Position numbers and translations under genes: made by a program. 64,000 bases of DNA, from the NCBI GenBank assembly GCA_019694655.1, contig JAIBBN010000001.1, forward strand, positions 310,001-374,000, in the 5' to 3' direction. Origin of the DNA: Leptospirales bacterium (GTDB lineage: Bacteria; Spirochaetota; Leptospiria; Leptospirales; Leptonemataceae). Within the stretch, counting starts at the first letter, position 1. Every line of letters begins with the position of its first letter. The notes under the pieces are model-generated. The model made no database searches and had not been told where the DNA came from. It saw nothing but the letters and a program-made list of their open reading frames with translations. Positions 1 to 64,000 of the stretch are shown piece by piece.

Positions 1-336
1 CACGCGCAACTCAAGGCGTTCGTAGCTGCTGATGCGACAGCCAACGGAACGCTGCAGGCTTTCGCGAGCGCGCAACTCAACAAAGACCGGACACTCCAGC
101 GTTTCTACGCCGGCGCCGCTCAGAACCAGCATCAGATGAACAGATCGCGGCGCAGGCATTCGGTTCGCCACGCTGACGCGAAACGCGCTGTAACCATTCG
201 CCGCGCTCTGCTCAGGGCTAACGCTGATATGGATTCCGCCTTCGCGCACGCTCCTCCCGACCGGCAGGGATAGCAGGGGCGGCGTCGCTATCAAAGCGAT
301 GCCGGCGACCAGAAAAAACGCGCTGCGAATTGCCAT
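1..336 (-). CDS. Exported protein of unknown function, 5' part only
   Basis: The reading frame opens with ATG at 336-334 and runs without a stop off the left edge, giving 112 codons. Residues 1-25 look like a Sec signal peptide: a short basic start (MAIRS), a hydrophobic core rich in F, L, I and A, and a PPLLSLP stretch. The rest alternates polar and hydrophobic residues as in a beta-sandwich, and contains two cysteines (C82, C100) that could form a disulfide outside the cytoplasm. It diverges from gltB with about 225 bases between. I do not recognise a family. The coding reading is supported by the clean open frame and the signal peptide. Confidence 0.6.
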
Positions 337-561
337 CGATACGAATCGGTCCTCGTTGCAGGCACTTCGCAATCACAAATCTATCCTGCGGCGCCTGTTT
401 TTTGGGCGCCATGCGCTGCCTTCTGCAGAAGTCGCAAGGCTTCGGGCAAGGAGTCGCTATTTGCGGCGCCAACTCTATATTTACATAGCGGGGCCGCTTG
501 CAGATCGTGGCCTGTACGGCTGCCGCGCACAGCAGACGGCGGCCGTAAGGGTGCGCAGCTC

Positions 562-3500
562 ATGGAACAGCCTAATACGCAGCCAGACTACGTAGCGCCG
601 GGCCTGCCACGGTCCCAGGGCATGTACGATCCAGCACAGGAGAAAGACTCCTGCGGCGTTGGCTTTGTCGTCGATATCACCGGTAAAAAATCGCGGCGCA
701 CCATCGACATGGGGCTGACCTCGATCATCAATCTCGAACATCGCGGCGCAGTTGGCGCCGATCCGGAGACCGGCGACGGTTCGGGCATTCTGATCCAGCT
801 TCCGGACGTTTTTTTTCGGCGGGTCTGCGGCGAGCAATCGCTCAAGTTGCCGGCGGCCGGACGCTACGCCGTCGGATTTATCTATCTGCCGCAAAATCCC
901 ACGACGCGTAAGGCGCTGGAGACGCTTATCGAAAAAGTCGTGGTCGATGAGAATCAAAACTTCCTGGGCTGGCGCGACGTTCCGGTAGACCCGCGCGTGC
1001 CCGGCGAAGGCGCCCGCAAGACAGCGCCCTATTTGCGGCAATGCTTTGTGGGCGCCTCCGAGGATATTGCCAGCATCGACGAATTTGAGCGGCGACTGTA
1101 CTTGATCCGCCGCATCATCGACCGCCGCGTGCGCGCTGAGTACAAGCTCGATCGTTCTAAGTACTACGTAGCATCTTTCAGCTGTCGCACAATCATCTAC
1201 AAGGGCATGCTCATGGCCCAACAGTTGATCGACTTTTATAAGGATCTCAGCGCCCCGGATATGGAGTCGGCGCTGGCGCTGATCCACCAGCGCTATTCCA
1301 CCAATACCTTTCCTACCTGGGATCTGGCGCAGCCCTTCCGTCAGATTGCGCACAACGGAGAGATCAATACCGTCCGCGGCAACAAGAACTGGATGGAAGC
1401 GCGGCAGATGGCCATGGAGTCTTCGATCTATGGCAAGGATCTGCGGCGGATGCTGCCAATCATTATGGAAGGCCAGAGCGATTCGGCGACCTTTGATTCC
1501 GTTCTGGAATTGCTGGTAATGGGCGGACGCACCATCCCGCACGCCATCATGATGATGATTCCCGAGGCCTGGTCCAAGAATCAGGCGATGGACCCTGACC
1601 GTCGCAATTTCTACGAATACCATGCCACGATGATGGAGCCCTGGGACGGTCCGGCGGCGGTGGCCTTTACCGATGGAGAGATCATCGGCGCAACCCTGGA
1701 TCGCAATGGCCTGCGCCCGGCGCGCTACATTATTACTCGCGACAACCTGGTGCTGATGGCCTCCGAGGTTGGCGCCGTCGACGTTGATCCGGCGAACATC
1801 GCCTACAATGGCAAGCTGCAGCCGGGCAAGATGCTATTGATTGATCTTCGCGAACAACGCATTGTTGCTGACGAAGAAATCAAGCAACGGATCTGCACGC
1901 AGCAGCCCTACGGCGAGTGGGTGCAGCAGAATCTGGTGCGACTCAATGAGTTGCCGGATCCGCCCTTTGTGCATCTTCCCGACCATGAGACGGTGCTGGA
2001 GCGGCAGCGCGCCTTTGGCTATAGCACGGAAGACCTGCACCTGACGATGCGGCCGATGGCTATCAATGGTCAGGAACCAATCGGTTCGATGGGCGTTGAC
2101 GCCGCGCTGGCCGTGCTTTCCGAAAAGCCGCAGCCGCTCTTTCGCTATTTCAAGCAGCAGTTTGCCCAGGTTACCAATCCGCCCATCGATCCGATCCGCG
2201 AGGAGCTGGTCATGGAGCTGACCGCCTATATTGGTCCGGAAGGCAACCTGCTGGGGGAGACGCCGGGCCAGGCCCATCGATTGGAACTGGAACATCCGGT
2301 GCTCACCAACAAGGACCTCGAGAAAATCCGCAATATCGCCAGCGGCATTTTCAAGACCAAGACCATCAATATCCTCTTCGATCCGGATGCCAAACATGGC
2401 ATGCGCAATCGCCTGGATCAGGTTTGCGATGAAGCCGCCGATGCTGTGCGCCAGGGCTTCAACCTGATTATCCTCAGCGACCGCGGCGTAGCCGTCAATA
2501 TGGCGCCCATCCCCAGTCTGCTGGCAACCTCCGCCGTGCACCATTTCCTGATTCGTGCTGGCATGCGCACGCGCACCGGACTGATCATTGAATCAGGCGA
2601 GCCGCGCGAGGTATCGCATTTTGCCTTGCTTCTGGGTTACGGTGCCAATGGCGTGAATCCTTACCTTGCATTTGAATCTTTGCACGATATGCATCGCAAC
2701 GGGCATTTGCCGGAGCTGAAGGACGTCCGCGATGCGCGCAAACACTACATCAAGTCGGTCGGCAAGGGATTGCTGAAGATATTCAGCAAGATGGGCATTT
2801 CCACACTGCAGAGCTACTGCGGCGGACAGAATTTTGAAGCCGTGGGGCTGGACTCGGAGCTGGTCAGTCTCTATTTCACCGGCACCCCGTCGCGCGTCGA
2901 GGGACTGTCCCTGGAAATGCTGGAAGAGGAGACCCTGCGGCGTCACCGCGCCGCCTACGATCCAACCTTTTATCCGGAACGACTGGATCCGGGCGGGGTG
3001 CATCAATACCGCAAGGATGGCGAGGCCCATTTGCTCAGCCCCATGGCGCTGCATTTGCTGCAGTATGCTACGCGCACCAACAACTACGAGACTTACAAAA
3101 AGTACGCCGAGCAGATCAACGATCAGAACCGCAGTCATGTTACGCTGCGCTCGCTCTTTGAATTCGAATCCGCGGCGCAGCCATTGCCGCTGGAAGAGGT
3201 GGAGTCGGTAGAAGAGCTGATGAAGCGCTTTGCCACCGGCGCGATGAGCTTTGGTTCGATCTCCTGGGAAACGCATACCGACCTGGCAATCGCTATGAAT
3301 CGCATTGGCGGGCGTTCCAATACCGGCGAGGGCGGCGAAGATCCGATTCGCTTCAAGCCCCTGGCAAACGGCGACAATATGCGTTCGGCGATCAAGCAGG
3401 TCGCTTCCGGCCGCTTTGGCGTAACCGCCAACTATCTGGTCAACGCCGACGAATTGCAGATCAAAATGGCTCAGGGCGCCAAGCCCGGCGAGGGCGGTCA

Positions 3501-5136
3501 GTTGCCCGGACACAAGGTGGATCGCAACATCGCGCGCATCCGCTTTTCAACGCCAGGCGTTACCTTGATCAGCCCGCCGCCGCACCACGACATCTACTCC
3601 ATCGAGGATCTCAAGCAATTGATCTTCGACTTGAAGAACGTCAATCCAAAGGCGCGCATCAGTGTGAAGCTGGTCAGCGAGGTAGGAGTGGGCACCGTTG
3701 CCGCTGGAGTGGCCAAGGCGCACGCCGACCACATTCTGATCAGCGGGCACGATGGCGGAACGGGGGCCAGTCCGGTGAGCTCCATCCACAATGCCGGAAC
3801 GCCGTGGGAACTGGGCTTATCGGAAGCGCACCAGACCCTGGTCATCAACGGACTGCGCGACCGCGTCTGGGTGCAGGTCGATGGCAAGATGCTCACTGGT
3901 CGCGACGTTGTAATCGGCGCTTTGCTGGGCGCAGACGAGTTTGGCTTTTCCATTGCACCTTTGATCAGCCTCGGCTGCATCATGATGCGCAAGTGCCATC
4001 TGAACACCTGCCCCGTCGGCGTAGCAACGCAGGACCCGGAACTGCGCAAGAAGTACATGGGCGATCCACAATACGTGGTGAATTACATGCGTTTTGTTGC
4101 TCAGGAAACCCGGGAAATCATGGCGCAAATGGGCGTGCGCAAGCTGGAGGAATTGATCGGGCGCTCCGATCGACTGAAGGTAAGACGCCCGCGGGATCAC
4201 TGGAAAGCGCGCGGACTGGACTTCACTCGCGTTCTCTCGCTGGTAGAGCCAGCCTACAATACCGAACTCCATCGCGTGCGCGCCCAGGATCATGGCCTCG
4301 AGCAGCAACTGGATCTGCAGTTGATCGAACAGTCGCGGCCCGCTCTTGAAGAGCGTCGCGCCGTGCAGATTGCGCTGCCAGTTCGCAACACCAATCGTAC
4401 AGTCGGCGCCATGCTTTCGGGCGAGGTGGCCATGCGCTATGGCGATGAAGGCTTGCCCGATGGGACGATTCGCATCGATCTTACTGGCGTTGCCGGGCAA
4501 AGCTTTGGGGCCTTTCTGGCCAGCGGCATTGACATGCGCCTGTGCGGGCAGGCCAACGACTACGTTGGCAAAGGCCTATCCGGCGGCCGGCTTTCTATTC
4601 GGACGCCAGGCGAGTCCAAGTTCGAAGCGGCCAGCAACATCATCGTCGGCAACACTTGCCTGTATGGCGCAACCAGCGGCGAGGCCTACTTCCAGGGGAT
4701 GGCCGGCGAACGTTTTGCTGTGCGCAATTCGGGAGCTCGAGCGGTAGTTGAGGGGCTCGGCGAGCACGGTTGCGAATACATGACCGGCGGCCGCGTGGTC
4801 GTGCTGGGGCCGACCGGGCGCAATTTTGGCGCCGGCATGTCCGGCGGCTTTGCCTACGTCTGGGACCCGGAGGAAAAGTTTTCCACAATGCTGAATTCGG
4901 AGATGGTAGATCTCGAGCCTGTCGTCGAAGCCGATGATATCGATGAATTGTTGCACCTGGTCACGCGGCACTTCGAATATACCGGATCGCCCCGGGCGCG
5001 CTTGATCCTCGATCACTGGGCGCAGCACTTGAAGCGCTTCGTTAAGGTTGTGCCAGGGGACTACAAGATAGCGCTGCAGAAGATGGAAGAAGAAAAATCC
5101 ATGGAACTAGAGGAAGCGGAGGCTGCGCCGCGCTAA
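562..5136 (+). CDS. gltB: Glutamate synthase large subunit
   Basis: Large subunit of glutamate synthase (GOGAT), which makes two glutamates from glutamine and 2-oxoglutarate in ammonium assimilation. At 1524 residues it has the family's usual length. An N-terminal class II glutamine amidotransferase domain follows a short propeptide; the nucleophile is Cys31 in the DSCGVGF motif. The central domain, the FMN-binding synthase domain and the C-terminal GXGXG beta-helix follow in order. Cys1139, Cys1145 and Cys1150 (C-x5-C-x4-C) form the [3Fe-4S] site. ATG 562 has a purine stretch (taaggg) upstream. The partner gltD is at 8086, not adjacent: three signalling or envelope genes lie between them on the same strand. 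Confidence 0.97.
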
Positions 5137-5222
5137 TCGACGCTCACTGAATTTTATCCAAAATCGACGGAATCGGGCGACAAGGCGCTGGACTCGGGCC
5201 GACTGTACTCTAAAAAGGCGTC

Positions 5223-6059
5223 ATGGCTCTGGACCTGGATAAGATCATCATTCCGCCGCTGTCGGCGGTGGCCTTTGCGGTGATGCGCTTCAATCCGGAT
5301 TCAGAGACCGCCGACAGCAGCGGATTGGAGCGCATCATCCAGCCCGATGAGGGCGTCTGCACGGAAATCCTGCGCGTTGCCAATTCCACATTTTACGGCC
5401 GTTCAGGCCGCGTGAAATCGCTGCGCGACGGCATAACCTTGATCGGACTCAAGTCCTCGCGGAATCTGATTATCCTGCTCTCAACGCGGGCCATGAACGC
5501 CGGACTGAAGGGCGACACCTTTACCAAATACCTGAATGAGTTCACGGTAACCTGCGCGCTGGTTGCCTCGGAGCTGTGTGAAAAATTGAAACTGCCACAG
5601 TACAAAGAAGAGGCCTTCATCGGCAGCCTGCTGCACAAGATTGGCATGACCGTCTTTGCCTTGAACAAGAAGGCGGATTATGCCGACCTGATCAAGCAGG
5701 TGGAGCGCGAGTTTGCCGACCTGACCGAAGCCGAGCGCAAGCGCTATCAAATAGACCATGTTGAAATTGGCCGTCGAGTGATGGAGCGCTGGAATCTTCC
5801 AGAGCAATACCGCGATGTTATTGCCAATCACAACTTCGCCGTCGACCAGATGGAGTCGATGTCCGATCTGGTCAAGGTCACTTCGCTGGCCTCCTTGGCC
5901 AGCCGCGAGATGATGGGTCTGCTTCTCTCTATGGCCGAGCTTGACAAGAAGGCCCGTTTGACTGCGCATCTGAGCGCGCAAGATGCTGTAGCCGGCTTCA
6001 ATGAGTCCTACTACGGGCAGGTAAAGGAGCACGCCTTCTATAAGGCGGCCGTGGGCTAA
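5223..6059 (+). CDS. HDOD domain signalling protein
   Basis: A 278-residue cytoplasmic protein made almost entirely of an HDOD domain, the helical HD-related output module found in bacterial signalling proteins. The hallmark reading is the N-terminal stretch IPPLSAVAFAVMR followed by the VANSTFYGRSGRVKSLRDGI region, typical of HDOD proteins. The metal-binding His-Asp pair of true HD phosphohydrolases is not expected in this family. ATG 5223 has an AAGG ribosome site 5 bases upstream. The stop at 6059 is one base from the start of the receiver-like adenylate cyclase, so the two are almost certainly co-transcribed and may act in one pathway. The target is unknown. Confidence 0.85.
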   Translation: MALDLDKIIIPPLSAVAFAVMRFNPDSETADSSGLERIIQPDEGVCTEILRVANSTFYGRSGRVKSLRDGITLIGLKSSRNLIILLSTRAMNAGLKGDTFTKYLNEFTVTCALVASELCEKLKLPQYKEEAFIGSLLHKIGMTVFALNKKADYADLIKQVEREFADLTEAERKRYQIDHVEIGRRVMERWNLPEQYRDVIANHNFAVDQMESMSDLVKVTSLASLASREMMGLLLSMAELDKKARLTAHLSAQDAVAGFNESYYGQVKEHAFYKAAVG

Positions 6060-6060
6060 C

Positions 6061-7125
6061 GTGGAGGAAGGAAGCGCTAGAATCCTCATTCTCGAAAGCG
6101 ATGCAGAACACGCCAGCTTGCTGGAACGCTACGTAAGCATGATGGGTTTTGATGCGCGCGTGGCTGGCGATGGCGTCAGCGGCATGAAATTGGTGTCCGA
6201 ATGGTCGCCCGATCTGGTCCTGACTGAATTGGAGCTTCCGGAGCTCAGCGGCATGATGGTGCTGAAGGAGCTGAAGTCCAATCCCAGCACTTCCGAAATT
6301 CCCGTCGTGGTCATGTCTTCCCAAAAAGAGGAAGAGGTAATGATCGTTACGCTCTCCAGCGGAGCATCTGACTTTCTGGCCAAGCCAATTCTGATGGCGG
6401 AACTGACCCCCAAGCTGCAGCACGCTCTGGAAATCAAGCGCTATCGCGCCGAACTCAAACTGGTCAACGAGCGGCTGGAGCGCGAAAAGCAGGGTCTGTC
6501 TCGCTTTTTTTCAGAGGATATTGCGTCGCGTATTATCAGCGGCGAAATCGGCGCCAACCTGGGCGGCGACTCGCTGGAAGCCACGATGCTCTTCGTGGAT
6601 ATTCGCGGCTCCACCAGCATCGCCGAAAAAATCCCTGCGGCGGACTTCGCCGCCTTCCTGAATCAGGCGCTTGGCGGCTTCATTCAAGCCATCTTTGAAA
6701 ACAAGGGTTCGGTGAACAAGATTCTGGGCGACGGTCTGCTGGCGACCTTTGGCTGTCCGGCGGCGACCGATGACGATGCCGGCAATGCGTTGCGCGCCGC
6801 CCAGGCAATCCGTGCGAGCCTTGCCGCCTTCAATGCCGCGCGGCCGGCGTACCTGCCCGATCCAATTCAGATTGGCGTAGGCATTGCCAGCGGAAAGGTC
6901 TTTGCTGGAAACATCGGCACTGAGGGACGCCTGGAATATACTGTGCTTGGCGACCCGGTCAATCTTGCGGCGCGCTTGCAAACGCTCTGCAAACGCTTGA
7001 GCGCTGATGTGCTGCTCGATGGCGCAACCCGCGACCGCGCCGGAAACGGCTTCGCCATGGGGGCGCCGGTCAGCGGACATGTTCGCGGAAAATCCATAGA
7101 AGTGGAAATTTTTCCGCTGCAGTAA
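6061..7125 (+). CDS. Receiver-like domain fused to class III adenylate cyclase
   Basis: Residues 5-120 fold like a response-regulator receiver, then a short coiled linker (125-150) leads to a class III nucleotide cyclase (172-350). The cyclase looks active and ATP-specific: metal aspartates D180 and D224, purine-specifying K220 and T294, and transition-state N301 and R305, spaced as in cyanobacterial CyaC. The receiver is degenerate: the phosphate-accepting aspartate is replaced by E56 (DLVLTELELP) and the acidic pair by E12-S13, while the switch Ser86 and Lys108 remain. It may therefore be locked or phosphate-independent. GTG 6061 follows the HDOD stop by one base; the best Shine-Dalgarno-like run (ggaggaagg) lies just inside this start, so the true start may be slightly later at a rare codon. 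Confidence 0.88.
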   Translation: MEEGSARILILESDAEHASLLERYVSMMGFDARVAGDGVSGMKLVSEWSPDLVLTELELPELSGMMVLKELKSNPSTSEIPVVVMSSQKEEEVMIVTLSSGASDFLAKPILMAELTPKLQHALEIKRYRAELKLVNERLEREKQGLSRFFSEDIASRIISGEIGANLGGDSLEATMLFVDIRGSTSIAEKIPAADFAAFLNQALGGFIQAIFENKGSVNKILGDGLLATFGCPAATDDDAGNALRAAQAIRASLAAFNAARPAYLPDPIQIGVGIASGKVFAGNIGTEGRLEYTVLGDPVNLAARLQTLCKRLSADVLLDGATRDRAGNGFAMGAPVSGHVRGKSIEVEIFPLQ

Positions 7126-7224
7126 GCGGCGGGCTGCGGCGGCCGAGCCGCTCAAAGCGGCGCCGCTCTGCATTGACCTGCGCAATTTTCTTGACTCATC
7201 TGATTTTTGAACTCGAGTACCATT

Positions 7225-7992
7225 GTGAAGATGCTGTGCCGGGCTCACGTTGCGTTCTGGTTGCCGCTCATTTTTCTTTCCTGCACTTCGCTGAGCATGC
7301 GTAGCGCCGCTGCCGATGGCGACGCTTGCGCGCGCTACCAACAAGAATTCGAATCGCGCAGCTCAGCGGCGCCGAATGTCGAGGACCTGCGCGTGGCCGG
7401 CGGCGTCGCCGCCTCCGTAACTGCGGCCGGCGCAGTCGCTGTGGCTGAAACGCTGGTTTACGTGGGCGCCGGACTTGCCATCGGGGGACTGCTTTGCGCG
7501 CCCATCATCGCCGCTGAGGCGGCCAGCGATAGCCGCAGCAGCGTTGGCCTGGATTGCCTGGTCCGGCTGAGCTCTGAGGTTACAGCTTCTAACATTGACG
7601 CGGATGGCTACAGCTGGACCCAGAGAACCTGGCAGTCAACGGAATCATTGCGCCTGCGCGATCATGATGCGCTCAGCGAATTGGTGCGCTGGGGCGCCGA
7701 TTGTTTGATGGATCGCAACTATCCGGGCGACGCTCAGGCCGCGCGCCGAAATCTTGCAAGACTGCGTCGCGATGCCGAATTGTGGGATCATCTGTCGGAG
7801 TTTGAAAAACATCAGGTAGCCACAGCTCTAGTTCGCGCCAACGCGGTTTTCGCTGCGGGGCCGCGACAGCCGCCGCCGGCGGCAGCGGCAGAGCCTGGCT
7901 ATCATCCGCTGAGCGATCCCCGACCGCCAGAATCGAATCGACCGTACCGCAGGCCATCGCGGGCCGGCGGCCGTCGTGTAACCCGCTATTGA
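7225..7992 (+). CDS. Putative lipoprotein of unknown function
   Basis: About 255 residues, same strand as its neighbours. From GTG 7225 the product begins with MK, a hydrophobic core and FLSC, which fits the relaxed spirochaete lipobox with Cys20 as the lipid site. A second hydrophobic stretch around residues 58-90 (GGVAASVTAAGAVAV onward) is rich in Ala and Gly and could be a membrane segment. The C-terminal third ends in a Pro/Arg-rich tail. ATG 7231 and TTG 7207 are other possible starts. It lies between the cyclase and gltD and may simply be carried in that transcript. I recognise no family. Confidence 0.6.
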   Translation: MKMLCRAHVAFWLPLIFLSCTSLSMRSAAADGDACARYQQEFESRSSAAPNVEDLRVAGGVAASVTAAGAVAVAETLVYVGAGLAIGGLLCAPIIAAEAASDSRSSVGLDCLVRLSSEVTASNIDADGYSWTQRTWQSTESLRLRDHDALSELVRWGADCLMDRNYPGDAQAARRNLARLRRDAELWDHLSEFEKHQVATALVRANAVFAAGPRQPPPAAAAEPGYHPLSDPRPPESNRPYRRPSRAGGRRVTRY

Positions 7993-8085
7993 GGCGGCGT
8001 ACCGAATTTACACCAACAGCCGGCTGCGGATTTGTGACCTGTAGCGCTTTGCCGGGCGGCAAGCGGCAGTTACGGGCAGGTTGAT

Positions 8086-9531
8086 ATGGGTAAGCCGACA
8101 GGATTCATGGAATACAAGCGCGCCCGTACGGCCTACGAGCCGGCGGAGACGCGCATCAAGCATTGGCGCGAATTCGAAAAGACCTTCGAGGATGATACGG
8201 CGCGGGAACAGGCGGCGCGCTGTATGGACTGTGGCGTTCCCTTTTGCCACGGCGATACCGGCTGCCCCACTGACAATTTGATTCCGGAATGGAATGATCT
8301 GGTCTATCGCGGCCGCTGGAAAGAAGCCCTGGAAAACCTGCACAGCACCAACAATTTTCCGGAATTCACCGGCTGGCTCTGTCCGGCGCCCTGCGAATCG
8401 GCCTGCGTGCTTGGCATCACCGACCCCGCTGTGACCATCAAGCAAATCGAGCGCGCTATTATTGCTCGCGGTTTTGAAGAAGGTTGGGTGGAGCCCAAGC
8501 CGCCGCGCGAAATGACCGGCAAGAGCGCGGCGATCATCGGCAGCGGTCCCGCCGGACTGGCGGCGGCGCAGCAACTGGCGCGCGCCGGCCACGCCGTGAC
8601 GGTATTTGAAAAAGCCGATAAAATTGGCGGACTGCTGCGTTACGGAATTCCCGATTTCAAGATGGAAAAATTTCATATCGATCGCCGGCTCAAGCAAATG
8701 GAGCTAGAAGGCGTTCGCTTTCGCTGCGGCGTTCACGTTGGCGTCGACATAGAAGCTGACCAACTGCTGGCCGAATTTGACGCAGTGATTCTGGCAATGG
8801 GCGCCGAGGATCCCATTCCGCTGCATATCCCTGGGGCCGATTTGCAGGGCGTACACTGGGCCATGGACTACTTGATTCAGGCCAATCGCGTCGTCGCCGG
8901 CGAAAAGGTCGCAAATCAGATTCAGGCGCGGGACAAAAGGGTGATAGTGATTGGCGGGGGAGATACCGGATCCGATTGTATTGGCACGGCCAACCGCCAG
9001 GGCGCGCGCTCGATTATCAATTTCCGTCGCTCGCAGCAGCCGCCAACGGAGCGCCCTGACGATCATCCCTGGCCGCTCTATCCGGAAGTATTTCGAACTT
9101 CAACCAGTCACGAAGAGGGCGTGGAGCGGCATTTTCAAATCAACCCCAGGCAGTTTCGCGGTACAAACGGCAAGGTCACACAGCTGGTCGCCTCCCGCGT
9201 CGAGAAGAATGCCGCTGGACGATTTGAAGAGAAGCCGGACTCCGAAATCGTCTGGGATGCGGACCTGGTGCTGCTGGCTATGGGCTATCGCGGTCCGGTG
9301 CGCTCTGGATTGGTCGAGCAACTGCAAAGCCGCGGTTTGCAGCTGGATGCCAACGGCAATGTGGCCGCCGGCTTTGGTCGAAGCGACGCCGCTTTCAAGA
9401 CCAGCCTGCCCGGCGTCTACGCCTGCGGCGACGTTCGCCGCGGCCAATCGCTGATCGTTTGGGCTATTTCCGAGGGACGGAAGTGCGCCCAGGTAGTGCA
9501 TCACGAATTACTGGCCAGCCTGCGCAAATAA
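8086..9531 (+). CDS. gltD: Glutamate synthase small subunit (NADPH)
   Basis: The 481-residue small subunit supplies electrons from NADPH to GltB. Seven N-terminal cysteines (C46, C49, C54, C60, then C99, C103, C107) belong to the two [4Fe-4S] clusters of the GltD/DPD N-terminal domain. The FAD motif GSGPAG starts at residue 152, followed by GGLLRYGIPDFKM. A second dinucleotide site (VIVIGGGDTGSD) binds NADPH. The C-terminal LPGVYACGDVRRGQSLIVWAI segment is the conserved FAD-contacting end. ATG 8086 has a ggcagg ribosome site. gltD is on the same strand as gltB but about 2.9 kb downstream, after the HDOD, cyclase and lipoprotein genes. Confidence 0.96.
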   Translation: MGKPTGFMEYKRARTAYEPAETRIKHWREFEKTFEDDTAREQAARCMDCGVPFCHGDTGCPTDNLIPEWNDLVYRGRWKEALENLHSTNNFPEFTGWLCPAPCESACVLGITDPAVTIKQIERAIIARGFEEGWVEPKPPREMTGKSAAIIGSGPAGLAAAQQLARAGHAVTVFEKADKIGGLLRYGIPDFKMEKFHIDRRLKQMELEGVRFRCGVHVGVDIEADQLLAEFDAVILAMGAEDPIPLHIPGADLQGVHWAMDYLIQANRVVAGEKVANQIQARDKRVIVIGGGDTGSDCIGTANRQGARSIINFRRSQQPPTERPDDHPWPLYPEVFRTSTSHEEGVERHFQINPRQFRGTNGKVTQLVASRVEKNAAGRFEEKPDSEIVWDADLVLLAMGYRGPVRSGLVEQLQSRGLQLDANGNVAAGFGRSDAAFKTSLPGVYACGDVRRGQSLIVWAISEGRKCAQVVHHELLASLRK

Positions 9532-9584
9532 GGCCGCGGAAAAGAGAGCGGAATGCGGCGCAGACCTAGCAATCAGAGCGCGTC

Positions 9585-10886
9585 CTAAGATCCCATCCGT
9601 ATGGTTTTTGCGACCGGCTCCTGGTCCCTGGCGCCGCTGAACTCCGGCGTGATGTAGAGCGGCGCAAAACCGCCTCCTGGCGTCCGGAAGTTTGTGGTTT
9701 GTCCCTGGTAGAGCCTGGACGCCAGCAGCTGTAGCTGGCCATCATAGACGTAGCTGCGAACGTCCATCTTCAGCCGCTGCTCTTTGCTGATCTGCCGCTC
9801 GGACGGCGGACAATAGGCCTGAGCAATGTAGCCGCCCTTCACGATTTCCGAATAGACGCGAGTGGTCAGTTTCTCGCCGCGATAGGCGCCGCGCGAACCA
9901 AAGCCTGACTCCGGCTTAAAAAACCAGCGTTTCCGATCGCGCCACAAAAGATCTGCATTTTCTTTGCTTACGACGACGCCTGGCATCACACTTTGCTGCA
10001 GTATCTCAATGTGTGATTCATCGATGCCCATCGCCGCCAGTTCCAGCGGGTCGGAAAGCAGCGCCAGATTGCTTTTCTGTGCATATAGTCGATGGTGCAG
10101 CGGATTGGGCGAGAGGGCGACGGTGCGCGCCTGCCAGGCGCTGGCCAGCGCCGCCGAATCCGCATCTTGCAATGCAAAGTCGGTCAGCCGGTTGTAAATC
10201 ATGTCGATGCGCCGGTCTTCATAGTAAAGACCGTCGCTACGATGCTCGAGCTGGCGAGGATCCACGATCAGGGCGTGCAATCCGGCGTCGCGCATCTGCT
10301 TTTGCCAGAGTAAGAATTCCGGAAACAGATACTGCTGCTCGGGTTCGCGGTCGCAAAGTGCGATGGTTTGCAAAGGACGCGAGGCGTCAAAGCGAGCAAA
10401 CTCCGCCAGGAACATTTTCTTGATTGCCTCTTCGGCAATCGCCATCTGTCGTTCCTGCCACTCGGCCAGCGGCGCGATGGCATCGCAGCACTTCAAAATG
10501 GCGCGGCCCAGCGCCAGATTCAAATAAGCGCCGCCGGCATTGGTATTGATTTCGATGAGGCGCGGGCCCTCGGGCGTCATATGAAAATCGTAGCCCATGA
10601 ACATCCCGCGTTCCACTGGCTGATCTACGGCTTCGCTGATTCCCAGACGGCGGCGAAAGCCGGGACTGGCAAGGACCGCCTCAACGCTTCGAATTGCCCG
10701 CTGCATCTTCTGCACCCAGTCCCCGGACAGAAAGACCGGCGCCTCGCTGAACAGGTGCGGACGCTCGGCCAGCAGAGCATCGACCTTATCTGCGGCCAGG
10801 GAAAGCGCGAGCGCACTTTGCAGCCGCTGACGGTCCATGCTAACGCACTGACAGTTTTGATTTAAGGACTCGGCCAGTTTGCCCAT
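9585..10886 (-). CDS. ATP-grasp-like protein of unknown substrate
   Basis: A 433-residue cytoplasmic protein. The segment KPESGFGSRG (about 324-333) looks like the ATP-grasp phosphate-binding loop, and MDVRSYV (D375, R377) with the later ASRLYQGQTTNF and GGGFAPLY stretches looks like the metal- and substrate-binding end. A conserved-looking N-terminal block, MGYDFHMTPEGP then IEINTNAGG (111-119), gives the family its character. I recall similar uncharacterised proteins in proteobacteria. ATG 10886 is preceded by AAGGGG six bases away, which decides this start over an in-frame TTG two codons upstream. It is divergent from msrA. It probably ligates an amine or carboxylate using ATP; the substrate cannot be told. 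Confidence 0.65.
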   Translation of the reverse strand: MGKLAESLNQNCQCVSMDRQRLQSALALSLAADKVDALLAERPHLFSEAPVFLSGDWVQKMQRAIRSVEAVLASPGFRRRLGISEAVDQPVERGMFMGYDFHMTPEGPRLIEINTNAGGAYLNLALGRAILKCCDAIAPLAEWQERQMAIAEEAIKKMFLAEFARFDASRPLQTIALCDREPEQQYLFPEFLLWQKQMRDAGLHALIVDPRQLEHRSDGLYYEDRRIDMIYNRLTDFALQDADSAALASAWQARTVALSPNPLHHRLYAQKSNLALLSDPLELAAMGIDESHIEILQQSVMPGVVVSKENADLLWRDRKRWFFKPESGFGSRGAYRGEKLTTRVYSEIVKGGYIAQAYCPPSERQISKEQRLKMDVRSYVYDGQLQLLASRLYQGQTTNFRTPGGGFAPLYITPEFSGARDQEPVAKTIRMGS

Positions 10887-11005
10887 AATCAACCCCTTGC
10901 GCGGCCAGCGCCGGGCGCAACGATTCTGTTGCCGCGCAGCGCCTCGCGCGTCTATTGCTCTAACGAAGCAACGACCGCCTTCCGGTCAGTTGCAGGAGGC
11001 AAGAG

Positions 11006-11524
11006 ATGAGCAATGCGGCGCTGGCGCGAGCCACCCTTGGCGGCGGCTGTTTCTGGTGCCTGGAGGCGGTCTTCCAGCGTCAACCAGGGGTCAAACGCGT
11101 TCGGTCCGGATACGCTGGCGGAAAGATTGCCAACCCCGGCTACCGGCAGGTTTGCGCCGGAGACAGCGGCCACGCTGAAGTTGTCGAGATTGAGTTCGAT
11201 TCGAATGAAACAAGCTACGACAAACTGCTGGAGCTCTTCTGGGCCTGCCACGACCCGACCACGCTCAACCGTCAGGGTGCGGACGTCGGTACGCAATACC
11301 GATCCGTCATTTTTTACCATGACGAATCTCAGAAGCGGATGGCCGAGGCCTCTCGAGCTGCAGCGCAGTCGCACTTTGAGCGGCCCATCGTCACAGAGAT
11401 TTTGGCGGCGCCGACCTTCTATCCGGCGGAAGACTACCACCAGAATTACTATCAAGACAATCGCGCTCAGCCCTATTGCATGTATGTGATTCGTCCCAAG
11501 ATGGAGAAACTGGGATTGGAATAA
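11006..11524 (+). CDS. msrA: Peptide methionine sulfoxide reductase MsrA
   Basis: MsrA reduces the S-epimer of methionine sulfoxide in proteins, repairing oxidative damage. The signature GGGCFWCLEAVF places catalytic Cys15 in the normal position, with Cys18 close by. Typical later blocks are present: SGYAGG, a TYRSVIF-like QYRSVIFYHDE, and FYPAEDYHQNYY. The length of 172 residues is normal for a single-domain MsrA; there is no MsrB fusion. An AGGAGG ribosome site at about 10995-11000 fixes ATG 11006. The gene is divergent from the ATP-grasp-like gene and convergent with the ATPase gene at 11559. Confidence 0.96.
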   Translation: MSNAALARATLGGGCFWCLEAVFQRQPGVKRVRSGYAGGKIANPGYRQVCAGDSGHAEVVEIEFDSNETSYDKLLELFWACHDPTTLNRQGADVGTQYRSVIFYHDESQKRMAEASRAAAQSHFERPIVTEILAAPTFYPAEDYHQNYYQDNRAQPYCMYVIRPKMEKLGLE

Positions 11525-11558
11525 CGGCGGCCGCCATCGGGCGCCAGCGGCGGCGTTC

Positions 11559-12653
11559 TCAAGAACGTTGAGCGCTTTGTAAATCGCGCCGCCGCAATAC
11601 GAAGCCAATCTTGGTGCGGTCGGGATAGAATACAGGCTTCAGCGGTCGGCGATCCGGACTCAGGCGGCCAAGAATGCTCAAGACCAGATTGATGCCGAGT
11701 CCCGCGCCCTCGCGATAGGCGTCTGACTCAACCTGGCGCAAAGCCTCCTCGCTCAGCGGGAAATGCAGGCGATTCAACAGGCGCAGCTTTTCCAGGCCGC
11801 TGATCGTGGTGTAGTTCACCGCCCAGCATACTACGTGCTCGGGCATCGATTTGAAGTGCACGTCGAAGAAACTATCCGCAGCCCGCGCCAGCTCGGCCAG
11901 CCGCTCGTCGCCATGTAGCTCCAGTTCCTCGCGAAAAGCGGCGGCAAACTCCTTGCTTTCCGGCTGCCCCGACGACCCGATCTGTGCATCACGTTCCTTT
12001 TGAAAGACGCTCTTGTAAGTAGCCTTGGAGGCGTTGATCATCAATTCATTGAGGGCGGTAAATATCTCTCCCGCCAGGGCGCCCAGCTCCTGCTTGCGCA
12101 GCAGCATCTCCAGCAAATCGCGAATCAAAGCCGAGGTATCGGCGCCCAATCGGTAGGTGCGAACTGTAACCTGCCAGCTGAGATCGTGGACCTGCAGGCG
12201 CTCCGCTTCCGACTTGAGCTGCGTCCCCAGATCGCGACCGGGCGAGGTATGCCGCAGGTCTATCATCTTGATTGAGTTAAGAAAATTGACCTGCTCCTGA
12301 TGGAAGGGATCGCGCAGAAAACGCCGCGTGTCGGCGTCGTAGATCCATTTGCAATTTTCCAGCAGCTTGATGAAGTCTTCTCGATAGACAATCTTCAGAG
12401 TGGAGTCGAAAACAAACTTACCGTCATTTTCCAGCATCAATTCAAAGAACTCAACGACCCGTTCCTCGCTGCGTAGCTCGTGGATCAGCGCTTCAGCGGC
12501 GGCATGACGTGGAATGGCAATCACCGAGCCAAAGCCCGTCGCATGGCGAATGTCAAAGCCGCGGCTGACCTTCTGGGCCAGTTCATTGACCTGGTCGGAA
12601 TTCATTGAAACGCCGACCATTTCGGCAAAAAGCTTGCGGATCTCCCTGTTCAT
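11559..12653 (-). CDS. GHKL-type ATPase domain protein
   Basis: A 364-residue soluble protein with no membrane segment. The segment ALNELMINASKA (200-211) resembles the N-box of histidine kinase-like ATPases (E203, N207, K210), and GAGLGINLVLSIL near residue 325 resembles the G2 lid. No phospho-accepting His domain precedes it. The N-terminal 190 residues are helical and contain no domain I know. It could be an anti-sigma-type kinase, a regulatory ATPase, or a degenerate sensor partner. The final residues overlap a small palindrome at 11554-11567 where it converges with msrA. I am fairly confident of the ATPase reading and unsure of the role. Confidence 0.62.
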   Translation of the reverse strand: MNREIRKLFAEMVGVSMNSDQVNELAQKVSRGFDIRHATGFGSVIAIPRHAAAEALIHELRSEERVVEFFELMLENDGKFVFDSTLKIVYREDFIKLLENCKWIYDADTRRFLRDPFHQEQVNFLNSIKMIDLRHTSPGRDLGTQLKSEAERLQVHDLSWQVTVRTYRLGADTSALIRDLLEMLLRKQELGALAGEIFTALNELMINASKATYKSVFQKERDAQIGSSGQPESKEFAAAFREELELHGDERLAELARAADSFFDVHFKSMPEHVVCWAVNYTTISGLEKLRLLNRLHFPLSEEALRQVESDAYREGAGLGINLVLSILGRLSPDRRPLKPVFYPDRTKIGFVLRRRDLQSAQRS

Positions 12654-12776
12654 TCCACGATCCTGTCGGCGGCAATGCAGTCTCTGGACTGCTTTCGTAG
12701 TTTATCGACGCTTCCCGGGGGCCGCCGCAAGTCAGTTCTGGCGGAATTTGCGCTAAATCGGCGGAGGTGGGAAAGC

Positions 12777-13517
12777 ATGGGGCGACTTAAGACCAGAGGA
12801 TTCGAAGTTGGAGGCGCCGCGAGAAGAGCGATCCTTCTATCGCCTCCCGCCTGGCATCGACTGTGCTGTGCGACCATACTTTTGCCGGTGCTGTTGGCGG
12901 TCATGGCATTTGCGGGCTGCGTCAACATTCGGCGGGGGAGCGAGCCGCGGAGCGAGTGGTTCAGCGCGGCGCCGGCCAGCGCCCGCATCCCTCCGCCCGG
13001 CGCCACGATTGCGCTCTACATCTGGCCGCCAGAGGCCGGCGAGTTGATACCCCGCCTGCACCAGGAATTGCAAAACATGATCGCCAATGAATCCTCGCTG
13101 ATGGGTCGGCGGCTTGTCGTTTTTTCCTCGGCCTATCCGACGGACCTGACGCGCGCCGAGGCCCTCTTGCTGGCGCGACGACAGGGCGCCGGCTACGCAA
13201 TTTTCTGCAGCGTAGACCATCGCTACCATGCTGAGCCAAATTTGCCGTGGGCGGCTTTTGTTTCGCCGCTGGTTTTGCTCAGCAGTCCCAGTCACGATGC
13301 TGACATGACGGTAAAGATCGAATTGGAGCTGGCAGAAACAGAAAGCGGCGAAGCGCTCTTTCGCATCAACGGCGAGGGATCGGCCAATGGCTACTATCTA
13401 ACCGCCGCCGTCCATGAGCTGGCGCCCCGAAGCGATCTGTTTCCGCGCGCCGGTAAGTTGGCGCTGTCGCTCCTCGAAAGCCGCTACATTGCAACCATGC
13501 AGGCCGCCCGCCAATGA
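12777..13517 (+). CDS. Putative lipoprotein, first of a coupled pair
   Basis: A 246-residue product. ATG 12777 is chosen because ggaggtgg lies six bases upstream; the frame is open further 5' but lacks such a site. A basic N-terminus and a hydrophobic stretch end in AFAGC, a good lipobox. The mature part has an alpha/beta pattern: a strand (TIALYIWPP), a helix, RLVVFSS, then ARRQGAGYAIFCSVDH, and later ELAETESGEALFRINGEG. This pattern recalls lipoproteins of the LpoB/DUF799 type that sense or assemble envelope structures, but I cannot assign one. Its stop overlaps the next start (ATGA). Confidence 0.68.
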   Translation: MGRLKTRGFEVGGAARRAILLSPPAWHRLCCATILLPVLLAVMAFAGCVNIRRGSEPRSEWFSAAPASARIPPPGATIALYIWPPEAGELIPRLHQELQNMIANESSLMGRRLVVFSSAYPTDLTRAEALLLARRQGAGYAIFCSVDHRYHAEPNLPWAAFVSPLVLLSSPSHDADMTVKIELELAETESGEALFRINGEGSANGYYLTAAVHELAPRSDLFPRAGKLALSLLESRYIATMQAARQ

Positions 13518-14221
13518 CAGTGAAGACCCTCGGACGCCTGGCGCTCACAACAATAGCGATTGCGGGCGGAATGATCGCCTGCGCCGCCTGTCAGTCAAAG
13601 ATGAGTCGTAGCAGCCATGAAGCAGTCTGGCCAATCGCAATTGGCGCCGCTGAGCAGTCCGCGGCCAGCGGTCGCGTTTCCTTTTGCGACTCAAATCTTG
13701 CTCTTTTTGTGCCATCTGCCGCAAAAAATGTAGCGTCTCTGGAAATCGTCGCTGCATTGCATGGCGAGCTGAACGCTCTGGCGGCCGCCTGTGCGCAGCC
13801 GCCCCGCATTGTGCTCCTGCAAGCAGCGCCCGCGGACGCTCGCTCCGCCATGGAATTCGCCCTCAGGCAGGCCAGGGACCAGGGTTACGAGCGCGCGCTG
13901 CTATTTGGCTGGCGTATGAGTATTCAATCCTTGAGCAGTCCTTTCACGGACCCGAAGCAAAGCTGTCTGGCGCCTTACTCTGACGCTCTGTCGCGAACCC
14001 GGCTCTGGCTGCACTACGAACTGACTCTGGTCGACTCCAGAAGCGCAGAAGCCTGGCTGGCGGTAGCGGGCGAGAGCTTTGTTGAGGACAATGGTGCTGG
14101 CGCTGCCATGGAGCGATCGTTGCTGGAGCAGGCCTCCAGCGCGGCGTTGCAAGAGCTGCTGCGCGGCCTGCGCTTCGCTTTGTTCCGCGATGCGGCAAGT
14201 TTGCAAAATGCAGCCCGTTGA
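13514..14221 (+). CDS. Putative lipoprotein, second of a coupled pair
   Basis: A 235-residue product starting inside the stop of the previous gene (ATGA), so translation is probably coupled. An N-terminal hydrophobic stretch runs into IACAAC, with either Cys a candidate for lipidation. The mature region repeats the layout of its neighbour: a strand with LALFVPS, RIVLLQAAP, ARDQGYERALLFGW, then LTLVDSRSAEAWLAVAGES. The two are probably diverged duplicates; overall identity looks low by eye. It ends one base before the stop of the convergent DUF4105 gene. Function is unknown; an envelope role is likely from the lipobox. Confidence 0.66.
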   Translation: MTVKTLGRLALTTIAIAGGMIACAACQSKMSRSSHEAVWPIAIGAAEQSAASGRVSFCDSNLALFVPSAAKNVASLEIVAALHGELNALAAACAQPPRIVLLQAAPADARSAMEFALRQARDQGYERALLFGWRMSIQSLSSPFTDPKQSCLAPYSDALSRTRLWLHYELTLVDSRSAEAWLAVAGESFVEDNGAGAAMERSLLEQASSAALQELLRGLRFALFRDAASLQNAAR

Positions 14222-14222
14222 G

Positions 14223-15557
14223 CTACGCTTCTGCAGCGGACAGCAGGCGTCGATAGCGCAAGAAGATCAAGTACTGGATGCCCAGTGCGGGCAGGGCAAA
14301 GGCCAGGGCGCTGCGTGGCGCAAGGCCGGTCAGGGCGCAAATTGCGGCCAGCGCTGGCGGAAAGGTTAGATAGAAGTTGAGCTTCAACTTCCATACATTC
14401 CAGCGCGGACTTCTCCAGAAGAACTCCAGAAAGGGTATCAGCCACAGAAAGGGCGGATAGCACAATACATTCCAGTTATTGTCCATCGATTCATGATCCG
14501 CACCCAGCCACAAAAATAGCAAGAGCGCTCCCAGCAGTCCGGCGCCCATGTGATGTGCTTTGCGGGTCAGTGCGCCAAATACAACAGCGCCCCGTCGCTT
14601 GATCTGCCAGGCCGGCCAGGCAAAACACAGCGCCAGCAGCAAACCGTAGAGCGCCCCCCAGGTCAGCCAGGGCGCAAGACGCACGCTCTGGTCCAGCGGC
14701 AGTGAAGCGGAGGGCAATGCTAATTGTATTGGCCCTACCCTCGACTCCAGATGTTCCTCTGTGCGCAGTTGATCCAGACGCTGCATCAATTCTTCCGGCA
14801 AGAACAGGCGTTGCCAGACGGTAATCGGATCATCGACCAGCGCACCCTGGATCAGATTCACCGCCAGCCAGTAGAAAGGCGAGAGCGACTTTACAGGCCA
14901 GCTCAGCGTCTTCTCCGCTCCGGAACTGCGAAAGCTGTGCTCTGTCGCCTCCGGTCCGAAACGCGCCTTCAAGCGGCCGTCGAGCAGTCCATCGATAAGA
15001 TCGCGAATGCGCGTGGTACAGTTGTCGGTATAGTGATTGTAGCGATAGACGCGGTTCTCTGGCCGGTAGTTCGTCAGGAGTTTGAGCAGCAACGCCTGAG
15101 CTTCCGCATCGCTCAGCAGCAATTGCTGTGCATAGATGCGCCGGTTTTCATAGCGCTGATAGAACAGAAAGGTGCGCAGCAAAGGATCTACGCCCAGTTC
15201 ATATTGCGGCTGGTTGCGCAAGAAGCGTTCAAAAAAGCGATCATCAAATTGAAAGCGGCCAAAATCGAAGACCAGATCGCGATCATGCGCGGCGTCGTAA
15301 ATGCGAAGCGCCGTATGGCCCCAAACGGAGTAGGGCGCTGCGCCAGGCTCAATCGTAAAGAGATCCACTCGAAATCGATGGCCGGCCAGCGGCCGCAGTC
15401 CAGCCGGAGGCGGCGAACGAAAATTGAGCAGAGTTTGCTGCAAATCCTGCAGTTCCTGCGGCGAGTTTGATAGCGTCTGCGTCAGCTCGTCGGGCGCCGC
15501 CGCCAGGCTGTGCCATCCGCAGGAGAAAAAGATGATAAGGACCAGAAGACGCTTCAT
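14223..15557 (-). CDS. DUF4105/Lnb-N-like periplasmic domain with C-terminal membrane part
   Basis: A 444-residue protein with a cleavable-looking signal peptide (residues 1-21), then a domain with the DUF4105 hallmarks: a SVWGHTALRIYD block and YNHYTDNCTTRIRDLID, whose Cys and His fit the papain-like fold proposed for this family. From about residue 295 there are four to five hydrophobic segments, ending in an aromatic-rich tail. This matches the Lnb_N periplasmic domain plus membrane anchor seen in other Gram-negatives. Substrate is unknown. Its start overlaps the stop of the acyltransferase gene upstream by four bases, which suggests a joint role in envelope lipids or lipoproteins. Confidence 0.75.
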   Translation of the reverse strand: MKRLLVLIIFFSCGWHSLAAAPDELTQTLSNSPQELQDLQQTLLNFRSPPPAGLRPLAGHRFRVDLFTIEPGAAPYSVWGHTALRIYDAAHDRDLVFDFGRFQFDDRFFERFLRNQPQYELGVDPLLRTFLFYQRYENRRIYAQQLLLSDAEAQALLLKLLTNYRPENRVYRYNHYTDNCTTRIRDLIDGLLDGRLKARFGPEATEHSFRSSGAEKTLSWPVKSLSPFYWLAVNLIQGALVDDPITVWQRLFLPEELMQRLDQLRTEEHLESRVGPIQLALPSASLPLDQSVRLAPWLTWGALYGLLLALCFAWPAWQIKRRGAVVFGALTRKAHHMGAGLLGALLLFLWLGADHESMDNNWNVLCYPPFLWLIPFLEFFWRSPRWNVWKLKLNFYLTFPPALAAICALTGLAPRSALAFALPALGIQYLIFLRYRRLLSAAEA

Positions 15558-16297
15558 GTTGAAACCATTCCTGTTTCTTTTTGCTTTTGATGCATGCGTC
15601 TGCGTATTTCGGCGGAGATTGCTGGAACTGATTCGGCGTCCGGCCGCCCGGAATACTCGACGATATCCAGCGGCGCCAGAAAGGAAACGCGCACTGAGCG
15701 ATATTGAATGCGGTGTGGAATGCGCGCCACTTCTTCCGGCAGGCCCAGCATCGATCGCAGCCGCGCCGGCAACGGAATAGTTTCCAGGCTTTCGTCCAGC
15801 GGGGTCAACACAAAGGGAACAATGGGCGCCTTGCCGCGCAGTGCGAAGATGCCGAAGCCATCGTGGAAGGGCGCCATCGGCGCTGTAAAGTCGTTGCGCA
15901 CCATGTAGTCGTGGCCCTCGGGAAAAATCCCAAGCAATTCTCCATTCTTGAGCGAGGCCATGATGCGCTTGATCGAGGACACGGCCACAGCGCCATCAAT
16001 TTGCATAGGAATCACCCCCGTGTCCCGCACCAGATTCTTCATGATCGGGATACGTTCGGTATACTCGGCGGCCACCCACGAAATGTAGCGCGGTACAACT
16101 GAGGCGACGATAAAGGGGTCCATATCGGAGCGATGGTTGCCGACCAGTACAGCGGGCCCCTGCAGCGGAATATGTTCCAGTCCCTCTGGCTGGATATCAA
16201 CCATGAAATCCAGTATGGGCTTCACCAGATTCTTGATCGATTGGAAGGCGTCCTTTTCTTCTTCAAGCGCCACGGCCCCTGGAGTGGCGTTTTCCAT
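15554..16297 (-). CDS. 1-acyl-sn-glycerol-3-phosphate acyltransferase family protein
   Basis: A 247-residue PlsC-family acyltransferase that transfers an acyl chain from acyl-ACP or acyl-CoA to a lysophospholipid-type acceptor at the inner membrane. The catalytic HX4D motif is H55-D60 (NHRSDMD), and the second block is GIFPEGH. There is no clear long membrane helix; association may be peripheral. It is the first gene of a two-gene unit with the DUF4105 gene, overlapping it at ATGA (15554-15557). Whether it is the main lysophosphatidate acyltransferase cannot be decided, as a second, longer family member lies at 49701-51314. Confidence 0.88.
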   Translation of the reverse strand: MENATPGAVALEEEKDAFQSIKNLVKPILDFMVDIQPEGLEHIPLQGPAVLVGNHRSDMDPFIVASVVPRYISWVAAEYTERIPIMKNLVRDTGVIPMQIDGAVAVSSIKRIMASLKNGELLGIFPEGHDYMVRNDFTAPMAPFHDGFGIFALRGKAPIVPFVLTPLDESLETIPLPARLRSMLGLPEEVARIPHRIQYRSVRVSFLAPLDIVEYSGRPDAESVPAISAEIRRRMHQKQKETGMVST

Positions 16298-16386
16298 GCG
16301 GCGCCAGTCAAATCAAATTGGCCTCGGGCAGCGCCGGGGTACAGGATTGGGCTTCAGGGCGCGCGCTCCGGATCGATACTAAAGAA

Positions 16387-17637
16387 GTGAGGCGACGCCG
16401 GACTTCTCCTGGAAGCGCACACAGGTCGGGCGCGTTTCGGGCCCTGCTTGCGCCAATGCTTATGCTGCTGTCCATCGGGCCCCTGAGGGCGCAGAGCGTG
16501 GATGCAGCCGATACTGCGCTGAGTCCGGATCCCGAAGAGCTCACGCGACAGCAGGAGCGCATCGACCTTTTGCTGCGTGAGGATTGGATTGGCGAAGAAT
16601 CGCAGCGCGCCCGCGGCTTTGCGGCGCGTTTGAGTCGCGCACTGGAAGCCCCGCGCACCTGGCATCGCGTCCTCGATCAAAGCGGCCGTCGCTTCGAAAT
16701 CAACCAACAGGGCGCTTTGCGTTTTGATCCTTACCAGGGCAACTGGCGGCCAGCTATCCCCGACCTGCGCGACGCTCCGCTACATCTGGAAGAGGCGGCG
16801 ACCCTCTGGCGCGAGGGATTGAAGGAGGAGGCCATGCTGCTGTGGAAGGCGTTGCGCGCCATGTCCATGTTTGAAGAGCGTCCTTCGGCTGCCCTGCGGC
16901 TGGCAGCGGCGGCAGCGGCGCAGCGTATCAATCAGGCGGCGGAGCGCGACGACTTTGCCGCTTACGATCTGGCCAGCGATCCCTTTGTGTATCGAGCCGA
17001 TGATGGTCGACAAACGGTAGTACTCAGCGAGCGCTTTTCGTGGCGGCTACGCCTGGATGGCGTCTGGCGCTTCATGCGCGCCGAAGATGCGGCTACTCTG
17101 CAACTCGACCCGCTTCAGGCCGCGGTCTATCTGGGCCGCGATGGCTTTGCTTTGACGATTCGCTCTACAATCTGGGATCGCGATCGCCGCTTTCCAGCAC
17201 TTGACGAATTCATTCTCGATCGTGATCTGAAGCGCGGCCTGGACCGCCAGCTGAAGGAGGCTCTGCGCTTTGAACGGCGTTTATCGGCCTTGCACGGCAT
17301 GCGCTGCGATACGGCCCCAGGTCCTGATCGACGCCTGCGCCGGACTTCGAGGCAGCGCGGCGACGGTTATTGCGCGGTGCTGGAGAGTTCTTTAAGCGAC
17401 CGCTACCGACCGCAAGCGCCGCCACTGTTGCGTTTCGACGAAGAGGACCTCGCGGCTTCTCCGTCGCCGGAAGGCCAGCGGGATTTCAAGTTCATCGAGT
17501 ACTACCTGCTGCGGCCCAATCGCGGCCTGTCTGTGGAGCTGCGCTATGAGTCGGCTCAACGCGACCAGGCCCTGGAGATCTTTCGCTCTCTGCTGGAAAC
17601 GGCGCGCTTCGGCGATCTCTATTCGCGATCGAATTGA
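16387..17637 (+). CDS. Exported protein of unknown function
   Basis: About 416 residues from GTG 16387, which gives a signal peptide: an Arg-rich start, the hydrophobic run ALLAPMLMLLSIG and a cleavage-like LRAQ. A longer frame from TTG 16318 and a shorter one from ATG 16456 are possible; no good ribosome site separates them. The mature part is rich in Arg, Glu and Leu, with a helical middle (residues 140-210, LEEAATLWREGLKEEA and an Ala-rich run) like a TPR-type hairpin, followed by a beta-rich half. Two cysteines lie in the last third. It reads away from plsC and toward fumC. No family recognised. Confidence 0.6.
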   Translation: MRRRRTSPGSAHRSGAFRALLAPMLMLLSIGPLRAQSVDAADTALSPDPEELTRQQERIDLLLREDWIGEESQRARGFAARLSRALEAPRTWHRVLDQSGRRFEINQQGALRFDPYQGNWRPAIPDLRDAPLHLEEAATLWREGLKEEAMLLWKALRAMSMFEERPSAALRLAAAAAAQRINQAAERDDFAAYDLASDPFVYRADDGRQTVVLSERFSWRLRLDGVWRFMRAEDAATLQLDPLQAAVYLGRDGFALTIRSTIWDRDRRFPALDEFILDRDLKRGLDRQLKEALRFERRLSALHGMRCDTAPGPDRRLRRTSRQRGDGYCAVLESSLSDRYRPQAPPLLRFDEEDLAASPSPEGQRDFKFIEYYLLRPNRGLSVELRYESAQRDQALEIFRSLLETARFGDLYSRSN

Positions 17638-17667
17638 CGTCCCAAAAGCGGCAAGCAAGCTGTGCGC

Positions 17668-19062
17668 ATGTCGCAATACCGCATTGAGAAAGACACCATG
17701 GGCGAGGTGCAAGTGCCCGCCGATCGATACTGGGGCGCTCAAACGCAGCGTTCGCTGATGAATTTTAAGATTGGGCACGATCATTTTCCGCGTGAAATGG
17801 TGCGCGCGCTTGGCGTATTGAAAAAGGCCGCAGCGCAGACAAATAAGGAGCTCGGTATTCTGCCCGCGGACAAGGCTGACTTGATCATTCGCGCGGCTGA
17901 CGAGGTAATCGAGGGAAAACTGGACGATCATTTTCCGCTGGTGATCTGGCAAACTGGCTCTGGCACACAGACCAACATGAATACTAACGAAGTGATTTCC
18001 AACCGCGCCATCGAGATGGCCGGCGGAGAACGCGGTTCAAAGACGCCTGTTCATCCCAACGATCATGTCAACTGTGCCCAGTCTTCCAACGATACCTTCC
18101 CGACGGCCATGCACATCGCTGCCGGCGAGCGGGTTGTTGGCCATCTGATTCCTGCGGTCAAACAGCTGCACGACACTCTGCGAAAGAAAAGCGATGAGTT
18201 CAAGGACATCATTAAAATTGGCCGCACGCACCTGATGGATGCCACACCGCTGACGCTGGGACAGGAGTTTTCCGGCTATGTTTCCATGCTGCAACATGCC
18301 GTGGAGCGCCTGGAGCGCGCGCTGCCTGGCATTTACGAGCTGGCGCTTGGCGGCACTGCCGTTGGCACCGGACTCAATACGCACCCCGAATTTGCCGTGA
18401 AGGCCGCTGCTCAGATTGCAAAGTTGACCGGTCTGCCCTTTGTTTCCGCGCCCAACAAATTTGAATCGCTTGCCTCGCATGGCGCGCTGGTCGAATGCAG
18501 CGGCGCGCTCAAGACGCTGGCCTGCGACTTGATGAAGATTGCCAATGATATTCGCTGGCTGGCCAGCGGACCGCGCTGCGGCCTGGGCGAGCTGCACATA
18601 CCGGACAATGAACCCGGATCTTCGATTATGCCAGGCAAGGTCAATCCAACGCAAAGCGAGGCAATGACCATGGTCTGCGCCCAGGTGATTGGCAATGACG
18701 TGGCCGTTAACGTAGGCGGCAGCTCTGGCAATTTTGAACTCAATGTCTTCAAGCCTTTGATCATATTCAATGTGCTTAATTCTATTCGGCTGCTGGGCGA
18801 CGCCTGCCTGAGTTTCAATGAAAAATGCGCTGTGGGAATTGAGGCCCTGCGACCAAATATCCAGAAGCACCTGGAGAGCTCATTGATGCTGGTGACAGCC
18901 CTGAATCCGCATATTGGATACGATAACGCCGCAAAGATTGCCAAGCACGCTCACAAGGAGGGCCTCACCTTGCGCGAGGCGGCCATCGGCCTCGGTCTGG
19001 TCAAATCCGAAGACTTCGATGCCTTTGTGCGTCCGGAAAACATGGTGCAGCCGGGGCTCTAA
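17668..19062 (+). CDS. fumC: Fumarate hydratase, class II
   Basis: Class II (iron-free) fumarase, a homotetramer that interconverts fumarate and malate in the citric acid cycle. The family signature [13 protein letters not shown] is intact and contains the catalytic serine loop. Other conserved blocks are [33 protein letters not shown] and [22 protein letters not shown]. At about 464 residues the length is standard. ATG 17668 is chosen over GTG 17662 because the family starts with a [20 protein letters not shown] N-terminus. A strong hairpin with eight Ts follows the stop, so this is probably a single-gene or last-gene transcript. Confidence 0.97.
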
Positions 19063-19071
19063 GCGGCCGCT

Positions 19072-19129
19072 CTGGCGGCGCTTTCTGGCCTCTATCAGGC
19101 GCCAGTTGCGCCGCCAGGCAATTTTTTTT
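19072..19129 (+). terminator. Intrinsic terminator of fumC
   Basis: A perfect 10-base stem (ctggcggcgc at 19072-19081 with gcgccgccag at 19108-19117) encloses a smaller stem (ctggc 19085-19089 with gccag 19101-19105). Eight Ts follow at 19122-19129. It starts 10 bases after the fumC stop and isolates fumC from the cyclase gene downstream. Confidence 0.88.
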
Positions 19130-19163
19130 GTAAGAGCGCCGCTCGTGGTGCGACTGTTTCAGC

Positions 19164-21125
19164 ATGAACGGTCGCCGCGGTGCAGCTTTAGTGATCATTG
19201 CTCTGGCGCAGCTGGCGATCGCGGCCGGCGCTTCCAGCCTCGCGGCGGCCCCTCTGCAAATGCCAGCGGCGGCCGATCGCGTCGATCCGGGCCCTGCGAT
19301 CAGCTATCTGGAGGATCCCGAGGGCAGGCTGCAGCTAACCGATGTCAGCGCGCCGTCCTTTCAGCATCGTTTTCAGCCAGCGGCAAGCTCCAGTCTGAAC
19401 TTTGGTTTTACTCGATCGGTTTACTGGTTGCGGATCGAACTGAGCGACAGCATCGCCGGGCGTGAGTGGCTGCTGCAGTCCGCATTTCCACTGCTGGATC
19501 GGATCGATTTCTATGGTCTGGAAGGAGAGCGACTGTCGCATCAAAGCGCCGGCCTCTTGCTTCCCTTTTCCAGCCGGCCGATCGCACATCGCAACTTCGT
19601 CTTTCGGCTGCATCCGCCGCGGCAGGGCGCAGTCTATTTTTTGCGCTGCCAGACGCAAGATAGCATGCAGATGCCTTTGAGCCTCTGGTCCCCGGCGGCC
19701 TTCTATGCCGAGGACCACAATGATCAAGCGCTGCTTGGCGCTTACTTTGGCATCGTAGCGGTGATGGCGGTTTATAACTTGTTTCTCTTTCTTTCGCTTC
19801 GCGACCGAGGCTACTTACTTTACATTGTTTATATAAGTCTATGTGGCCTGTTTATCTTCTCTCAGTATGGTCTGGCCTTTGAATATCTCTGGCCAAACTG
19901 GACGATGCTGGCGCGAAAGATGAATCCAGCGCTGGCTGCGGCGCTGGAATGCGGCGTGCTGGCTTTTACCATGCACTTTCTGGACACCAGCAAGACAGCG
20001 CCGCGACTGCACCGCGCTTTGCAGGCTGCAACCCTCGCCGCCGTGCTGGCGTCGCCGCTGGCGCTGCTGATCCCATTGACGCAAGGCGCCATCATGGTGG
20101 TTTTTTTGGGTCTGGCCGCCTCGCTGCTTTGCATTCTGGCCGGTTTTCTCAGTTTGCAAGCGGGCTACCGGCCGGCGCGCTATTACGTCACAGCCTTTCT
20201 GTTGCTGGCGGTTGGCGGAGCGCTCTATGCGCTAAAAACATTTGGCGCACTGCCGCTGAACTTTGTGACGCAGTACGGCATGCAGCTTGGCAGCGTCGCC
20301 GAGGTAACTCTGCTTTCGCTGGGCCTCGCCGATCGCATGAACGTCTTGCGCAGGGATAAGGAACTGGCGCAGCGCGCTGCCATTGAACTGCAGAGCGCTT
20401 CGCTTGTGGCGCAAACGGCATTGACTGAGGCTTACGCACGAATGGCGCCCTCCGAGTATCTACGAATCCTGGGCAAAAATTCAGTTCTGGAGCTGCAACC
20501 TGGCGACCAGGTGCAGCGGCAGATGACAGTGTTGTTCAGCGACATCCGCGGCTTTACTGCGCTGTCGGAGTCAATGACGCCGGCCGAAAACTTCAATTTC
20601 CTGAACTCTTACCTGCGTCGAATGAACCCCATCATTCAGCGCTGCGGCGGCCACATTGATAAGTACATAGGCGACTCTATCATGGCGCTCTTCCCCAATC
20701 GCCCGGAGGATGCGCTCGAAGCTGCCATTGGCATGCAACTGGAGCTTGCTATTTTCAATGAGCATCGTCGACGTTCCGGGTATCGGCCCATCGAAATTGG
20801 CATCGGCATTCACAGCGGACCGGTGATGCTTGGCGCCATTGGCGGCGAACAGCGCATGGAACTCACGGTGATTTCAGATACGGTCAATCTTGCTTCGCGG
20901 CTGGAGGGCCTGACCAAGACCTGTGGGGCCGCTGTGGTCGTCAGCGACCAAAGCTACGAACTGCTTGAGAATCCAGATGCATATGATTTGCGAAAGCTTG
21001 GCGCCTTTGCAGTGAGCGGCAAGTCGGCGGAAACAACCGTGTTTGGGCTGAATATCAATGTGCAGCAAAACGCAACTGATCATTCCAGTTGCATCGGTTC
21101 CGTGGCATCTCCTGTTGCGCACTAG
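19164..21125 (+). CDS. 7TMR-DISM adenylate cyclase
   Basis: A 653-residue membrane receptor with a signal peptide, an extracytoplasmic 7TMR-DISMED2-type beta domain (about 45-185, with the YWLRIEL block), seven membrane helices (about 190-395, DISM type), a coiled segment, and a C-terminal class III cyclase (about 450-625). The cyclase keeps the metal aspartates (LFSDIRGF and YIGDSIMALF), the adenine-selecting Lys in DKYIGD and the Thr in ELTVISDTVN, and the Asn/Arg of VNLASRL, so cAMP production is expected. The ligand is probably a carbohydrate-like compound, from what is known of the fold. A poorly conserved tail follows the cyclase. ATG 19164 is 35 bases after the fumC terminator. Confidence 0.93.
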   Translation: MNGRRGAALVIIALAQLAIAAGASSLAAAPLQMPAAADRVDPGPAISYLEDPEGRLQLTDVSAPSFQHRFQPAASSSLNFGFTRSVYWLRIELSDSIAGREWLLQSAFPLLDRIDFYGLEGERLSHQSAGLLLPFSSRPIAHRNFVFRLHPPRQGAVYFLRCQTQDSMQMPLSLWSPAAFYAEDHNDQALLGAYFGIVAVMAVYNLFLFLSLRDRGYLLYIVYISLCGLFIFSQYGLAFEYLWPNWTMLARKMNPALAAALECGVLAFTMHFLDTSKTAPRLHRALQAATLAAVLASPLALLIPLTQGAIMVVFLGLAASLLCILAGFLSLQAGYRPARYYVTAFLLLAVGGALYALKTFGALPLNFVTQYGMQLGSVAEVTLLSLGLADRMNVLRRDKELAQRAAIELQSASLVAQTALTEAYARMAPSEYLRILGKNSVLELQPGDQVQRQMTVLFSDIRGFTALSESMTPAENFNFLNSYLRRMNPIIQRCGGHIDKYIGDSIMALFPNRPEDALEAAIGMQLELAIFNEHRRRSGYRPIEIGIGIHSGPVMLGAIGGEQRMELTVISDTVNLASRLEGLTKTCGAAVVVSDQSYELLENPDAYDLRKLGAFAVSGKSAETTVFGLNINVQQNATDHSSCIGSVASPVAH

Positions 21126-21252
21126 CCTGGCTCGAGGCATTTGCAGGCCTTGCAGATGGCCGGTCAGATCCTGCCCTAATTCCTTCTTGTAAGCGCAAGC
21201 CTGCAGGCTCAGGCTGCCGATGCGATTGCATCGCAGCTCGGGGAGTACGGCC

Positions 21253-22881
21253 ATGGCGCAGACGAAATCGGAATCCTGGCTTTTGGGCCGGGGACCGGTA
21301 TTGATCAACCGGATTCGCTTTGGTCTGACAACGCTCTACTATGCCAGCGTTGCGCTATCCTGGCAATCCTCGCCGCTGCTGCAGAACTACGTCTACCTGG
21401 CGGCTATCAGCACAATGCTTGTGTATGCCGTGGTCTTTACGCTCTGGAATCGTCGTCGCCGCCCGCCGTTGTGGTTTGCCGCGTTGCTTACGCAAATCGA
21501 TATCATAGTGCTTGGGCTGGTCATCGTGGCGGGCGCGCTGGCCGGGCCGGCCTCTGCGGAGAATGTGCTCGATTCGCACGTGCTCTATTTGATTTTCTTT
21601 TTCTATATTCTCAGCACAGGATTTCTGGCCTCGCGGCGATTGACGCTTTTTGCCGGGCTGCTGGCGATGATCATGCAGGCTGCCGCGCTCTATGCCGGCC
21701 TGAGCGTTGGACTGGAACTCACCGAAGATCCGGAATTGATCAATGCCGCCGGCACGCTGAGCGGCTCCCTGGAGGCTTTGAAGATTCTGTTTCTACCGGC
21801 CGGAGCGTTTATCGTCTACATGGTCATAGGCTTGCTTCTGGAGCTGCGCGGCGCGGCAGATCGTCAACGAGCGCGCGCCCAGGAGTCGCTGGCTACGGTT
21901 GAGCTGCAGTCGGAAAGCATGTTGCGCGCGGCATCGTCGGTGGGCGTTACCTCGCGCGGCCTGCGCGGTTTTGCCGATCAGTACAATGAATTGGTGGCGG
22001 CCCATAGCGCCTCCTTCGAGGAAATGAGCGCTACGCTGGAGGAGTTTTCCACCACCACCGAAAGCTCGGCGCGGACAGCTCGCGATCAACAGCAGCGCCT
22101 GGAGGGTCTCAGCGGCGATTCGCGTTCGCTGCAGGATACTACCGAAGAGTTGCGTCGTTCTTTTTCCGCATTGAACAGTCGCATTCGATTGGCGCTGGAT
22201 GCGGCGCATCGTGTCAGTGCGGCGATGGATGCGCTGCGCGCTCCCGCAGAACGCATGGTGGATTCCTTTCGCAAGGTGCAGGAAGTCAACGGAATCATGG
22301 CGGAACTGGCCGATCGAACCAATCTTCTGGCGCTGAATGCTTCGATCGAAGCAGCCCGGGCTGGCGACTCTGGCCGCGGATTTGCAGTCGTGGCTACGGA
22401 AGTGGGGCGGCTGGCAGAGTCAAGCGGTCGCAACGCTTCGCTGATCCAGGACGCGGTTCAGCAAAATGCCGCCGATCTTGCCGAGGTGCGCAAGCACTCG
22501 CTGGCCGCTGCGGTGGAGGTTGCCAGTCAAGATCGGACCATGATGGACGTTGCCGACAGTCTCTCTGGATTTTTGAATACAGTGGAGCAGCAGGAGCGCA
22601 TCAATGGACGACTGGGCGAACACCTGACCCGCCTGCGTGAAGCCAGCGTGGAATTGCAATCACAGGCGGACGAACAGAAGCATGGCGGCAATGAGCTTTC
22701 CAGGGCGCTCAGTTCTCTGGAAAATTCCGTGAGCGGTTTGGTAGATGGCGGCGGAGTTTTGCTGGAAAGCATCCGCACGCTGGAAAGTCAGGCTGAAAAG
22801 CTGGACGCCACTTCACAATTTGGCGCCGCGCAGAATCGCGAGATGCCGCCCGATGACGATCGTCTCTCGGCTCTGGCCTGA
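21253..22881 (+). CDS. Chemoreceptor-like protein with a six-helix membrane domain
   Basis: About 542 residues. The N-terminal 210 residues hold about six hydrophobic helices with short loops and no sizeable periplasmic domain. Then comes a long helical methyl-accepting signalling domain with the conserved tip [29 protein letters not shown], split here by normal family variation only. There is no HAMP domain. ATG 21253 is chosen because ggggag ends seven bases upstream; ATG 21220 is also in frame. It follows the 7TMR cyclase on the same strand by 127 bases. It may couple a membrane-borne or membrane-state signal to CheA/CheW, which are not in this window. Confidence 0.88.
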
Positions 22882-22896
22882 GCGGTATTGCGTTTA

Positions 22897-23050
22897 AGAG
22901 CAGGTCTCAAAACGTCGTCCCTGCCGCTTTGAGGCTATAACGCGATTTGAAGCAAAGCTTCAAATCGCTGCGATTCGGCTTCGCGCCAGACGGCGCTTGC
23001 CGAATGGTGCGACATCCTTGTCCCACGGCGTCGGTTTTGGGACCGGCTCT
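22897..23050. repeat. 154-base palindromic element with terminal inverted repeats
   Basis: The ends 22897-22914 and 23033-23050 are 18-base inverted repeats with few mismatches (agagcaggtctcaaaacg against the complement of cggttttgggaccggctct). Inside are a perfect 12-base stem with a 3-base loop (22942-22953 with 22957-22968) and a second nested hairpin (attcggc 22973-22979 with gccgaat 22999-23005, holding gcgcc/ggcgc). The whole can fold as a cloverleaf. It sits between two convergent genes, and its right end supplies the stop codon of the SpoIIE gene. It has no coding content. It may be a MITE- or REP-like repeat and may also work as a two-way terminator. Confidence 0.72.
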
Positions 23051-25319
23051 AAGCTTCATCGACCTGCTGTAATTTGCGCAGGAGGCGGGCGGAATTCTCA
23101 TGCTCCGGTTCAAGCTTAACTGCCTCGCTCAGGAAGCGAGTTGCCGCTCGCGCATCGCCCATACTGAGATAAAGTTTTCCCAGCAGCCGCAGCACGGCCG
23201 TTTGCAGTCGATCTTGCTGGTAAGCCTGCTCCAGAAGCGGCAAAGCCTCGCGGCTGCGACCCAGGCGTGAAAGGCAATAGCCGCGATAATAGAGCGGCAA
23301 GAATCCCTGTTCCATGCTTGAATGTTGTTCCAGCAGCTGAAGCGCAACGCTGTATTTCCTTTCCCGGATCAGATGCGTCGCCTGGCGCAGACTCTGGTTC
23401 GCGCTCTCGGCGCTCGAATCTTCGCCATTTGCGCCGCCAGATCCCGCCTTCGGGCCCAGATACTCCACGCGCACAATGGACAGGTCATCAATGATTTCTC
23501 CGGTGCGCGCCAGTGCCTGACGAATCTGGTCGAGGTCTCCGTGCGATTGCTCCACGATACGCAAAAATAGCTGCTCGTCCTCGTTCATGATGTTGACGCC
23601 TTCATCGCCGCCCATGCGCAGATCGTCTTTGCCATCGCTCCCGGCAAAGAGCACATCGCCCGCTTCCAGTTGAGCGCGTACCACAGAAAAGCCGCTGATA
23701 AAAGGAAAACCGATCTTGCGCATCGGCGCCGCCTCATCGAGGAAGCTGGCCTGGCCCTTGCGGTAGAGCGTCAGCGCAGGATGCTCAGCATTGAAATAAA
23801 TCAACCTGCCATCGCTCTCGTTCAGCAGGCCCATAATGCAACTGATCAACATGCTGCCATCAAATGTTACAAATACCTTCTGCAGTTCGTTGCAGGCATC
23901 GCGCAGCCATTCCTCGGGCCCGATAAGACGCGAAGTTTCGCCATCCTCGGAGCGCCTGAGCATGGAGTTGACGATCGTCCCCAGTACCAATGCGCCGCCG
24001 GCGCCCTGCATTGACTTGCCCATTGCATCGCCGTTCAGAAAAAGCGTCCAATTCTGGCCCTGCAGGCGCAGATTGCCGGTGATACAGACGTCCCCGCCCA
24101 GATGCGCTTCCGATGCCTTGTATCGAAATCGTTTCTTCTGCTCGATCAAGAATGCAGTCTGCACCGCCGGACTGGAATTGTTGTTCTTCAGCAGCGGATT
24201 GGTCAAAAGCGTAGTCAAAAAATAATCCGCATCCTGCTTTAACTTCAGAGCCTGCACCTGGTTGAGCGCCTCCTGCAGCTCCTGCGTACGACGGGCGACC
24301 ATTTCTTCCATATGATTGGAGTAGGCGCCGATATCCGCCACCATCGTATTAAACGTTTCCGTCAATCGGCCGAGTTCGTCGCGACTGAAAACCGGGGCGC
24401 GAACCTGAAAGTCGCGATTGCGTACGCGATCTGCGGCTTCGGTCAGAGCGCGAATGGGTCGGCCAAAGTAGGCCGCAGCAATAAAGGCGACGCCAACGCT
24501 CAGTACAAGCGAAGCAACACAAATGGCCGCGGCGATATAGAATGTTCGGTTCAGTGCATTGGCCGGACCTTCCACGTCCAGATCAATGCCCATCACGGCG
24601 ATTACCTGATTGGTCTCTGGATCAATGATCGGAGTATACGAGGAAAACCAGAGTCCCCAGGCGTCGCGAACGAAAGTGTGATTGGTCAGCACCTTCCCGT
24701 CGAATGCCTCGCGCAATTCTGGCTGGCCCTCGACATTGTAGATCATTCCAATTTCAGTCGGCTCTTCGTCCTCTTCCATTTGGCCGTTGCCGTTGGTGTC
24801 GAGCGCCTCGTAGTCGCCATCGACAATGAAACGCAGATACTTTCGATCGGGCGACTCCGGAATCATCGTCAGCAAATAGACAAAGCGAATCTGTGGACGA
24901 TCGGCGGGGTCCAGAACGCTTTGCGGGAGGTTTTGTGGAACAGTTACGGAGATGCGCGTGGAACGTTTGATGCCGCGCATCACCTGAACCAGTCGCTGAA
25001 AATCCGGGCGACGCTGCAATTCCGTGACTTGCTCCTCGCTCAGCGGTTGGCGAACATCGCCGTCCCCGATTGCTGAGAGCGCGCCGTTGCCCAGATCTCG
25101 CTGCAGCTGTACGCAGACCTGGTTCAGTTCCAGAATCGTGCGGCGATCTGCTGCACTCAGTTGGTACTGGCCCAATCGGCCCAGGTCTTTCAAACGCAAA
25201 GCCATCTGTTCGTAAACTTGCTCCTTGGCCACCTGGTAGAAATAGACTACGGCGGCGGTGGTGAAGCCTGAAGCAAGAATCGTAAAGGCCAGGACCAGAC
25301 GAGTTCGAAAACCAAGCAT
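23049..25319 (-). CDS. Membrane-bound PP2C (SpoIIE) phosphatase with EF-hand sensor and TPR tail
   Basis: A 756-residue protein with a first membrane helix at 7-30, an extracytoplasmic sensor (31-258), a second helix at 259-284, a HAMP domain (285-335), a coiled linker, a SpoIIE/PP2C phosphatase domain (about 395-620) and TPR-like repeats from about 640. Metal-binding aspartates fit D410 (LGGDVC), D431 (NGDAMGKS), D562 (SDGKDD) and D611/D612 (DDLS). The sensor contains a textbook EF-hand loop at D174-E185 with Asp, Asn, Asn, Gly and final Glu in the calcium positions. It probably dephosphorylates an anti-sigma antagonist-type protein. Its last codons run into the palindromic element. Confidence 0.92.
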   Translation of the reverse strand: MLGFRTRLVLAFTILASGFTTAAVVYFYQVAKEQVYEQMALRLKDLGRLGQYQLSAADRRTILELNQVCVQLQRDLGNGALSAIGDGDVRQPLSEEQVTELQRRPDFQRLVQVMRGIKRSTRISVTVPQNLPQSVLDPADRPQIRFVYLLTMIPESPDRKYLRFIVDGDYEALDTNGNGQMEEDEEPTEIGMIYNVEGQPELREAFDGKVLTNHTFVRDAWGLWFSSYTPIIDPETNQVIAVMGIDLDVEGPANALNRTFYIAAAICVASLVLSVGVAFIAAAYFGRPIRALTEAADRVRNRDFQVRAPVFSRDELGRLTETFNTMVADIGAYSNHMEEMVARRTQELQEALNQVQALKLKQDADYFLTTLLTNPLLKNNNSSPAVQTAFLIEQKKRFRYKASEAHLGGDVCITGNLRLQGQNWTLFLNGDAMGKSMQGAGGALVLGTIVNSMLRRSEDGETSRLIGPEEWLRDACNELQKVFVTFDGSMLISCIMGLLNESDGRLIYFNAEHPALTLYRKGQASFLDEAAPMRKIGFPFISGFSVVRAQLEAGDVLFAGSDGKDDLRMGGDEGVNIMNEDEQLFLRIVEQSHGDLDQIRQALARTGEIIDDLSIVRVEYLGPKAGSGGANGEDSSAESANQSLRQATHLIRERKYSVALQLLEQHSSMEQGFLPLYYRGYCLSRLGRSREALPLLEQAYQQDRLQTAVLRLLGKLYLSMGDARAATRFLSEAVKLEPEHENSARLLRKLQQVDEA

Positions 25320-25410
25320 GACAACCCCAGGGACCCCAGCCCGAAAAAAAACTAAAGTACGTCAACGGATTATCGGAAAATGGTGAATTTGTGACTGGAT
25401 TGGCCGCAGG

Positions 25411-26070
25411 CTAGGGCGCGCCGGCCTTTGCGGGCTTCTCCCAGACGGCGCAGTAGAAGGGCATCGTCAATACAAAGCTTTGTTCTTCGATCGGTTGATA
25501 GCGCAGGCCGCCGAGGGCAGCCGCCGGATCGCGGTTCAGGTGACAGCCAAGCGCAAAGCGCTTCCAGACTGGATTCAATGCGCCCTGCAGAGCCCGACCG
25601 GCGGCGCTTGCGGCGCGGACGTGCTCTATCAATACCAGCCGTCCGCCTGGCTTTAATCTTGAATCAATCCAGTCCAGCGCCGCCTGAAGATCGGGAACAG
25701 TGCAGAGTACGAGCGTGCAAACCACATAGTCCGTGGAGGCTGCCGCTACACGCTGTTCCAGCTCAGCATCGCCGACGCCAGCCAGTATGGTTTCGATGTT
25801 TGCGCGCCCCTCAGGGAGAGCCGCGGCCGCAGCGCGCGCACGCTCCATCATGGCTGGCGCCGGTTCGGCTGCCAGCACCCGGCAGCCTGCAGGATAAAAC
25901 GCAAAGTTGACGCCGGTGCCGCTGCCAATCTCCAGAATATCTCCCTGCAGTTTTGAAAGCAGCCGTCGACGCTTGCGAAACAGCGCACGCTGCTCGGTGG
26001 ACTGCATGAAGCGGTCATAGAATCGAGCAAAAAGGCGGGCGTAGATGCCCTGGTGGATTGCGGCGGTCAT
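25411..26070 (-). CDS. Class I SAM-dependent methyltransferase
   Basis: A 219-residue cytoplasmic enzyme of the UbiE/Methyltransf_11 type. Motif I is ILEIGSGTGVNF (residues 45-56), followed by the acidic position in AAEPAPAMMERA. The block VVCTLVLCTVPDLQAALDWI and GGRLVLIEHVRAAS are the usual post-motifs of small-molecule or phospholipid methyltransferases. The N-terminal YARLFARFYDRFM stretch also fits this group. The substrate is unknown. ATG 26070 lies about 90 bases from the purL start on the other strand, so the two share a divergent promoter region. Confidence 0.85.
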   Translation of the reverse strand: MTAAIHQGIYARLFARFYDRFMQSTEQRALFRKRRRLLSKLQGDILEIGSGTGVNFAFYPAGCRVLAAEPAPAMMERARAAAAALPEGRANIETILAGVGDAELEQRVAAASTDYVVCTLVLCTVPDLQAALDWIDSRLKPGGRLVLIEHVRAASAAGRALQGALNPVWKRFALGCHLNRDPAAALGGLRYQPIEEQSFVLTMPFYCAVWEKPAKAGAP

Positions 26071-26159
26071 GCGCTTGGTTTGAAATCGCCGCCTGCAAGG
26101 GCAAGCAAAGGCGGCTTTTTCGAGTTGCCCCGGACTTGCGCGCTCTGCCTCTGGCGTCT

Positions 26160-28451
26160 GTGAGCCCTTCCGCCGAGTTGTACTCCGAAAAAGAAATCAC
26201 GGAGCAAGATGCCATCGAGCATGGGCTCAGCGCTGAAGAATTTGCCCGGATCCGGGAGTTTCTGGGCGGTCGTCGGCCAACCGCGACGGAGCTGGGCATG
26301 TATTCCGGACTGTGGTCGGAACATTGCAGCTACAAAAATTCTATTCTGCAACTGAAGACGCTGCCTACCGAGTCGCCGCGCAGCCTGACGCGCACCGGCG
26401 AAGAAAACGCCGGCGCCCTGGATATTGGCGATGGCCTGGCCGTCGTTTTCAAGATCGAAAGCCACAACCATCCCACCGCGGTCGAGCCCTACCAGGGCGC
26501 AGCGACAGGCGTGGGCGGAATCATGCGCGATATTTTTACCATGGGCGCACGACCGATTTGTTCGCTGAATAGCCTGCGCTTTGGGCCGCCGGACCAGGCG
26601 CGCAACCGTCATCTGTTGACGCACGCCGTCAAAGGCATTGGCGACTATGGCAACAGCCTGGGAATACCGGTGTTGGGCGGCGAACTGTTCTTTGATCCTT
26701 CCTTTTCTCGCAACTGTCTGGTCAACGCTATGACCGTCGGCATTGTTGCGCACGATGCCATGGCTTTTGCCCGCGCCAGCGGCGAGGGCAATCCGGTGTT
26801 CATTGTTGGCGGCGCCACGGGCCGCGACGGCATCCACGGCGCCTCTTTTGCCAGCCGTGATCTGAGCGCCGAGAGCGAAAGCAAACGCAGCGCGGTGCAG
26901 GTTGGCGATCCATTCATGGAAAAGCTACTGATGGAAGCTACGCTGGAACTGATTGCCAGCAAGACGCTGGTGGGCATTCAAGATATGGGCGCCGCCGGCC
27001 TCTCCTGCGCCACTACCGAGATGAGCGCCAAGGGCCGCGCTGGCATGTCCATCAATCTCGATCTGGTTCCCTTGCGCGAAGCCGGAATGAATGCCTATGA
27101 GATTATGCTCTCCGAATCGCAAGAGCGCATGCTGGTAGTTGTAGAGCGCGGCAAAGAGCAATCAGTCAAAAGTATATTCAAGCGCTGGGAGCTGAGCGCC
27201 GTGGAGATCGGGCATGTCACCAACGACGGCATCGTCCGGCTGTATCGCGATGGACGGCTCTGTGCGGCGGTTCCGGCCGATTCGCTGGTACTGGGCGGCG
27301 GCGCTCCGCGCTACGTCCGCGAGCAACGGCGTCCGGAATATCTGGATCAACTTCGCAATTTTCAGGATGAAGATTTGCCGCAGCACCCCGATCTTGGCGC
27401 CGCCTTCCTGGATCTGCTGGGGGCCTTCAATGTGTGTTCGCGCCGCCCGCTCTATGAGCAGTACGACACGGAGGTTGGTTTGGTGCGCGCCATCGGCCCC
27501 GGCGGCGATGGCGGGCTGGCGCGCGTCCCGGGATCAAACAAAGCCATCGCCGTTTCTGCCGACTGCAACTCGCGCTACTGCTATCTGGATCCGGCGCTGG
27601 GCGCGGCGCAGGCCACAGCGGAAAGCGCCCGCAACGTCGCTGTAACCGGCGCCGTCCCCATTGGCGTTACGAACAACCTGAATTTTGGCAACCCTTACTC
27701 GCCGGAAAACTACTATGTATTTGCTGAATGTGTTCGCGGCCTGCGCGAAGCCTGTCTGGCTTTTGGCATTCCGGTGACCGGCGGCAACGTTTCCTTCTAC
27801 AATGAGAGCGATGACGGTCCGGTCTATCCCACGCCGACCATTGGCATGGTTGGCCTGCTGGAGGATGTGGCGCTGTGCATCAAGCCGCATATCGCTGGTC
27901 CAGGTCGCGCCATATTTCTGGCCGGCGAGTTTCGTCCCTCCTTCGGCGGCAGCGAGTACCAGTCGCGCCAGCTGAATCTTTGCGCTGGCGCCCCGCCGGC
28001 TCTGGATCTTGGAGACGAGAAGCGGCTCTGCGAGTTTCTGGCGGCCGGCGCGCGCTCCGGGCTGATTGCCAGCGCCCATGATCTTTCGCTGGGCGGCCTC
28101 GCTGTAGGGCTCTTTCGATTCATCTATGATAGCGAGCAGCGCAGCTGCCCCGGAGTCCGTCTGGACCCGGCGGCGCTGGAGGTGCTTGCCGCGCGCTGCA
28201 GCGCAGAGCGCGACGATCTTTTGCTTTTTGGGGAAAGCAATGGCTGCGCTCTGATTTCGCCGCCGCCGGGACAGGAAGCGGCGCTACTGGCTCTGGCGGC
28301 GGAATGCTCGATCTCGCTGGAGCTGCTGGGCGCCAGCACTGGCGAGGGCCTGCTCGATCTTGGCCGCTGCCGTGTCGCCGTTGGGGCGGCCCTGGATCGT
28401 TATGAAGCTGGACTGGTCGGCGTTTTTGGCGCCCCGCAAAGCGACCTTTGA
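26160..28451 (+). CDS. purL: Phosphoribosylformylglycinamidine synthase subunit PurL
   Basis: The small-type PurL (about 763 residues) that works with PurQ and PurS in the fourth step of purine synthesis, converting FGAR to FGAM with ATP and glutamine-derived ammonia. The active-site His is H55 in MYSGLWSEHCSYKNS. The ATP-binding block EENAGALDIGDGLAVVFKIESHNHP is present in two halves, and the second AIRS-like half contains VGVTNNLNFGNPY-type sequence. GTG 26160 gives a family-typical N-terminus (ELYSEKEITEQDA nearby); an ATG at 26058 would add an unlikely 34-residue arginine-rich leader overlapping the methyltransferase start. No purQ or purS is nearby. It converges on the GGDEF gene with six bases between. 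Confidence 0.95.
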   Translation: MSPSAELYSEKEITEQDAIEHGLSAEEFARIREFLGGRRPTATELGMYSGLWSEHCSYKNSILQLKTLPTESPRSLTRTGEENAGALDIGDGLAVVFKIESHNHPTAVEPYQGAATGVGGIMRDIFTMGARPICSLNSLRFGPPDQARNRHLLTHAVKGIGDYGNSLGIPVLGGELFFDPSFSRNCLVNAMTVGIVAHDAMAFARASGEGNPVFIVGGATGRDGIHGASFASRDLSAESESKRSAVQVGDPFMEKLLMEATLELIASKTLVGIQDMGAAGLSCATTEMSAKGRAGMSINLDLVPLREAGMNAYEIMLSESQERMLVVVERGKEQSVKSIFKRWELSAVEIGHVTNDGIVRLYRDGRLCAAVPADSLVLGGGAPRYVREQRRPEYLDQLRNFQDEDLPQHPDLGAAFLDLLGAFNVCSRRPLYEQYDTEVGLVRAIGPGGDGGLARVPGSNKAIAVSADCNSRYCYLDPALGAAQATAESARNVAVTGAVPIGVTNNLNFGNPYSPENYYVFAECVRGLREACLAFGIPVTGGNVSFYNESDDGPVYPTPTIGMVGLLEDVALCIKPHIAGPGRAIFLAGEFRPSFGGSEYQSRQLNLCAGAPPALDLGDEKRLCEFLAAGARSGLIASAHDLSLGGLAVGLFRFIYDSEQRSCPGVRLDPAALEVLAARCSAERDDLLLFGESNGCALISPPPGQEAALLALAAECSISLELLGASTGEGLLDLGRCRVAVGAALDRYEAGLVGVFGAPQSDL

Positions 28452-28457
28452 GCGGAC

Positions 28458-29459
28458 TCAGCCGGCAACCAGCACTGAATTCTTGCCTTCCGACTTGGCG
28501 CGGTACAGGGCGCGATCTGCCTGCAGCATCAGAAGGCCGCCCGAGTCTCCGTGCAGCGGCAGTTGCGCAATGCCGCCGCTGACTGTGACCGCGCCAAATT
28601 CAAAGCGTGTATCTCGCACACACTCCACAAATCGTCCAGCAACGGCCAGCGCTTGCTTGCAGTCGGTTTCAGGCAGAATGACCACAAACTCTTCGCCGCC
28701 ATAGCGACAGGCTATGTCCTCGCTGCGAAAATTCTCGTGCAAGATGCGTGCGACGCTGCGCATCACTTCGTCGCCGGCGGCGTGGCCATAGACATCGTTG
28801 TATTTCTTGAAATCGTCGATATCCAGAATCAGGACGGAGAGCGGACTCTGGTGGCGCTGGGCGCGCTTCACCTCGCGCGGCAAGGCCTTCTCCAGATAGC
28901 GGCGATTGAACAGTCCGGTCAGTTCGTCCTCATGACTCGATCGCAGCACCTCGTCGAAGAGACTGATTTCGATGATTTTAGGATTTTTCAGAATGCGATT
29001 CTGACTGATGAAGTAGTCCAGCAGCGCGGCGCGAAAACTTACCGGGCGCCCCAGGCGCAGCGCCATCTCGCGATTGTGCTCCAGAATAGCCGCCCAGTGT
29101 TGCGCCGCTTCTTCTGCGCTGAAGTCATAGTGCACCAGCACGCGGAACAGATCGACGTAAAAATCAGATCCGCTGTGGCCGCGCAGGCGTTCAAGTTCCT
29201 CCAGAATCTGCTGCTCGTTGCTGGAATCCTCGGAGAGGGCCTCCTTGATCTTTTCCTGCAAATTCGCTTCCGAAACTCCCAGCTCGTGGATCGTATGGTG
29301 CAGGGCGCGGATTTCTTCGCGCGTCAGAGCCTGGACGCGTTCTTGCGCCTCAATGATGCTATCCGCCTCCAGGAGTTCCGTGCGACTCAGTGAGGTGAGC
29401 TTTTCATAGGCTTCAATGATGCGCTTGAGTCTTTGGATTTCGCTTTCCGATTCGGCCAT
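28458..29459 (-). CDS. GGDEF diguanylate cyclase
   Basis: A 333-residue soluble protein. Residues 1-75 are a long coiled coil, 95-165 are helical with no named domain, and 170-333 are a GGDEF domain. The active site reads GGEEF (254-258), with the metal aspartate in LDIDDFKKYND, so c-di-GMP synthesis is expected. The allosteric inhibitory site RSED (245-248) sits exactly five residues before GGEEF, so product feedback is likely. There are no membrane segments or EAL domain. It reads away from the small ORF at 29506 and converges with purL. The input signal is unknown; the coiled coil may set dimerisation. Confidence 0.93.
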   Translation of the reverse strand: MAESESEIQRLKRIIEAYEKLTSLSRTELLEADSIIEAQERVQALTREEIRALHHTIHELGVSEANLQEKIKEALSEDSSNEQQILEELERLRGHSGSDFYVDLFRVLVHYDFSAEEAAQHWAAILEHNREMALRLGRPVSFRAALLDYFISQNRILKNPKIIEISLFDEVLRSSHEDELTGLFNRRYLEKALPREVKRAQRHQSPLSVLILDIDDFKKYNDVYGHAAGDEVMRSVARILHENFRSEDIACRYGGEEFVVILPETDCKQALAVAGRFVECVRDTRFEFGAVTVSGGIAQLPLHGDSGGLLMLQADRALYRAKSEGKNSVLVAG

Positions 29460-29505
29460 GCTCGGAGCGATATCGCGATGTGATCTAGCCTGAGGCGAGC
29501 GAAAT

Positions 29506-29682
29506 TTAGCGAGAATGCGCGCGAATCACCAGCGTCACTTTGCCGTCAGCGTCGGTGATCAGGTCAAATCCTTCGGCCTGCAAGCTGCGCTTGAGTCGAT
29601 AGAAGGCCAGGTTTACCACCTTGCTTGTTGATTGCGATGCGGCGGCGGCGACTTTGGCCTGCCTGGCGGTCTCATCCTTCAC
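29506..29682 (-). CDS. Possible small protein, 58 residues
   Basis: A short frame from GTG 29682 to TAA 29506. The product is basic and contains the stretch VVNLAFYRLKRSL, then FDLITDADGKVTLVIRAHS, which resembles the end of a helix-turn-helix or winged-helix regulator. A stop codon lies in frame not far upstream, so a longer version is not available without a frameshift. The GTG has GGAGG directly against it with no spacing, which argues against efficient initiation. It may be a real small gene or the remnant of a longer regulator. The adjoining 29683-29902 shows nothing else I can support. Confidence 0.35.
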   Translation of the reverse strand: MKDETARQAKVAAAASQSTSKVVNLAFYRLKRSLQAEGFDLITDADGKVTLVIRAHSR

Positions 29683-29902
29683 CCTCCGACTATCGGGCGC
29701 CGGCGCCCGGACGATTCAGCTGGCATGAGCAAATTGCAATGGCCGTCCTCAGCTTCCAGATTGCGGCGGGCGTCGTTTATGTCCCCTGGGCGTCGTGGAC
29801 CGGCGCGTGTTCTTTTTGATTTTCACGGTCAAGACCTGGATAGGCGAATTCACTTGACCACGGCTTGCGTGCCAGAGTTCCTTCTGGCAGGTCGCCTGTT
29901 CG

Positions 29903-30142
29903 ATGTCAGCGGAATCTGCAGCTATTCTGGAGAAGCTTTTTGTTTGTTATCTGACAGCGGGCTGCTACTATGCTGTCTACTTCATTGGCTCAAGCTTCAA
30001 GCGCCGCGACCGTGCATTGCACGGCAGTCCATTTGGACTGCGCTTTCTGTTCTTTCCGGCCGCAACGGCATTCTGGCCGCTATTGAGCATCGTTGACTTT
30101 CAAATGTTGCTGCGGCAGCGCCGTGCGCGAGGCCGCCGTTGA
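29903..30142 (+). CDS. Small membrane protein, first gene of redox module
   Basis: A 79-residue protein with two hydrophobic helices (KLFVCYLTAGCYYAVYFIG and RFLFFPAATAFWPLLSIVD) joined by a short basic loop (KRRDRALHG), and an Arg-rich C-terminus. Its stop overlaps the TTG start of the next gene (TTGA at 30139-30142), so it is very likely translated as the head of the four-gene unit to 32447. No family is recognised. By position it could be an assembly or anchoring subunit for the ferric-reductase-like protein. Confidence 0.62.
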   Translation: MSAESAAILEKLFVCYLTAGCYYAVYFIGSSFKRRDRALHGSPFGLRFLFFPAATAFWPLLSIVDFQMLLRQRRARGRR

Positions 30143-30630
30143 CTTCTTCGCTGCGCAGGCTGCACCGCTGGCTGATGCCGGCCTTGCCGCTGGTCGCCGG
30201 CGCAGCGGCGGGCGTTGCGCTCTGGCAGCGCGCGCCTCAACTCGAAAATCAGCGTATCGCTCCCGCTCTTGAGAGCGCAGCGCCACGGGCGGCAAGGCCG
30301 GTTCATCGCGCAGCACAAGAGCAGGGCAGCCTGCGCTGGCAATTCCATCTGCTGCAGGCGGGCGCCGATTGCTACGCTCAAATCAAGGTTTCGCATGGCA
30401 TCCTTCCCCCGGAGTGGCTGCTGTATGAAGGCGCCGAAGGTCCGTTGCCGGCCAGAGGCTTGCCGGCGGATGCGCTCTTGCTTGGGCCGGTGGGCGATGG
30501 ATGGCGTAGCTGGATCGTCGCCGCGGAGCGTTGCGGCGTGCTGCACAAGCCGCGCCAGATCATTCTCTATAGCCTGCTGGATCAGCAAGCCGTTGCGGCA
30601 GCGCCGCTGAGGAGCATGCCAGCGCTATGA
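30139..30630 (+). CDS. Single-helix anchored protein in redox module
   Basis: A 163-residue protein starting at TTG 30139, inside the previous stop. Residues 1-30 include a basic start (RRLHRW) and one hydrophobic helix (MPALPLVAGAAAGVALW), so it is probably anchored in the inner membrane with the rest in the periplasm. Residues 75-160 form a beta-rich region with two cysteines, ADCYAQIKV and AERCGVLHK. Its stop overlaps the next ATG (ATGA at 30627-30630). No family is recognised; the paired cysteines and the operon suggest a partner of the Rieske protein. Confidence 0.6.
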   Translation: MTSSLRRLHRWLMPALPLVAGAAAGVALWQRAPQLENQRIAPALESAAPRAARPVHRAAQEQGSLRWQFHLLQAGADCYAQIKVSHGILPPEWLLYEGAEGPLPARGLPADALLLGPVGDGWRSWIVAAERCGVLHKPRQIILYSLLDQQAVAAAPLRSMPAL

Positions 30631-31667
30631 GTAACAACTATCGCATCATTTCCTGGAACCCATTCAAGATTCGCTATGATCTGGCGCTGTTTGCAGTGGT
30701 CGCAGCATACCTCATCGTGTTTGGCGCATGCAGCGCCTACTCTTTCCCGCAGGCCACCGCGGAGACCATCGTAATTCGCGCTTCTGGCAGTTGTGCGCTA
30801 CTGCTCCTGCATGCCATACTCTGCATCGGTCCGCTGACCAGACTGCATCCGGCTTTCCTGCCGCTGCTTTACAATCGGCGCCATCTAGGCGTTGCCATGT
30901 TCCTGCTCGCTCTGGTTCATGGACTGTTCAGCTTGATTCAGTTTCACGGCTTTGGCGATGAGCACCCGCTGGCCAGCGTTTGGACGCTGCAAGCGCGCGT
31001 GCAGCAACTCAGCGACTATCCATTTCAAATTCCCGGTTTTCTTGCCCTCGGCATACTGGCAACCATGGCCGCTAGCAGTCATGACTTCTGGTTGGCGCAG
31101 TTACGGCCTCAAATCTGGAAGTTGATTCACTTCGGCGTCTACGTCGCCTATGCACTCTTGATCCTGCATGTCTCCATGGGCGCATTGCAAAGCGAAAGAG
31201 ATCCGTTGCTTATCTGGCTGATTGCTGCAGGCCTGGCAACGGTCTGCACACTGCATCTGATCTCTGCTCTGCGCGAAAGGAGCATAGATCGCGCCGCGAC
31301 CGATCGATTGGAAGGGGTTGATGGTCTGGTTCGCGTCTGCGCTGCAGACCAGATTGCCCTGAATCGCGCCCGAATCATTGCGGTGGATGGCGAGCGCATT
31401 GCTATTTTTCGACACGCTGGCGGCTTTTCAGCTGTCAGCAATGTTTGCCGCCATCAACTTGGGCCGCTGGGCGAGGGCCAGATTGTGGATGGTTGCATAA
31501 CCTGTCCCTGGCACGGCTACCAGTATCGGCCCGAGGACGGCCGCGCGCCGCCGCCCTTCCGCGAAAAACTGGAAACCTACGCTCTGCGCATTGTGAAAGG
31601 AATTGTTTATGTTGATCCGCGGCCGAAAGCGCCAGGAACCCTGGTCGAGCCAGCTACGCTATCTTGA
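30627..31667 (+). CDS. Ferric-reductase-like membrane domain fused to Rieske [2Fe-2S] domain
   Basis: A 346-residue protein. Residues 15-215 contain about six membrane helices of the ferric reductase/MsrQ superfamily, with likely haem-ligand histidines at H62, H86, H98, H168 and H181 and the NRRHLG block that resembles MsrQ. Residues 230-335 form a Rieske domain: ligands C274 and H276 (CRH) and C293 and H296 (CPWH), separated by 16 residues. The arrangement suggests electrons pass between a cytoplasmic iron-sulfur cluster and membrane haems. It is the core of the coupled unit 29903-32447. The electron donor and final acceptor cannot be read from the sequence. Confidence 0.85.
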   Translation: MSNNYRIISWNPFKIRYDLALFAVVAAYLIVFGACSAYSFPQATAETIVIRASGSCALLLLHAILCIGPLTRLHPAFLPLLYNRRHLGVAMFLLALVHGLFSLIQFHGFGDEHPLASVWTLQARVQQLSDYPFQIPGFLALGILATMAASSHDFWLAQLRPQIWKLIHFGVYVAYALLILHVSMGALQSERDPLLIWLIAAGLATVCTLHLISALRERSIDRAATDRLEGVDGLVRVCAADQIALNRARIIAVDGERIAIFRHAGGFSAVSNVCRHQLGPLGEGQIVDGCITCPWHGYQYRPEDGRAPPPFREKLETYALRIVKGIVYVDPRPKAPGTLVEPATLS

Positions 31668-31682
31668 TTGCCGGCGCCTGCA

Positions 31683-32447
31683 ATGACAGCGAACAGCGAA
31701 CAAGAATTCTTCATTGGATGGCAAGCGCCGCTTACGCGGCGCGTGCGCCGGCATTTTGTAATTGGACTTCTTCTTGCATTGACCTTCATTGGCGCGACAG
31801 CCGCGCTGCTTGCTGGCGCACAGCGCACGTTTGATCCATCGTATCTGGAATTTGGCGTGCAGCGTAAATTCAGCGGCGTTGTTTCTATGGACCCTTATCC
31901 GCAGTTGGTCGTCGATCGTGCGATCCCGGGCGGCCCAACAGTGCATACGCGCTACTTGCTCTCGGCGCCCTTTAAGCACGGCGCCGATTCGCTGGTTCGA
32001 CCCTACAGCGGCCAGCGCGTAACCTTGAGCGGATCCCTGCTTTACAATCGGGGCGCAGCAATGATTGAAGTTGCGGCTGATTCTGTGCGTCCAGCGTCGG
32101 GCGAATCGTCAGAGCATTCGCCGCCGACTGTTCTGGGCGAATTCACTTTTGTTGGCGAAATCGTAGACAGCAAATGCTATCTGGGAGCCATGAATCCGGG
32201 GCGCCATCTGGTACACCGCGCCTGCGCCGAGCGCTGTATCAGCGGCGGCATCCCGCCCATGCTTTTGGTGCACGCAGCGGACGGGCGCGAGTACCTCATG
32301 CTGCTCAGCGACGAAAATGGCGGCCAGGTCAATCGCGCCGTGCTGGGTTTGATTGCGCGTCCGGTGCGCATCCGCGGCCGGCTGGAAGCCTATGAATCCA
32401 TACTGGTATTGCGCGCCAATCCGGCAATGTATCAGCGGCTGGATTGA
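31683..32447 (+). CDS. Membrane-anchored protein with conserved Cys/His signature
   Basis: A 254-residue protein with one N-terminal helix (26-46) and a periplasmic part. Residues 60-140 are beta-rich (OB-like), and residues 155-195 carry the signature VDSKCYLGAMNPG, then HRACAERCISGGIPP, giving C165, H178, C181 and C185. I recall this motif in uncharacterised proteins that lie next to Rieske or molybdopterin-type genes, though I cannot name the family. The four residues could bind a metal. ATG 31683 lies 15 bases after the Rieske-fusion stop. As the last gene of the unit it is a candidate electron acceptor or donor in the periplasm. Confidence 0.68.
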   Translation: MTANSEQEFFIGWQAPLTRRVRRHFVIGLLLALTFIGATAALLAGAQRTFDPSYLEFGVQRKFSGVVSMDPYPQLVVDRAIPGGPTVHTRYLLSAPFKHGADSLVRPYSGQRVTLSGSLLYNRGAAMIEVAADSVRPASGESSEHSPPTVLGEFTFVGEIVDSKCYLGAMNPGRHLVHRACAERCISGGIPPMLLVHAADGREYLMLLSDENGGQVNRAVLGLIARPVRIRGRLEAYESILVLRANPAMYQRLD

Positions 32448-32486
32448 GCGCTTCGGATACGCAAGGATGCGCCGCCGGCATTCGGT

Positions 32487-33536
32487 TCAGCGCCGTTTGA
32501 TGTGCAGTAATAGGCCGTGACCATCGGGATCCTGTACCAGCAATTCTGAATTGGACGGCGAGGCTGAGTCCTGGACAAGACCGGCGCTCAGCACTTTGCC
32601 TCCGGCCGCCTGGATGGCGCCAAAAATCTTTTCCGGATCGCCTTCCAGCTGCACAATGGTCTGCCAGCTGGCCAGATCGGACGGCGTCAGATCGGCAGGC
32701 GTCGGCCGTCCGTCGCGCGGTTCGAGATATTGCAGGAATTCAATGCCCGGGCCGGAAGGCGATCGGTAAGTGGAGATGCGCAAGTGCGCGCCGACGACGT
32801 TGTTCAATCGCTCCTGCTCCGGTCCAATATTCTCGCTGCCGCCGGCTCGATTGAGTCCGAGCACGCCGGTATAGAAAGCAGCGCTGCGTTCGCTATCGCT
32901 CACAACAATTGCCGTGTGGTCAATGCCGGCAAAGAGCGGTCCAGGCTCCTGCCAGCGAGGATCTCCCTTGCCGGCAGGGAAGTAGATAATTTCTAAATAG
33001 TGATTATCAGGATCTCTAAAGTAAAAGGCCCGAATGCCTGCCGCCGCCGGATTGCTCAGGGGCAGGGTCTGCGGTCCGCCGGCGGAGGCCGCCTGCACAT
33101 GAGCCGCCTGCAATCGCAGGTAGGCTTGATCCATATCGCGCACCACAATTGCCAGGTGCTGAAACCAGCGATCGTTGGAGCGACTCTCCGGATAGGGCCG
33201 GCCGCGCGGCGTCTGGTAGGCGGCCAGCTCGATGATCTCCGTTCCCAATTGCAGCCGCGCCACCTGTCTGCTGACGCCGCTGCGCCCTTGCAGTCGGTCC
33301 AGCGTCGCGCCCGATTGCTGCTCTTTAGCGAGCAGACGAAAGTCGAGGACTTTGGTGTAAAAGTCTATGGAGCGCTCCAGATTGGAAACGCTGATTGTTA
33401 CGGGTCCAACGGAATCCGGTCGCGCCGCGCCCGCTGCAGCGCAGTGCAGCACAACAATGGCCAGCCCGGCCAGCATCGCTGCCCGACGCCAGATCAGACC
33501 AGGGACGTTTCGAAATAGCGGATGCTGGATTTTCAT
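32487..33536 (-). CDS. Exported protein with two VOC domains
   Basis: A 349-residue protein. ATG 33536 gives a clean signal peptide (RRAAMLAGLAIVVLHCAAAGA) and overlaps the MFS stop by four bases; the frame also stays open further upstream, antisense-like and Arg-rich, which I reject. Two vicinal-oxygen-chelate repeats follow, starting with VGPVTISVSNLERSIDFYTKVL and AGIDHTAIVVSDSERSAAFYTGVLGL. Members include glyoxalase I and ring-cleaving dioxygenases, but here export implies a periplasmic job. His and Glu residues that could chelate metal are present, though I cannot align them with certainty. It is the last gene of the five-gene operon 32487-39823. Confidence 0.85.
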   Translation of the reverse strand: MKIQHPLFRNVPGLIWRRAAMLAGLAIVVLHCAAAGAARPDSVGPVTISVSNLERSIDFYTKVLDFRLLAKEQQSGATLDRLQGRSGVSRQVARLQLGTEIIELAAYQTPRGRPYPESRSNDRWFQHLAIVVRDMDQAYLRLQAAHVQAASAGGPQTLPLSNPAAAGIRAFYFRDPDNHYLEIIYFPAGKGDPRWQEPGPLFAGIDHTAIVVSDSERSAAFYTGVLGLNRAGGSENIGPEQERLNNVVGAHLRISTYRSPSGPGIEFLQYLEPRDGRPTPADLTPSDLASWQTIVQLEGDPEKIFGAIQAAGGKVLSAGLVQDSASPSNSELLVQDPDGHGLLLHIKRR

Positions 33537-34738
33537 GGCGTCGCCTCGGCTGTGGTGTGTCGCATTGTTGCAGCGCGCAGGGCCGCCAGGCCATAGAGCA
33601 AACCGAAGATAGCGGCGATTGCAAAAGCGCCGCTCAAGGTCGTCAGCTTTGCACTCAGTCCGGCGGCAATGGCCGGAGGTCCAATGCCGTAGCCAGCCAT
33701 CAGCGCAGCCAGCGCCAGCGCCGAGAGAGCGGCCTCGTGGCGCGGATAGCGCTCGATGCTCAGGCTGATGGAAAAGGGAAAGAACCACGAGGCGCCAAAT
33801 CCAAGTGCGGCAAAGAGCAGCTGCATGGACCAGGCGTTGGCGCCAGGCGCCAGGGCCACTGCTGCCAGGCAGCCAATGACCAGCGGCGCCGACAGCAAGT
33901 AGACTGCGCGGCTGGAAAGATAGAGCGCTGCGGCCGAGGCCGCCAGCCGACCGAGAGTTACAGCAAACCAGAAAAGGGAAAGCGCCAACTTGGCCTCGGC
34001 AGCATCAAGACCGCGCTCGTTCTTGAGCATGTCGACGCTCCAGTAGGCGACAATGGCCTCAACAATTCCGTAGAGCACAATTGCCGCCAGGAAAAACCAG
34101 GCGCCTGCCGGCAGTCGCTGCGATGCAGCGTCAGCGCGCGCCGAAGCCGCTGTCGGTGCGCTCATTCCGAATGGAAGCAGAATCAAAACCAGAAACAATA
34201 GCGCGCTGAGCGCCGGCGCGAGCTGCCAGCTGCCGCTGGCGGCCGCAGCATTGACCAGCAGCGGCGCCGCCGCCGCGCCAATGCCCAGAGTGGCGTGCAT
34301 ACCGGTCAGCACCGTGTGACTGCGCGCCGGATAGAGTGCGATCACCTGCGTATTGAGTACCGAAACCAGCAAGCTGAAGCCCATGCCCAGCATCAGCTGC
34401 GCTGCGAGAAAAACGCCCAGCGATAGCAGCGGCTGACCCAGCGTCAGTCGGGAAAGGGCAAGCAGTCCCAGGAAGGCCGCGTCCACCGCCGCGCCCAGTC
34501 GGAACAGTTTTCCGGGACTCATACGCGCCAGCGGACTGGAAGGCAAGAAACTCATCGTAAAGCTGACGGCTATGACGCCAACAATCAAGGGGATGGTGAA
34601 CCAGCCATATTGTTCGGAGCTGATGCCGTTCTGGTCAGCCTGCTTGATGATGTCCGCGGCGCCAGGCAGAACTACCAGGCAGACGCCCTGCAAGAAGGCG
34701 GCCGCATAGAAGAGAATCAATCGGGCTGCTTTGTTCAT
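33533..34738 (-). CDS. MFS transporter
   Basis: A 401-residue protein with about twelve hydrophobic helices, of the major facilitator type. The helix 2-3 loop contains SPLARMSPGKLFRLG, which fits the MFS loop with basic and Gly residues. It overlaps the glycosidase stop at its start (ATGA, 34735-34738) and the VOC start at its end (33533-33536), so it is co-translated with both. By context it probably moves a sugar, sugar acid or glycoside made or used by the operon. Substrate class cannot be told from the sequence alone. Confidence 0.86.
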   Translation of the reverse strand: MNKAARLILFYAAAFLQGVCLVVLPGAADIIKQADQNGISSEQYGWFTIPLIVGVIAVSFTMSFLPSSPLARMSPGKLFRLGAAVDAAFLGLLALSRLTLGQPLLSLGVFLAAQLMLGMGFSLLVSVLNTQVIALYPARSHTVLTGMHATLGIGAAAAPLLVNAAAASGSWQLAPALSALLFLVLILLPFGMSAPTAASARADAASQRLPAGAWFFLAAIVLYGIVEAIVAYWSVDMLKNERGLDAAEAKLALSLFWFAVTLGRLAASAAALYLSSRAVYLLSAPLVIGCLAAVALAPGANAWSMQLLFAALGFGASWFFPFSISLSIERYPRHEAALSALALAALMAGYGIGPPAIAAGLSAKLTTLSGAFAIAAIFGLLYGLAALRAATMRHTTAEATP

Positions 34739-37404
34739 CGCGCGCCGCCGCGCGGCTGGATGATTTTGGCGATCAGCCCGGTCCAGCCGGTCTGGTGCGA
34801 TGCGCCCACGCCGCGCCCGGTATCGCCATGGAAGTACTCGTAAAAGTTCAGGTAGTCGCGAAAATGCTTGTCTTCCTGAAACTTTTTGACATCGCCAAAT
34901 ACCGGTCGGCGGCCGTCGGGACCGCGCAAGAAAATGTTGGTCAGGCGTCGGCCAATTTCATGCGCCGCCTCGGCCAGTGAGATCGTCTTACCGGAGTCCG
35001 GCGGAAATTCTACGCGGAACTCATCGCCGTAGTAGTGATGCAGCCGCTGCAGCGACTCGATGATCAAATAGTTCACCGGCATCCAGATCGGGCCGCGCCA
35101 GTTGGAGTTGCCGCCAAAGAGCCCGCTGTCCGACTCGCCCGGCGTATAGCGTACCGTGAAGGATTCGCCCCCGGCAACAAATACATAAGGATTCGAGTCG
35201 TGACGTTTGGATAGGGCGCGGATGCCGTTGGGCGCAAGAAACTGGTCTTCGTCCAGCATGCGCGCCAGCAGTCGCTTCAGGCGGTGGCCCTTGAGCAAAG
35301 AGAAAAGTCGAATCTGCCCCTGGCCCGGTTCGGACCAGCTGGCCACCAGGCGCGCCAGTTCCGGACGATTCTCCAGGAACCATTCCAGACGACGCTTGAA
35401 TTCCGGCACCCGGTCCAGCGTCTCGGCGTCCAGAATGTCCACGGCAAACATCGGAATGAAGCCAACCATCGACTGGATGCGCAGCGGGATGCGCTGACCA
35501 TCCGGCTTTTGCAATACATCGTAGTAGAACTCGTCCTCCTCGTTCCACAAATCGGAGTTTTGATCGCCGAAGCTGGTCATGGCGCTGGCGATGTACATGA
35601 AGTGTTCGAAAAACTTGGTAGCAATGTCCTGATAGATTGGCCGATGAGCAGCCACTTCAATGGCGATGCGCATCAGGTTGAGCGAATACATGGCCATCCA
35701 GCTGGTGCCGTCGGACTGTTCAATGCGGCCGCCGGTGGGCAGCGGTTTGCTACGGTCAAAGACCCCGATATTGTCGAGGCCCAGAAAGCCGCCTTCGAAG
35801 ATGTTGTTTCCTTCGGCGTCCTTGCGGTTGACCCACCAGGTGAAATTCAACAGCAGTTTGTGCAGAATGCCTTCCAGAAAGTCGATATCGCCATCGCCGC
35901 CGCGAATCTTGCGCTCAATCTGAAATACGCGCAGCGCGGCCCAGGCATGCACCGGCGGGTTTACATCGCTGAAGGACCATTCGTAGGCCGGCAGCTGACC
36001 GTTGGGATGCATATACCATTCGCGGGTCAATAGCGTCAGCTGTTCTTTGGCAAAATTTGGATCCACAATAGAAAGTGGAATGCAATGGAAGGCTAGGTCC
36101 CACGCGGCAAACCAGGGGTACTCCCACTTGTCCGGCATCGACAGCACATCGGCGTTGTTGAGATGCTCCCAGCCGGCATTGCGGCCGCGTCGCCGCTCAG
36201 CGGGCGGCGCAATCGTTCCGGGATCGCCCTGCAGCCACTGCGCTACGTCGTAGTAATAGAACTGCTTGGACCAAAGCATGCCCGCAAAGGCCTGACGCTG
36301 AACCAGGCGCAAATCGGGATCGGGAATGTGCGCCTGAATATCGCCGTAAAATTCGTCGGTTTCTTTGAGCCGCGCCGCAAATACGGCGTCGCAGTCGCGC
36401 AGGGCCGCATCGGCAGAAGCCGCCGGTTTTGCCGTCAATCGCGCGCGAACCGTAAAACTCTGGCCCGGGGCCACAAGGCTGCGGCAGTGTGCGGCCGTCT
36501 TCGTTCCCTTTTGCTCCGGATTGACTGCTTCGCGCTTTGCCTGTACTACAAAATCGTTGATGCCGTCCTTGGCATATCCCTTCCAGTCTTCCTTTCCGTA
36601 GAGTCGCGCCTCATTGTTATCATTTTCGCAAAAGAGAAAGGGCGCCTGCGCATCGCAGTAGAAGTGAAAATCGCCCAGGTTCGCTTCTTTCAACTGCACG
36701 TGTCCGTCGGCGTAGCGCATCTGCGGACGCGGGCCACGATTCCAGGACCAGACATTCCGATACCAGAGCGTGGGTAGAATATGCAATGGAGCTGCCTGTT
36801 CTCCGCGATTCCAGGCAGTAATTTTGAGATATATATCGTCCGGTGCGCTGCGCGCATACTCGATGAAGATGTCGAAATAGCGATCCTGATCGAAGACGCC
36901 GGCGTCGACCAGTTCAAACTCCGCGTCCAGTTTCCCGCGACTTCGATTCTCGCGCACCAGTTGTTCGTAGGGATAGGCCTGCTGTGGATACTTGTAGAGC
37001 ATCTTCATGTAGGCGTGAGAGGGACTGCTATCGAGATAGTAATAGTATTCTTTGCAATCCTCTCCGTGGTTGCCTTCGCTGCCGGTCAGGCCAAAGAATC
37101 GTTCCTTCAGGATTGCGTCTTGCTCGTTCCAGAAGGCCAGCGCCAGGCACAATCGCTGGTCGCAATCGGAAATGCCGCCGATCCCTTCTTCGCCCCAGCG
37201 ATAGGCCTTGCTGCGGGCCATGTCGTGGGTCACCGTATCCCAGGCGTCGCCGCCGGCGCTGTAGTCCTCGCGGACCGTGCCCCACTGTCGTTCCGTGAGG
37301 TACGGTCCCCAGACTTTCCAGATATCGCGCGGGTACTCGCCCTTGCTTTGCAGCGCTTCGCGATTCTGGCGATCCTGGATCAGACGCTGGCGTTCTTCAT
37401 TCAT
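34735..37404 (-). CDS. MGH1/GH63-like glycoside hydrolase
   Basis: An 889-residue cytoplasmic protein of the mannosyl-oligosaccharide glucosidase-like (MGH1, GH63-related) group. The N-terminal half is beta-rich, with WGPYLTERQWGTVREDYS and HDMARSKAYRWGEEGIGGISD. The second half is an alpha/alpha barrel containing KWEYPWFAAWDLAFHC, ANPPVHAW-type NPPVHAWA and NWRGPIWMPVNYL, typical of the catalytic region. No signal peptide is visible. The product is probably glucose or a related sugar from a small glycoside. Its start is three bases after the GMC oxidoreductase stop, and its stop overlaps the MFS start, so it is a central part of the operon. Confidence 0.87.
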   Translation of the reverse strand: MNEERQRLIQDRQNREALQSKGEYPRDIWKVWGPYLTERQWGTVREDYSAGGDAWDTVTHDMARSKAYRWGEEGIGGISDCDQRLCLALAFWNEQDAILKERFFGLTGSEGNHGEDCKEYYYYLDSSPSHAYMKMLYKYPQQAYPYEQLVRENRSRGKLDAEFELVDAGVFDQDRYFDIFIEYARSAPDDIYLKITAWNRGEQAAPLHILPTLWYRNVWSWNRGPRPQMRYADGHVQLKEANLGDFHFYCDAQAPFLFCENDNNEARLYGKEDWKGYAKDGINDFVVQAKREAVNPEQKGTKTAAHCRSLVAPGQSFTVRARLTAKPAASADAALRDCDAVFAARLKETDEFYGDIQAHIPDPDLRLVQRQAFAGMLWSKQFYYYDVAQWLQGDPGTIAPPAERRRGRNAGWEHLNNADVLSMPDKWEYPWFAAWDLAFHCIPLSIVDPNFAKEQLTLLTREWYMHPNGQLPAYEWSFSDVNPPVHAWAALRVFQIERKIRGGDGDIDFLEGILHKLLLNFTWWVNRKDAEGNNIFEGGFLGLDNIGVFDRSKPLPTGGRIEQSDGTSWMAMYSLNLMRIAIEVAAHRPIYQDIATKFFEHFMYIASAMTSFGDQNSDLWNEEDEFYYDVLQKPDGQRIPLRIQSMVGFIPMFAVDILDAETLDRVPEFKRRLEWFLENRPELARLVASWSEPGQGQIRLFSLLKGHRLKRLLARMLDEDQFLAPNGIRALSKRHDSNPYVFVAGGESFTVRYTPGESDSGLFGGNSNWRGPIWMPVNYLIIESLQRLHHYYGDEFRVEFPPDSGKTISLAEAAHEIGRRLTNIFLRGPDGRRPVFGDVKKFQEDKHFRDYLNFYEYFHGDTGRGVGASHQTGWTGLIAKIIQPRGGAR

Positions 37405-37407
37405 TGC

Positions 37408-38961
37408 TTATCCGCCCTTGATACGTTGCTGCAAATGTTCCGCGACGCGCAGCGCCATGGCCATGATGGTCAGCGAAGGATTCACGGCCCCGCTGGAAGG
37501 GAAAAAGGCGCCATCGACTACATAGAGGTTGTCCAGTTCGTGGGCCTTGCAGTTGGCATCGAGCACGGAGCTGGCCGCGTCTTTGCCCATTCGCGCCGTT
37601 CCCACCTGGTGGGCGACGCCCGCCAGCGGAATCTTCTTACGCAGATAAAGCGAGTGCGGCACAATATGATCGGTCTTCTCAACTTCGCGCAGCAATTTGG
37701 TCCAGCGCGCCATCAAGCGATCGTAGCCCTGGGTGTTGTTGTCGTGGTAGTCCAGGATCACTTTGTCTTGATTGATGCGCACACGATTGTTGGCGTCCGG
37801 CAGGTCCTCGGAGGTCAGCCACCAGTCAATGGAGTGCGTGGCCATTTCTTCCAGCACGCGACCTGGCGCAAACTTGGGCGCGTCGCCGCGCAGCATGTCC
37901 TTATTGGCCTTGCCCAGCAACTGGATGTGGCCCATCGGGAATTCGAAGTCCGGCTCGCCCCAGTAGAAATCGTTGATGGCCATGGTCTTTTGAAACACCG
38001 TCGGGTTGCGGCGATCGGAGATGCCGAGGATGGCGCCGTTGACGTGCTTCATGAAGTTGCGGCCGACCTGGCCGGAGCCATTGGCCAGACCCTGTGGGTG
38101 TCGATCGCTATGGCTGCGCAGCAGCAGCGCTGCGCTGTTGATTGCACCGCAGGCCGCTACCACAATGCCGCCCTTGAAGCTGCGCATCTGACCATCGACC
38201 TCAGCCTGGACCTCTTCAACGCTGCGGCCTGAGGCGCCGGTTACAAGCCGTTGCACCTTTGCCCGAACGATCAAGTCGACGTTGGGCAGTGTGTGCACCG
38301 GTCGAATGCAGCTGATATCGGAATCCGACTTGGCATTGACCAGACAGGGAAAGCCGTCGCAGGTGCCGCAGCGAATGCATTCGCTTTCCAGAGGATTGGC
38401 CTCATTGAGGTGTACGCCAAGCGGCACGTGAAAGGGCTTCAGTCCGCGACGTTGCAATTCGTCGCGCATCTCGGCAATACGCGGCTCGTGCGAAACGGCG
38501 GGAAAGGGAAAGTCGCTGCTGCGCGGCGGTTCGGTTGGATCGTCGCCCTGTTTGCCGTGCACGCGATACAGAATCTCCGCCTCGCGATAGTAAGGCTCCA
38601 GTTCCGAATAGCGCACCGGCCAGGCCGGCGAGATGCCGCCAGCGTGACGCACCTCTTCGAAGTCGCGCTCACGCAAACGCAGCAGCGCTGCGCCGTAGAC
38701 CTTTGTGTTTCCGCCTACCCAGTAGCCGGTGCCTGGATGAAATTCTTTGCCCTCTGAATCCAGCCAGGTTTCCGTGGTATGGTAGCGTTCCTTTTGAAAG
38801 ACGGAAATCGTATCCCAGTTTTCCTGTTCGCGCGGCAGCCAATCGCCGCGTTCCAGAATCAGGATCTTTAGATGCGGCGCCTGCGTGGCCAGTTTGTGCG
38901 CCAGCGTCCCGCCGCCGGCGCCGGTGCCGATGATAATGACATCGTAGTTTTGTTCTGCCAT
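37408..38961 (-). CDS. GMC family FAD-dependent oxidoreductase
   Basis: A 517-residue flavoprotein of the glucose-methanol-choline family that oxidises alcohols or sugars. The FAD motif VIIIGTGAGGGTLAHKLA is near the start, and the C-terminal block GAFFPSSGAVNPSLTIMAMA contains the usual Asn partner of the catalytic His, which lies in VAHQVGTARMG. A central cysteine group (CIRCGTCDGFPC) recalls the ferredoxin-like cysteines of some GMC dehydrogenases. ATG 38961 is chosen because AAGGA lies seven bases upstream. It follows the SDR gene by 16 bases and precedes the glycosidase by three. Acceptor is unknown. Confidence 0.91.
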   Translation of the reverse strand: MAEQNYDVIIIGTGAGGGTLAHKLATQAPHLKILILERGDWLPREQENWDTISVFQKERYHTTETWLDSEGKEFHPGTGYWVGGNTKVYGAALLRLRERDFEEVRHAGGISPAWPVRYSELEPYYREAEILYRVHGKQGDDPTEPPRSSDFPFPAVSHEPRIAEMRDELQRRGLKPFHVPLGVHLNEANPLESECIRCGTCDGFPCLVNAKSDSDISCIRPVHTLPNVDLIVRAKVQRLVTGASGRSVEEVQAEVDGQMRSFKGGIVVAACGAINSAALLLRSHSDRHPQGLANGSGQVGRNFMKHVNGAILGISDRRNPTVFQKTMAINDFYWGEPDFEFPMGHIQLLGKANKDMLRGDAPKFAPGRVLEEMATHSIDWWLTSEDLPDANNRVRINQDKVILDYHDNNTQGYDRLMARWTKLLREVEKTDHIVPHSLYLRKKIPLAGVAHQVGTARMGKDAASSVLDANCKAHELDNLYVVDGAFFPSSGAVNPSLTIMAMALRVAEHLQQRIKGG

Positions 38962-38977
38962 GATTTTGATCCTTGCC

Positions 38978-39823
38978 TTAACCGCCGGTCGCAAAGCCGG
39001 GATAGTTGGTCATACCGCCGTCGACATAGATGGTAATGCCATTGATGTAGTCGGAGAGGTCCGAGGAGAGCCACACGGCAGCGCGGCCAATGTCTTCGGT
39101 CACGCCAACGCGCTTGTAGGGAATCAATTCCAGCAGCTTCTCTTCGGCATCCGCCGTAAACCAGGCCTGCTGGTTGATCGGCGTCTTGATCGCGCCAGGG
39201 CTGATGGCGTTGCAGCGAATTTTCTTGGGGGCCAGTTCCTGAGCGACGGATTTCATAAACATCAGCACGCCGCCTTTGGAAGCAGCGTAGTTGCAGTGCG
39301 TGGCCCAGGGAATGATGTCGTGCACCGAACTCATGCATACGATCTTGCCGCAGGCGACGGAACGTTCCATCACTACGCCGCGCCGCAGGAATTCGCGCAC
39401 CGCTTCGCGAGCGCAGAGAAATTGCCCGGTCAGGTTGACGCGTAACACAAACTCCCACTGTTCGAGGGTCATATCAACAAGGTTTGCGTCGCGCTGCAGG
39501 CCGGCATTGTTGATCAAAATGTCGACCGTTCCAAAGTGGCCAATCGTCTGCTTGAACATCTCCTGAACGTCGGCCTCCTTGCTCACGTCGCCTTTCACGG
39601 CAATGGCCTTGCCTCCGTTCTGCTCAATGCTATGCGCAACGCCTTCGGCTGCTTCAGGATCGACGACATAATTGACAACCACCTGAGCGCCGGCCTGGCC
39701 CAGCGCCAGGGCTACGCCTTTGCCGATGCCGGAATTGGCGCCGGTAACTACCGCAGTTTGACCTTTCAATAAGTCGCGATACACCTCCCGTTCGGTCTCA
39801 TTCAACTTTTTCAAATCTTCCAT
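38978..39823 (-). CDS. Short-chain dehydrogenase, glucose 1-dehydrogenase-like
   Basis: A 281-residue classical SDR. The cofactor loop TGANSGIG is at 27-34, NNAG at 106-109, and the catalytic set is S165 or S166, Y179 and K183 (NYAASKGG). It resembles bacterial glucose 1-dehydrogenases and stress-type SDRs with a short N-terminal extension (MEDLKKLNETER). The start has an AGGAAAGG ribosome site. As first gene of the operon it probably sets transcript start; the palindrome 39929-39940 lies about 105 bases upstream. Substrate may be glucose or another sugar supplied by the glycosidase. Confidence 0.9.
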   Translation of the reverse strand: MEDLKKLNETEREVYRDLLKGQTAVVTGANSGIGKGVALALGQAGAQVVVNYVVDPEAAEGVAHSIEQNGGKAIAVKGDVSKEADVQEMFKQTIGHFGTVDILINNAGLQRDANLVDMTLEQWEFVLRVNLTGQFLCAREAVREFLRRGVVMERSVACGKIVCMSSVHDIIPWATHCNYAASKGGVLMFMKSVAQELAPKKIRCNAISPGAIKTPINQQAWFTADAEEKLLELIPYKRVGVTEDIGRAAVWLSSDLSDYINGITIYVDGGMTNYPGFATGG

Positions 39824-39928
39824 TGTTTTCCTTTCCTGTGTTCATGCCGGAGACTCTCCCCGGCGATCTAATTCCAAGGTCTGCAAAGTTTCGAAGTCTA
39901 TTTCGTGGCAAGGCCTGTAGTTCGTATG

Positions 39929-39940
39929 TAGTTTAAACTA
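39929..39940. promoter_or_regulatory. Perfect 12-base palindrome upstream of the sugar-oxidation operon
   Basis: The sequence tagtttaaacta is a perfect AT-rich palindrome in the 125-base gap between the SDR start and the stop of the membrane protein at 39949. It has the size and position of an operator or promoter-proximal site for the operon read on the minus strand. No regulator gene lies beside it. This could also be chance in an AT-rich promoter. Confidence 0.35.
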
Positions 39941-39948
39941 GATTCGGC

Positions 39949-40374
39949 CTACTGCGCCGCTTCCGGGGGGCGAGCCTGAAGCAGCTGGCGAATGGCAAGA
40001 GCGTAAGCAAGCAAAAATGGGGCGAAGCTCAGGGCTTGAATTCCTTCAAATTTGAAGGCAAGGCCCATGTCAAAAGATTCGCGAACAAAATGCATGGCAA
40101 AGACCAGAGCCAGACTGGTCCGCTCAGCGCGCCACATTGCTAGAGCGGTCAGTGCAATCATCGAAAGGTTGCGTCCGGCCAGCTCCAGCAGCGCTCTCAG
40201 ATTCTCAGGCCGCGCTGCATCAAATGAGCCGTATGCCAGCGATGGTTCAAATAAAGCCGACCAGGATTTCAAGCAGAGGATGGCGATAACCAGCAGGTTC
40301 AGCACTTGCATCCACCGTGGAATCTTCTGGCGGACCAAATTCGACCGGTTTGTCACAGACGAAGGCTCTGCCAT
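39949..40374 (-). CDS. Four-helix membrane protein, unknown
   Basis: A 141-residue protein with a short polar N-terminus and four hydrophobic helices (MQVLNLLVIAILCL, LSMIALTALAMW, ALVFAMHFVRESFD, FAPFLLAYALAI). It shares layout and the spaced pattern of a charged third helix (HFVRESFDMGL against VRLAADLGDLIN) with the protein at 40486-40875, so the two may be diverged duplicates. No family is recognised with confidence. It sits between the sugar operon and its possible twin. Confidence 0.6.
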   Translation of the reverse strand: MAEPSSVTNRSNLVRQKIPRWMQVLNLLVIAILCLKSWSALFEPSLAYGSFDAARPENLRALLELAGRNLSMIALTALAMWRAERTSLALVFAMHFVRESFDMGLAFKFEGIQALSFAPFLLAYALAIRQLLQARPPEAAQ

Positions 40375-40450
40375 ATTAGGTGACAGATTCGCGATGCCCC
40401 TGGCGGTTACAAAAATTATGGGGCGCTATGTAATAATTGTAAGCCCCAGA

Positions 40451-40476
40451 GGTCCGCGGCGCTCTGGCCGCGGACC
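40451..40476. terminator. GC-rich 10-base hairpin, possible terminator
   Basis: A perfect stem (ggtccgcggc 40451-40460 with gccgcggacc 40467-40476) with a six-base loop, just past the stop of the gene at 40486-40875. No T-run follows on either strand, so it may stop transcription weakly or protect the 3' end of the transcript. Confidence 0.5.
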
Positions 40477-40485
40477 ATCGATGCG

Positions 40486-40875
40486 TTATTCTGAACGGCG
40501 CAGCCAGAGCAGGCAGAGCAGGCACAGCGCCTCGATGCTGGCAAAGACGCCCAGTATTTGTGGAACGAAGGCGTCCAGTCCCGGAGTTGTGGCTGAATTG
40601 ATCAGATCGCCCAGGTCTGCCGCCAGACGCACAGCAAACATCAGCGCCAGCATCGACTTGCTGCGCGATAGCAGCGCCACCAGGAATCCAACGGCGATGG
40701 CCAGCAACCGAACGCCCAGGTTGCGGACAGTCCATATAGCCAGAGGATCGGTCGCAGTGTAGCCAACGAAGGAAACCTGGTGCGTTGTGTAAAAAGCGTA
40801 AAATGACTGCAGGTAGTTCAGGGCGAAAAAGGCGGCAATGAGCTGCACCAGCAGATAAAGAATGGATCGTGCCAT
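40486..40875 (-). CDS. Four-helix membrane protein, unknown
   Basis: A 129-residue protein with four hydrophobic helices: YLLVQLIAAFFALNYL, RNLGVRLLAIAVGFLVAL, MLALMFAVRLAADLGDLI and ILGVFASIEALCLLCLLWL. The layout matches the membrane protein at 39949-40374. A GC-rich hairpin follows its stop. It is divergent from no gene and lies 57 bases from the GTPase gene on the same strand; the two may be co-transcribed. Function unknown. Confidence 0.62.
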   Translation of the reverse strand: MARSILYLLVQLIAAFFALNYLQSFYAFYTTHQVSFVGYTATDPLAIWTVRNLGVRLLAIAVGFLVALLSRSKSMLALMFAVRLAADLGDLINSATTPGLDAFVPQILGVFASIEALCLLCLLWLRRSE

Positions 40876-40932
40876 ATTAAAATGATCTCCTTCCGGCCGC
40901 GCCGGGGTTCGCCGGTCGCTCGCGCGATTGCA

Positions 40933-42201
40933 TCAAGCCTGACCGCTGGCTTTTTCTGTCCACAATTCGCGGAATTGCTCCGGCTGCTTCAGCTCGCCGG
41001 AGAAAAAATAGGCCTCCGCCGCCTTGCCCAGGGCAAAGGTTCCGGAGGCGGCGATCGATCCCGATGCGGCCCAGCCGCCAATCGGCAGAAGCTTGAGCAG
41101 CTGTTGCGCCGCATAGCGCAGCCCGCCGGCGGTCAGCAAGTTGACGCCAATCGCCGAGAGGTATTCGTGAGCCGTTTCCTTGCTGACCGGCCGACAGGAG
41201 AGTCCGCCGATCATAGCTATCATCAACATCTGCATCGGCGCCAGAACCAGAAAGTCAGAGAGCGGCAGGGGCGATGCGCCGACTCCCGACGCAATCACCG
41301 CAAAGCGTTTGATCAAGCTGCTGGAGATACGGCGCAATTGTTCTCTGCGGCGCAGCGCCTGGTAATAGTCCAGCAGGGCGGCCTCCGGCAAGCGTGCGCC
41401 GATAAAGTCGGCCAGGACATCAATGTTCCAGTTTTCTCCGGGCAATGAGCAAACGGCAATCACTGCCGGTCGCTCCCGTTCAGGGCCGGCCAGGCCGCGA
41501 TAGGGCGCAGCGGCGTCGAGCGCCACGGCGTGCATCCCAAGCGCCTCGCCGGTCAGATACTGCAGCGCCTCATGGATCAGCGCTGCTTTGTGGGCGCTCT
41601 TTTCCGGCGGCCAGTCGCGCGGATTGCCAAGCGTATCCGCCTTATTAACGACAACTACCACCGGCGTTTGCAGGCCGCTATCGCGTTGCAAGGCATCGAC
41701 CATTTCCGCCATGACCGTCAGGTCCATGGCCAGATTGCGGATTTCGGGGGCGCTGATTACATGCAGAATGACGTCCGGCTTGTGGCGCAGCAGATCCTCG
41801 CGCAGGGCCCGCAAGGCATCGTCGACGGGGGCGCCATCGGGTCGCGTTGTCTCAAAGATACCGCGCGAGTCGATTACCTGCCATGCTGAAAACGGTTCTT
41901 GAAAGCTGATCAGATAGGGGATGGATTCCGGCGTCGTAGGCTTCACATCGCCAACCGGGGCCACATTGCGCCCGGACAGAGCGTTGATCAGCGATGACTT
42001 GCCGTGTCCGGACCGACCGGCGAGGAAAAGCGAAGGCGGTCGACTCTCGGTGATCAGGCGCCGAATTTCATCCAGCGCCGGCCCCATAACGGTGCGCTTC
42101 AAAAATTGACGGGCATCGACTGGCAGGAAGCCGGATACGGAATCGAAGAATTCGTCGATACTGTCCAGCAGTTCGCGCGTCCGGTTGCGGTCAATCGCCA
42201 T
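40933..42201 (-). CDS. DUF697-type GTPase
   Basis: A 422-residue protein with a GTPase domain of the Era/EngB-related class: G1 is GRSGHGKSS (62-70), G3 is DSRG (111-114), and G4 is NKAD (186-189). The C-terminal 170 residues include the hydrophobic block PLSDFLVLAPMQMLMIAMIGG, which matches DUF697, a membrane-associated region found in YcjF-like proteins. G3 has Ser where Thr or Ala is more usual. Such proteins are thought to act at membranes under stress. It is on the same strand as the lipoprotein gene upstream (42244), 42 bases apart, so the two may be co-transcribed. Confidence 0.84.
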   Translation of the reverse strand: MAIDRNRTRELLDSIDEFFDSVSGFLPVDARQFLKRTVMGPALDEIRRLITESRPPSLFLAGRSGHGKSSLINALSGRNVAPVGDVKPTTPESIPYLISFQEPFSAWQVIDSRGIFETTRPDGAPVDDALRALREDLLRHKPDVILHVISAPEIRNLAMDLTVMAEMVDALQRDSGLQTPVVVVVNKADTLGNPRDWPPEKSAHKAALIHEALQYLTGEALGMHAVALDAAAPYRGLAGPERERPAVIAVCSLPGENWNIDVLADFIGARLPEAALLDYYQALRRREQLRRISSSLIKRFAVIASGVGASPLPLSDFLVLAPMQMLMIAMIGGLSCRPVSKETAHEYLSAIGVNLLTAGGLRYAAQQLLKLLPIGGWAASGSIAASGTFALGKAAEAYFFSGELKQPEQFRELWTEKASGQA

Positions 42202-42243
42202 GCCTTTCCCCGATGGTTAAGTTTTCTAAAGTTTAGCAAGAAA

Positions 42244-43161
42244 TCAACGGCCCTGCAGCTCTTGCGCCAGATTGCGCACTGATTGCGACTCGCGCACGGC
42301 GGCATACAGCGGATCGTAGAGGATTAAGGCGCCAGCCGCGCGGCGAATGGCCCGGCAACGTCGTTCCAGCGCCGACCGTTCGGCGCAAGTCGCGCCCAAT
42401 CGCGCTTGAAATTCTTGCAGCTGCGCGCCAAAGGCCGCGGCATTGCCGCTCTGTGCAGCGTTGGTCGCTTTCTCCCAGCTTTCAGTCAGCGGATTGCGAA
42501 TCGCTCCCTGACCGTGCAGCATATGAAACTCAATGTCCCACAGCGCCGCAAAGGCGTGGCTGCGTGCTCGATTGCTGAGTTGTTCGCCGGCGGCGCTGGC
42601 CGATGCTGGCGGCTGTTGTGCAAGAAAGCCGCGGTAGTCGGCGATGCCGCTCAGGCACTGTTCAAAAAAGGGCTGGGCGAAGACGGTGCGCGGCGCGGGC
42701 GTTCCGCCAGCTTGCGCTGCAGCGCTGGCGGCGCGCAATTCGCCAAGCGCCGCGCCCGGTGCGTTTCCGCGACAGAACTGCACCGCCCTGGCCATAGCGC
42801 GCAGATACTCCGAATCGGTTGACGGTTCATGGGGCTGCAAGGCCTGGATGGCGGCGTCATAGATCGGCGCCGGTCGCAAGCGCTGCGCTCGCCGGTAGGC
42901 TTCCAGCGCTTCCTCGCGACGGCCTTCGAGTTCCAGCAGCGTCCCGAGGTTGTAGCAGCTTGCGTCTTGCAGATCTGCGTTCCAGGAGCAGCCATTTCGC
43001 AGGAGCTTGAGCGCCGCTTCGGTATCGCGCGGCGACTTCCAGTAAAGATTGATAGCCTCATCGTAAAGATCGTAGTAGGGGCGTTCAGACCAGAGCGCGC
43101 GGCAGGCGGGGAGGGCAAAAGATATGGACAGAAAAAGCCCGACCATCGCCCAATCCCTCAT
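42244..43161 (-). CDS. TPR-like lipoprotein
   Basis: A 305-residue product. ATG 43161 gives a signal peptide ending in ALPAC, a good lipobox; the frame is open further upstream, but that stretch is a basic leader overlapping the opposite strand. The mature part begins with two helical hairpins of TPR type (YDEAINLYWKSPRDTEAALKL and ASCYNLGTLLELEGRREEALEAYRRAQ), then a Cys-containing helical region. It is probably an envelope scaffold or peptidoglycan-linked partner. It is divergent from the processing-protease gene with 52 bases between the two starts. Confidence 0.7.
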   Translation of the reverse strand: MRDWAMVGLFLSISFALPACRALWSERPYYDLYDEAINLYWKSPRDTEAALKLLRNGCSWNADLQDASCYNLGTLLELEGRREEALEAYRRAQRLRPAPIYDAAIQALQPHEPSTDSEYLRAMARAVQFCRGNAPGAALGELRAASAAAQAGGTPAPRTVFAQPFFEQCLSGIADYRGFLAQQPPASASAAGEQLSNRARSHAFAALWDIEFHMLHGQGAIRNPLTESWEKATNAAQSGNAAAFGAQLQEFQARLGATCAERSALERRCRAIRRAAGALILYDPLYAAVRESQSVRNLAQELQGR

Positions 43162-43213
43162 GCCATTCTGGCGACTGCGCCGCCGCTGCCGCCCCCTGGA
43201 TCGACCTTCCTTC

Positions 43214-45097
43214 ATGAAACGAACCCTCTTGCGCTTCGTACTGCGCCAAAGTTTGACCCTCTTCACAATCTCCGCGTTGTTTGCCGCCGCTTGCAAGGGC
43301 TCGGCGGACAGCGGGGCGCCGGGCTCCTTTGGTCGCGACGCTTTTTATCGATCGGTGGATTACGCAGTCGAGAACTATATCGATCCGGATGGCATCGATC
43401 AGTCGCGCTGCTATGTCAATGCCGCCGACATGGCGCTGCGCTCTCTTCCCTATAGTCTCACCCTGATGACCCGGGAATTTTATGAAAAGCGCGCTCAGTT
43501 TATCGAGGCCGATCGCATACCGCCGGGCCGCGCGCTGCAGATTGAGGGCCAGGACCAGTTCGTCATTTTTGTGCCTGACTATTCCGGGTGGAAAGAACGT
43601 CGCGATCGCATTCAGTCCCAGGATGAAGAGCGTTACCGGCGCATGAGTCAGAGCGATCGCCGCGCGGAATTCCTTCGACAGCGCCAGCAGGATGAAGAGC
43701 TGCGCAAGTTTACGGAGGCCAGCTGGAAGCGCGTCGATTTCAGCAAGAACGACTTTGAACGCGTAGTCGCATGGATTGAAAAGAATCTGTCTTCTTACTC
43801 GGCTGCGCCAGCAGGTATGCAGGCGCCGGAAGAAGAGGAGGGGGAGGCCGGCGCCGCGGGCCAGGAAAGGCCTTCCTTTGGCATGAACGTCGTCTATTTT
43901 GCGGCCGCCAATGGCTTCGTCGAAGCCATGGATCCGCACAGCGCCGTAATTGATCAAGGCAGCTGGGACAAGATGCGCACCGAAGCGGAAGATTCCAGCT
44001 TCGAAGGCATTGGCGCCTTGCTGCGCGGCGGCGGTCGCGAGGATGTGATCGTCGAGACGCCCTTGCCGGGCAGTCCCGCTCTGCAGGCCGGGTTGCGCGC
44101 CGGCGATATCATCCGCAAGGTCGATGGTCAATCGATTGCAACGCTGTCGCTGGGCGCCGTCGTCAAGCGTATCCGCGGTCCCAAACAGACGATGGTGACT
44201 CTGGAGGTGAACCGAGCCACGGAACTGAAAACGCTTTCCATTCGTATTACGCGCGATGTGATCCACCAGACAGCCGTCTCCTCGCGATTGTTGAGCGCCC
44301 AGAATACTGACGCGCGCTTGCTGGGCGGACGCAAGATCGGCTACATCAAAATCGCCAGCTTCCTCTATGCCCAGAACAACACCTCGCGCCTGATTCGAAA
44401 CGAGTACCAGAAATTGATTCAGGAGGCCGGCGGCCGCCTGGACGGACTGGTGCTTGATTTGCGCGGCAATCCGGGCGGCTACCTGGAAGAAGCGGTGGAT
44501 GTGGCCGGCCTCTTTCTGCCGCGTGGGAGCGTCGTCGTGCGCGTGCGCGATGCCAGCGGCGAAGTGCAAGAGGACAAGAGTTCGGCGCAGCCAGTGACGC
44601 CGGCGGACCTGCCGATTGTAACGCTGATCAACGCCGGATCGGCCTCGGCCAGCGAAATCGTCGCTTCGGCGCTGCTCGATCACAAGCGTTCGCTGATTCT
44701 GGGCGAACGGAGCTTCGGCAAGGCTACGGTGCAGGGCGTCCATCCGCTGCGCGGCGGCGCCATGCTAAAGTTGACAACCGCCCGCTACTACGCTCCTAAC
44801 GGATACACGGTGCAAGTTTACGGCGTACTTCCGGATATCGAGCTTTCCGACGAAGCCGACGGCTCTTTCCCGCCGCGCTGGCGCGAAGAGGATATGTGGA
44901 AACACCTGCCGGAGCTGGAGTCGCGTCCGGCAGACGGCAGCCGCACCGGCTGGATCGATCGGCTCAAGGCACTGGCCAACTCAGCGGCGGCAGAGAGCTA
45001 TTTGCGCTTGCATCAAGCCGACGCCTTAAAGCCAGATCACATGCTGATTCGAGCGCTGCCCTACCTGGTTGCTCTGGGCCAGTCGCCCGCGCCCTGA
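43214..45097 (+). CDS. Lipoprotein carboxy-terminal processing protease (S41)
   Basis: A 627-residue S41 protease. ATG 43214 gives a signal peptide ending in FAAAC (lipid Cys27). An N-terminal helical region of about 180 residues (with DEERYRRM and RRAEFLRQRQQDEE) is longer than in CtpA and closer to Prc, with a Glu-rich linker (EEEEGEAG). A PDZ domain follows (VETPLPGSPALQAGLRAGD), then the catalytic core with S478 in GSASASE and K503 in SFGKATVQ, exactly 25 apart as in the family. It cleaves periplasmic or outer-membrane proteins, probably in peptidoglycan turnover. It is divergent from the TPR lipoprotein gene. Confidence 0.94.
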   Translation: MKRTLLRFVLRQSLTLFTISALFAAACKGSADSGAPGSFGRDAFYRSVDYAVENYIDPDGIDQSRCYVNAADMALRSLPYSLTLMTREFYEKRAQFIEADRIPPGRALQIEGQDQFVIFVPDYSGWKERRDRIQSQDEERYRRMSQSDRRAEFLRQRQQDEELRKFTEASWKRVDFSKNDFERVVAWIEKNLSSYSAAPAGMQAPEEEEGEAGAAGQERPSFGMNVVYFAAANGFVEAMDPHSAVIDQGSWDKMRTEAEDSSFEGIGALLRGGGREDVIVETPLPGSPALQAGLRAGDIIRKVDGQSIATLSLGAVVKRIRGPKQTMVTLEVNRATELKTLSIRITRDVIHQTAVSSRLLSAQNTDARLLGGRKIGYIKIASFLYAQNNTSRLIRNEYQKLIQEAGGRLDGLVLDLRGNPGGYLEEAVDVAGLFLPRGSVVVRVRDASGEVQEDKSSAQPVTPADLPIVTLINAGSASASEIVASALLDHKRSLILGERSFGKATVQGVHPLRGGAMLKLTTARYYAPNGYTVQVYGVLPDIELSDEADGSFPPRWREEDMWKHLPELESRPADGSRTGWIDRLKALANSAAAESYLRLHQADALKPDHMLIRALPYLVALGQSPAP

Positions 45098-45120
45098 AAT
45101 AGATTCCACTGCTCGCTGCT

Positions 45121-46779
45121 ATGGCTGCAAGAATAGATGTCGACTTCTTGATCATAGGCAGCGGGGTTTCGGGGCTCTATGCGGCCTATCTGCTGGCCGA
45201 CCTGGGCGAAACTCTGGTCCTGACCAAGGCGCGCATGGATGAGGCCAGCACCAGTCTGGCGCAGGGCGGCATTGCTTCGGTGATTGCCGCTACGGACAGC
45301 ATTGAAAAGCACATCCAGGATACCCTTGATGCCGGCGCCGGACTTTGCGATCCGGCGGCCGTACGCTGTTTGGTAGCGGAGGGTCCGGAGCACGTGCGTC
45401 GACTGGTAGAAATGGGCGCCAACTTTCGACGCACAGCGCAAGGCGAACTGGACCTTGGTCGCGAGGGCGGGCACAGCGAAAATCGCATTGTCCATGCTGA
45501 TGACCTCACCGGGCGCGAGGTGGAACGTACGTTGCTGGCGGCGGTGCGCGAACGTGGCGTGGAGATTCGCGAGTACGTCAGCGCGGTGGAATTGATTACG
45601 CGCTATCATCTCAAGGACTCGCGGGTCCTGGGTCGACGCGCCGGCACCTCGACTGGCGATGCTGTGGCAACGCCGGAAGGCGCGCCGCGCTGTTTTGGCG
45701 CCTATGTTTACGATCGACACAGCTGGGATGTTACCATTGTACGCGCGCGCGCTGTGATTCTGGCCACCGGCGGCGCCGCCCAGGTCTATCTGCACAATAC
45801 CAACCCGGAGGTTGCCACCGGCGATGGCGTCGCTCTGGCTTACCGCGCCGGCGCCGAGATCGCCAATATGGAATTCTATCAGTTTCATCCTACGGCGCTC
45901 TACGAACCCGGCGCCTCGCGGCCCTTCTTGATCAGCGAGGCGCTGCGTGGATATGGCGCCCGCCTGCTTGGACCGGACCTGCGTCCGTTTATGGAGCGCT
46001 ACGATCCGCGCGCCGAACTGGCGCCTCGCGATATTGTGGCGCGCGCTATCGACGCGGAACTGAAGCGAACGGGCGCGCGTCATGTCTGGCTGGATGCCAG
46101 CGGCAAGGGCCGCGAGCAGTTGATGGGCAGTTTCCCCACCATCTTTGCCCATTGCCTGGACCGTGGAATGGATATCTCACGCGATCCCATTCCGGTTGTG
46201 CCGGCGGCCCACTACATGTGCGGCGGAGTGCGCACCGACCTGCATGGGCAGACCTGCATTGAGGGGCTCTACGTGACCGGCGAGGCAGCCTGCACCGGCG
46301 TCCACGGCGGCAACCGTCTGGCCTCCAACAGTCTGCTGGAGGGCCTGGTCTTTTCGTGGCGTATTGCCGATTGCCTGAAACAGTCGCCGCCGCCAGCCGT
46401 GAACCAAATCGAAATCAAGGAGTGGCAGAAGGAGGGACTTGCCAACGCCGAGGAATGGATTCTGGTGCAGCACGACTTCGAAGAAATCAAGAAGGTGATG
46501 TGGGACTATGTTGGAATCGTGCGATCCGATCTGCGCCTCAATCGCGCCCTGCGACGCGTCCATCTGCTGCATGCCGAAATAGAAGACTTCTATCGGCGCA
46601 CAGTAATTCAGAATAAGATCCTCGAATTGCGCAACCTGGCCCTGACGGCGCGCTTGATTGTGCAATCGGCGATGGCGCGCAAGGAAAGCCGCGGACTGCA
46701 TTACAGCACCGACTATCCGGAGAGCCGCGCGCCTTCGCGGCAGGATACAGTGCTACAACGTCGCAGCGCTGAGATATAG
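45121..46779 (+). CDS. nadB: L-aspartate oxidase
   Basis: A 552-residue FAD enzyme that oxidises L-aspartate to iminoaspartate, the first step of NAD synthesis; NadA then makes quinolinate. The FAD motif GSGVSGLYAAYLLADLG is near the start, STSLAQGGIA is the diagnostic block, and RSDLRLNRALRR plus the NSLLEGLVFSWRIA block match the family. The PTALYEPG region (residues 258-265) contributes to the active site. The gene is 24 bases after the protease stop on the same strand. nadA and nadC are not in the window. Confidence 0.96.
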   Translation: MAARIDVDFLIIGSGVSGLYAAYLLADLGETLVLTKARMDEASTSLAQGGIASVIAATDSIEKHIQDTLDAGAGLCDPAAVRCLVAEGPEHVRRLVEMGANFRRTAQGELDLGREGGHSENRIVHADDLTGREVERTLLAAVRERGVEIREYVSAVELITRYHLKDSRVLGRRAGTSTGDAVATPEGAPRCFGAYVYDRHSWDVTIVRARAVILATGGAAQVYLHNTNPEVATGDGVALAYRAGAEIANMEFYQFHPTALYEPGASRPFLISEALRGYGARLLGPDLRPFMERYDPRAELAPRDIVARAIDAELKRTGARHVWLDASGKGREQLMGSFPTIFAHCLDRGMDISRDPIPVVPAAHYMCGGVRTDLHGQTCIEGLYVTGEAACTGVHGGNRLASNSLLEGLVFSWRIADCLKQSPPPAVNQIEIKEWQKEGLANAEEWILVQHDFEEIKKVMWDYVGIVRSDLRLNRALRRVHLLHAEIEDFYRRTVIQNKILELRNLALTARLIVQSAMARKESRGLHYSTDYPESRAPSRQDTVLQRRSAEI

Positions 46780-46844
46780 CAGGCCAAAAGGAATATGTCC
46801 ACGGCGGCCAGTGCGAGCGTCTCAAAGAACGCCGCTCATCGGCC

Positions 46845-47216
46845 TCAGCCCATTCGCGAAGCTACCATTACAATGCCCGCTGCAATCAGCACAATACCCG
46901 CAGTCTGCAGCATATCAATCTGCTCTCTTAGAAAGAAGTAAGAGGCGATAGTGATAATTGCCAGACCGCCGCCGGTCATGATCGGATAGGCAACGCTGAT
47001 GCGAATCGCGCGCAGGGCCAGAAAATAGAATGCTACATTGGAAGCAAAGAGGATCAGCCCCAGAACCAGCGGAAGGTTGCTGAGCAAAGCCAGGCCCTTG
47101 TCGAGCAGCGACAGACCCTCGAGCGAGGACACGCGGCCGGCGCCAACCTTCAAAAGTATGTTTGCTGTGGCATTGAAAACCAGAGCCGTAATGAGAAAAA
47201 CGATGCTGAGCGACAT
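46845..47216 (-). CDS. SMR/EamA-like small membrane transporter
   Basis: About 123 residues with four hydrophobic helices, in the small drug/metabolite transporter class. The N-terminal helix contains TANILLKVG, which fits the SMR-type first helix with a polar patch, and the loops AIRISVAYPIMTGGGL and FFLREQIDMLQTAGIVLIAAGI match the third and fourth helices. The canonical membrane Glu of EmrE is not obvious in helix 1, so drug export is unproven. ATG 47216 gives a family-like N-terminus; ATG 47243 is also in frame. It converges with nadB and shares strand with the thioesterase gene. Confidence 0.72.
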   Translation of the reverse strand: MSLSIVFLITALVFNATANILLKVGAGRVSSLEGLSLLDKGLALLSNLPLVLGLILFASNVAFYFLALRAIRISVAYPIMTGGGLAIITIASYFFLREQIDMLQTAGIVLIAAGIVMVASRMG

Positions 47217-47285
47217 GATGATTCTTGCAAATGGGCCGGCCATTGCGCCGCGGTCGAGCTTTTTCGGTCAATTTGTCCCGAACTC

Positions 47286-47720
47286 TCAGTTGTGTTTTTT
47301 GCTGTAAGATCTGTATTCTGGGCTCTCAAAGTAAGCAAAGGGACGACCGTCGCGCAGGCAGACAAAAGTAATCTGGCAGGCGATGACTTCTCGTCGTTGG
47401 TCGAGTCCCGCTTCATGCACAAGGGCGCGCGTTTCGACAGTGATTGACGAACGGCCGACCTTTTGCACGCGGCTGTAGAGAGCGACGGCGTCTCCGCGAC
47501 GCGCCGGGCTGCGGAAGTTTACATTGTCCATATGTACAGTAACGAAGTCCTGGTAGCCAATGCGATCCATCACATAGAGCGCCGAGCCCTCATCCAGCCA
47601 GGCAAGCATTACTCCGCCAAACAAATTGCCAAAGGCGTTGAGATGACGTTCCATGACCAGGTGTCGGGTGACGACATCGTAGCCGTCAAGTTCAGTAGAA
47701 TCAGCGGGAAGGTGTGACAT
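47286..47720 (-). CDS. Acyl-CoA thioesterase, hotdog fold
   Basis: A 144-residue hotdog-fold enzyme hydrolysing acyl-CoA. The block ERHLNAFGNLFGGVMLAWLDEGSALY is split across the catalytic Asn-Gly and Asp region of YciA-type thioesterases (N-A-F-G, then D-E). The later TVHMDNVNFRSPARRGDAV and RSSITVETRALV stretches match. ATG 47720 is chosen because earlier in-frame ATG codons add a leader that overlaps the membrane protein gene far more. It overlaps that gene by 20 bases (47701-47720), so the two are probably translated together. Confidence 0.87.
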   Translation of the reverse strand: MSHLPADSTELDGYDVVTRHLVMERHLNAFGNLFGGVMLAWLDEGSALYVMDRIGYQDFVTVHMDNVNFRSPARRGDAVALYSRVQKVGRSSITVETRALVHEAGLDQRREVIACQITFVCLRDGRPFAYFESPEYRSYSKKHN

Positions 47721-49704
47721 GGCTTTCGTAGATTTCCACTGTGGGCCAGGCATGGCGCAACGTCCAGTCGCTTCGCTGGCGAAGCCAGTCGCGCTCTGGC
47801 GGCCAAGGCCCGCTTTGTACAAGAATCAAACGCTGCAGGGCTTTCAGATTCTGGTAGAATGCTGTGCGATCCGGCGCATTGTCAGTGGCATGAATCGAGT
47901 CGGTGCTGATGATAATTCGTTCGCGGCGCAGATGCAGCGGTAGTTCGCCCTCAGCCCGATTCAACAATAAGATCACAGAAGAAAGATTGTCTCTGCCGCG
48001 AAAAGGCGCCACTGCATTGACGCCTATAATGCCGCTTGCCGCCGGCGGAAGAGAGCGCGCAGTATTCCAGGCCGCGGCCAGATCGCCGCCGGCGTAACGT
48101 GTTTTGCTGCCGACCTGCACGGCGGCCAGGCCGCCGCCAAGCACGAGCGCTGCGGCAGCCAGCAGCGCGCGAAGTCGGAAAGGGCCATGCAGCAGGCGAC
48201 TGCAGAAGGCCCCACAAAGGCCGGCGAGCAGCAGCGCTGCCAGGTAGAGCAAGGCGCCGCCTGTAAATAGAAAGCGCGCCGTGGCCCGATCGTAGTCGCT
48301 CATTGTCACGGCAAGATCCCAGGGCGGTCCGTAGAGTTGTTGTAATCTGGCAGCAAGCATCGCCACGCCCAGCGCTGCGCCAGCCGCCAGGACAACGCGG
48401 AAGATATGCTCGCCGTAGCCCGGTCGCCGGGTTTGAAATATGAGCGGCGCCGCCGCGGCATAGGCAAGGGCCAGCGGAGCTCCAGCGAGGCGATGCTGCC
48501 GTAAGGGGGACAGCTGCCAGAAAAGCAGAAAGAGCAAAAGGCCGGCGGCGCTGGCAAAGAGCCAACCCGGTCGCCTGACAGTATCAGGCAGGCGACCGAC
48601 GAGGCCAGGCATCATAATGGCGGCCGCAGGCGCAGCAAGTGCAAGCAGGACGCCCGGATCGCTGAGCCAGCCGTACCAGGAAAAGGCGTGCGCCGGAACC
48701 ACTGAAAAGTATTCGGGAGGGTAGTAACCTGGGAAAAGAGTCCAGTTAGCTACGCGCAGCTCTGCTGGGTAAAGCGGGTTGCCAGTCAACCAGAGGTTGT
48801 GCAGGTACCACGGAGCGGCAGCGAGCGTCGCCGGGAGCAAGAGCGCCAGCCAGGCCTTCCAGTGCGGGCGTATTGCAATCAGCGCCCAGAGGCCGAGGCC
48901 TACTGCATACAGCAGGCCAAGGTACTTGAGCGATGCCCCCAATCCAAGGGCGATCGAGGCCCAGAGCCAGTGTGTGGTACGTACCACAGCTTTCGGGCTA
49001 GCCGGATCCTGCCGCTCGCCGGGCCCAAGTTCCGCCAGACAGCAGAGCAGGCAGGCGCTGAGCGCCATGTCATTTTCCAGGCAAAGCAAGCCGCTGGCGA
49101 CATACGGTAGAAGGGCGCCAGCGACAACAAAAGGGCCAGAAAGGTCGACGGGGCCCGTCGAGGCTCGCCAGTTCCGGGCAATCCGAATGAGTGCAATACA
49201 ATAGAGGAAATACCAGCCAGCAATGGCCAGAGGAGCTGCCGTTGGAGTAAGCAGCGAAAGCAAATAGAGCGCCTGGCTGTGCAGCAATGGATAGTAGTCG
49301 GGGGAATAGTCGCCGAAGGCTGTCTGCGGATTGGAGCAGCTGCCGCTGTGCGACCAGTGTAGAGCGAAATTCAGGTGGTAGGTGAGTGCATCCCAACCCG
49401 CCGGCGGCATCGCCAGCTGGAATCCAAGCAACAGCGTTGCAATGCCAGCGATGAAGCCAGACTGCCAGGTCAGGGCTGGAACTTTCGCAAGCGGGGCGGT
49501 CGCGCTGTCTGTGGCGCTCATCCGGCGTGTGCTCGACGCCCTCCACAGGACAATACAGAGCGATACAAGGGCGATGCCCAGCGTCAGTGCGGCGGCGGCG
49601 GCCAGGCCGCTGCAGTCATCCAACCAACGCTGCAAAAATCCGCCGATCTGGATGCTGAGCAGAAATCCAAGCGCGGCGCGTTGCGTCCGTGCGCCGCCGC
49701 TCAC
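47701..49704 (-). CDS. GT-C-like polytopic membrane protein
   Basis: A 667-residue protein with about ten to twelve hydrophobic helices and a soluble C-terminal tail from about residue 560. The first large loop carries acidic and His residues after helix 2 (PPAGWDALTYHLNFALHW), which is where GT-C glycosyltransferases place their catalytic acids; WYLHNLWLTGNPLYP is also GT-C-like. It may use polyprenyl-phosphate sugars to modify envelope glycolipids. It starts at GTG 49704, overlapping the stop of the acyltransferase (GTGA), and ends inside the thioesterase start. No close family is named. Confidence 0.72.
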   Translation of the reverse strand: MSGGARTQRAALGFLLSIQIGGFLQRWLDDCSGLAAAAALTLGIALVSLCIVLWRASSTRRMSATDSATAPLAKVPALTWQSGFIAGIATLLLGFQLAMPPAGWDALTYHLNFALHWSHSGSCSNPQTAFGDYSPDYYPLLHSQALYLLSLLTPTAAPLAIAGWYFLYCIALIRIARNWRASTGPVDLSGPFVVAGALLPYVASGLLCLENDMALSACLLCCLAELGPGERQDPASPKAVVRTTHWLWASIALGLGASLKYLGLLYAVGLGLWALIAIRPHWKAWLALLLPATLAAAPWYLHNLWLTGNPLYPAELRVANWTLFPGYYPPEYFSVVPAHAFSWYGWLSDPGVLLALAAPAAAIMMPGLVGRLPDTVRRPGWLFASAAGLLLFLLFWQLSPLRQHRLAGAPLALAYAAAAPLIFQTRRPGYGEHIFRVVLAAGAALGVAMLAARLQQLYGPPWDLAVTMSDYDRATARFLFTGGALLYLAALLLAGLCGAFCSRLLHGPFRLRALLAAAALVLGGGLAAVQVGSKTRYAGGDLAAAWNTARSLPPAASGIIGVNAVAPFRGRDNLSSVILLLNRAEGELPLHLRRERIIISTDSIHATDNAPDRTAFYQNLKALQRLILVQSGPWPPERDWLRQRSDWTLRHAWPTVEIYESHVTPSR

Positions 49705-51314
49705 GAGTGGTAATCGCCCAGCAGAAAATCCAGGCGATCTATGATTTCATAACGCTGACGCCGCAATTCACGTACCCGCTGACCTCGAAATACCTCGAGG
49801 ATCCAGTCCAGACTCCAGACCAGCGCCGCTCGCAGATGCTGGCCATGCCACAGCGAAAAGCGCCAAAGCCGTACCAGCGCCCACGGCGTCAGAATTGCCG
49901 CGACCCAGGTCAGAAGTTGCCAGCGATCGTTGAGCCAGCTGGCAAGGGCGGAAGAGTGCAGCCAGAGATTCAACCATTGCCCCGCCGCTGCCGAACCAAT
50001 GGCCTGCAAAGCCTGAAAGATGGCCGCCGCCGCCAGCGGGTAGGTGATCAGCGTTCCGGCAAAGCCAAAGAGCACAGCCTGTTCGTCGCCGTCGACTCGC
50101 GGGCGTTTTTGAACCTGGATGACCTGGTAGCGACGAAAGCGCGCCATCAATCGCGGCGGATAGTTGGCCAGAAAGCCAATTAGAATCAAGGGATAGAGCA
50201 GCATTCCCTTGAACATCGCTTTGACATAGAAGCCAAACTCGGCCCAGGTGTGTTCGCGACGCACTACATCATCGCGCATGTGAGTCTCGCGCAATTTGCG
50301 CTGGTAGTCCATCAGCAAACGGCGCAACTCGACCAATCGTTCGCGGCCCGGCCCATGGTGGCTGGCGCGCAAAATGGCATCGGCTAGATTCTTCGACATC
50401 CTGTACTTCTCACGAATGTTGCCAAAAGCATTCATGTACTTTACCGGGCTGGAGCTGTACAGAGCGACGCTGTCATCAATCAGGTCCACGAGGCCCTTGT
50501 CCGGTATAGAGATGATCATCTCCTCGATGTCGCGCTGCAGCCGCGCCTTGCCCTCGACCATCAGTTTCTTTTCAATGTCCCTGCGTTTCTCCTCGTCCAG
50601 ACTCAAAAAGTCCGGCGGAATCTTGATGAGCTCCTGCAATTTGAATGGTCGTCCAAAGACGACAACTACCGAGCTCTGGAACTTGTTGATACGATCGTAG
50701 TACAGCCCGTAGGGAACAATGCGCAGGTTTAATTGGAAGTTGAATTCCTTCTCGGCCTGGATTGCAATGTGCATGAAACCAAGCTTGATCTTGTTCAGCT
50801 TGCGGCTGTCAGTGGAGGCGCCTTCGCCAAAGATATTGAAGAGTCGTCCGTTGACGAGCGCCTCCACACACTCGCGCAGCGAACGTTCGTTGGCCTCGCG
50901 CCGATCGCTTTCCGAGATGTCGTTGTCTTCTTGATCGATCTTCCGCGAGATAGGCGTCATCAACATGCCGCGCCGCAGCAGCGGTCCCAGGTAGGGCATA
51001 TTGGTGATGGTATCCTTGGCGGCGACGGCAATCGGATGACGCACGACCTGTAGCAAATTAAGGTAGTCCAGATAGGAGTTGGGGTGGTTGCCGACCAGCA
51101 TCACCGGCCCGTCGGGCGGAATATTTTCCAGGCCGATCGCCTGGATTTCGCGGTGCTGGGTGCGAATGGCCGAACGAAAGAGCGTCCGAAAGGCGTAGTA
51201 AAGCCCCGGCGCGCGCCGCCGCATTGAGCCCATGCCGCTGTAGCTGCGCGCCGCAGTTGCGGACGGCTTGCGAAAGTAGCGGCCAATGACCGGCAATCTT
51301 CGGATTGGATTCAT
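49701..51314 (-). CDS. Long acyltransferase with NHPNS-type motif
   Basis: A 537-residue protein. The N-terminal half is a PlsC-like acyltransferase in which the motif is H77-D83 (NHPNSYLD), a HX5D spacing found in a branch of glycerol-phosphate acyltransferases, with FGEGAST as the later block. Residues 340-480 contain hydrophobic helices (MLLYPLILIGFLANYP and others), and the C-terminus is basic. This looks like a membrane acyltransferase for phospholipid or glycolipid synthesis. It begins the coupled group 47286-51314. It is a second acyltransferase beside the one at 15554-16297. Confidence 0.85.
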   Translation of the reverse strand: MNPIRRLPVIGRYFRKPSATAARSYSGMGSMRRRAPGLYYAFRTLFRSAIRTQHREIQAIGLENIPPDGPVMLVGNHPNSYLDYLNLLQVVRHPIAVAAKDTITNMPYLGPLLRRGMLMTPISRKIDQEDNDISESDRREANERSLRECVEALVNGRLFNIFGEGASTDSRKLNKIKLGFMHIAIQAEKEFNFQLNLRIVPYGLYYDRINKFQSSVVVVFGRPFKLQELIKIPPDFLSLDEEKRRDIEKKLMVEGKARLQRDIEEMIISIPDKGLVDLIDDSVALYSSSPVKYMNAFGNIREKYRMSKNLADAILRASHHGPGRERLVELRRLLMDYQRKLRETHMRDDVVRREHTWAEFGFYVKAMFKGMLLYPLILIGFLANYPPRLMARFRRYQVIQVQKRPRVDGDEQAVLFGFAGTLITYPLAAAAIFQALQAIGSAAAGQWLNLWLHSSALASWLNDRWQLLTWVAAILTPWALVRLWRFSLWHGQHLRAALVWSLDWILEVFRGQRVRELRRQRYEIIDRLDFLLGDYHS

Positions 51315-51369
51315 AGACGGACCCCGGGTTGCCGCCAGGCCTTGCTGCGCAGACTGGCGCGCGCAATCA

Positions 51370-51795
51370 TCAAGCGCGCAGCAGCTCCTCTGGACTCAGT
51401 TCCCATTGCGCCAGCAGCTGACGGACGTAAGCGCGAGAGTCCAGAGCCGGGTGCGGTATTGCAAGATTGTTTGAGTCCCGCAACTCGCCTTCGAACCAGA
51501 GAATATCAAGGTCGATTTCGCGCGGACCATAGCGAAAACGATCGATTCGGCCCAGGCGACCTTCCAGGCTCTTGAGCAAATCCAGCAAATCCTCAGGCGA
51601 AAGAGCGGTCTCGATTTCCAGCAGTTGGTTCAGGAAGGGCGCCTGGTCTTCTACCAGCAGCGCCGGATTGTCCAGGGTTGTTGTAGCGCGGAGAATGCGC
51701 AGCCCTGTTTGCCTTCCGAGTTCCGCGCAGGCCTGCGCCAGATAGCGCTGGCGGTCGCCCACGTTTCCGCCCAGCGACAGGATTGCCCGACTCAT
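51370..51795 (-). CDS. folK: 2-amino-4-hydroxy-6-hydroxymethyldihydropteridine diphosphokinase
   Basis: A 141-residue HPPK that moves pyrophosphate from ATP to 6-hydroxymethyl-dihydropterin in folate synthesis. The start SRAILSLGGNVGDR and the signature RFRYGPREIDLDILWF are intact, followed by IPHPALDSRAYV. Length is slightly short but within the family. ATG 51795 overlaps the stop of the DnaC-like gene by four bases (51792-51795), so the folate step is coupled to it. folP and folB are not in the window. Confidence 0.96.
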   Translation of the reverse strand: MSRAILSLGGNVGDRQRYLAQACAELGRQTGLRILRATTTLDNPALLVEDQAPFLNQLLEIETALSPEDLLDLLKSLEGRLGRIDRFRYGPREIDLDILWFEGELRDSNNLAIPHPALDSRAYVRQLLAQWELSPEELLRA

Positions 51796-52640
51796 GCCTG
51801 ATCCAGGCGATAGTCCGAGGCCTGGATGCGCACCTCAATGCACATTTCACGAAGTCGACTGTAGACGCGTCCGCCGGCCAGGTCGCGCAGTGAATCCATA
51901 GGTTCGTTGGAAGTGACAATGGTCAGCAGGTTATCCTCGTAACGAGCGTCGATCAGATCATAGAGCGTCTGGTTCACCCACTCTGTTTCCTTCTGGATGC
52001 CAAAATCATCAATGACCAGAGCAGGCGCCCGCGCCAGTTCCAGCTCGATCTTGCGTCCCTCGCCGTAGATTTCTGAATTCGGATTGAACGTGGCGCGCAA
52101 TTTGCCAACGATATCGCGGCTGATCTTGGCGTAGCGTACTCCGACCAGATATATGCGCATGACCTCATTGAGGATCGCCGAGCTGATCAGGGTTTTGCCG
52201 CAGCCGGTGGGGCCGTGCAGGTAAAGTCCGCTGTGCACGCTGCGCTCCTGTCCATACTGGACGACAGTATCCACTGCATCTTCCACCGCCTCGGCCACCG
52301 CGGCCGAGCGCTGTCCATCGATGTCGTCCAGGAACTTCCCGCGGTAGCGTTCCGGTATGCCGCTCTTGCGTTCCAGGATGCGCAGCTTTTCCAGGCGCAG
52401 ACGCGCCGCCTTGCTGGGACAGGGCCGGAACGCCGATTGTTCCACGTCATAGTATTCGTAGGGCGGCTGGCCGCTACAGCGGCTGATCCGTTCCTGACAT
52501 TTGCAGAGCAAATAGCCGCCGCGGTCCTGGCGTGAAAAGCCTGGCACGTACAGGACGCCCAGATCCAGACAGTCCATGCAGTTTGGCCGAAATTCGGGAC
52601 CGCGAATCAATCGCAGCATCTTGTCGAGGTGGGGCAGCAA
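51792..52640 (-). CDS. DnaC/DnaI-type helicase loader ATPase
   Basis: About 282 residues. An N-terminal cysteine set (C21, C24, C46, C48) looks like the zinc region of DnaI-like helicase loaders, and a AAA+ core follows with Walker A HGPTGCGKT and Walker B ALVIDDFG. It is probably the loader that puts the replicative helicase onto DNA; an IstB-type transposon helper is less likely because there is no transposase. TTG 52640 is chosen since GAGGA lies six bases upstream, while ATG 52619 has no ribosome site. It is coupled to folK by a four-base overlap. Confidence 0.84.
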   Translation of the reverse strand: MLPHLDKMLRLIRGPEFRPNCMDCLDLGVLYVPGFSRQDRGGYLLCKCQERISRCSGQPPYEYYDVEQSAFRPCPSKAARLRLEKLRILERKSGIPERYRGKFLDDIDGQRSAAVAEAVEDAVDTVVQYGQERSVHSGLYLHGPTGCGKTLISSAILNEVMRIYLVGVRYAKISRDIVGKLRATFNPNSEIYGEGRKIELELARAPALVIDDFGIQKETEWVNQTLYDLIDARYEDNLLTIVTSNEPMDSLRDLAGGRVYSRLREMCIEVRIQASDYRLDQA

Positions 52641-52641
52641 T

Positions 52642-52821
52642 TCAGTTCCTCGCCTGCAGGCGGCGACGTTTATTGGGGCCGCGCTGGCCGGCAAAACGGC
52701 GCTTATGTCGCTCCCGGCAGGGGCGCGGGCCGGCATCGCTGAAACAAGAAAAAGCTGTCCCTGCGGGCGCTTTTTTCATTGGCGCTCTGTCCCTGCGGCC
52801 TACAATTTTCTTATGGCGCAT
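52642..52821 (-). CDS. Possible small basic protein
   Basis: A frame of 59 residues from ATG 52821 (or 45 from ATG 52779) to TGA 52642, ending just before the TTG start of the helicase-loader gene. The end is very basic (RHKRRF, PNKRRRLQARN), as in small nucleic-acid-binding or ribosomal proteins. A 12-base stretch (ctgtccctgcgg on the plus strand) occurs twice inside. There is no strong ribosome site. The rest of 52822-52921 upstream of fcpA holds only promoter-like sequence. Confidence 0.35.
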   Translation of the reverse strand: MRHKKIVGRRDRAPMKKAPAGTAFSCFSDAGPRPCRERHKRRFAGQRGPNKRRRLQARN

Positions 52822-52921
52822 TGATTCCGTCGCCTTGGTCTCCGATACAGGATTTGAATAGGGCCCGAAATCGCTTTGCAAACGGGCTTCTATCGATAAG
52901 ACTGAATAAGAAGGTGCGACG

Positions 52922-53851
52922 ATGAAACGTATCGTAGCTCTGTTGCTGATGAGCCTGGCAGTAGCCGGCGCTGGTTATGCCCAGCCGGCCGGCCAGGGCG
53001 GCAACGCCGGCGCTCCCGCCGGCAGCCAACCCTCCAACCCGGCCAATCCCACGCCGTTCGAAGCGGCGCCTGGCGAGCTGGTATCGGAAGAGGAAAACCT
53101 ATCCAACCTGACTCCAGAACAGCTGGATGTTCGCAATCGCAACCTGGCGGCGGAAGAACTCTGGAAGAACGCCGACTACCGCGATTACAATCAGGCCTTT
53201 GCCGATTTGCATCGCCTTTCGCAGGCCTTTGCAAACAACAAATATCGCCTGGCGCTTTCGGCTTACCAGTCCGGAGTCAACACCATCATCAAGATGCGTG
53301 ATGAAGTGGAACTGTTCCGCAAGCAGGCGGCCGAAGCCAAATACCTGAATGAAAAGTGGTACTGGCAGATTGTGGACCGCAAAGCGCGCGAAGAACGCAT
53401 CATCAACCAGATGAAGCGTCGCGCCAAGCTGGAGGCGGTTACCTATTTCACTCGCGCCATCAACCACCTGGACGAAATCCAGAATCCGGACTTGCGCGAA
53501 AAGCCGGCCTTCAAGCGTTTGCTCAGCGCCGTCTATCGCAACTGGGTCATGTACCAATTTGACCTGGGCAACCTGCCGCAGTGTATCCCGATTCTCGAGC
53601 TCTACATCGAGATCGACGAAAACGAAAAGCAGTACCCGGCGCACAAATACCTGGCGCAGTGCTACGCCTTCCAGGAAATGATGATCAAGAAATATGGCGT
53701 GGGAACGGAAGACCAGATGTTCCGCTTCCGCTATAAGAAGAATGTGCACCTGCTGCGCGCCGCCGAGCTCAAATACGGCAAGGAGTCTGCAGAGTACAAG
53801 CATGTTGTGAACCTTGTAAACCGCGACGAGATTATCTCGGTTCAGCCTTGA
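52922..53851 (+). CDS. fcpA: Flagellar coiling protein FcpA homologue
   Basis: A 309-residue exported helical protein with a signal peptide (1-20, ending GAGYA), then a low-complexity Gly/Ala/Pro stretch (about 22-42) and a mature region rich in charged helices with TPR-like spacing ([21 protein letters not shown]). FcpA is a periplasmic flagellar sheath protein of Leptospira, needed for coiled flagella and motility; the signal peptide, length and helix pattern fit it, by recollection rather than alignment. ATG 52922 has an AAGG site (agaaggtgcgacg). A strong terminator follows 64 bases after the stop. No other flagellar gene lies in the window. Confidence 0.68.
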
Positions 53852-53914
53852 CGTTGAACTGAAGCGGCGGCCGCCGGTCGCCGCACTTGATCGCACGCTT
53901 ATTCAGCGAAATCG

Positions 53915-53948
53915 ACGCCCGTTCCGCAACTGCGGGGCGGGCGTTTTC
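53915..53948 (+). terminator. Intrinsic terminator of fcpA
   Basis: Stem acgcccgttccgca (53915-53928) pairs with tgcggggcgggcgt (53931-53944) with a two-base loop and two G-T wobbles, followed by TTTT. It lies 64 bases after the fcpA stop. Confidence 0.82.
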
Positions 53949-54261
53949 TGTTTGGAGACGGTCTCGACAGAAAATCGCAACGCAGGAAGCCTCGGGCTCG
54001 GATGGGGCGATAGCGGCTCTGGACACCCTTGAAGCCCTTGGTCGACCGAGCGCCCGGCCAAGGGCTTCTGAATTCTTGAATTTAGCGCTGTAAATAGGCT
54101 GAACAACTGCCTGCGTCTGAAGCGTAGATAACCATCCAGCATACTGGAGAACGTCAATCGGGACGAAAAATTAGATGCGCTCGATTCCCTTCGCATGCAA
54201 GCAGGTCCCCTCGCATTCTCCTGAGGCTAACTGGCGGAGATGCATCATAGAAAGCGCCTGG
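53949..54261. other. Gap of 313 bases with an 11-base inverted repeat
   Basis: No gene is supported here. A perfect inverted repeat (gaagcccttgg 54031-54041 with ccaagggcttc 54058-54068) has a 16-base loop containing ggtcgacc, and no T-run. It may be an operator or a stable RNA hairpin upstream of the sigma-factor gene, or a second, weak terminator. Confidence 0.4.
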
Positions 54262-54816
54262 ATGGAGACGAATTATCTTGCGGTTGGCGAGGTCGAGTCG
54301 CTAATTCTGGAAAAGAATTCTGAACTTTATACCTGCTCATTGCATCTGTGCCGGGACCGCGACATGGCCGCTGACATTTTGCAGAGCGTATTTCTCAAGT
54401 TCCTCACCATGGTCCAGAAAGGTCGTATTAAGCGTCAGGGCGCCGTAGGTTACCTGGTTCGGATGGTCCGAAACGAGTCAATAACCGAATGGCGCCGTCG
54501 CCAGAGAATTGTCCGTTTGCCCGAGAGTCTGCAATTTGCAAAGCCAGCTTCGCAGCTGGAGGCTGATGCTACAGTCGAGAATCTCCGTCAAATTATCATG
54601 GACACTGTAAATGATAGCGAGCTTCCCGAAGCGATGCGGGAGGCGCTGCGATTGCGTTACCTGTTCCAATTTGATCTTGATACCATTGCTCAGGCGGTGG
54701 GCAAGTCCCGATCTTCTGTCAGCCGCCTGTTGCAAAGGGGTACAAGGGCGCTGCTGGCTAAATTCGAGGCCGCTGGATACGACTCCGAACTACTTGAAGG
54801 CTCTGGCAATGAATGA
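54262..54816 (+). CDS. ECF RNA polymerase sigma factor
   Basis: About 184 residues. Region 2 shows DMAADILQSVFLKFLTMV, with the WRRRQR stretch as region 2.4, and region 4 shows MREALRLRYLFQFDLDTIAQAVGKSRSSVSRLLQRG with a helix-turn-helix. There is no region 1 or 3, as in ECF factors. ATG 54262 is chosen because it gives a normal length; an upstream ATG at 54175 is in frame. It overlaps the anti-sigma gene by eight bases, and the two are probably produced together in fixed ratio. Confidence 0.92.
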   Translation: METNYLAVGEVESLILEKNSELYTCSLHLCRDRDMAADILQSVFLKFLTMVQKGRIKRQGAVGYLVRMVRNESITEWRRRQRIVRLPESLQFAKPASQLEADATVENLRQIIMDTVNDSELPEAMREALRLRYLFQFDLDTIAQAVGKSRSSVSRLLQRGTRALLAKFEAAGYDSELLEGSGNE

Positions 54817-55795
54817 GAACCACAAGCAACGATTGGCGGATGAGGATGTGCGCAATTGGCCCCCTTTGTTGCGGGATGTGCGGCAACCATTGGAGGCGAT
54901 GCCTGAGGAATTGCTCCATACACTGATTAATGCAACGGCTGCGGTCGCAAAGAGTCGTAGAGAGGCCAGATTTGCTCGTCTGCGTCCCTACCTCCTGACT
55001 GCGGCTTCATTGATTCTCGCATCTGGCCTGGCTATCTATTTCTGGCAAGCGGCCAGCGCCTCAGGTGTGGACATTCTGTTTTTTCGCGGAGTTGGCGCAA
55101 TAGGCGATCTGCAATTCGATGCACAGCACAAGCCTTCGCGACTGCCAAATGGCCGGACAGTTACGCTGGAAACTGGCGCGCGAATGCTGCTGCCGGTAGG
55201 CGGCGGTCAACTGGAGGTCCAGGGCCCCGCGCGCTTCCAGTTAACAGGAACAGTCCCCCTGCAGTTACAACTTCATTCGGGCGTCTTCACGATCATGTCT
55301 TCGAATCAGGGCGCCGGGCCGGCATGGATCCTGTTTCAGGGTGGAAAAGAGTATGCTCCGCTCGGGACAGCGCTGAAACTCAGCGTATTGCCTAACGATA
55401 GTGCGGAGCTGGTATTGGTCCATGGTCGCATTCGCATCAGCTCCGCGACCGGAGAGCGCGAGTTTGTTGCTGGCAGCTTGCTGCGCCTCGGCTCCGACAA
55501 TCTGAGCCTGGTCCGGTCAGCGCGCCTGTCTGCGGCGCAGCTGCAGCAGGCCGGGCAAGAACTCGAACGGTTGCGCGCGGAACGTTCCGGCGCTATTGGG
55601 CTCGATGGCGCAGTCGATTTCTCTTCGCCGGAGGCGATTCGCCGTCATTATGGTTCGTTGCAGCAGATTGTTCTTAAGGACGGACGGAGCTATACTGGAT
55701 ATGCCCTCAGTAGCCCCGGACGGATATCCATCCACACGGTCTTCGGAATTGTCCAGGTTCCAACAGCCGAATTGGCTGAGCGCAGGGAAATCTAG
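54809..55795 (+). CDS. FecR-type anti-sigma factor with C-terminal beta module
   Basis: A 328-residue membrane protein. The cytoplasmic N-terminus (1-57) should bind the sigma factor; one membrane helix is at 58-80. A FecR domain (about 95-250) has PNGRTVTLETGARMLLP and the later block ERE FVAGSLLRLG-like sequence. The last 60 residues contain an LKDGRSYTGYALSSPGRI module resembling an SH3- or Sm-like barrel. ATG 54809 has GAAGG eight bases upstream. It releases the sigma factor when its periplasmic part senses a signal, by analogy with FecIR. It precedes the outer-membrane-like genes. Confidence 0.86.
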   Translation: MNENHKQRLADEDVRNWPPLLRDVRQPLEAMPEELLHTLINATAAVAKSRREARFARLRPYLLTAASLILASGLAIYFWQAASASGVDILFFRGVGAIGDLQFDAQHKPSRLPNGRTVTLETGARMLLPVGGGQLEVQGPARFQLTGTVPLQLQLHSGVFTIMSSNQGAGPAWILFQGGKEYAPLGTALKLSVLPNDSAELVLVHGRIRISSATGEREFVAGSLLRLGSDNLSLVRSARLSAAQLQQAGQELERLRAERSGAIGLDGAVDFSSPEAIRRHYGSLQQIVLKDGRSYTGYALSSPGRISIHTVFGIVQVPTAELAERREI

Positions 55796-55852
55796 AATTC
55801 CATCCAGCCTTGGTTTTTTTGCAACTACCGAGGCGCTCGATCGTAGATACGC

Positions 55853-56974
55853 ATGGAATCCCAATTTCGATCCCGAACTTTTTCTTCCTGGCAAATGGCG
55901 GCGGCCTTAGGCCTTTGCCTGACCTTTACTGGACTCTGGGCACAAACCCGCAGCGTTGGCCGCGGTAGCCTGGATAGCGACTCAGTGGCAGTTTCGGTTG
56001 GCAGTGTGGCCTGGCGTCCGGCTGTTGCATTGAACGCGGCAGCGCTCCAGGACAGCCGCAGCTTTAACAAGAGTCTATTTAACGGATACAGAGTTTCTGC
56101 AGGCGCTCCCGGCATATTCAAGGGAACATCCTATGGACTGAGGCTAGCTTTCATGGACGAGGAGGGCTTTGACGCTGGATATCTGGAATTGGGTCGAACC
56201 GTCGCTAGCGCTGCCGGCTTTCGAAGCGAATCGGCAGTGCGCACTCAGTTCATTGTAGCGGGTATTCCGGTGTCACTGCAGACTCTGGAGGACACCTCCT
56301 TCGAGGGGAACCGCGCCAATCAGACCAGCCTCAGCTACACGCACGAATTTCGCCCCTGGTATTCCGATGCCAGTGTGTTGTCCGGTCTAGCGATGCGAGT
56401 CGGTATTCAGGCTCATTCGGACCAGTCACGTTCCGATGTCGTTATAGTTTCAACGACTGGCGCCTTGACAGGATTGTCCTCCTTCGGAGAATTACGGAAT
56501 CGCGAAACCGGCGGGCTGGGTCGACTGGGGATTGGCTACTACCTTGCAGTTAGCGAATCCCTGCGACTTGAAGCCGGGTTCCTCTACCTGAATGGCAAGG
56601 GATCGGGAACCAGAGAGCAAAACACAAGCATCCTTTTCGGCATTTTGCCAATTCCGATTGGCCGCGCGACCGAGTATGATTTTAATCAGGACGGCCAACG
56701 CTTCGAGCTAGCCGGGGGATACCGAATATCTGATTCGATAGTCCTCCGAGTAGCCATAGCCGATCAGCAGCTGCGCCGAACTGTGACGAGCGCAACGACC
56801 GATACAACTGCCGACCTTGCTTTTGTTCTTGTGAATGGCTTTCTCACGGGCGGTCCCGTCGGCCCCGCGTTGCTTCCATTGCTGGCTGAGTCGCGTCTTG
56901 CCGATTTCGGTCCGCTCCCGACATCGCTGGACCGAATGCAGAGTATCAGTGCGGAAATTCAATTGCGCTACTAA
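55853..56974 (+). CDS. Putative outer-membrane beta-barrel protein
   Basis: A 373-residue exported protein with a signal peptide (1-31, ending GLWAQ) and many alternating hydrophobic strands, ending in AEIQLRY with an aromatic terminal residue, as in outer-membrane proteins. The first 60 residues (SVGRGSLDSDSVAV) and the Asn/Ala-rich block ALNAAALQDSRSFNKSLF recall the start of FadL/OmpP1-like or PorV-like barrels. It follows the sigma/anti-sigma pair by 57 bases and is probably controlled by it. Ligand unknown. Confidence 0.72.
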   Translation: MESQFRSRTFSSWQMAAALGLCLTFTGLWAQTRSVGRGSLDSDSVAVSVGSVAWRPAVALNAAALQDSRSFNKSLFNGYRVSAGAPGIFKGTSYGLRLAFMDEEGFDAGYLELGRTVASAAGFRSESAVRTQFIVAGIPVSLQTLEDTSFEGNRANQTSLSYTHEFRPWYSDASVLSGLAMRVGIQAHSDQSRSDVVIVSTTGALTGLSSFGELRNRETGGLGRLGIGYYLAVSESLRLEAGFLYLNGKGSGTREQNTSILFGILPIPIGRATEYDFNQDGQRFELAGGYRISDSIVLRVAIADQQLRRTVTSATTDTTADLAFVLVNGFLTGGPVGPALLPLLAESRLADFGPLPTSLDRMQSISAEIQLRY

Positions 56975-57058
56975 CTGACGGCCAGACTTTGCAGCATAGG
57001 ACGCTCAACTAGAAATCCTTCTTGCCAGCGCTTTGCTTGACGAGAGTTTGCACCCGCA

Positions 57059-57862
57059 ATGAGCGCTGCAGGCTCTCGCTCTCTGTGCTTTCTGTCGGCG
57101 GTTTTAGCTGTGGTCTTGCCGGCTTCTGAGGCCAATGCTGACACCCTGTTCCTGCGCGGCGGCCTGGTGCTTCGCAATGTTCGGGTCCTACCGGGCGAAC
57201 AAGTCCAGCAGGTCGTGTTTTCCGACGGTCGAATCCAACTTGTACCCAACGGGGATGTGCTTCGAACAGTTGTGGCTCCCGTACAATGGGCTGGCGCCAC
57301 TTCGACCGAGGCGATTCGCGATCGAGTGGAATCTGCCATTGCGGCGGAGCGCGAACGCCAGGAAAACGCGAGCAGCCGAGCGTCGCAAAGGGAGAGTGTT
57401 GCGGCGCTTCGCAATAAAACCGGCGGCGGCTGGCGTTCTGCGCTGCTGCCAGGATGGGGGCAAATGCACCAGGATCGGCCGGCATGGGCTGCATTTTTCC
57501 TGCTTGGTTTCGTCGCCGCCGGCGCCTACTATTCCGATGTCGACCAACGCTACGACGCTCTCAACGGCGTAGTTCCCCCGATTGTCAGCCTGCGCGGCGA
57601 CGATCCGTTCAGTTCGGTAGCGCTGCTCGCCTTACTGGACACTCAAGCCCGCGTGAAACATCAACGCGCCGTCCTTGCGGATGAACGCGAACGTGCGGCC
57701 GGCTACATGGCTACTCTTTACTTCTGGAGTATTGTTGATGCAGTAGTCTATGGCCGGCTCGCCCTCCGGGAGGCGCGAGACCAGGAGCGAGGTTCGCATC
57801 TGGACTGGCAGCTGGCGCCGGCCGCCGAGCGTGTCGCCCTGATCTTTCGCCTCCGCTTCTGA
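57059..57862 (+). CDS. Exported DUF5683-like protein
   Basis: A 267-residue protein with a signal peptide (about 1-27). The N-terminal part has LFLRGGLVLRNVRVL and VVFSDGRIQLVPNGDVLRTV, which resembles the beta module at the end of the FecR protein. A middle hydrophobic block GWRSALLPGWGQMHQDRPAWAA, split by family-typical PGWGQ, matches DUF5683, and a second hydrophobic helix lies near 220. The C-terminal IFRLRF ends in Phe. It is probably an envelope assembly protein of the ECF-controlled set. It converges on the endonuclease-like gene. Confidence 0.68.
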   Translation: MSAAGSRSLCFLSAVLAVVLPASEANADTLFLRGGLVLRNVRVLPGEQVQQVVFSDGRIQLVPNGDVLRTVVAPVQWAGATSTEAIRDRVESAIAAERERQENASSRASQRESVAALRNKTGGGWRSALLPGWGQMHQDRPAWAAFFLLGFVAAGAYYSDVDQRYDALNGVVPPIVSLRGDDPFSSVALLALLDTQARVKHQRAVLADERERAAGYMATLYFWSIVDAVVYGRLALREARDQERGSHLDWQLAPAAERVALIFRLRF

Positions 57863-57900
57863 GGTCGCGCCGCGCCTCCGCCGCTCTTCAGGCCGCAAGC

Positions 57901-58983
57901 TTAGAGCGTAATCTGCGCAATCAAGGGCAGGTGATCCGAGATCCGCTGCGTGTCTGCAGAGCGAACGCGATACTCGCCGAGACGGATCAACGGCGAGTAG
58001 AAAAGATAGTCAATGGTCCGATCCGGCCCGGTGGCGCGCGCTCCGTTGGGATAGTGGGTGAAAAACTCGCTGCGCCGCGGATTGTCTGGCGCCGTATCAG
58101 CGGCTGTAGGCGCTGCCTTAAATTCGGCATAGAGGGAAGCCAGTTCAGTTTCCGGTTTGTAGTAGGCCCGCTCCGATTCAGACATCAACTCGTAGGCGCC
58201 AGGCGGCAGCAGATTAAAGTCGCCGCTGAGCATCCATGGATGATGTTCCTCGGTTGTCTTGCGCAGCAGCAAACGCGATTCCTCGACTTGCAATTCCATC
58301 GTGTTGGTGCCCTGCGAAAAGGCGTCGAGGTGCGTGTTGAATACGATCAGATCAGCGGCGCCGGCGATTGGCATGTGCGTTTCCAGGATGGCCCGCTTCA
58401 GATTGAACTGCTGCATGAAGAAGTTCGATGGAATCAAGGCCAGCTGATGACGGCTCGCGCTGCTAATGCGATAGCGAGATATCGTCGCCAGCTTCATTCC
58501 AACAGCGCCCATGATGCGCGGATGCGGAATAAAGGAGGACTTGTGATAGAAGGCGTCCGTATAGCAGGCGTAATCCGCCGGCAGCCTCGCCAGCAACAAC
58601 TTCAGCTGATCCTGATAGTCGGTGCGTTTTGATCCGTCGTCCAGTTCCTGGATATTCAGAATATCCGGGTTTTCGGCTACAATTACGCGAGCGACCTCAT
58701 CCAGCGTAATGGCGATATCAGCGGACGATGGCCGTTCGTCCTTGCCCGATCCATCAAGGACATCATAATAGAAAACATAGTTTTTGCCGGCCATGTACTG
58801 TACATTCCAGTTCAGTATCTTCAGCCGTTGGCCTGGCTTTAGCTCCGGGGCGCTTGCCGGACAGACCACCTGTTCCTGCTCTATTTCCGCTGGATGATAG
58901 TTGGCCAGGTAGACAAAGGCCAGGAAGGCGGCGCTCAGTGCGCCGATTACAATCAGGAACCATTTGGCAATCTTCTTGAACAT
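57901..58983 (-). CDS. Endonuclease/exonuclease/phosphatase family protein
   Basis: A 360-residue protein with an N-terminal membrane helix or signal (WFLIVIGALSAAFLAFVYL) and an EEP-fold domain. The active-site blocks are NWNVQYM, DILNIQELDD (catalytic Glu), FNTHLDAFSQGTN, LSGDFNLLP and the final SDHLPL (catalytic His), all intact. Such periplasmic members act as phosphodiesterases or sphingomyelinase-like enzymes. A DNA role is unlikely given the membrane anchor. It is divergent from the Lon-type gene. Confidence 0.9.
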   Translation of the reverse strand: MFKKIAKWFLIVIGALSAAFLAFVYLANYHPAEIEQEQVVCPASAPELKPGQRLKILNWNVQYMAGKNYVFYYDVLDGSGKDERPSSADIAITLDEVARVIVAENPDILNIQELDDGSKRTDYQDQLKLLLARLPADYACYTDAFYHKSSFIPHPRIMGAVGMKLATISRYRISSASRHQLALIPSNFFMQQFNLKRAILETHMPIAGAADLIVFNTHLDAFSQGTNTMELQVEESRLLLRKTTEEHHPWMLSGDFNLLPPGAYELMSESERAYYKPETELASLYAEFKAAPTAADTAPDNPRRSEFFTHYPNGARATGPDRTIDYLFYSPLIRLGEYRVRSADTQRISDHLPLIAQITL

Positions 58984-59120
58984 GGGGCCCTGAATGTCAG
59001 TTGCGTTACAGAACTCAAGGATATTCTGACGTCATCCGTCGCCCGACGGCGCCAGCAGGCTCGCCTTGACAGTGCGGCCGACCCTGTCTCCGCTTGCCGC
59101 CGGGGCATCCGCGCCAGCTC

Positions 59121-61541
59121 ATGAATGACTTTCGTCCGCTTAGCGCCGACCAGCTGTTTCGCGCCGCCGACCCCCAGCTTGTTGGTTTCGAAACCACCGA
59201 GCTCGTCGAAGGCTTGCCCGACGGCTTTGGCCAGGAACGCGCCCAGGAGGCAATTCGCTTCGCCCTGGGAATCGACCGGCCGGGCTACAACCTCTACGTA
59301 CTGGGGGACGCCGGCAGCGGTCGGCATACTGCAGTGCGCATGCTGCTGGAATCGCGCGCCGGCCAGGGCGCTCAGCCGGAGGACTGGGTTTATGTGAACA
59401 ATTTCGGCGATCCCGGCAGGCCGCTGGCCATTTCACTGCCAGCCGGCCGCGGGGCGCAGTTCCGCGCAGACTTGCGCCGGTTCGTGACCGAGCTAAACGC
59501 TTCGGTCAACGCGGGCTTTGAAAGCGAGCGCTACACCATGCACATCGAGGCCATTCAACGCGAATACAAGGACCGCGAAGAAGCGGCCTTGCGCGAACTC
59601 GGTCGCACCGCCGCCGAACAGGGCGTCGCTTTGCTACGCACTCCTCAGGGTTTCATTTTCACGCCAATGAAAGGCGAGGAACCGATGGACCCCGGCGATC
59701 TTGCCAGCCTATCCGAGGAGGAGCGGGAACGCATTGGCAAGCTCATCGAAGGATTTCGCGATCGTCTGCAGGCGCTGTTGCGCCAGTTTCCGCGCTGGCA
59801 AAGCGAAATGCAGCAGCGAGTCCGCGAGGCGGGACGCGAGGCGCTGCAACTTGCGGTCGCCCACCTGGTGGATGCCTTAAAAGAGAAATATGCTGAACTC
59901 CCTACGATAATCTCCTATTTGAATGAAGTAATGAGCGATGTCGTCGAATCCGGCGAGGAACTGCGCGGTCGCGAAGGTCCGCGCAGCGAGGCGGATCTGG
60001 CGGCGCTGCTGCTGAGCGGACGCGTTACGGGCGATCGCTATCAGGCCAACCTGATCGTCGATCGCGATGGCGAGAGCGGGCCGCCGGTGGTCTTCGAAGA
60101 CAATCCTGGATTTTCCAATCTGGTTGGTAGATTGGAACATATCATTCAATTTGGCGCCTCCGTTACTGGCTATTCCTTTATCCGCGCCGGCGCTCTGCAT
60201 CGCGCCAACGGCGGTTATCTGATTCTGGACGCGGCCAGGGTTCTTGCGCAGCCGTTCTCCTGGGATGCATTGAAGCGTGCATTGAAGTCGGGCCAGATCA
60301 GGATTGAGTCGGAAAATCAGGCGCTCGGTCTGGGCGCCTCCTTGCCGATCGAGCCGCTGCCGATCCCGCTGAAACTCAAGGTCATACTGATTGGCAATCG
60401 GACGCTCTACTATCTGCTTCGCGAGGCGGATCCAGAGTTTGATGAGCTATTCAAGGTGGCGGCGGACTTCGAAGCCGACATGCCGCGCACACCGGAAAAC
60501 GAAAAACTTTTTGCAAGAATGGTCGCGACTCTGGCGGCGCGCCAGGAGTTGCTTCCGCTGCATCGCAGCGCTGTGACCCGTTTGATTGAACACGGCGCCC
60601 GGCGCGCTGGAGGCGCTGACCGGCTTTCGCTCCAGACGCGCTGGATTTCCGATTTGATGGCGGAGGCCGAGCATCTTGCGACGGCCGACGGCCAAACCAT
60701 GACGCTTGTTCAACATGTGGACCAGGCCTTACAGGCGCAGCGCAGGCGCAATGAACGTATCCCGCAGCGCATGCAAGAACTGATCTCCAGAGGGATCGTA
60801 CGCATTGAAACGGAGGGGGCTCAGATCGGTCAGGTCAATGGTCTGGCCGTGCTCAGCGTCGGCGAGATGCTCAGCGCGCATCCCGTGCGGATCACAGCGA
60901 CGGCAAGGGTAGGCGAGGGAGGCGTCGTTGACATCGAGCGTGAGACGGAGTTGGGCGGCGCGCTGCATTCCAAAGGCGTGCTGATACTCAGTTCCTTTCT
61001 GGGCGCCCGATACTCGCCGGCTCAGCCGCTTGCGCTGAGCGCCAGTCTGGTCTTCGAGCAGTCCTATGGGCCGGTGGAGGGCGATAGCGCTTCGCTGGCT
61101 GAGTTGTGCGCCCTGCTGTCCGCGCTTTCCGGCGTCGCAATTCAGCAGCGTTTTGCGGTGACCGGTTCCGTAGATCAGTACGGAAGTGTGCAGGCCATTG
61201 GCGCGGTGAATGAAAAGATCGAAGGCTTTTTCGACGTTTGCCTGCGCCGGGGATTGACCGGAGATCAAGGCGTGCTGATACCGTCCAGCAACGTGCAACA
61301 ATTGATGCTGCGCAGCGATCTGCGGGAGGCGGCTGCCGAGGGACGGTTTCAGGTCTACGCTGTCAGTCATGTCGACGAGGCCATCGAACTACTTACCGGG
61401 ATGCCGGCCGGCGTTCAAAATGAGCAAGGCGATTTCAGCGACAGCGCCATCAATGGTCGCGTGATCGATCGGCTACGCCAAATGCTTGAGGCGCGACAAC
61501 AATCGACGCGTCCGGAGGAGCGCCAGCCGACCGGCCCTTGA
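59121..61541 (+). CDS. LonB-type ATP-dependent protease (AAA_32)
   Basis: An 806-residue protein with an N-terminal AAA_32 region, an AAA+ ATPase and a C-terminal Lon protease domain. The P-loop reads GDAGSGRHTA, with Arg in place of the usual Lys, a feature I recall from this subfamily. The protease dyad is S656 (GDSAS) and K699 (NEKIEG), 43 residues apart as in Lon. A long coiled middle (about 140-270) replaces the Lon N-domain. ATG 59121 is chosen over 59094 because the family starts near MNDFRPLSADQL. It is probably a quality-control protease of the cytoplasm. Confidence 0.92.
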   Translation: MNDFRPLSADQLFRAADPQLVGFETTELVEGLPDGFGQERAQEAIRFALGIDRPGYNLYVLGDAGSGRHTAVRMLLESRAGQGAQPEDWVYVNNFGDPGRPLAISLPAGRGAQFRADLRRFVTELNASVNAGFESERYTMHIEAIQREYKDREEAALRELGRTAAEQGVALLRTPQGFIFTPMKGEEPMDPGDLASLSEEERERIGKLIEGFRDRLQALLRQFPRWQSEMQQRVREAGREALQLAVAHLVDALKEKYAELPTIISYLNEVMSDVVESGEELRGREGPRSEADLAALLLSGRVTGDRYQANLIVDRDGESGPPVVFEDNPGFSNLVGRLEHIIQFGASVTGYSFIRAGALHRANGGYLILDAARVLAQPFSWDALKRALKSGQIRIESENQALGLGASLPIEPLPIPLKLKVILIGNRTLYYLLREADPEFDELFKVAADFEADMPRTPENEKLFARMVATLAARQELLPLHRSAVTRLIEHGARRAGGADRLSLQTRWISDLMAEAEHLATADGQTMTLVQHVDQALQAQRRRNERIPQRMQELISRGIVRIETEGAQIGQVNGLAVLSVGEMLSAHPVRITATARVGEGGVVDIERETELGGALHSKGVLILSSFLGARYSPAQPLALSASLVFEQSYGPVEGDSASLAELCALLSALSGVAIQQRFAVTGSVDQYGSVQAIGAVNEKIEGFFDVCLRRGLTGDQGVLIPSSNVQQLMLRSDLREAAAEGRFQVYAVSHVDEAIELLTGMPAGVQNEQGDFSDSAINGRVIDRLRQMLEARQQSTRPEERQPTGP

Positions 61542-61600
61542 CGCGGCGGCTCTGCTCGATTTTTGCTTGAAATGTGCGCTTGCAATAGCTCATTCCTGTT

Positions 61601-62632
61601 ATGAAAGCGGCGCTACTCTACAAGGGCGAACGAAAGCTGCGCATAGAGGACATTGCGCCGCGGAGTCCTGGGCCCGGGCAGGTGCGCGTGCAGGTCAAGG
61701 CCTGCGGCGTTTGCGGCTCCGATGTCCATCTGGTATTGCACCAGACCATGAATGCCAGTTCCTATCCGCGTATTCCCGGCCATGAATCCTCCGGAATTGT
61801 TCTCGAAACTGGCGAAGGCGCGAATCGATTCAAGGCAGGACAGCGCGTCGTCATTGCTGCGGGGACCAGCTGTGGCAGCTGCAAGGCATGCCTGGCCGGC
61901 CGCTACAATCTCTGCGCACAGGTAGGCGTGCTTGGCTTTGACGCTGACGGCGCCTATGCGGAGGAGGTCGTCGTTCCGGAAACTTCGCTGGTTCCATTTC
62001 CCGATTCGCTTCCTTTTGCACAGGCCGCCATCCTGGCGGACGCCGTCTCCACGCCTTACCACGCGCTGAAATATGCCGGCGCACTGCAGGCGGGAGAGAC
62101 GGCGGCCATCTTTGGCTGTGGCGGACTGGGCATTCATGGCGTGCTCATTGCCCGCGCTCTGGAGGCCCGCGTCATTGCCCTTGATGTGGACGCTGGCGCT
62201 CTACAAAATGCCCGCGATGCCGGCGCTCATGAAACGATAGACCTGAATAGCAAAATCAATGCCGGTAAGATCCTGAAGCAAATGGGCGGCGTTGACGTCA
62301 TCGCGGATTTTTCTGGATACTATAAAAATATAGAAGATTGTGTTCGATCCATGAATTCCGGCGGGCGAATGGTCATGGTCGGAATCGGACGCGGTCAGTT
62401 GCACATTGGCGTTCCGGCCTCGCTCACCTTCAAGATGATTCAGATTTGTGGCTCCTACGGCTCCGATGCGCGGGCCCTGCCGGAGCTGATCCATCTGGTA
62501 GAGCGCGGACAGCTGGATCTGTCGCGCTCCATAACAGCTCTGCATCCGCTGGAAGATGCGCAACTCTGCCTGGAACACCTCGAGGGAAAAGTAGGCAATC
62601 CGATTCGCTTTGTACTGCAACCCTCGGCTTGA
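61601..62632 (+). CDS. Zinc-dependent alcohol dehydrogenase family protein
   Basis: A 343-residue MDR-family enzyme. Catalytic zinc ligands fit C38 and H61-E62, and the structural zinc site is C91, C94, C97 and C105 (CGSCKACLAGRYNLC). The NAD(P) loop is FGCGGLGIHG. It oxidises an alcohol or polyol using NAD(P); the substrate is not evident. It follows the Lon-type gene by 59 bases and precedes the MASE1 cyclase. Confidence 0.93.
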   Translation: MKAALLYKGERKLRIEDIAPRSPGPGQVRVQVKACGVCGSDVHLVLHQTMNASSYPRIPGHESSGIVLETGEGANRFKAGQRVVIAAGTSCGSCKACLAGRYNLCAQVGVLGFDADGAYAEEVVVPETSLVPFPDSLPFAQAAILADAVSTPYHALKYAGALQAGETAAIFGCGGLGIHGVLIARALEARVIALDVDAGALQNARDAGAHETIDLNSKINAGKILKQMGGVDVIADFSGYYKNIEDCVRSMNSGGRMVMVGIGRGQLHIGVPASLTFKMIQICGSYGSDARALPELIHLVERGQLDLSRSITALHPLEDAQLCLEHLEGKVGNPIRFVLQPSA

Positions 62633-62710
62633 GCAGTTTTCGGCGCTCTGCGGGCGAACATTGGTTGTAATTTTAACTTGCATCCATGCTTGCGCGAGCG
62701 GCCTTGAGTT

Positions 62711-64000
62711 GTGACTGCTGGCAAGCCAAAAGGCAGCGCCCTGGCCTGGCGAATTCTGGAATGGCTGTTGATCGCCGCCGCCTACATTGGCGGCGCCCAG
62801 ATAGGCTTCAGGCTCGCCTTCCTGAATTCGCAGGTTTCGCCGGTCTGGCCGCCGGAGGGCATTGCCCTGGCCATCGTCCTGCTGCGCGGCCCGCGCGCCC
62901 TTGTCGGCGTGGCGCTCGGCGCCATTCTGGCCAACTACCTGAACAATCCCCATCTGCCGACGGCGCTTTTGATTGGCGCCGGAAATACCGGAAGCGTCGC
63001 CCTGGCGGCTTTGATGGTCCGGCGACTGCTGGGAACGAAGAACCCATTTCGGCGTCGTCGTCATGTCATCGGGTTTATAACCATCGGTACTATGCCCGGC
63101 GCCGCGCTCAGCGCTCTGGTGGGCGTTGGCTCGCTGTACCTTTTTGGATTCGTCGATGCCCAGAAATTCTGGGGCGTCGCGCTTACCTGGTGGACCGGCG
63201 AAATGCAGGGGCTGGTGATTGTGGCCCCCTTCCTCTACGCCTTCAGCCGTCGGCCGGAGCTTGCACCGAATTTGCGCGGCCGTCTGGCACAGGCCGTGGA
63301 AGCGCTGGTGTTACTTGCGGCCTTGCTGGCCCTGAGCATTTTTGTATTTGTTGATCGATACCAACTTTCGTATTTGCCCATTCCCTTGATTCTCTGGGCT
63401 ACCTTCCGCTTCCGCCTGCATGGCGCGACGGCGGCGACCATCCTGCTTTCCGGCGTAGCGGCCTTTTATACTGTTAACGGCTACGGTCCCTTTGTGCGCA
63501 TTGATGGCGAGACGCTCAGCTTGAATACCTCGTTGCTGCTGCTGGAACTCTACCTCAGTTCGTTGACCGTGATGACCTTGCTGGTTTCGGCTACAGTCAA
63601 TGAGCGCGCTGAATCGCTGGACCGGCAGCGTCATCTGGCTGACAAGCTGCGCGCTCAGAACCGTTCTTTCTATCGCTTTGTACCCGCCGACTTTGTGCGC
63701 GTTCTTGGCCGGCGCAGCGCTCTGGATATCCAGCTGGGCGATACGCGCGAGGCCGATGTGGCCGTTCTGTTTTCAGATGTGCGCTCCTTTACCAGCATCA
63801 GCGAAAAGCTCAGTCCCAGAGAAAACATTGAACTGATCAACGCCTATCTGGCGCGCATGGCGCCGATTGTCGAGTCCCATGGCGGCTTCATCGACAAATT
63901 CATCGGCGATGCAATCATGGCCCTGTTTGTGGAGGGCGGCGGCGGCCAGAGCCCCGCCGATCGCGCCGTCGCCTCGGCGGTGGCAATGCGGCGGGCCTTG
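62711..64000 (+). CDS. MASE1 adenylate cyclase, 3' end missing
   Basis: A frame of 430 codons that runs off the right edge. GTG 62711 is the only usable start, since a stop lies two codons before it in frame. Residues 12-290 form a MASE1 membrane sensor with about eight helices (SQVSPVWPPEGIALAIVLL near the start is diagnostic), then a class III cyclase domain from about 340, with the metal-binding LFSDVRSFTS and KFIGDAIMAL blocks present. The lower part with the adenine-selecting Thr and the Asn/Arg pair lies beyond the window. It is the third cyclase here. Confidence 0.9.
   Translation, partial: MTAGKPKGSALAWRILEWLLIAAAYIGGAQIGFRLAFLNSQVSPVWPPEGIALAIVLLRGPRALVGVALGAILANYLNNPHLPTALLIGAGNTGSVALAALMVRRLLGTKNPFRRRRHVIGFITIGTMPGAALSALVGVGSLYLFGFVDAQKFWGVALTWWTGEMQGLVIVAPFLYAFSRRPELAPNLRGRLAQAVEALVLLAALLALSIFVFVDRYQLSYLPIPLILWATFRFRLHGATAATILLSGVAAFYTVNGYGPFVRIDGETLSLNTSLLLLELYLSSLTVMTLLVSATVNERAESLDRQRHLADKLRAQNRSFYRFVPADFVRVLGRRSALDIQLGDTREADVAVLFSDVRSFTSISEKLSPRENIELINAYLARMAPIVESHGGFIDKFIGDAIMALFVEGGGGQSPADRAVASAVAMRRAL

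Follow-up and report, generated by a model that had tools for sequence, protein, structure and literature searches.

The present study identified a module of four tightly coupled genes (A, B, C, and D) in the window, namely, the whole 64,000-nucleotide stretch of DNA from a Leptospirales bacterium that was analyzed. This module is real and old. We consider it probable (approximately 0.58) that its products constitute one membrane complex, which moves electrons outward from a cytosolic donor through a Rieske domain and haem b to D. The gene order and natural C-D fusions suggest that A, B, C, and D belong to a single complex, and the outward direction would be in line with the behavior of characterized FRD relatives.

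Gene organization and conservation of the module

The features of the module are as follows.

29903..30142, + strand: gene A, a small hydrophobic membrane protein of 79 aa
30139..30630, + strand: gene B, 163 aa with a TTG start, an LR..H motif at the N-terminus, and one membrane anchor
30627..31667, + strand: gene C, 346 aa, a six-helix ferric-reductase-like domain fused to a C-terminal Rieske domain
30786..31160, + strand: Ferric_reduct domain of C (PF01794, residues 54-178)
30918..30920, + strand: His98 of C, a predicted outer haem ligand that aligns with MsrQ H91
31128..31130, + strand: His168 of C, which aligns with MsrQ H151
31167..31169, + strand: His181 of C, a predicted outer haem ligand that aligns with MsrQ H164
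31329..31613, + strand: Rieske [2Fe-2S] domain of C (residues 235-329), dioxygenase-ferredoxin type
31683..32447, + strand: gene D, 254 aa, with a single N-terminal helix and two OB-like barrels that are predicted to lie outside the membrane
32166..32258, + strand: signature of D (D162-x-K-C165...H178-x2-C181-x3-C185...GG-PP), a candidate metal or redox site

The positions and tight coupling claimed in the initial annotation were all found: the open reading frames are in frame, A/B and B/C overlap by 4 bases each, and C and D are separated by a 15-base gap. By inspection, the module is flanked on the 5' side by a purL-type gene and a diguanylate cyclase gene and on the 3' side by a gene for a VOC-type protein on the opposite strand. 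These flanking genes seem unrelated to the module. A, B, and D had no match above the cut-off in Pfam, NCBIfam, or PADLOC, and a reading of the module as a defence system was dropped because PADLOC gave no match. At 34735-39823 on the - strand, the window encodes an MGH1-like glucosidase, a GMC-type oxidoreductase, and an SDR; homologues of the glucosidase lie approximately 10 kb or less from the module in 14 other loci belonging to other phyla.

A scan of approximately 85,000 species for relatives of C yielded at least 570 stretches, and hundreds of bacterial species thus carry an apparent membrane redox complex without an assigned function. Eighty loci were retained, from Acidobacteriota, Bacteroidota, Balneolota, Planctomycetota, Verrucomicrobiota, Kiritimatiellota, Calditrichota, KSB1, and others, and gene order was counted over 79 distinct loci. 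The order A-(B)-C-D recurred in nearly all of the 79, as had been anticipated for a joint complex. A was located 1 kb or less upstream of C in 77 loci; regarding the two loci without A by this count, one contig begins within C and the other has a 3-kb gap. A B-like anchor, identified by its motif, was present in at least 62 of the 79 loci. D was present in all 79, with an insert separating it from C in a few.

The linkage of C with D was further supported by fusion and co-occurrence. C and D form a single open reading frame in three loci (L076, L092, and L108). Of 100 relatives, three (the window genome, G010, and G011) contain full-length C, and a fourth (G009) contains only the N-terminal part of C, at a contig end; full-length D was found in exactly these four genomes. 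Among 119 Acidobacteriota genomes, C was present in 9, and full-length D adjoined it in the same 9. The C family also occurs on Rhizobium plasmids, and its distribution inside phyla is patchy. Since grouping in a tree of C mostly follows phylum, we infer that the C family is old.

Gene C is a ferric-reductase-like protein with an intact Rieske domain

The core of the module had been described as a His-rich ferric-reductase-like membrane domain fused to an intact Rieske domain, and both parts of this description hold. C matched PF01794 (E 9e-12, 45.5 bits, cut-off 28) and PF00355 (E 7e-15, residues 235-307, above the cut-off). The four Rieske cluster ligands, C274, H276, C293, and H296 (C-x-H ... 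C-x2-H), were invariant in 75 proteins. The best PDB matches of the Rieske domain were CarAc and BphA3, and the model of C matched Rieske ferredoxins with a TMt of 0.87. Six membrane helices were predicted from the structural model of C (mean pLDDT 89) and hydropathy. The mean numbers of K+R per loop, from the N-terminus onward, were 3.3, 0.1, 4.0, 0.6, 2.1, 0.2, and 3.7. This alternation places the N- and C-termini inside and, therefore, the Rieske domain in the cytosol. A Rieske domain outside the membrane was ruled out by the charge bias and the even helix count.

Six histidines of C (H86, H98, H107, H152, H168, and H181) were invariant in the 75 proteins, and H62 and H210 were nearly so. 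In the profile alignment of C with E. coli MsrQ (probability 91.6), R84, which was also invariant in the 75 proteins, paired with MsrQ R77. The best membrane-fold match of the C model was STEAP2 (7tai, E 8e-5, TMq 0.41). The pairing of histidines across helices, on which the initial annotation made a joint complex depend, is suggested by the alignment with the MsrQ ligands and by this model match. C has the six-helix PF01794 domain and the aligned haem-ligand histidines of TM3 and TM5 that characterize the FRD superfamily. It also has an arginine (R84) in place of the first canonical TM3 histidine, which corresponds to the signature arginine described for the YedZ/STEAP branch (PMC3591440). 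The membrane domain consequently shows the MsrQ/STEAP1 haem-ligand pattern (R84, H98, H168, and H181), from which haem occupancy appears probable at the sequence level. C scored 31.2 bits against the MsrQ equivalog NF003831 of NCBIfam, below its 130-bit cut-off. A Pfam search of C detected none of the FAD- or NAD(P)H-binding domains of the NOX/FRE long forms.

Genes A, B, and D

Relatives of A share the motif D..A......FRLLI.PG..AlWP.L..rW. The TTG start of B appears to be correct because the relatives of B open with the same M..LR..H motif. The periplasmic part of B is variable and missing from some relatives. The window protein does contain the Cys pair that had been noted in B; however, the pair is not conserved among relatives, and B as a thiol protein was ruled out on this basis.

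The model of D (mean pLDDT 92.8) consists of one helix and two OB-like barrels. Its fold matches were modest and mostly to single OB proteins, and a PDB sequence search found nothing. The Cys/His signature reported previously for D was confirmed: D162, C165, H178, C181, and C185 were invariant in 72 D proteins. Since positive charges lie between the N-terminus and the helix of the window protein, the barrels are presumably located outside the cell membrane. The second barrel, including its Cys/His motif, also occurs on its own as small secreted proteins in Acidobacteriota (L118-L145, motif D-x2-C-x~13-H-x2-C-x3-C). Inspection of motifs and Pfam matches showed, as a raw observation, that the genes of some standalone D-like proteins adjoin genes for c-type cytochromes, RND/P-type efflux, or ActB-like proteins.

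Upstream neighbors and candidate electron donors

Three types of enzyme genes were found directly upstream of A: a Rieske-TPP enzyme in 9 loci, a Rieske-glutamate-synthase/FMN enzyme in 7 loci, and an SDR in 13 loci plus L033, as well as on two Rhizobium plasmids. Their spacing to A was mostly a few bases. We read this slot as one for interchangeable cytosolic donor enzymes. In G011, genes for a Rieske-glutamate-synthase and a Rieske-TPP enzyme are grouped on one strand, at a site separate from the module (L148:1255-4940). Neither enzyme was among the Rieske matches of the window genome, a point against the relay proposed below. A Rieske domain fused to an apparent pyridine-nucleotide-disulfide reductase is encoded in the window genome (L146:1296-2960), and it is conceivable that this fusion serves as the electron donor.

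Proposed electron transfer and alternative explanations

We propose that a cytosolic oxidoreductase would reduce the [2Fe-2S] cluster of the C Rieske domain, from which the electron would pass to a b haem held by H98 and H181, with H168 and possibly H86. The haem would then reduce the extracytoplasmic tandem-OB protein D, the Cys3His site of which may be the acceptor or may hold an accepting metal. A and B may be small anchors that assemble or stabilize the complex. Such a relay would resemble that of MsrQ, the electron donor of periplasmic MsrP, or that of STEAP1, with a Rieske domain in place of the flavin donor of other members. It presupposes that C carries both the haem and the cluster and that the site of D is redox-active or metal-binding, each of which the invariant ligands make plausible. 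However, for short FRD proteins, there is little support for electrons crossing a membrane by way of only one haem (PMC3591440), which counts against the relay. We also tentatively propose, at somewhat less than even odds, that the module represents a new and widespread class of reductase, in which interchangeable upstream donors feed a cytosolic Rieske domain, haem b, and a new tandem-OB Cys3His family.

The architecture by itself leaves the direction of flow unset. Electrons may also move inward from a quinol or periplasmic donor through the haem to the cytosolic Rieske domain and on to Rieske-linked enzymes of the TPP or glutamate-synthase-like type, and the presence of such enzymes directly upstream in some loci is consistent with this direction. 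However, electrons move outward in the characterized FRD relatives NOX, FRE, STEAP, and MsrQ (PMC3591440, PMC5676040), and no periplasmic donor is conserved apart from D. We consider inward flow to be unlikely. A special case of the outward relay is a copper or iron reductase, with D binding the metal outside and C reducing it. Fe3+ and Cu2+ are substrates of the STEAP and FRE relatives (PMC3591440), and standalone D-like genes adjoin metal-efflux genes in approximately 6 of 28 Acidobacteriota loci (L118, L119, L120, L124, L134, and L140), a raw count not set against a background rate. However, the four-gene module itself has no conserved metal transporter among its neighbors, and a dedicated metal reductase is doubtful.

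Another reading considered was that the module serves the respiratory chain of alternative complex III in an accessory role. In G009 (L030:1-3700), it is divergent from actD-, actE-, and actF-like genes, and ActD was present in 25 of 25 module genomes tested. However, each of the 22 genomes in the family of the window carries ActD, and only 4 of them have the module. This co-occurrence represents background, and the link, which we regard as very improbable, was rejected. A NOX-like oxidase producing superoxide outside the cell has even less to recommend it. The FRD domain is common to both, whereas C is without the FAD/NAD(P)H domain, and an oxidase leaves the invariant D partner with its Cys3His site unexplained.

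Comparison with known systems

The proposed outward relay of electrons through C to D resembles MsrPQ in outline. C resembles MsrQ (YedZ) in its six-helix FRD, in the alignment of H98, H168, H181, and R84, and as a membrane partner of an extracytoplasmic protein. However, C carries a fused Rieske domain and additional invariant histidines at 86, 107, and 152. The partner also differs, being the tandem-OB Cys3His protein D rather than the molybdoenzyme MsrP; a gene for an MsrP-type periplasmic molybdoenzyme was absent from the operon, and none was conserved among the neighbors. A second, standalone MsrQ-like protein of 204 aa with no adjoining MsrP is encoded in the window genome (L032:3938-4552). 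STEAP provided the top membrane-fold match, and STEAP1 has the same arginine and three histidines (PMC3591440). In contrast to the NADPH/flavin module of STEAP, the donor domain of C is a Rieske domain, and C is encoded in a bacterial four-gene operon. The C-terminal domain is similar in sequence and fold to the Rieske ferredoxins of ring-hydroxylating dioxygenases (CarAc and BphA3); however, it is fused to a membrane haem domain, and the module is without an oxygenase. In MsrQ-like flavinylation systems (PMC8238504), an FRD membrane protein similarly wires the cytosol to an extracytosolic redox protein, whereas those systems use ApbE-flavinylated FMN proteins, none of which was seen in the A-D operon.

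The initial annotation suggested an undescribed electron-transfer complex. This was upheld for the four-gene module, for which no description was found in the openly licensed literature, but not for the fusion at its core. A 2013 survey of the FRD superfamily listed Rieske among the modular extensions of bacterial FRD proteins (PMC3591440, model M4). The text of that survey gives no function, A/B/D partners, or operon for FRD-Rieske proteins, and the legend of model M4 adds FMN; therefore, its identity with the architecture of C is uncertain. The module accordingly appears to be undescribed in open papers, and the FRD-Rieske fusion appears to be already known as an architecture. If the proposed relay is correct, a Rieske-driven type joins the known bacterial routes for electron export from the cytosol. 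D represents a family defined by an invariant Cys3His site, some standalone relatives of which adjoin cytochrome and metal-efflux genes. Two Rhizobium plasmids annotate the module only as a 'Rieske 2Fe-2S domain-containing protein' and hypothetical proteins.
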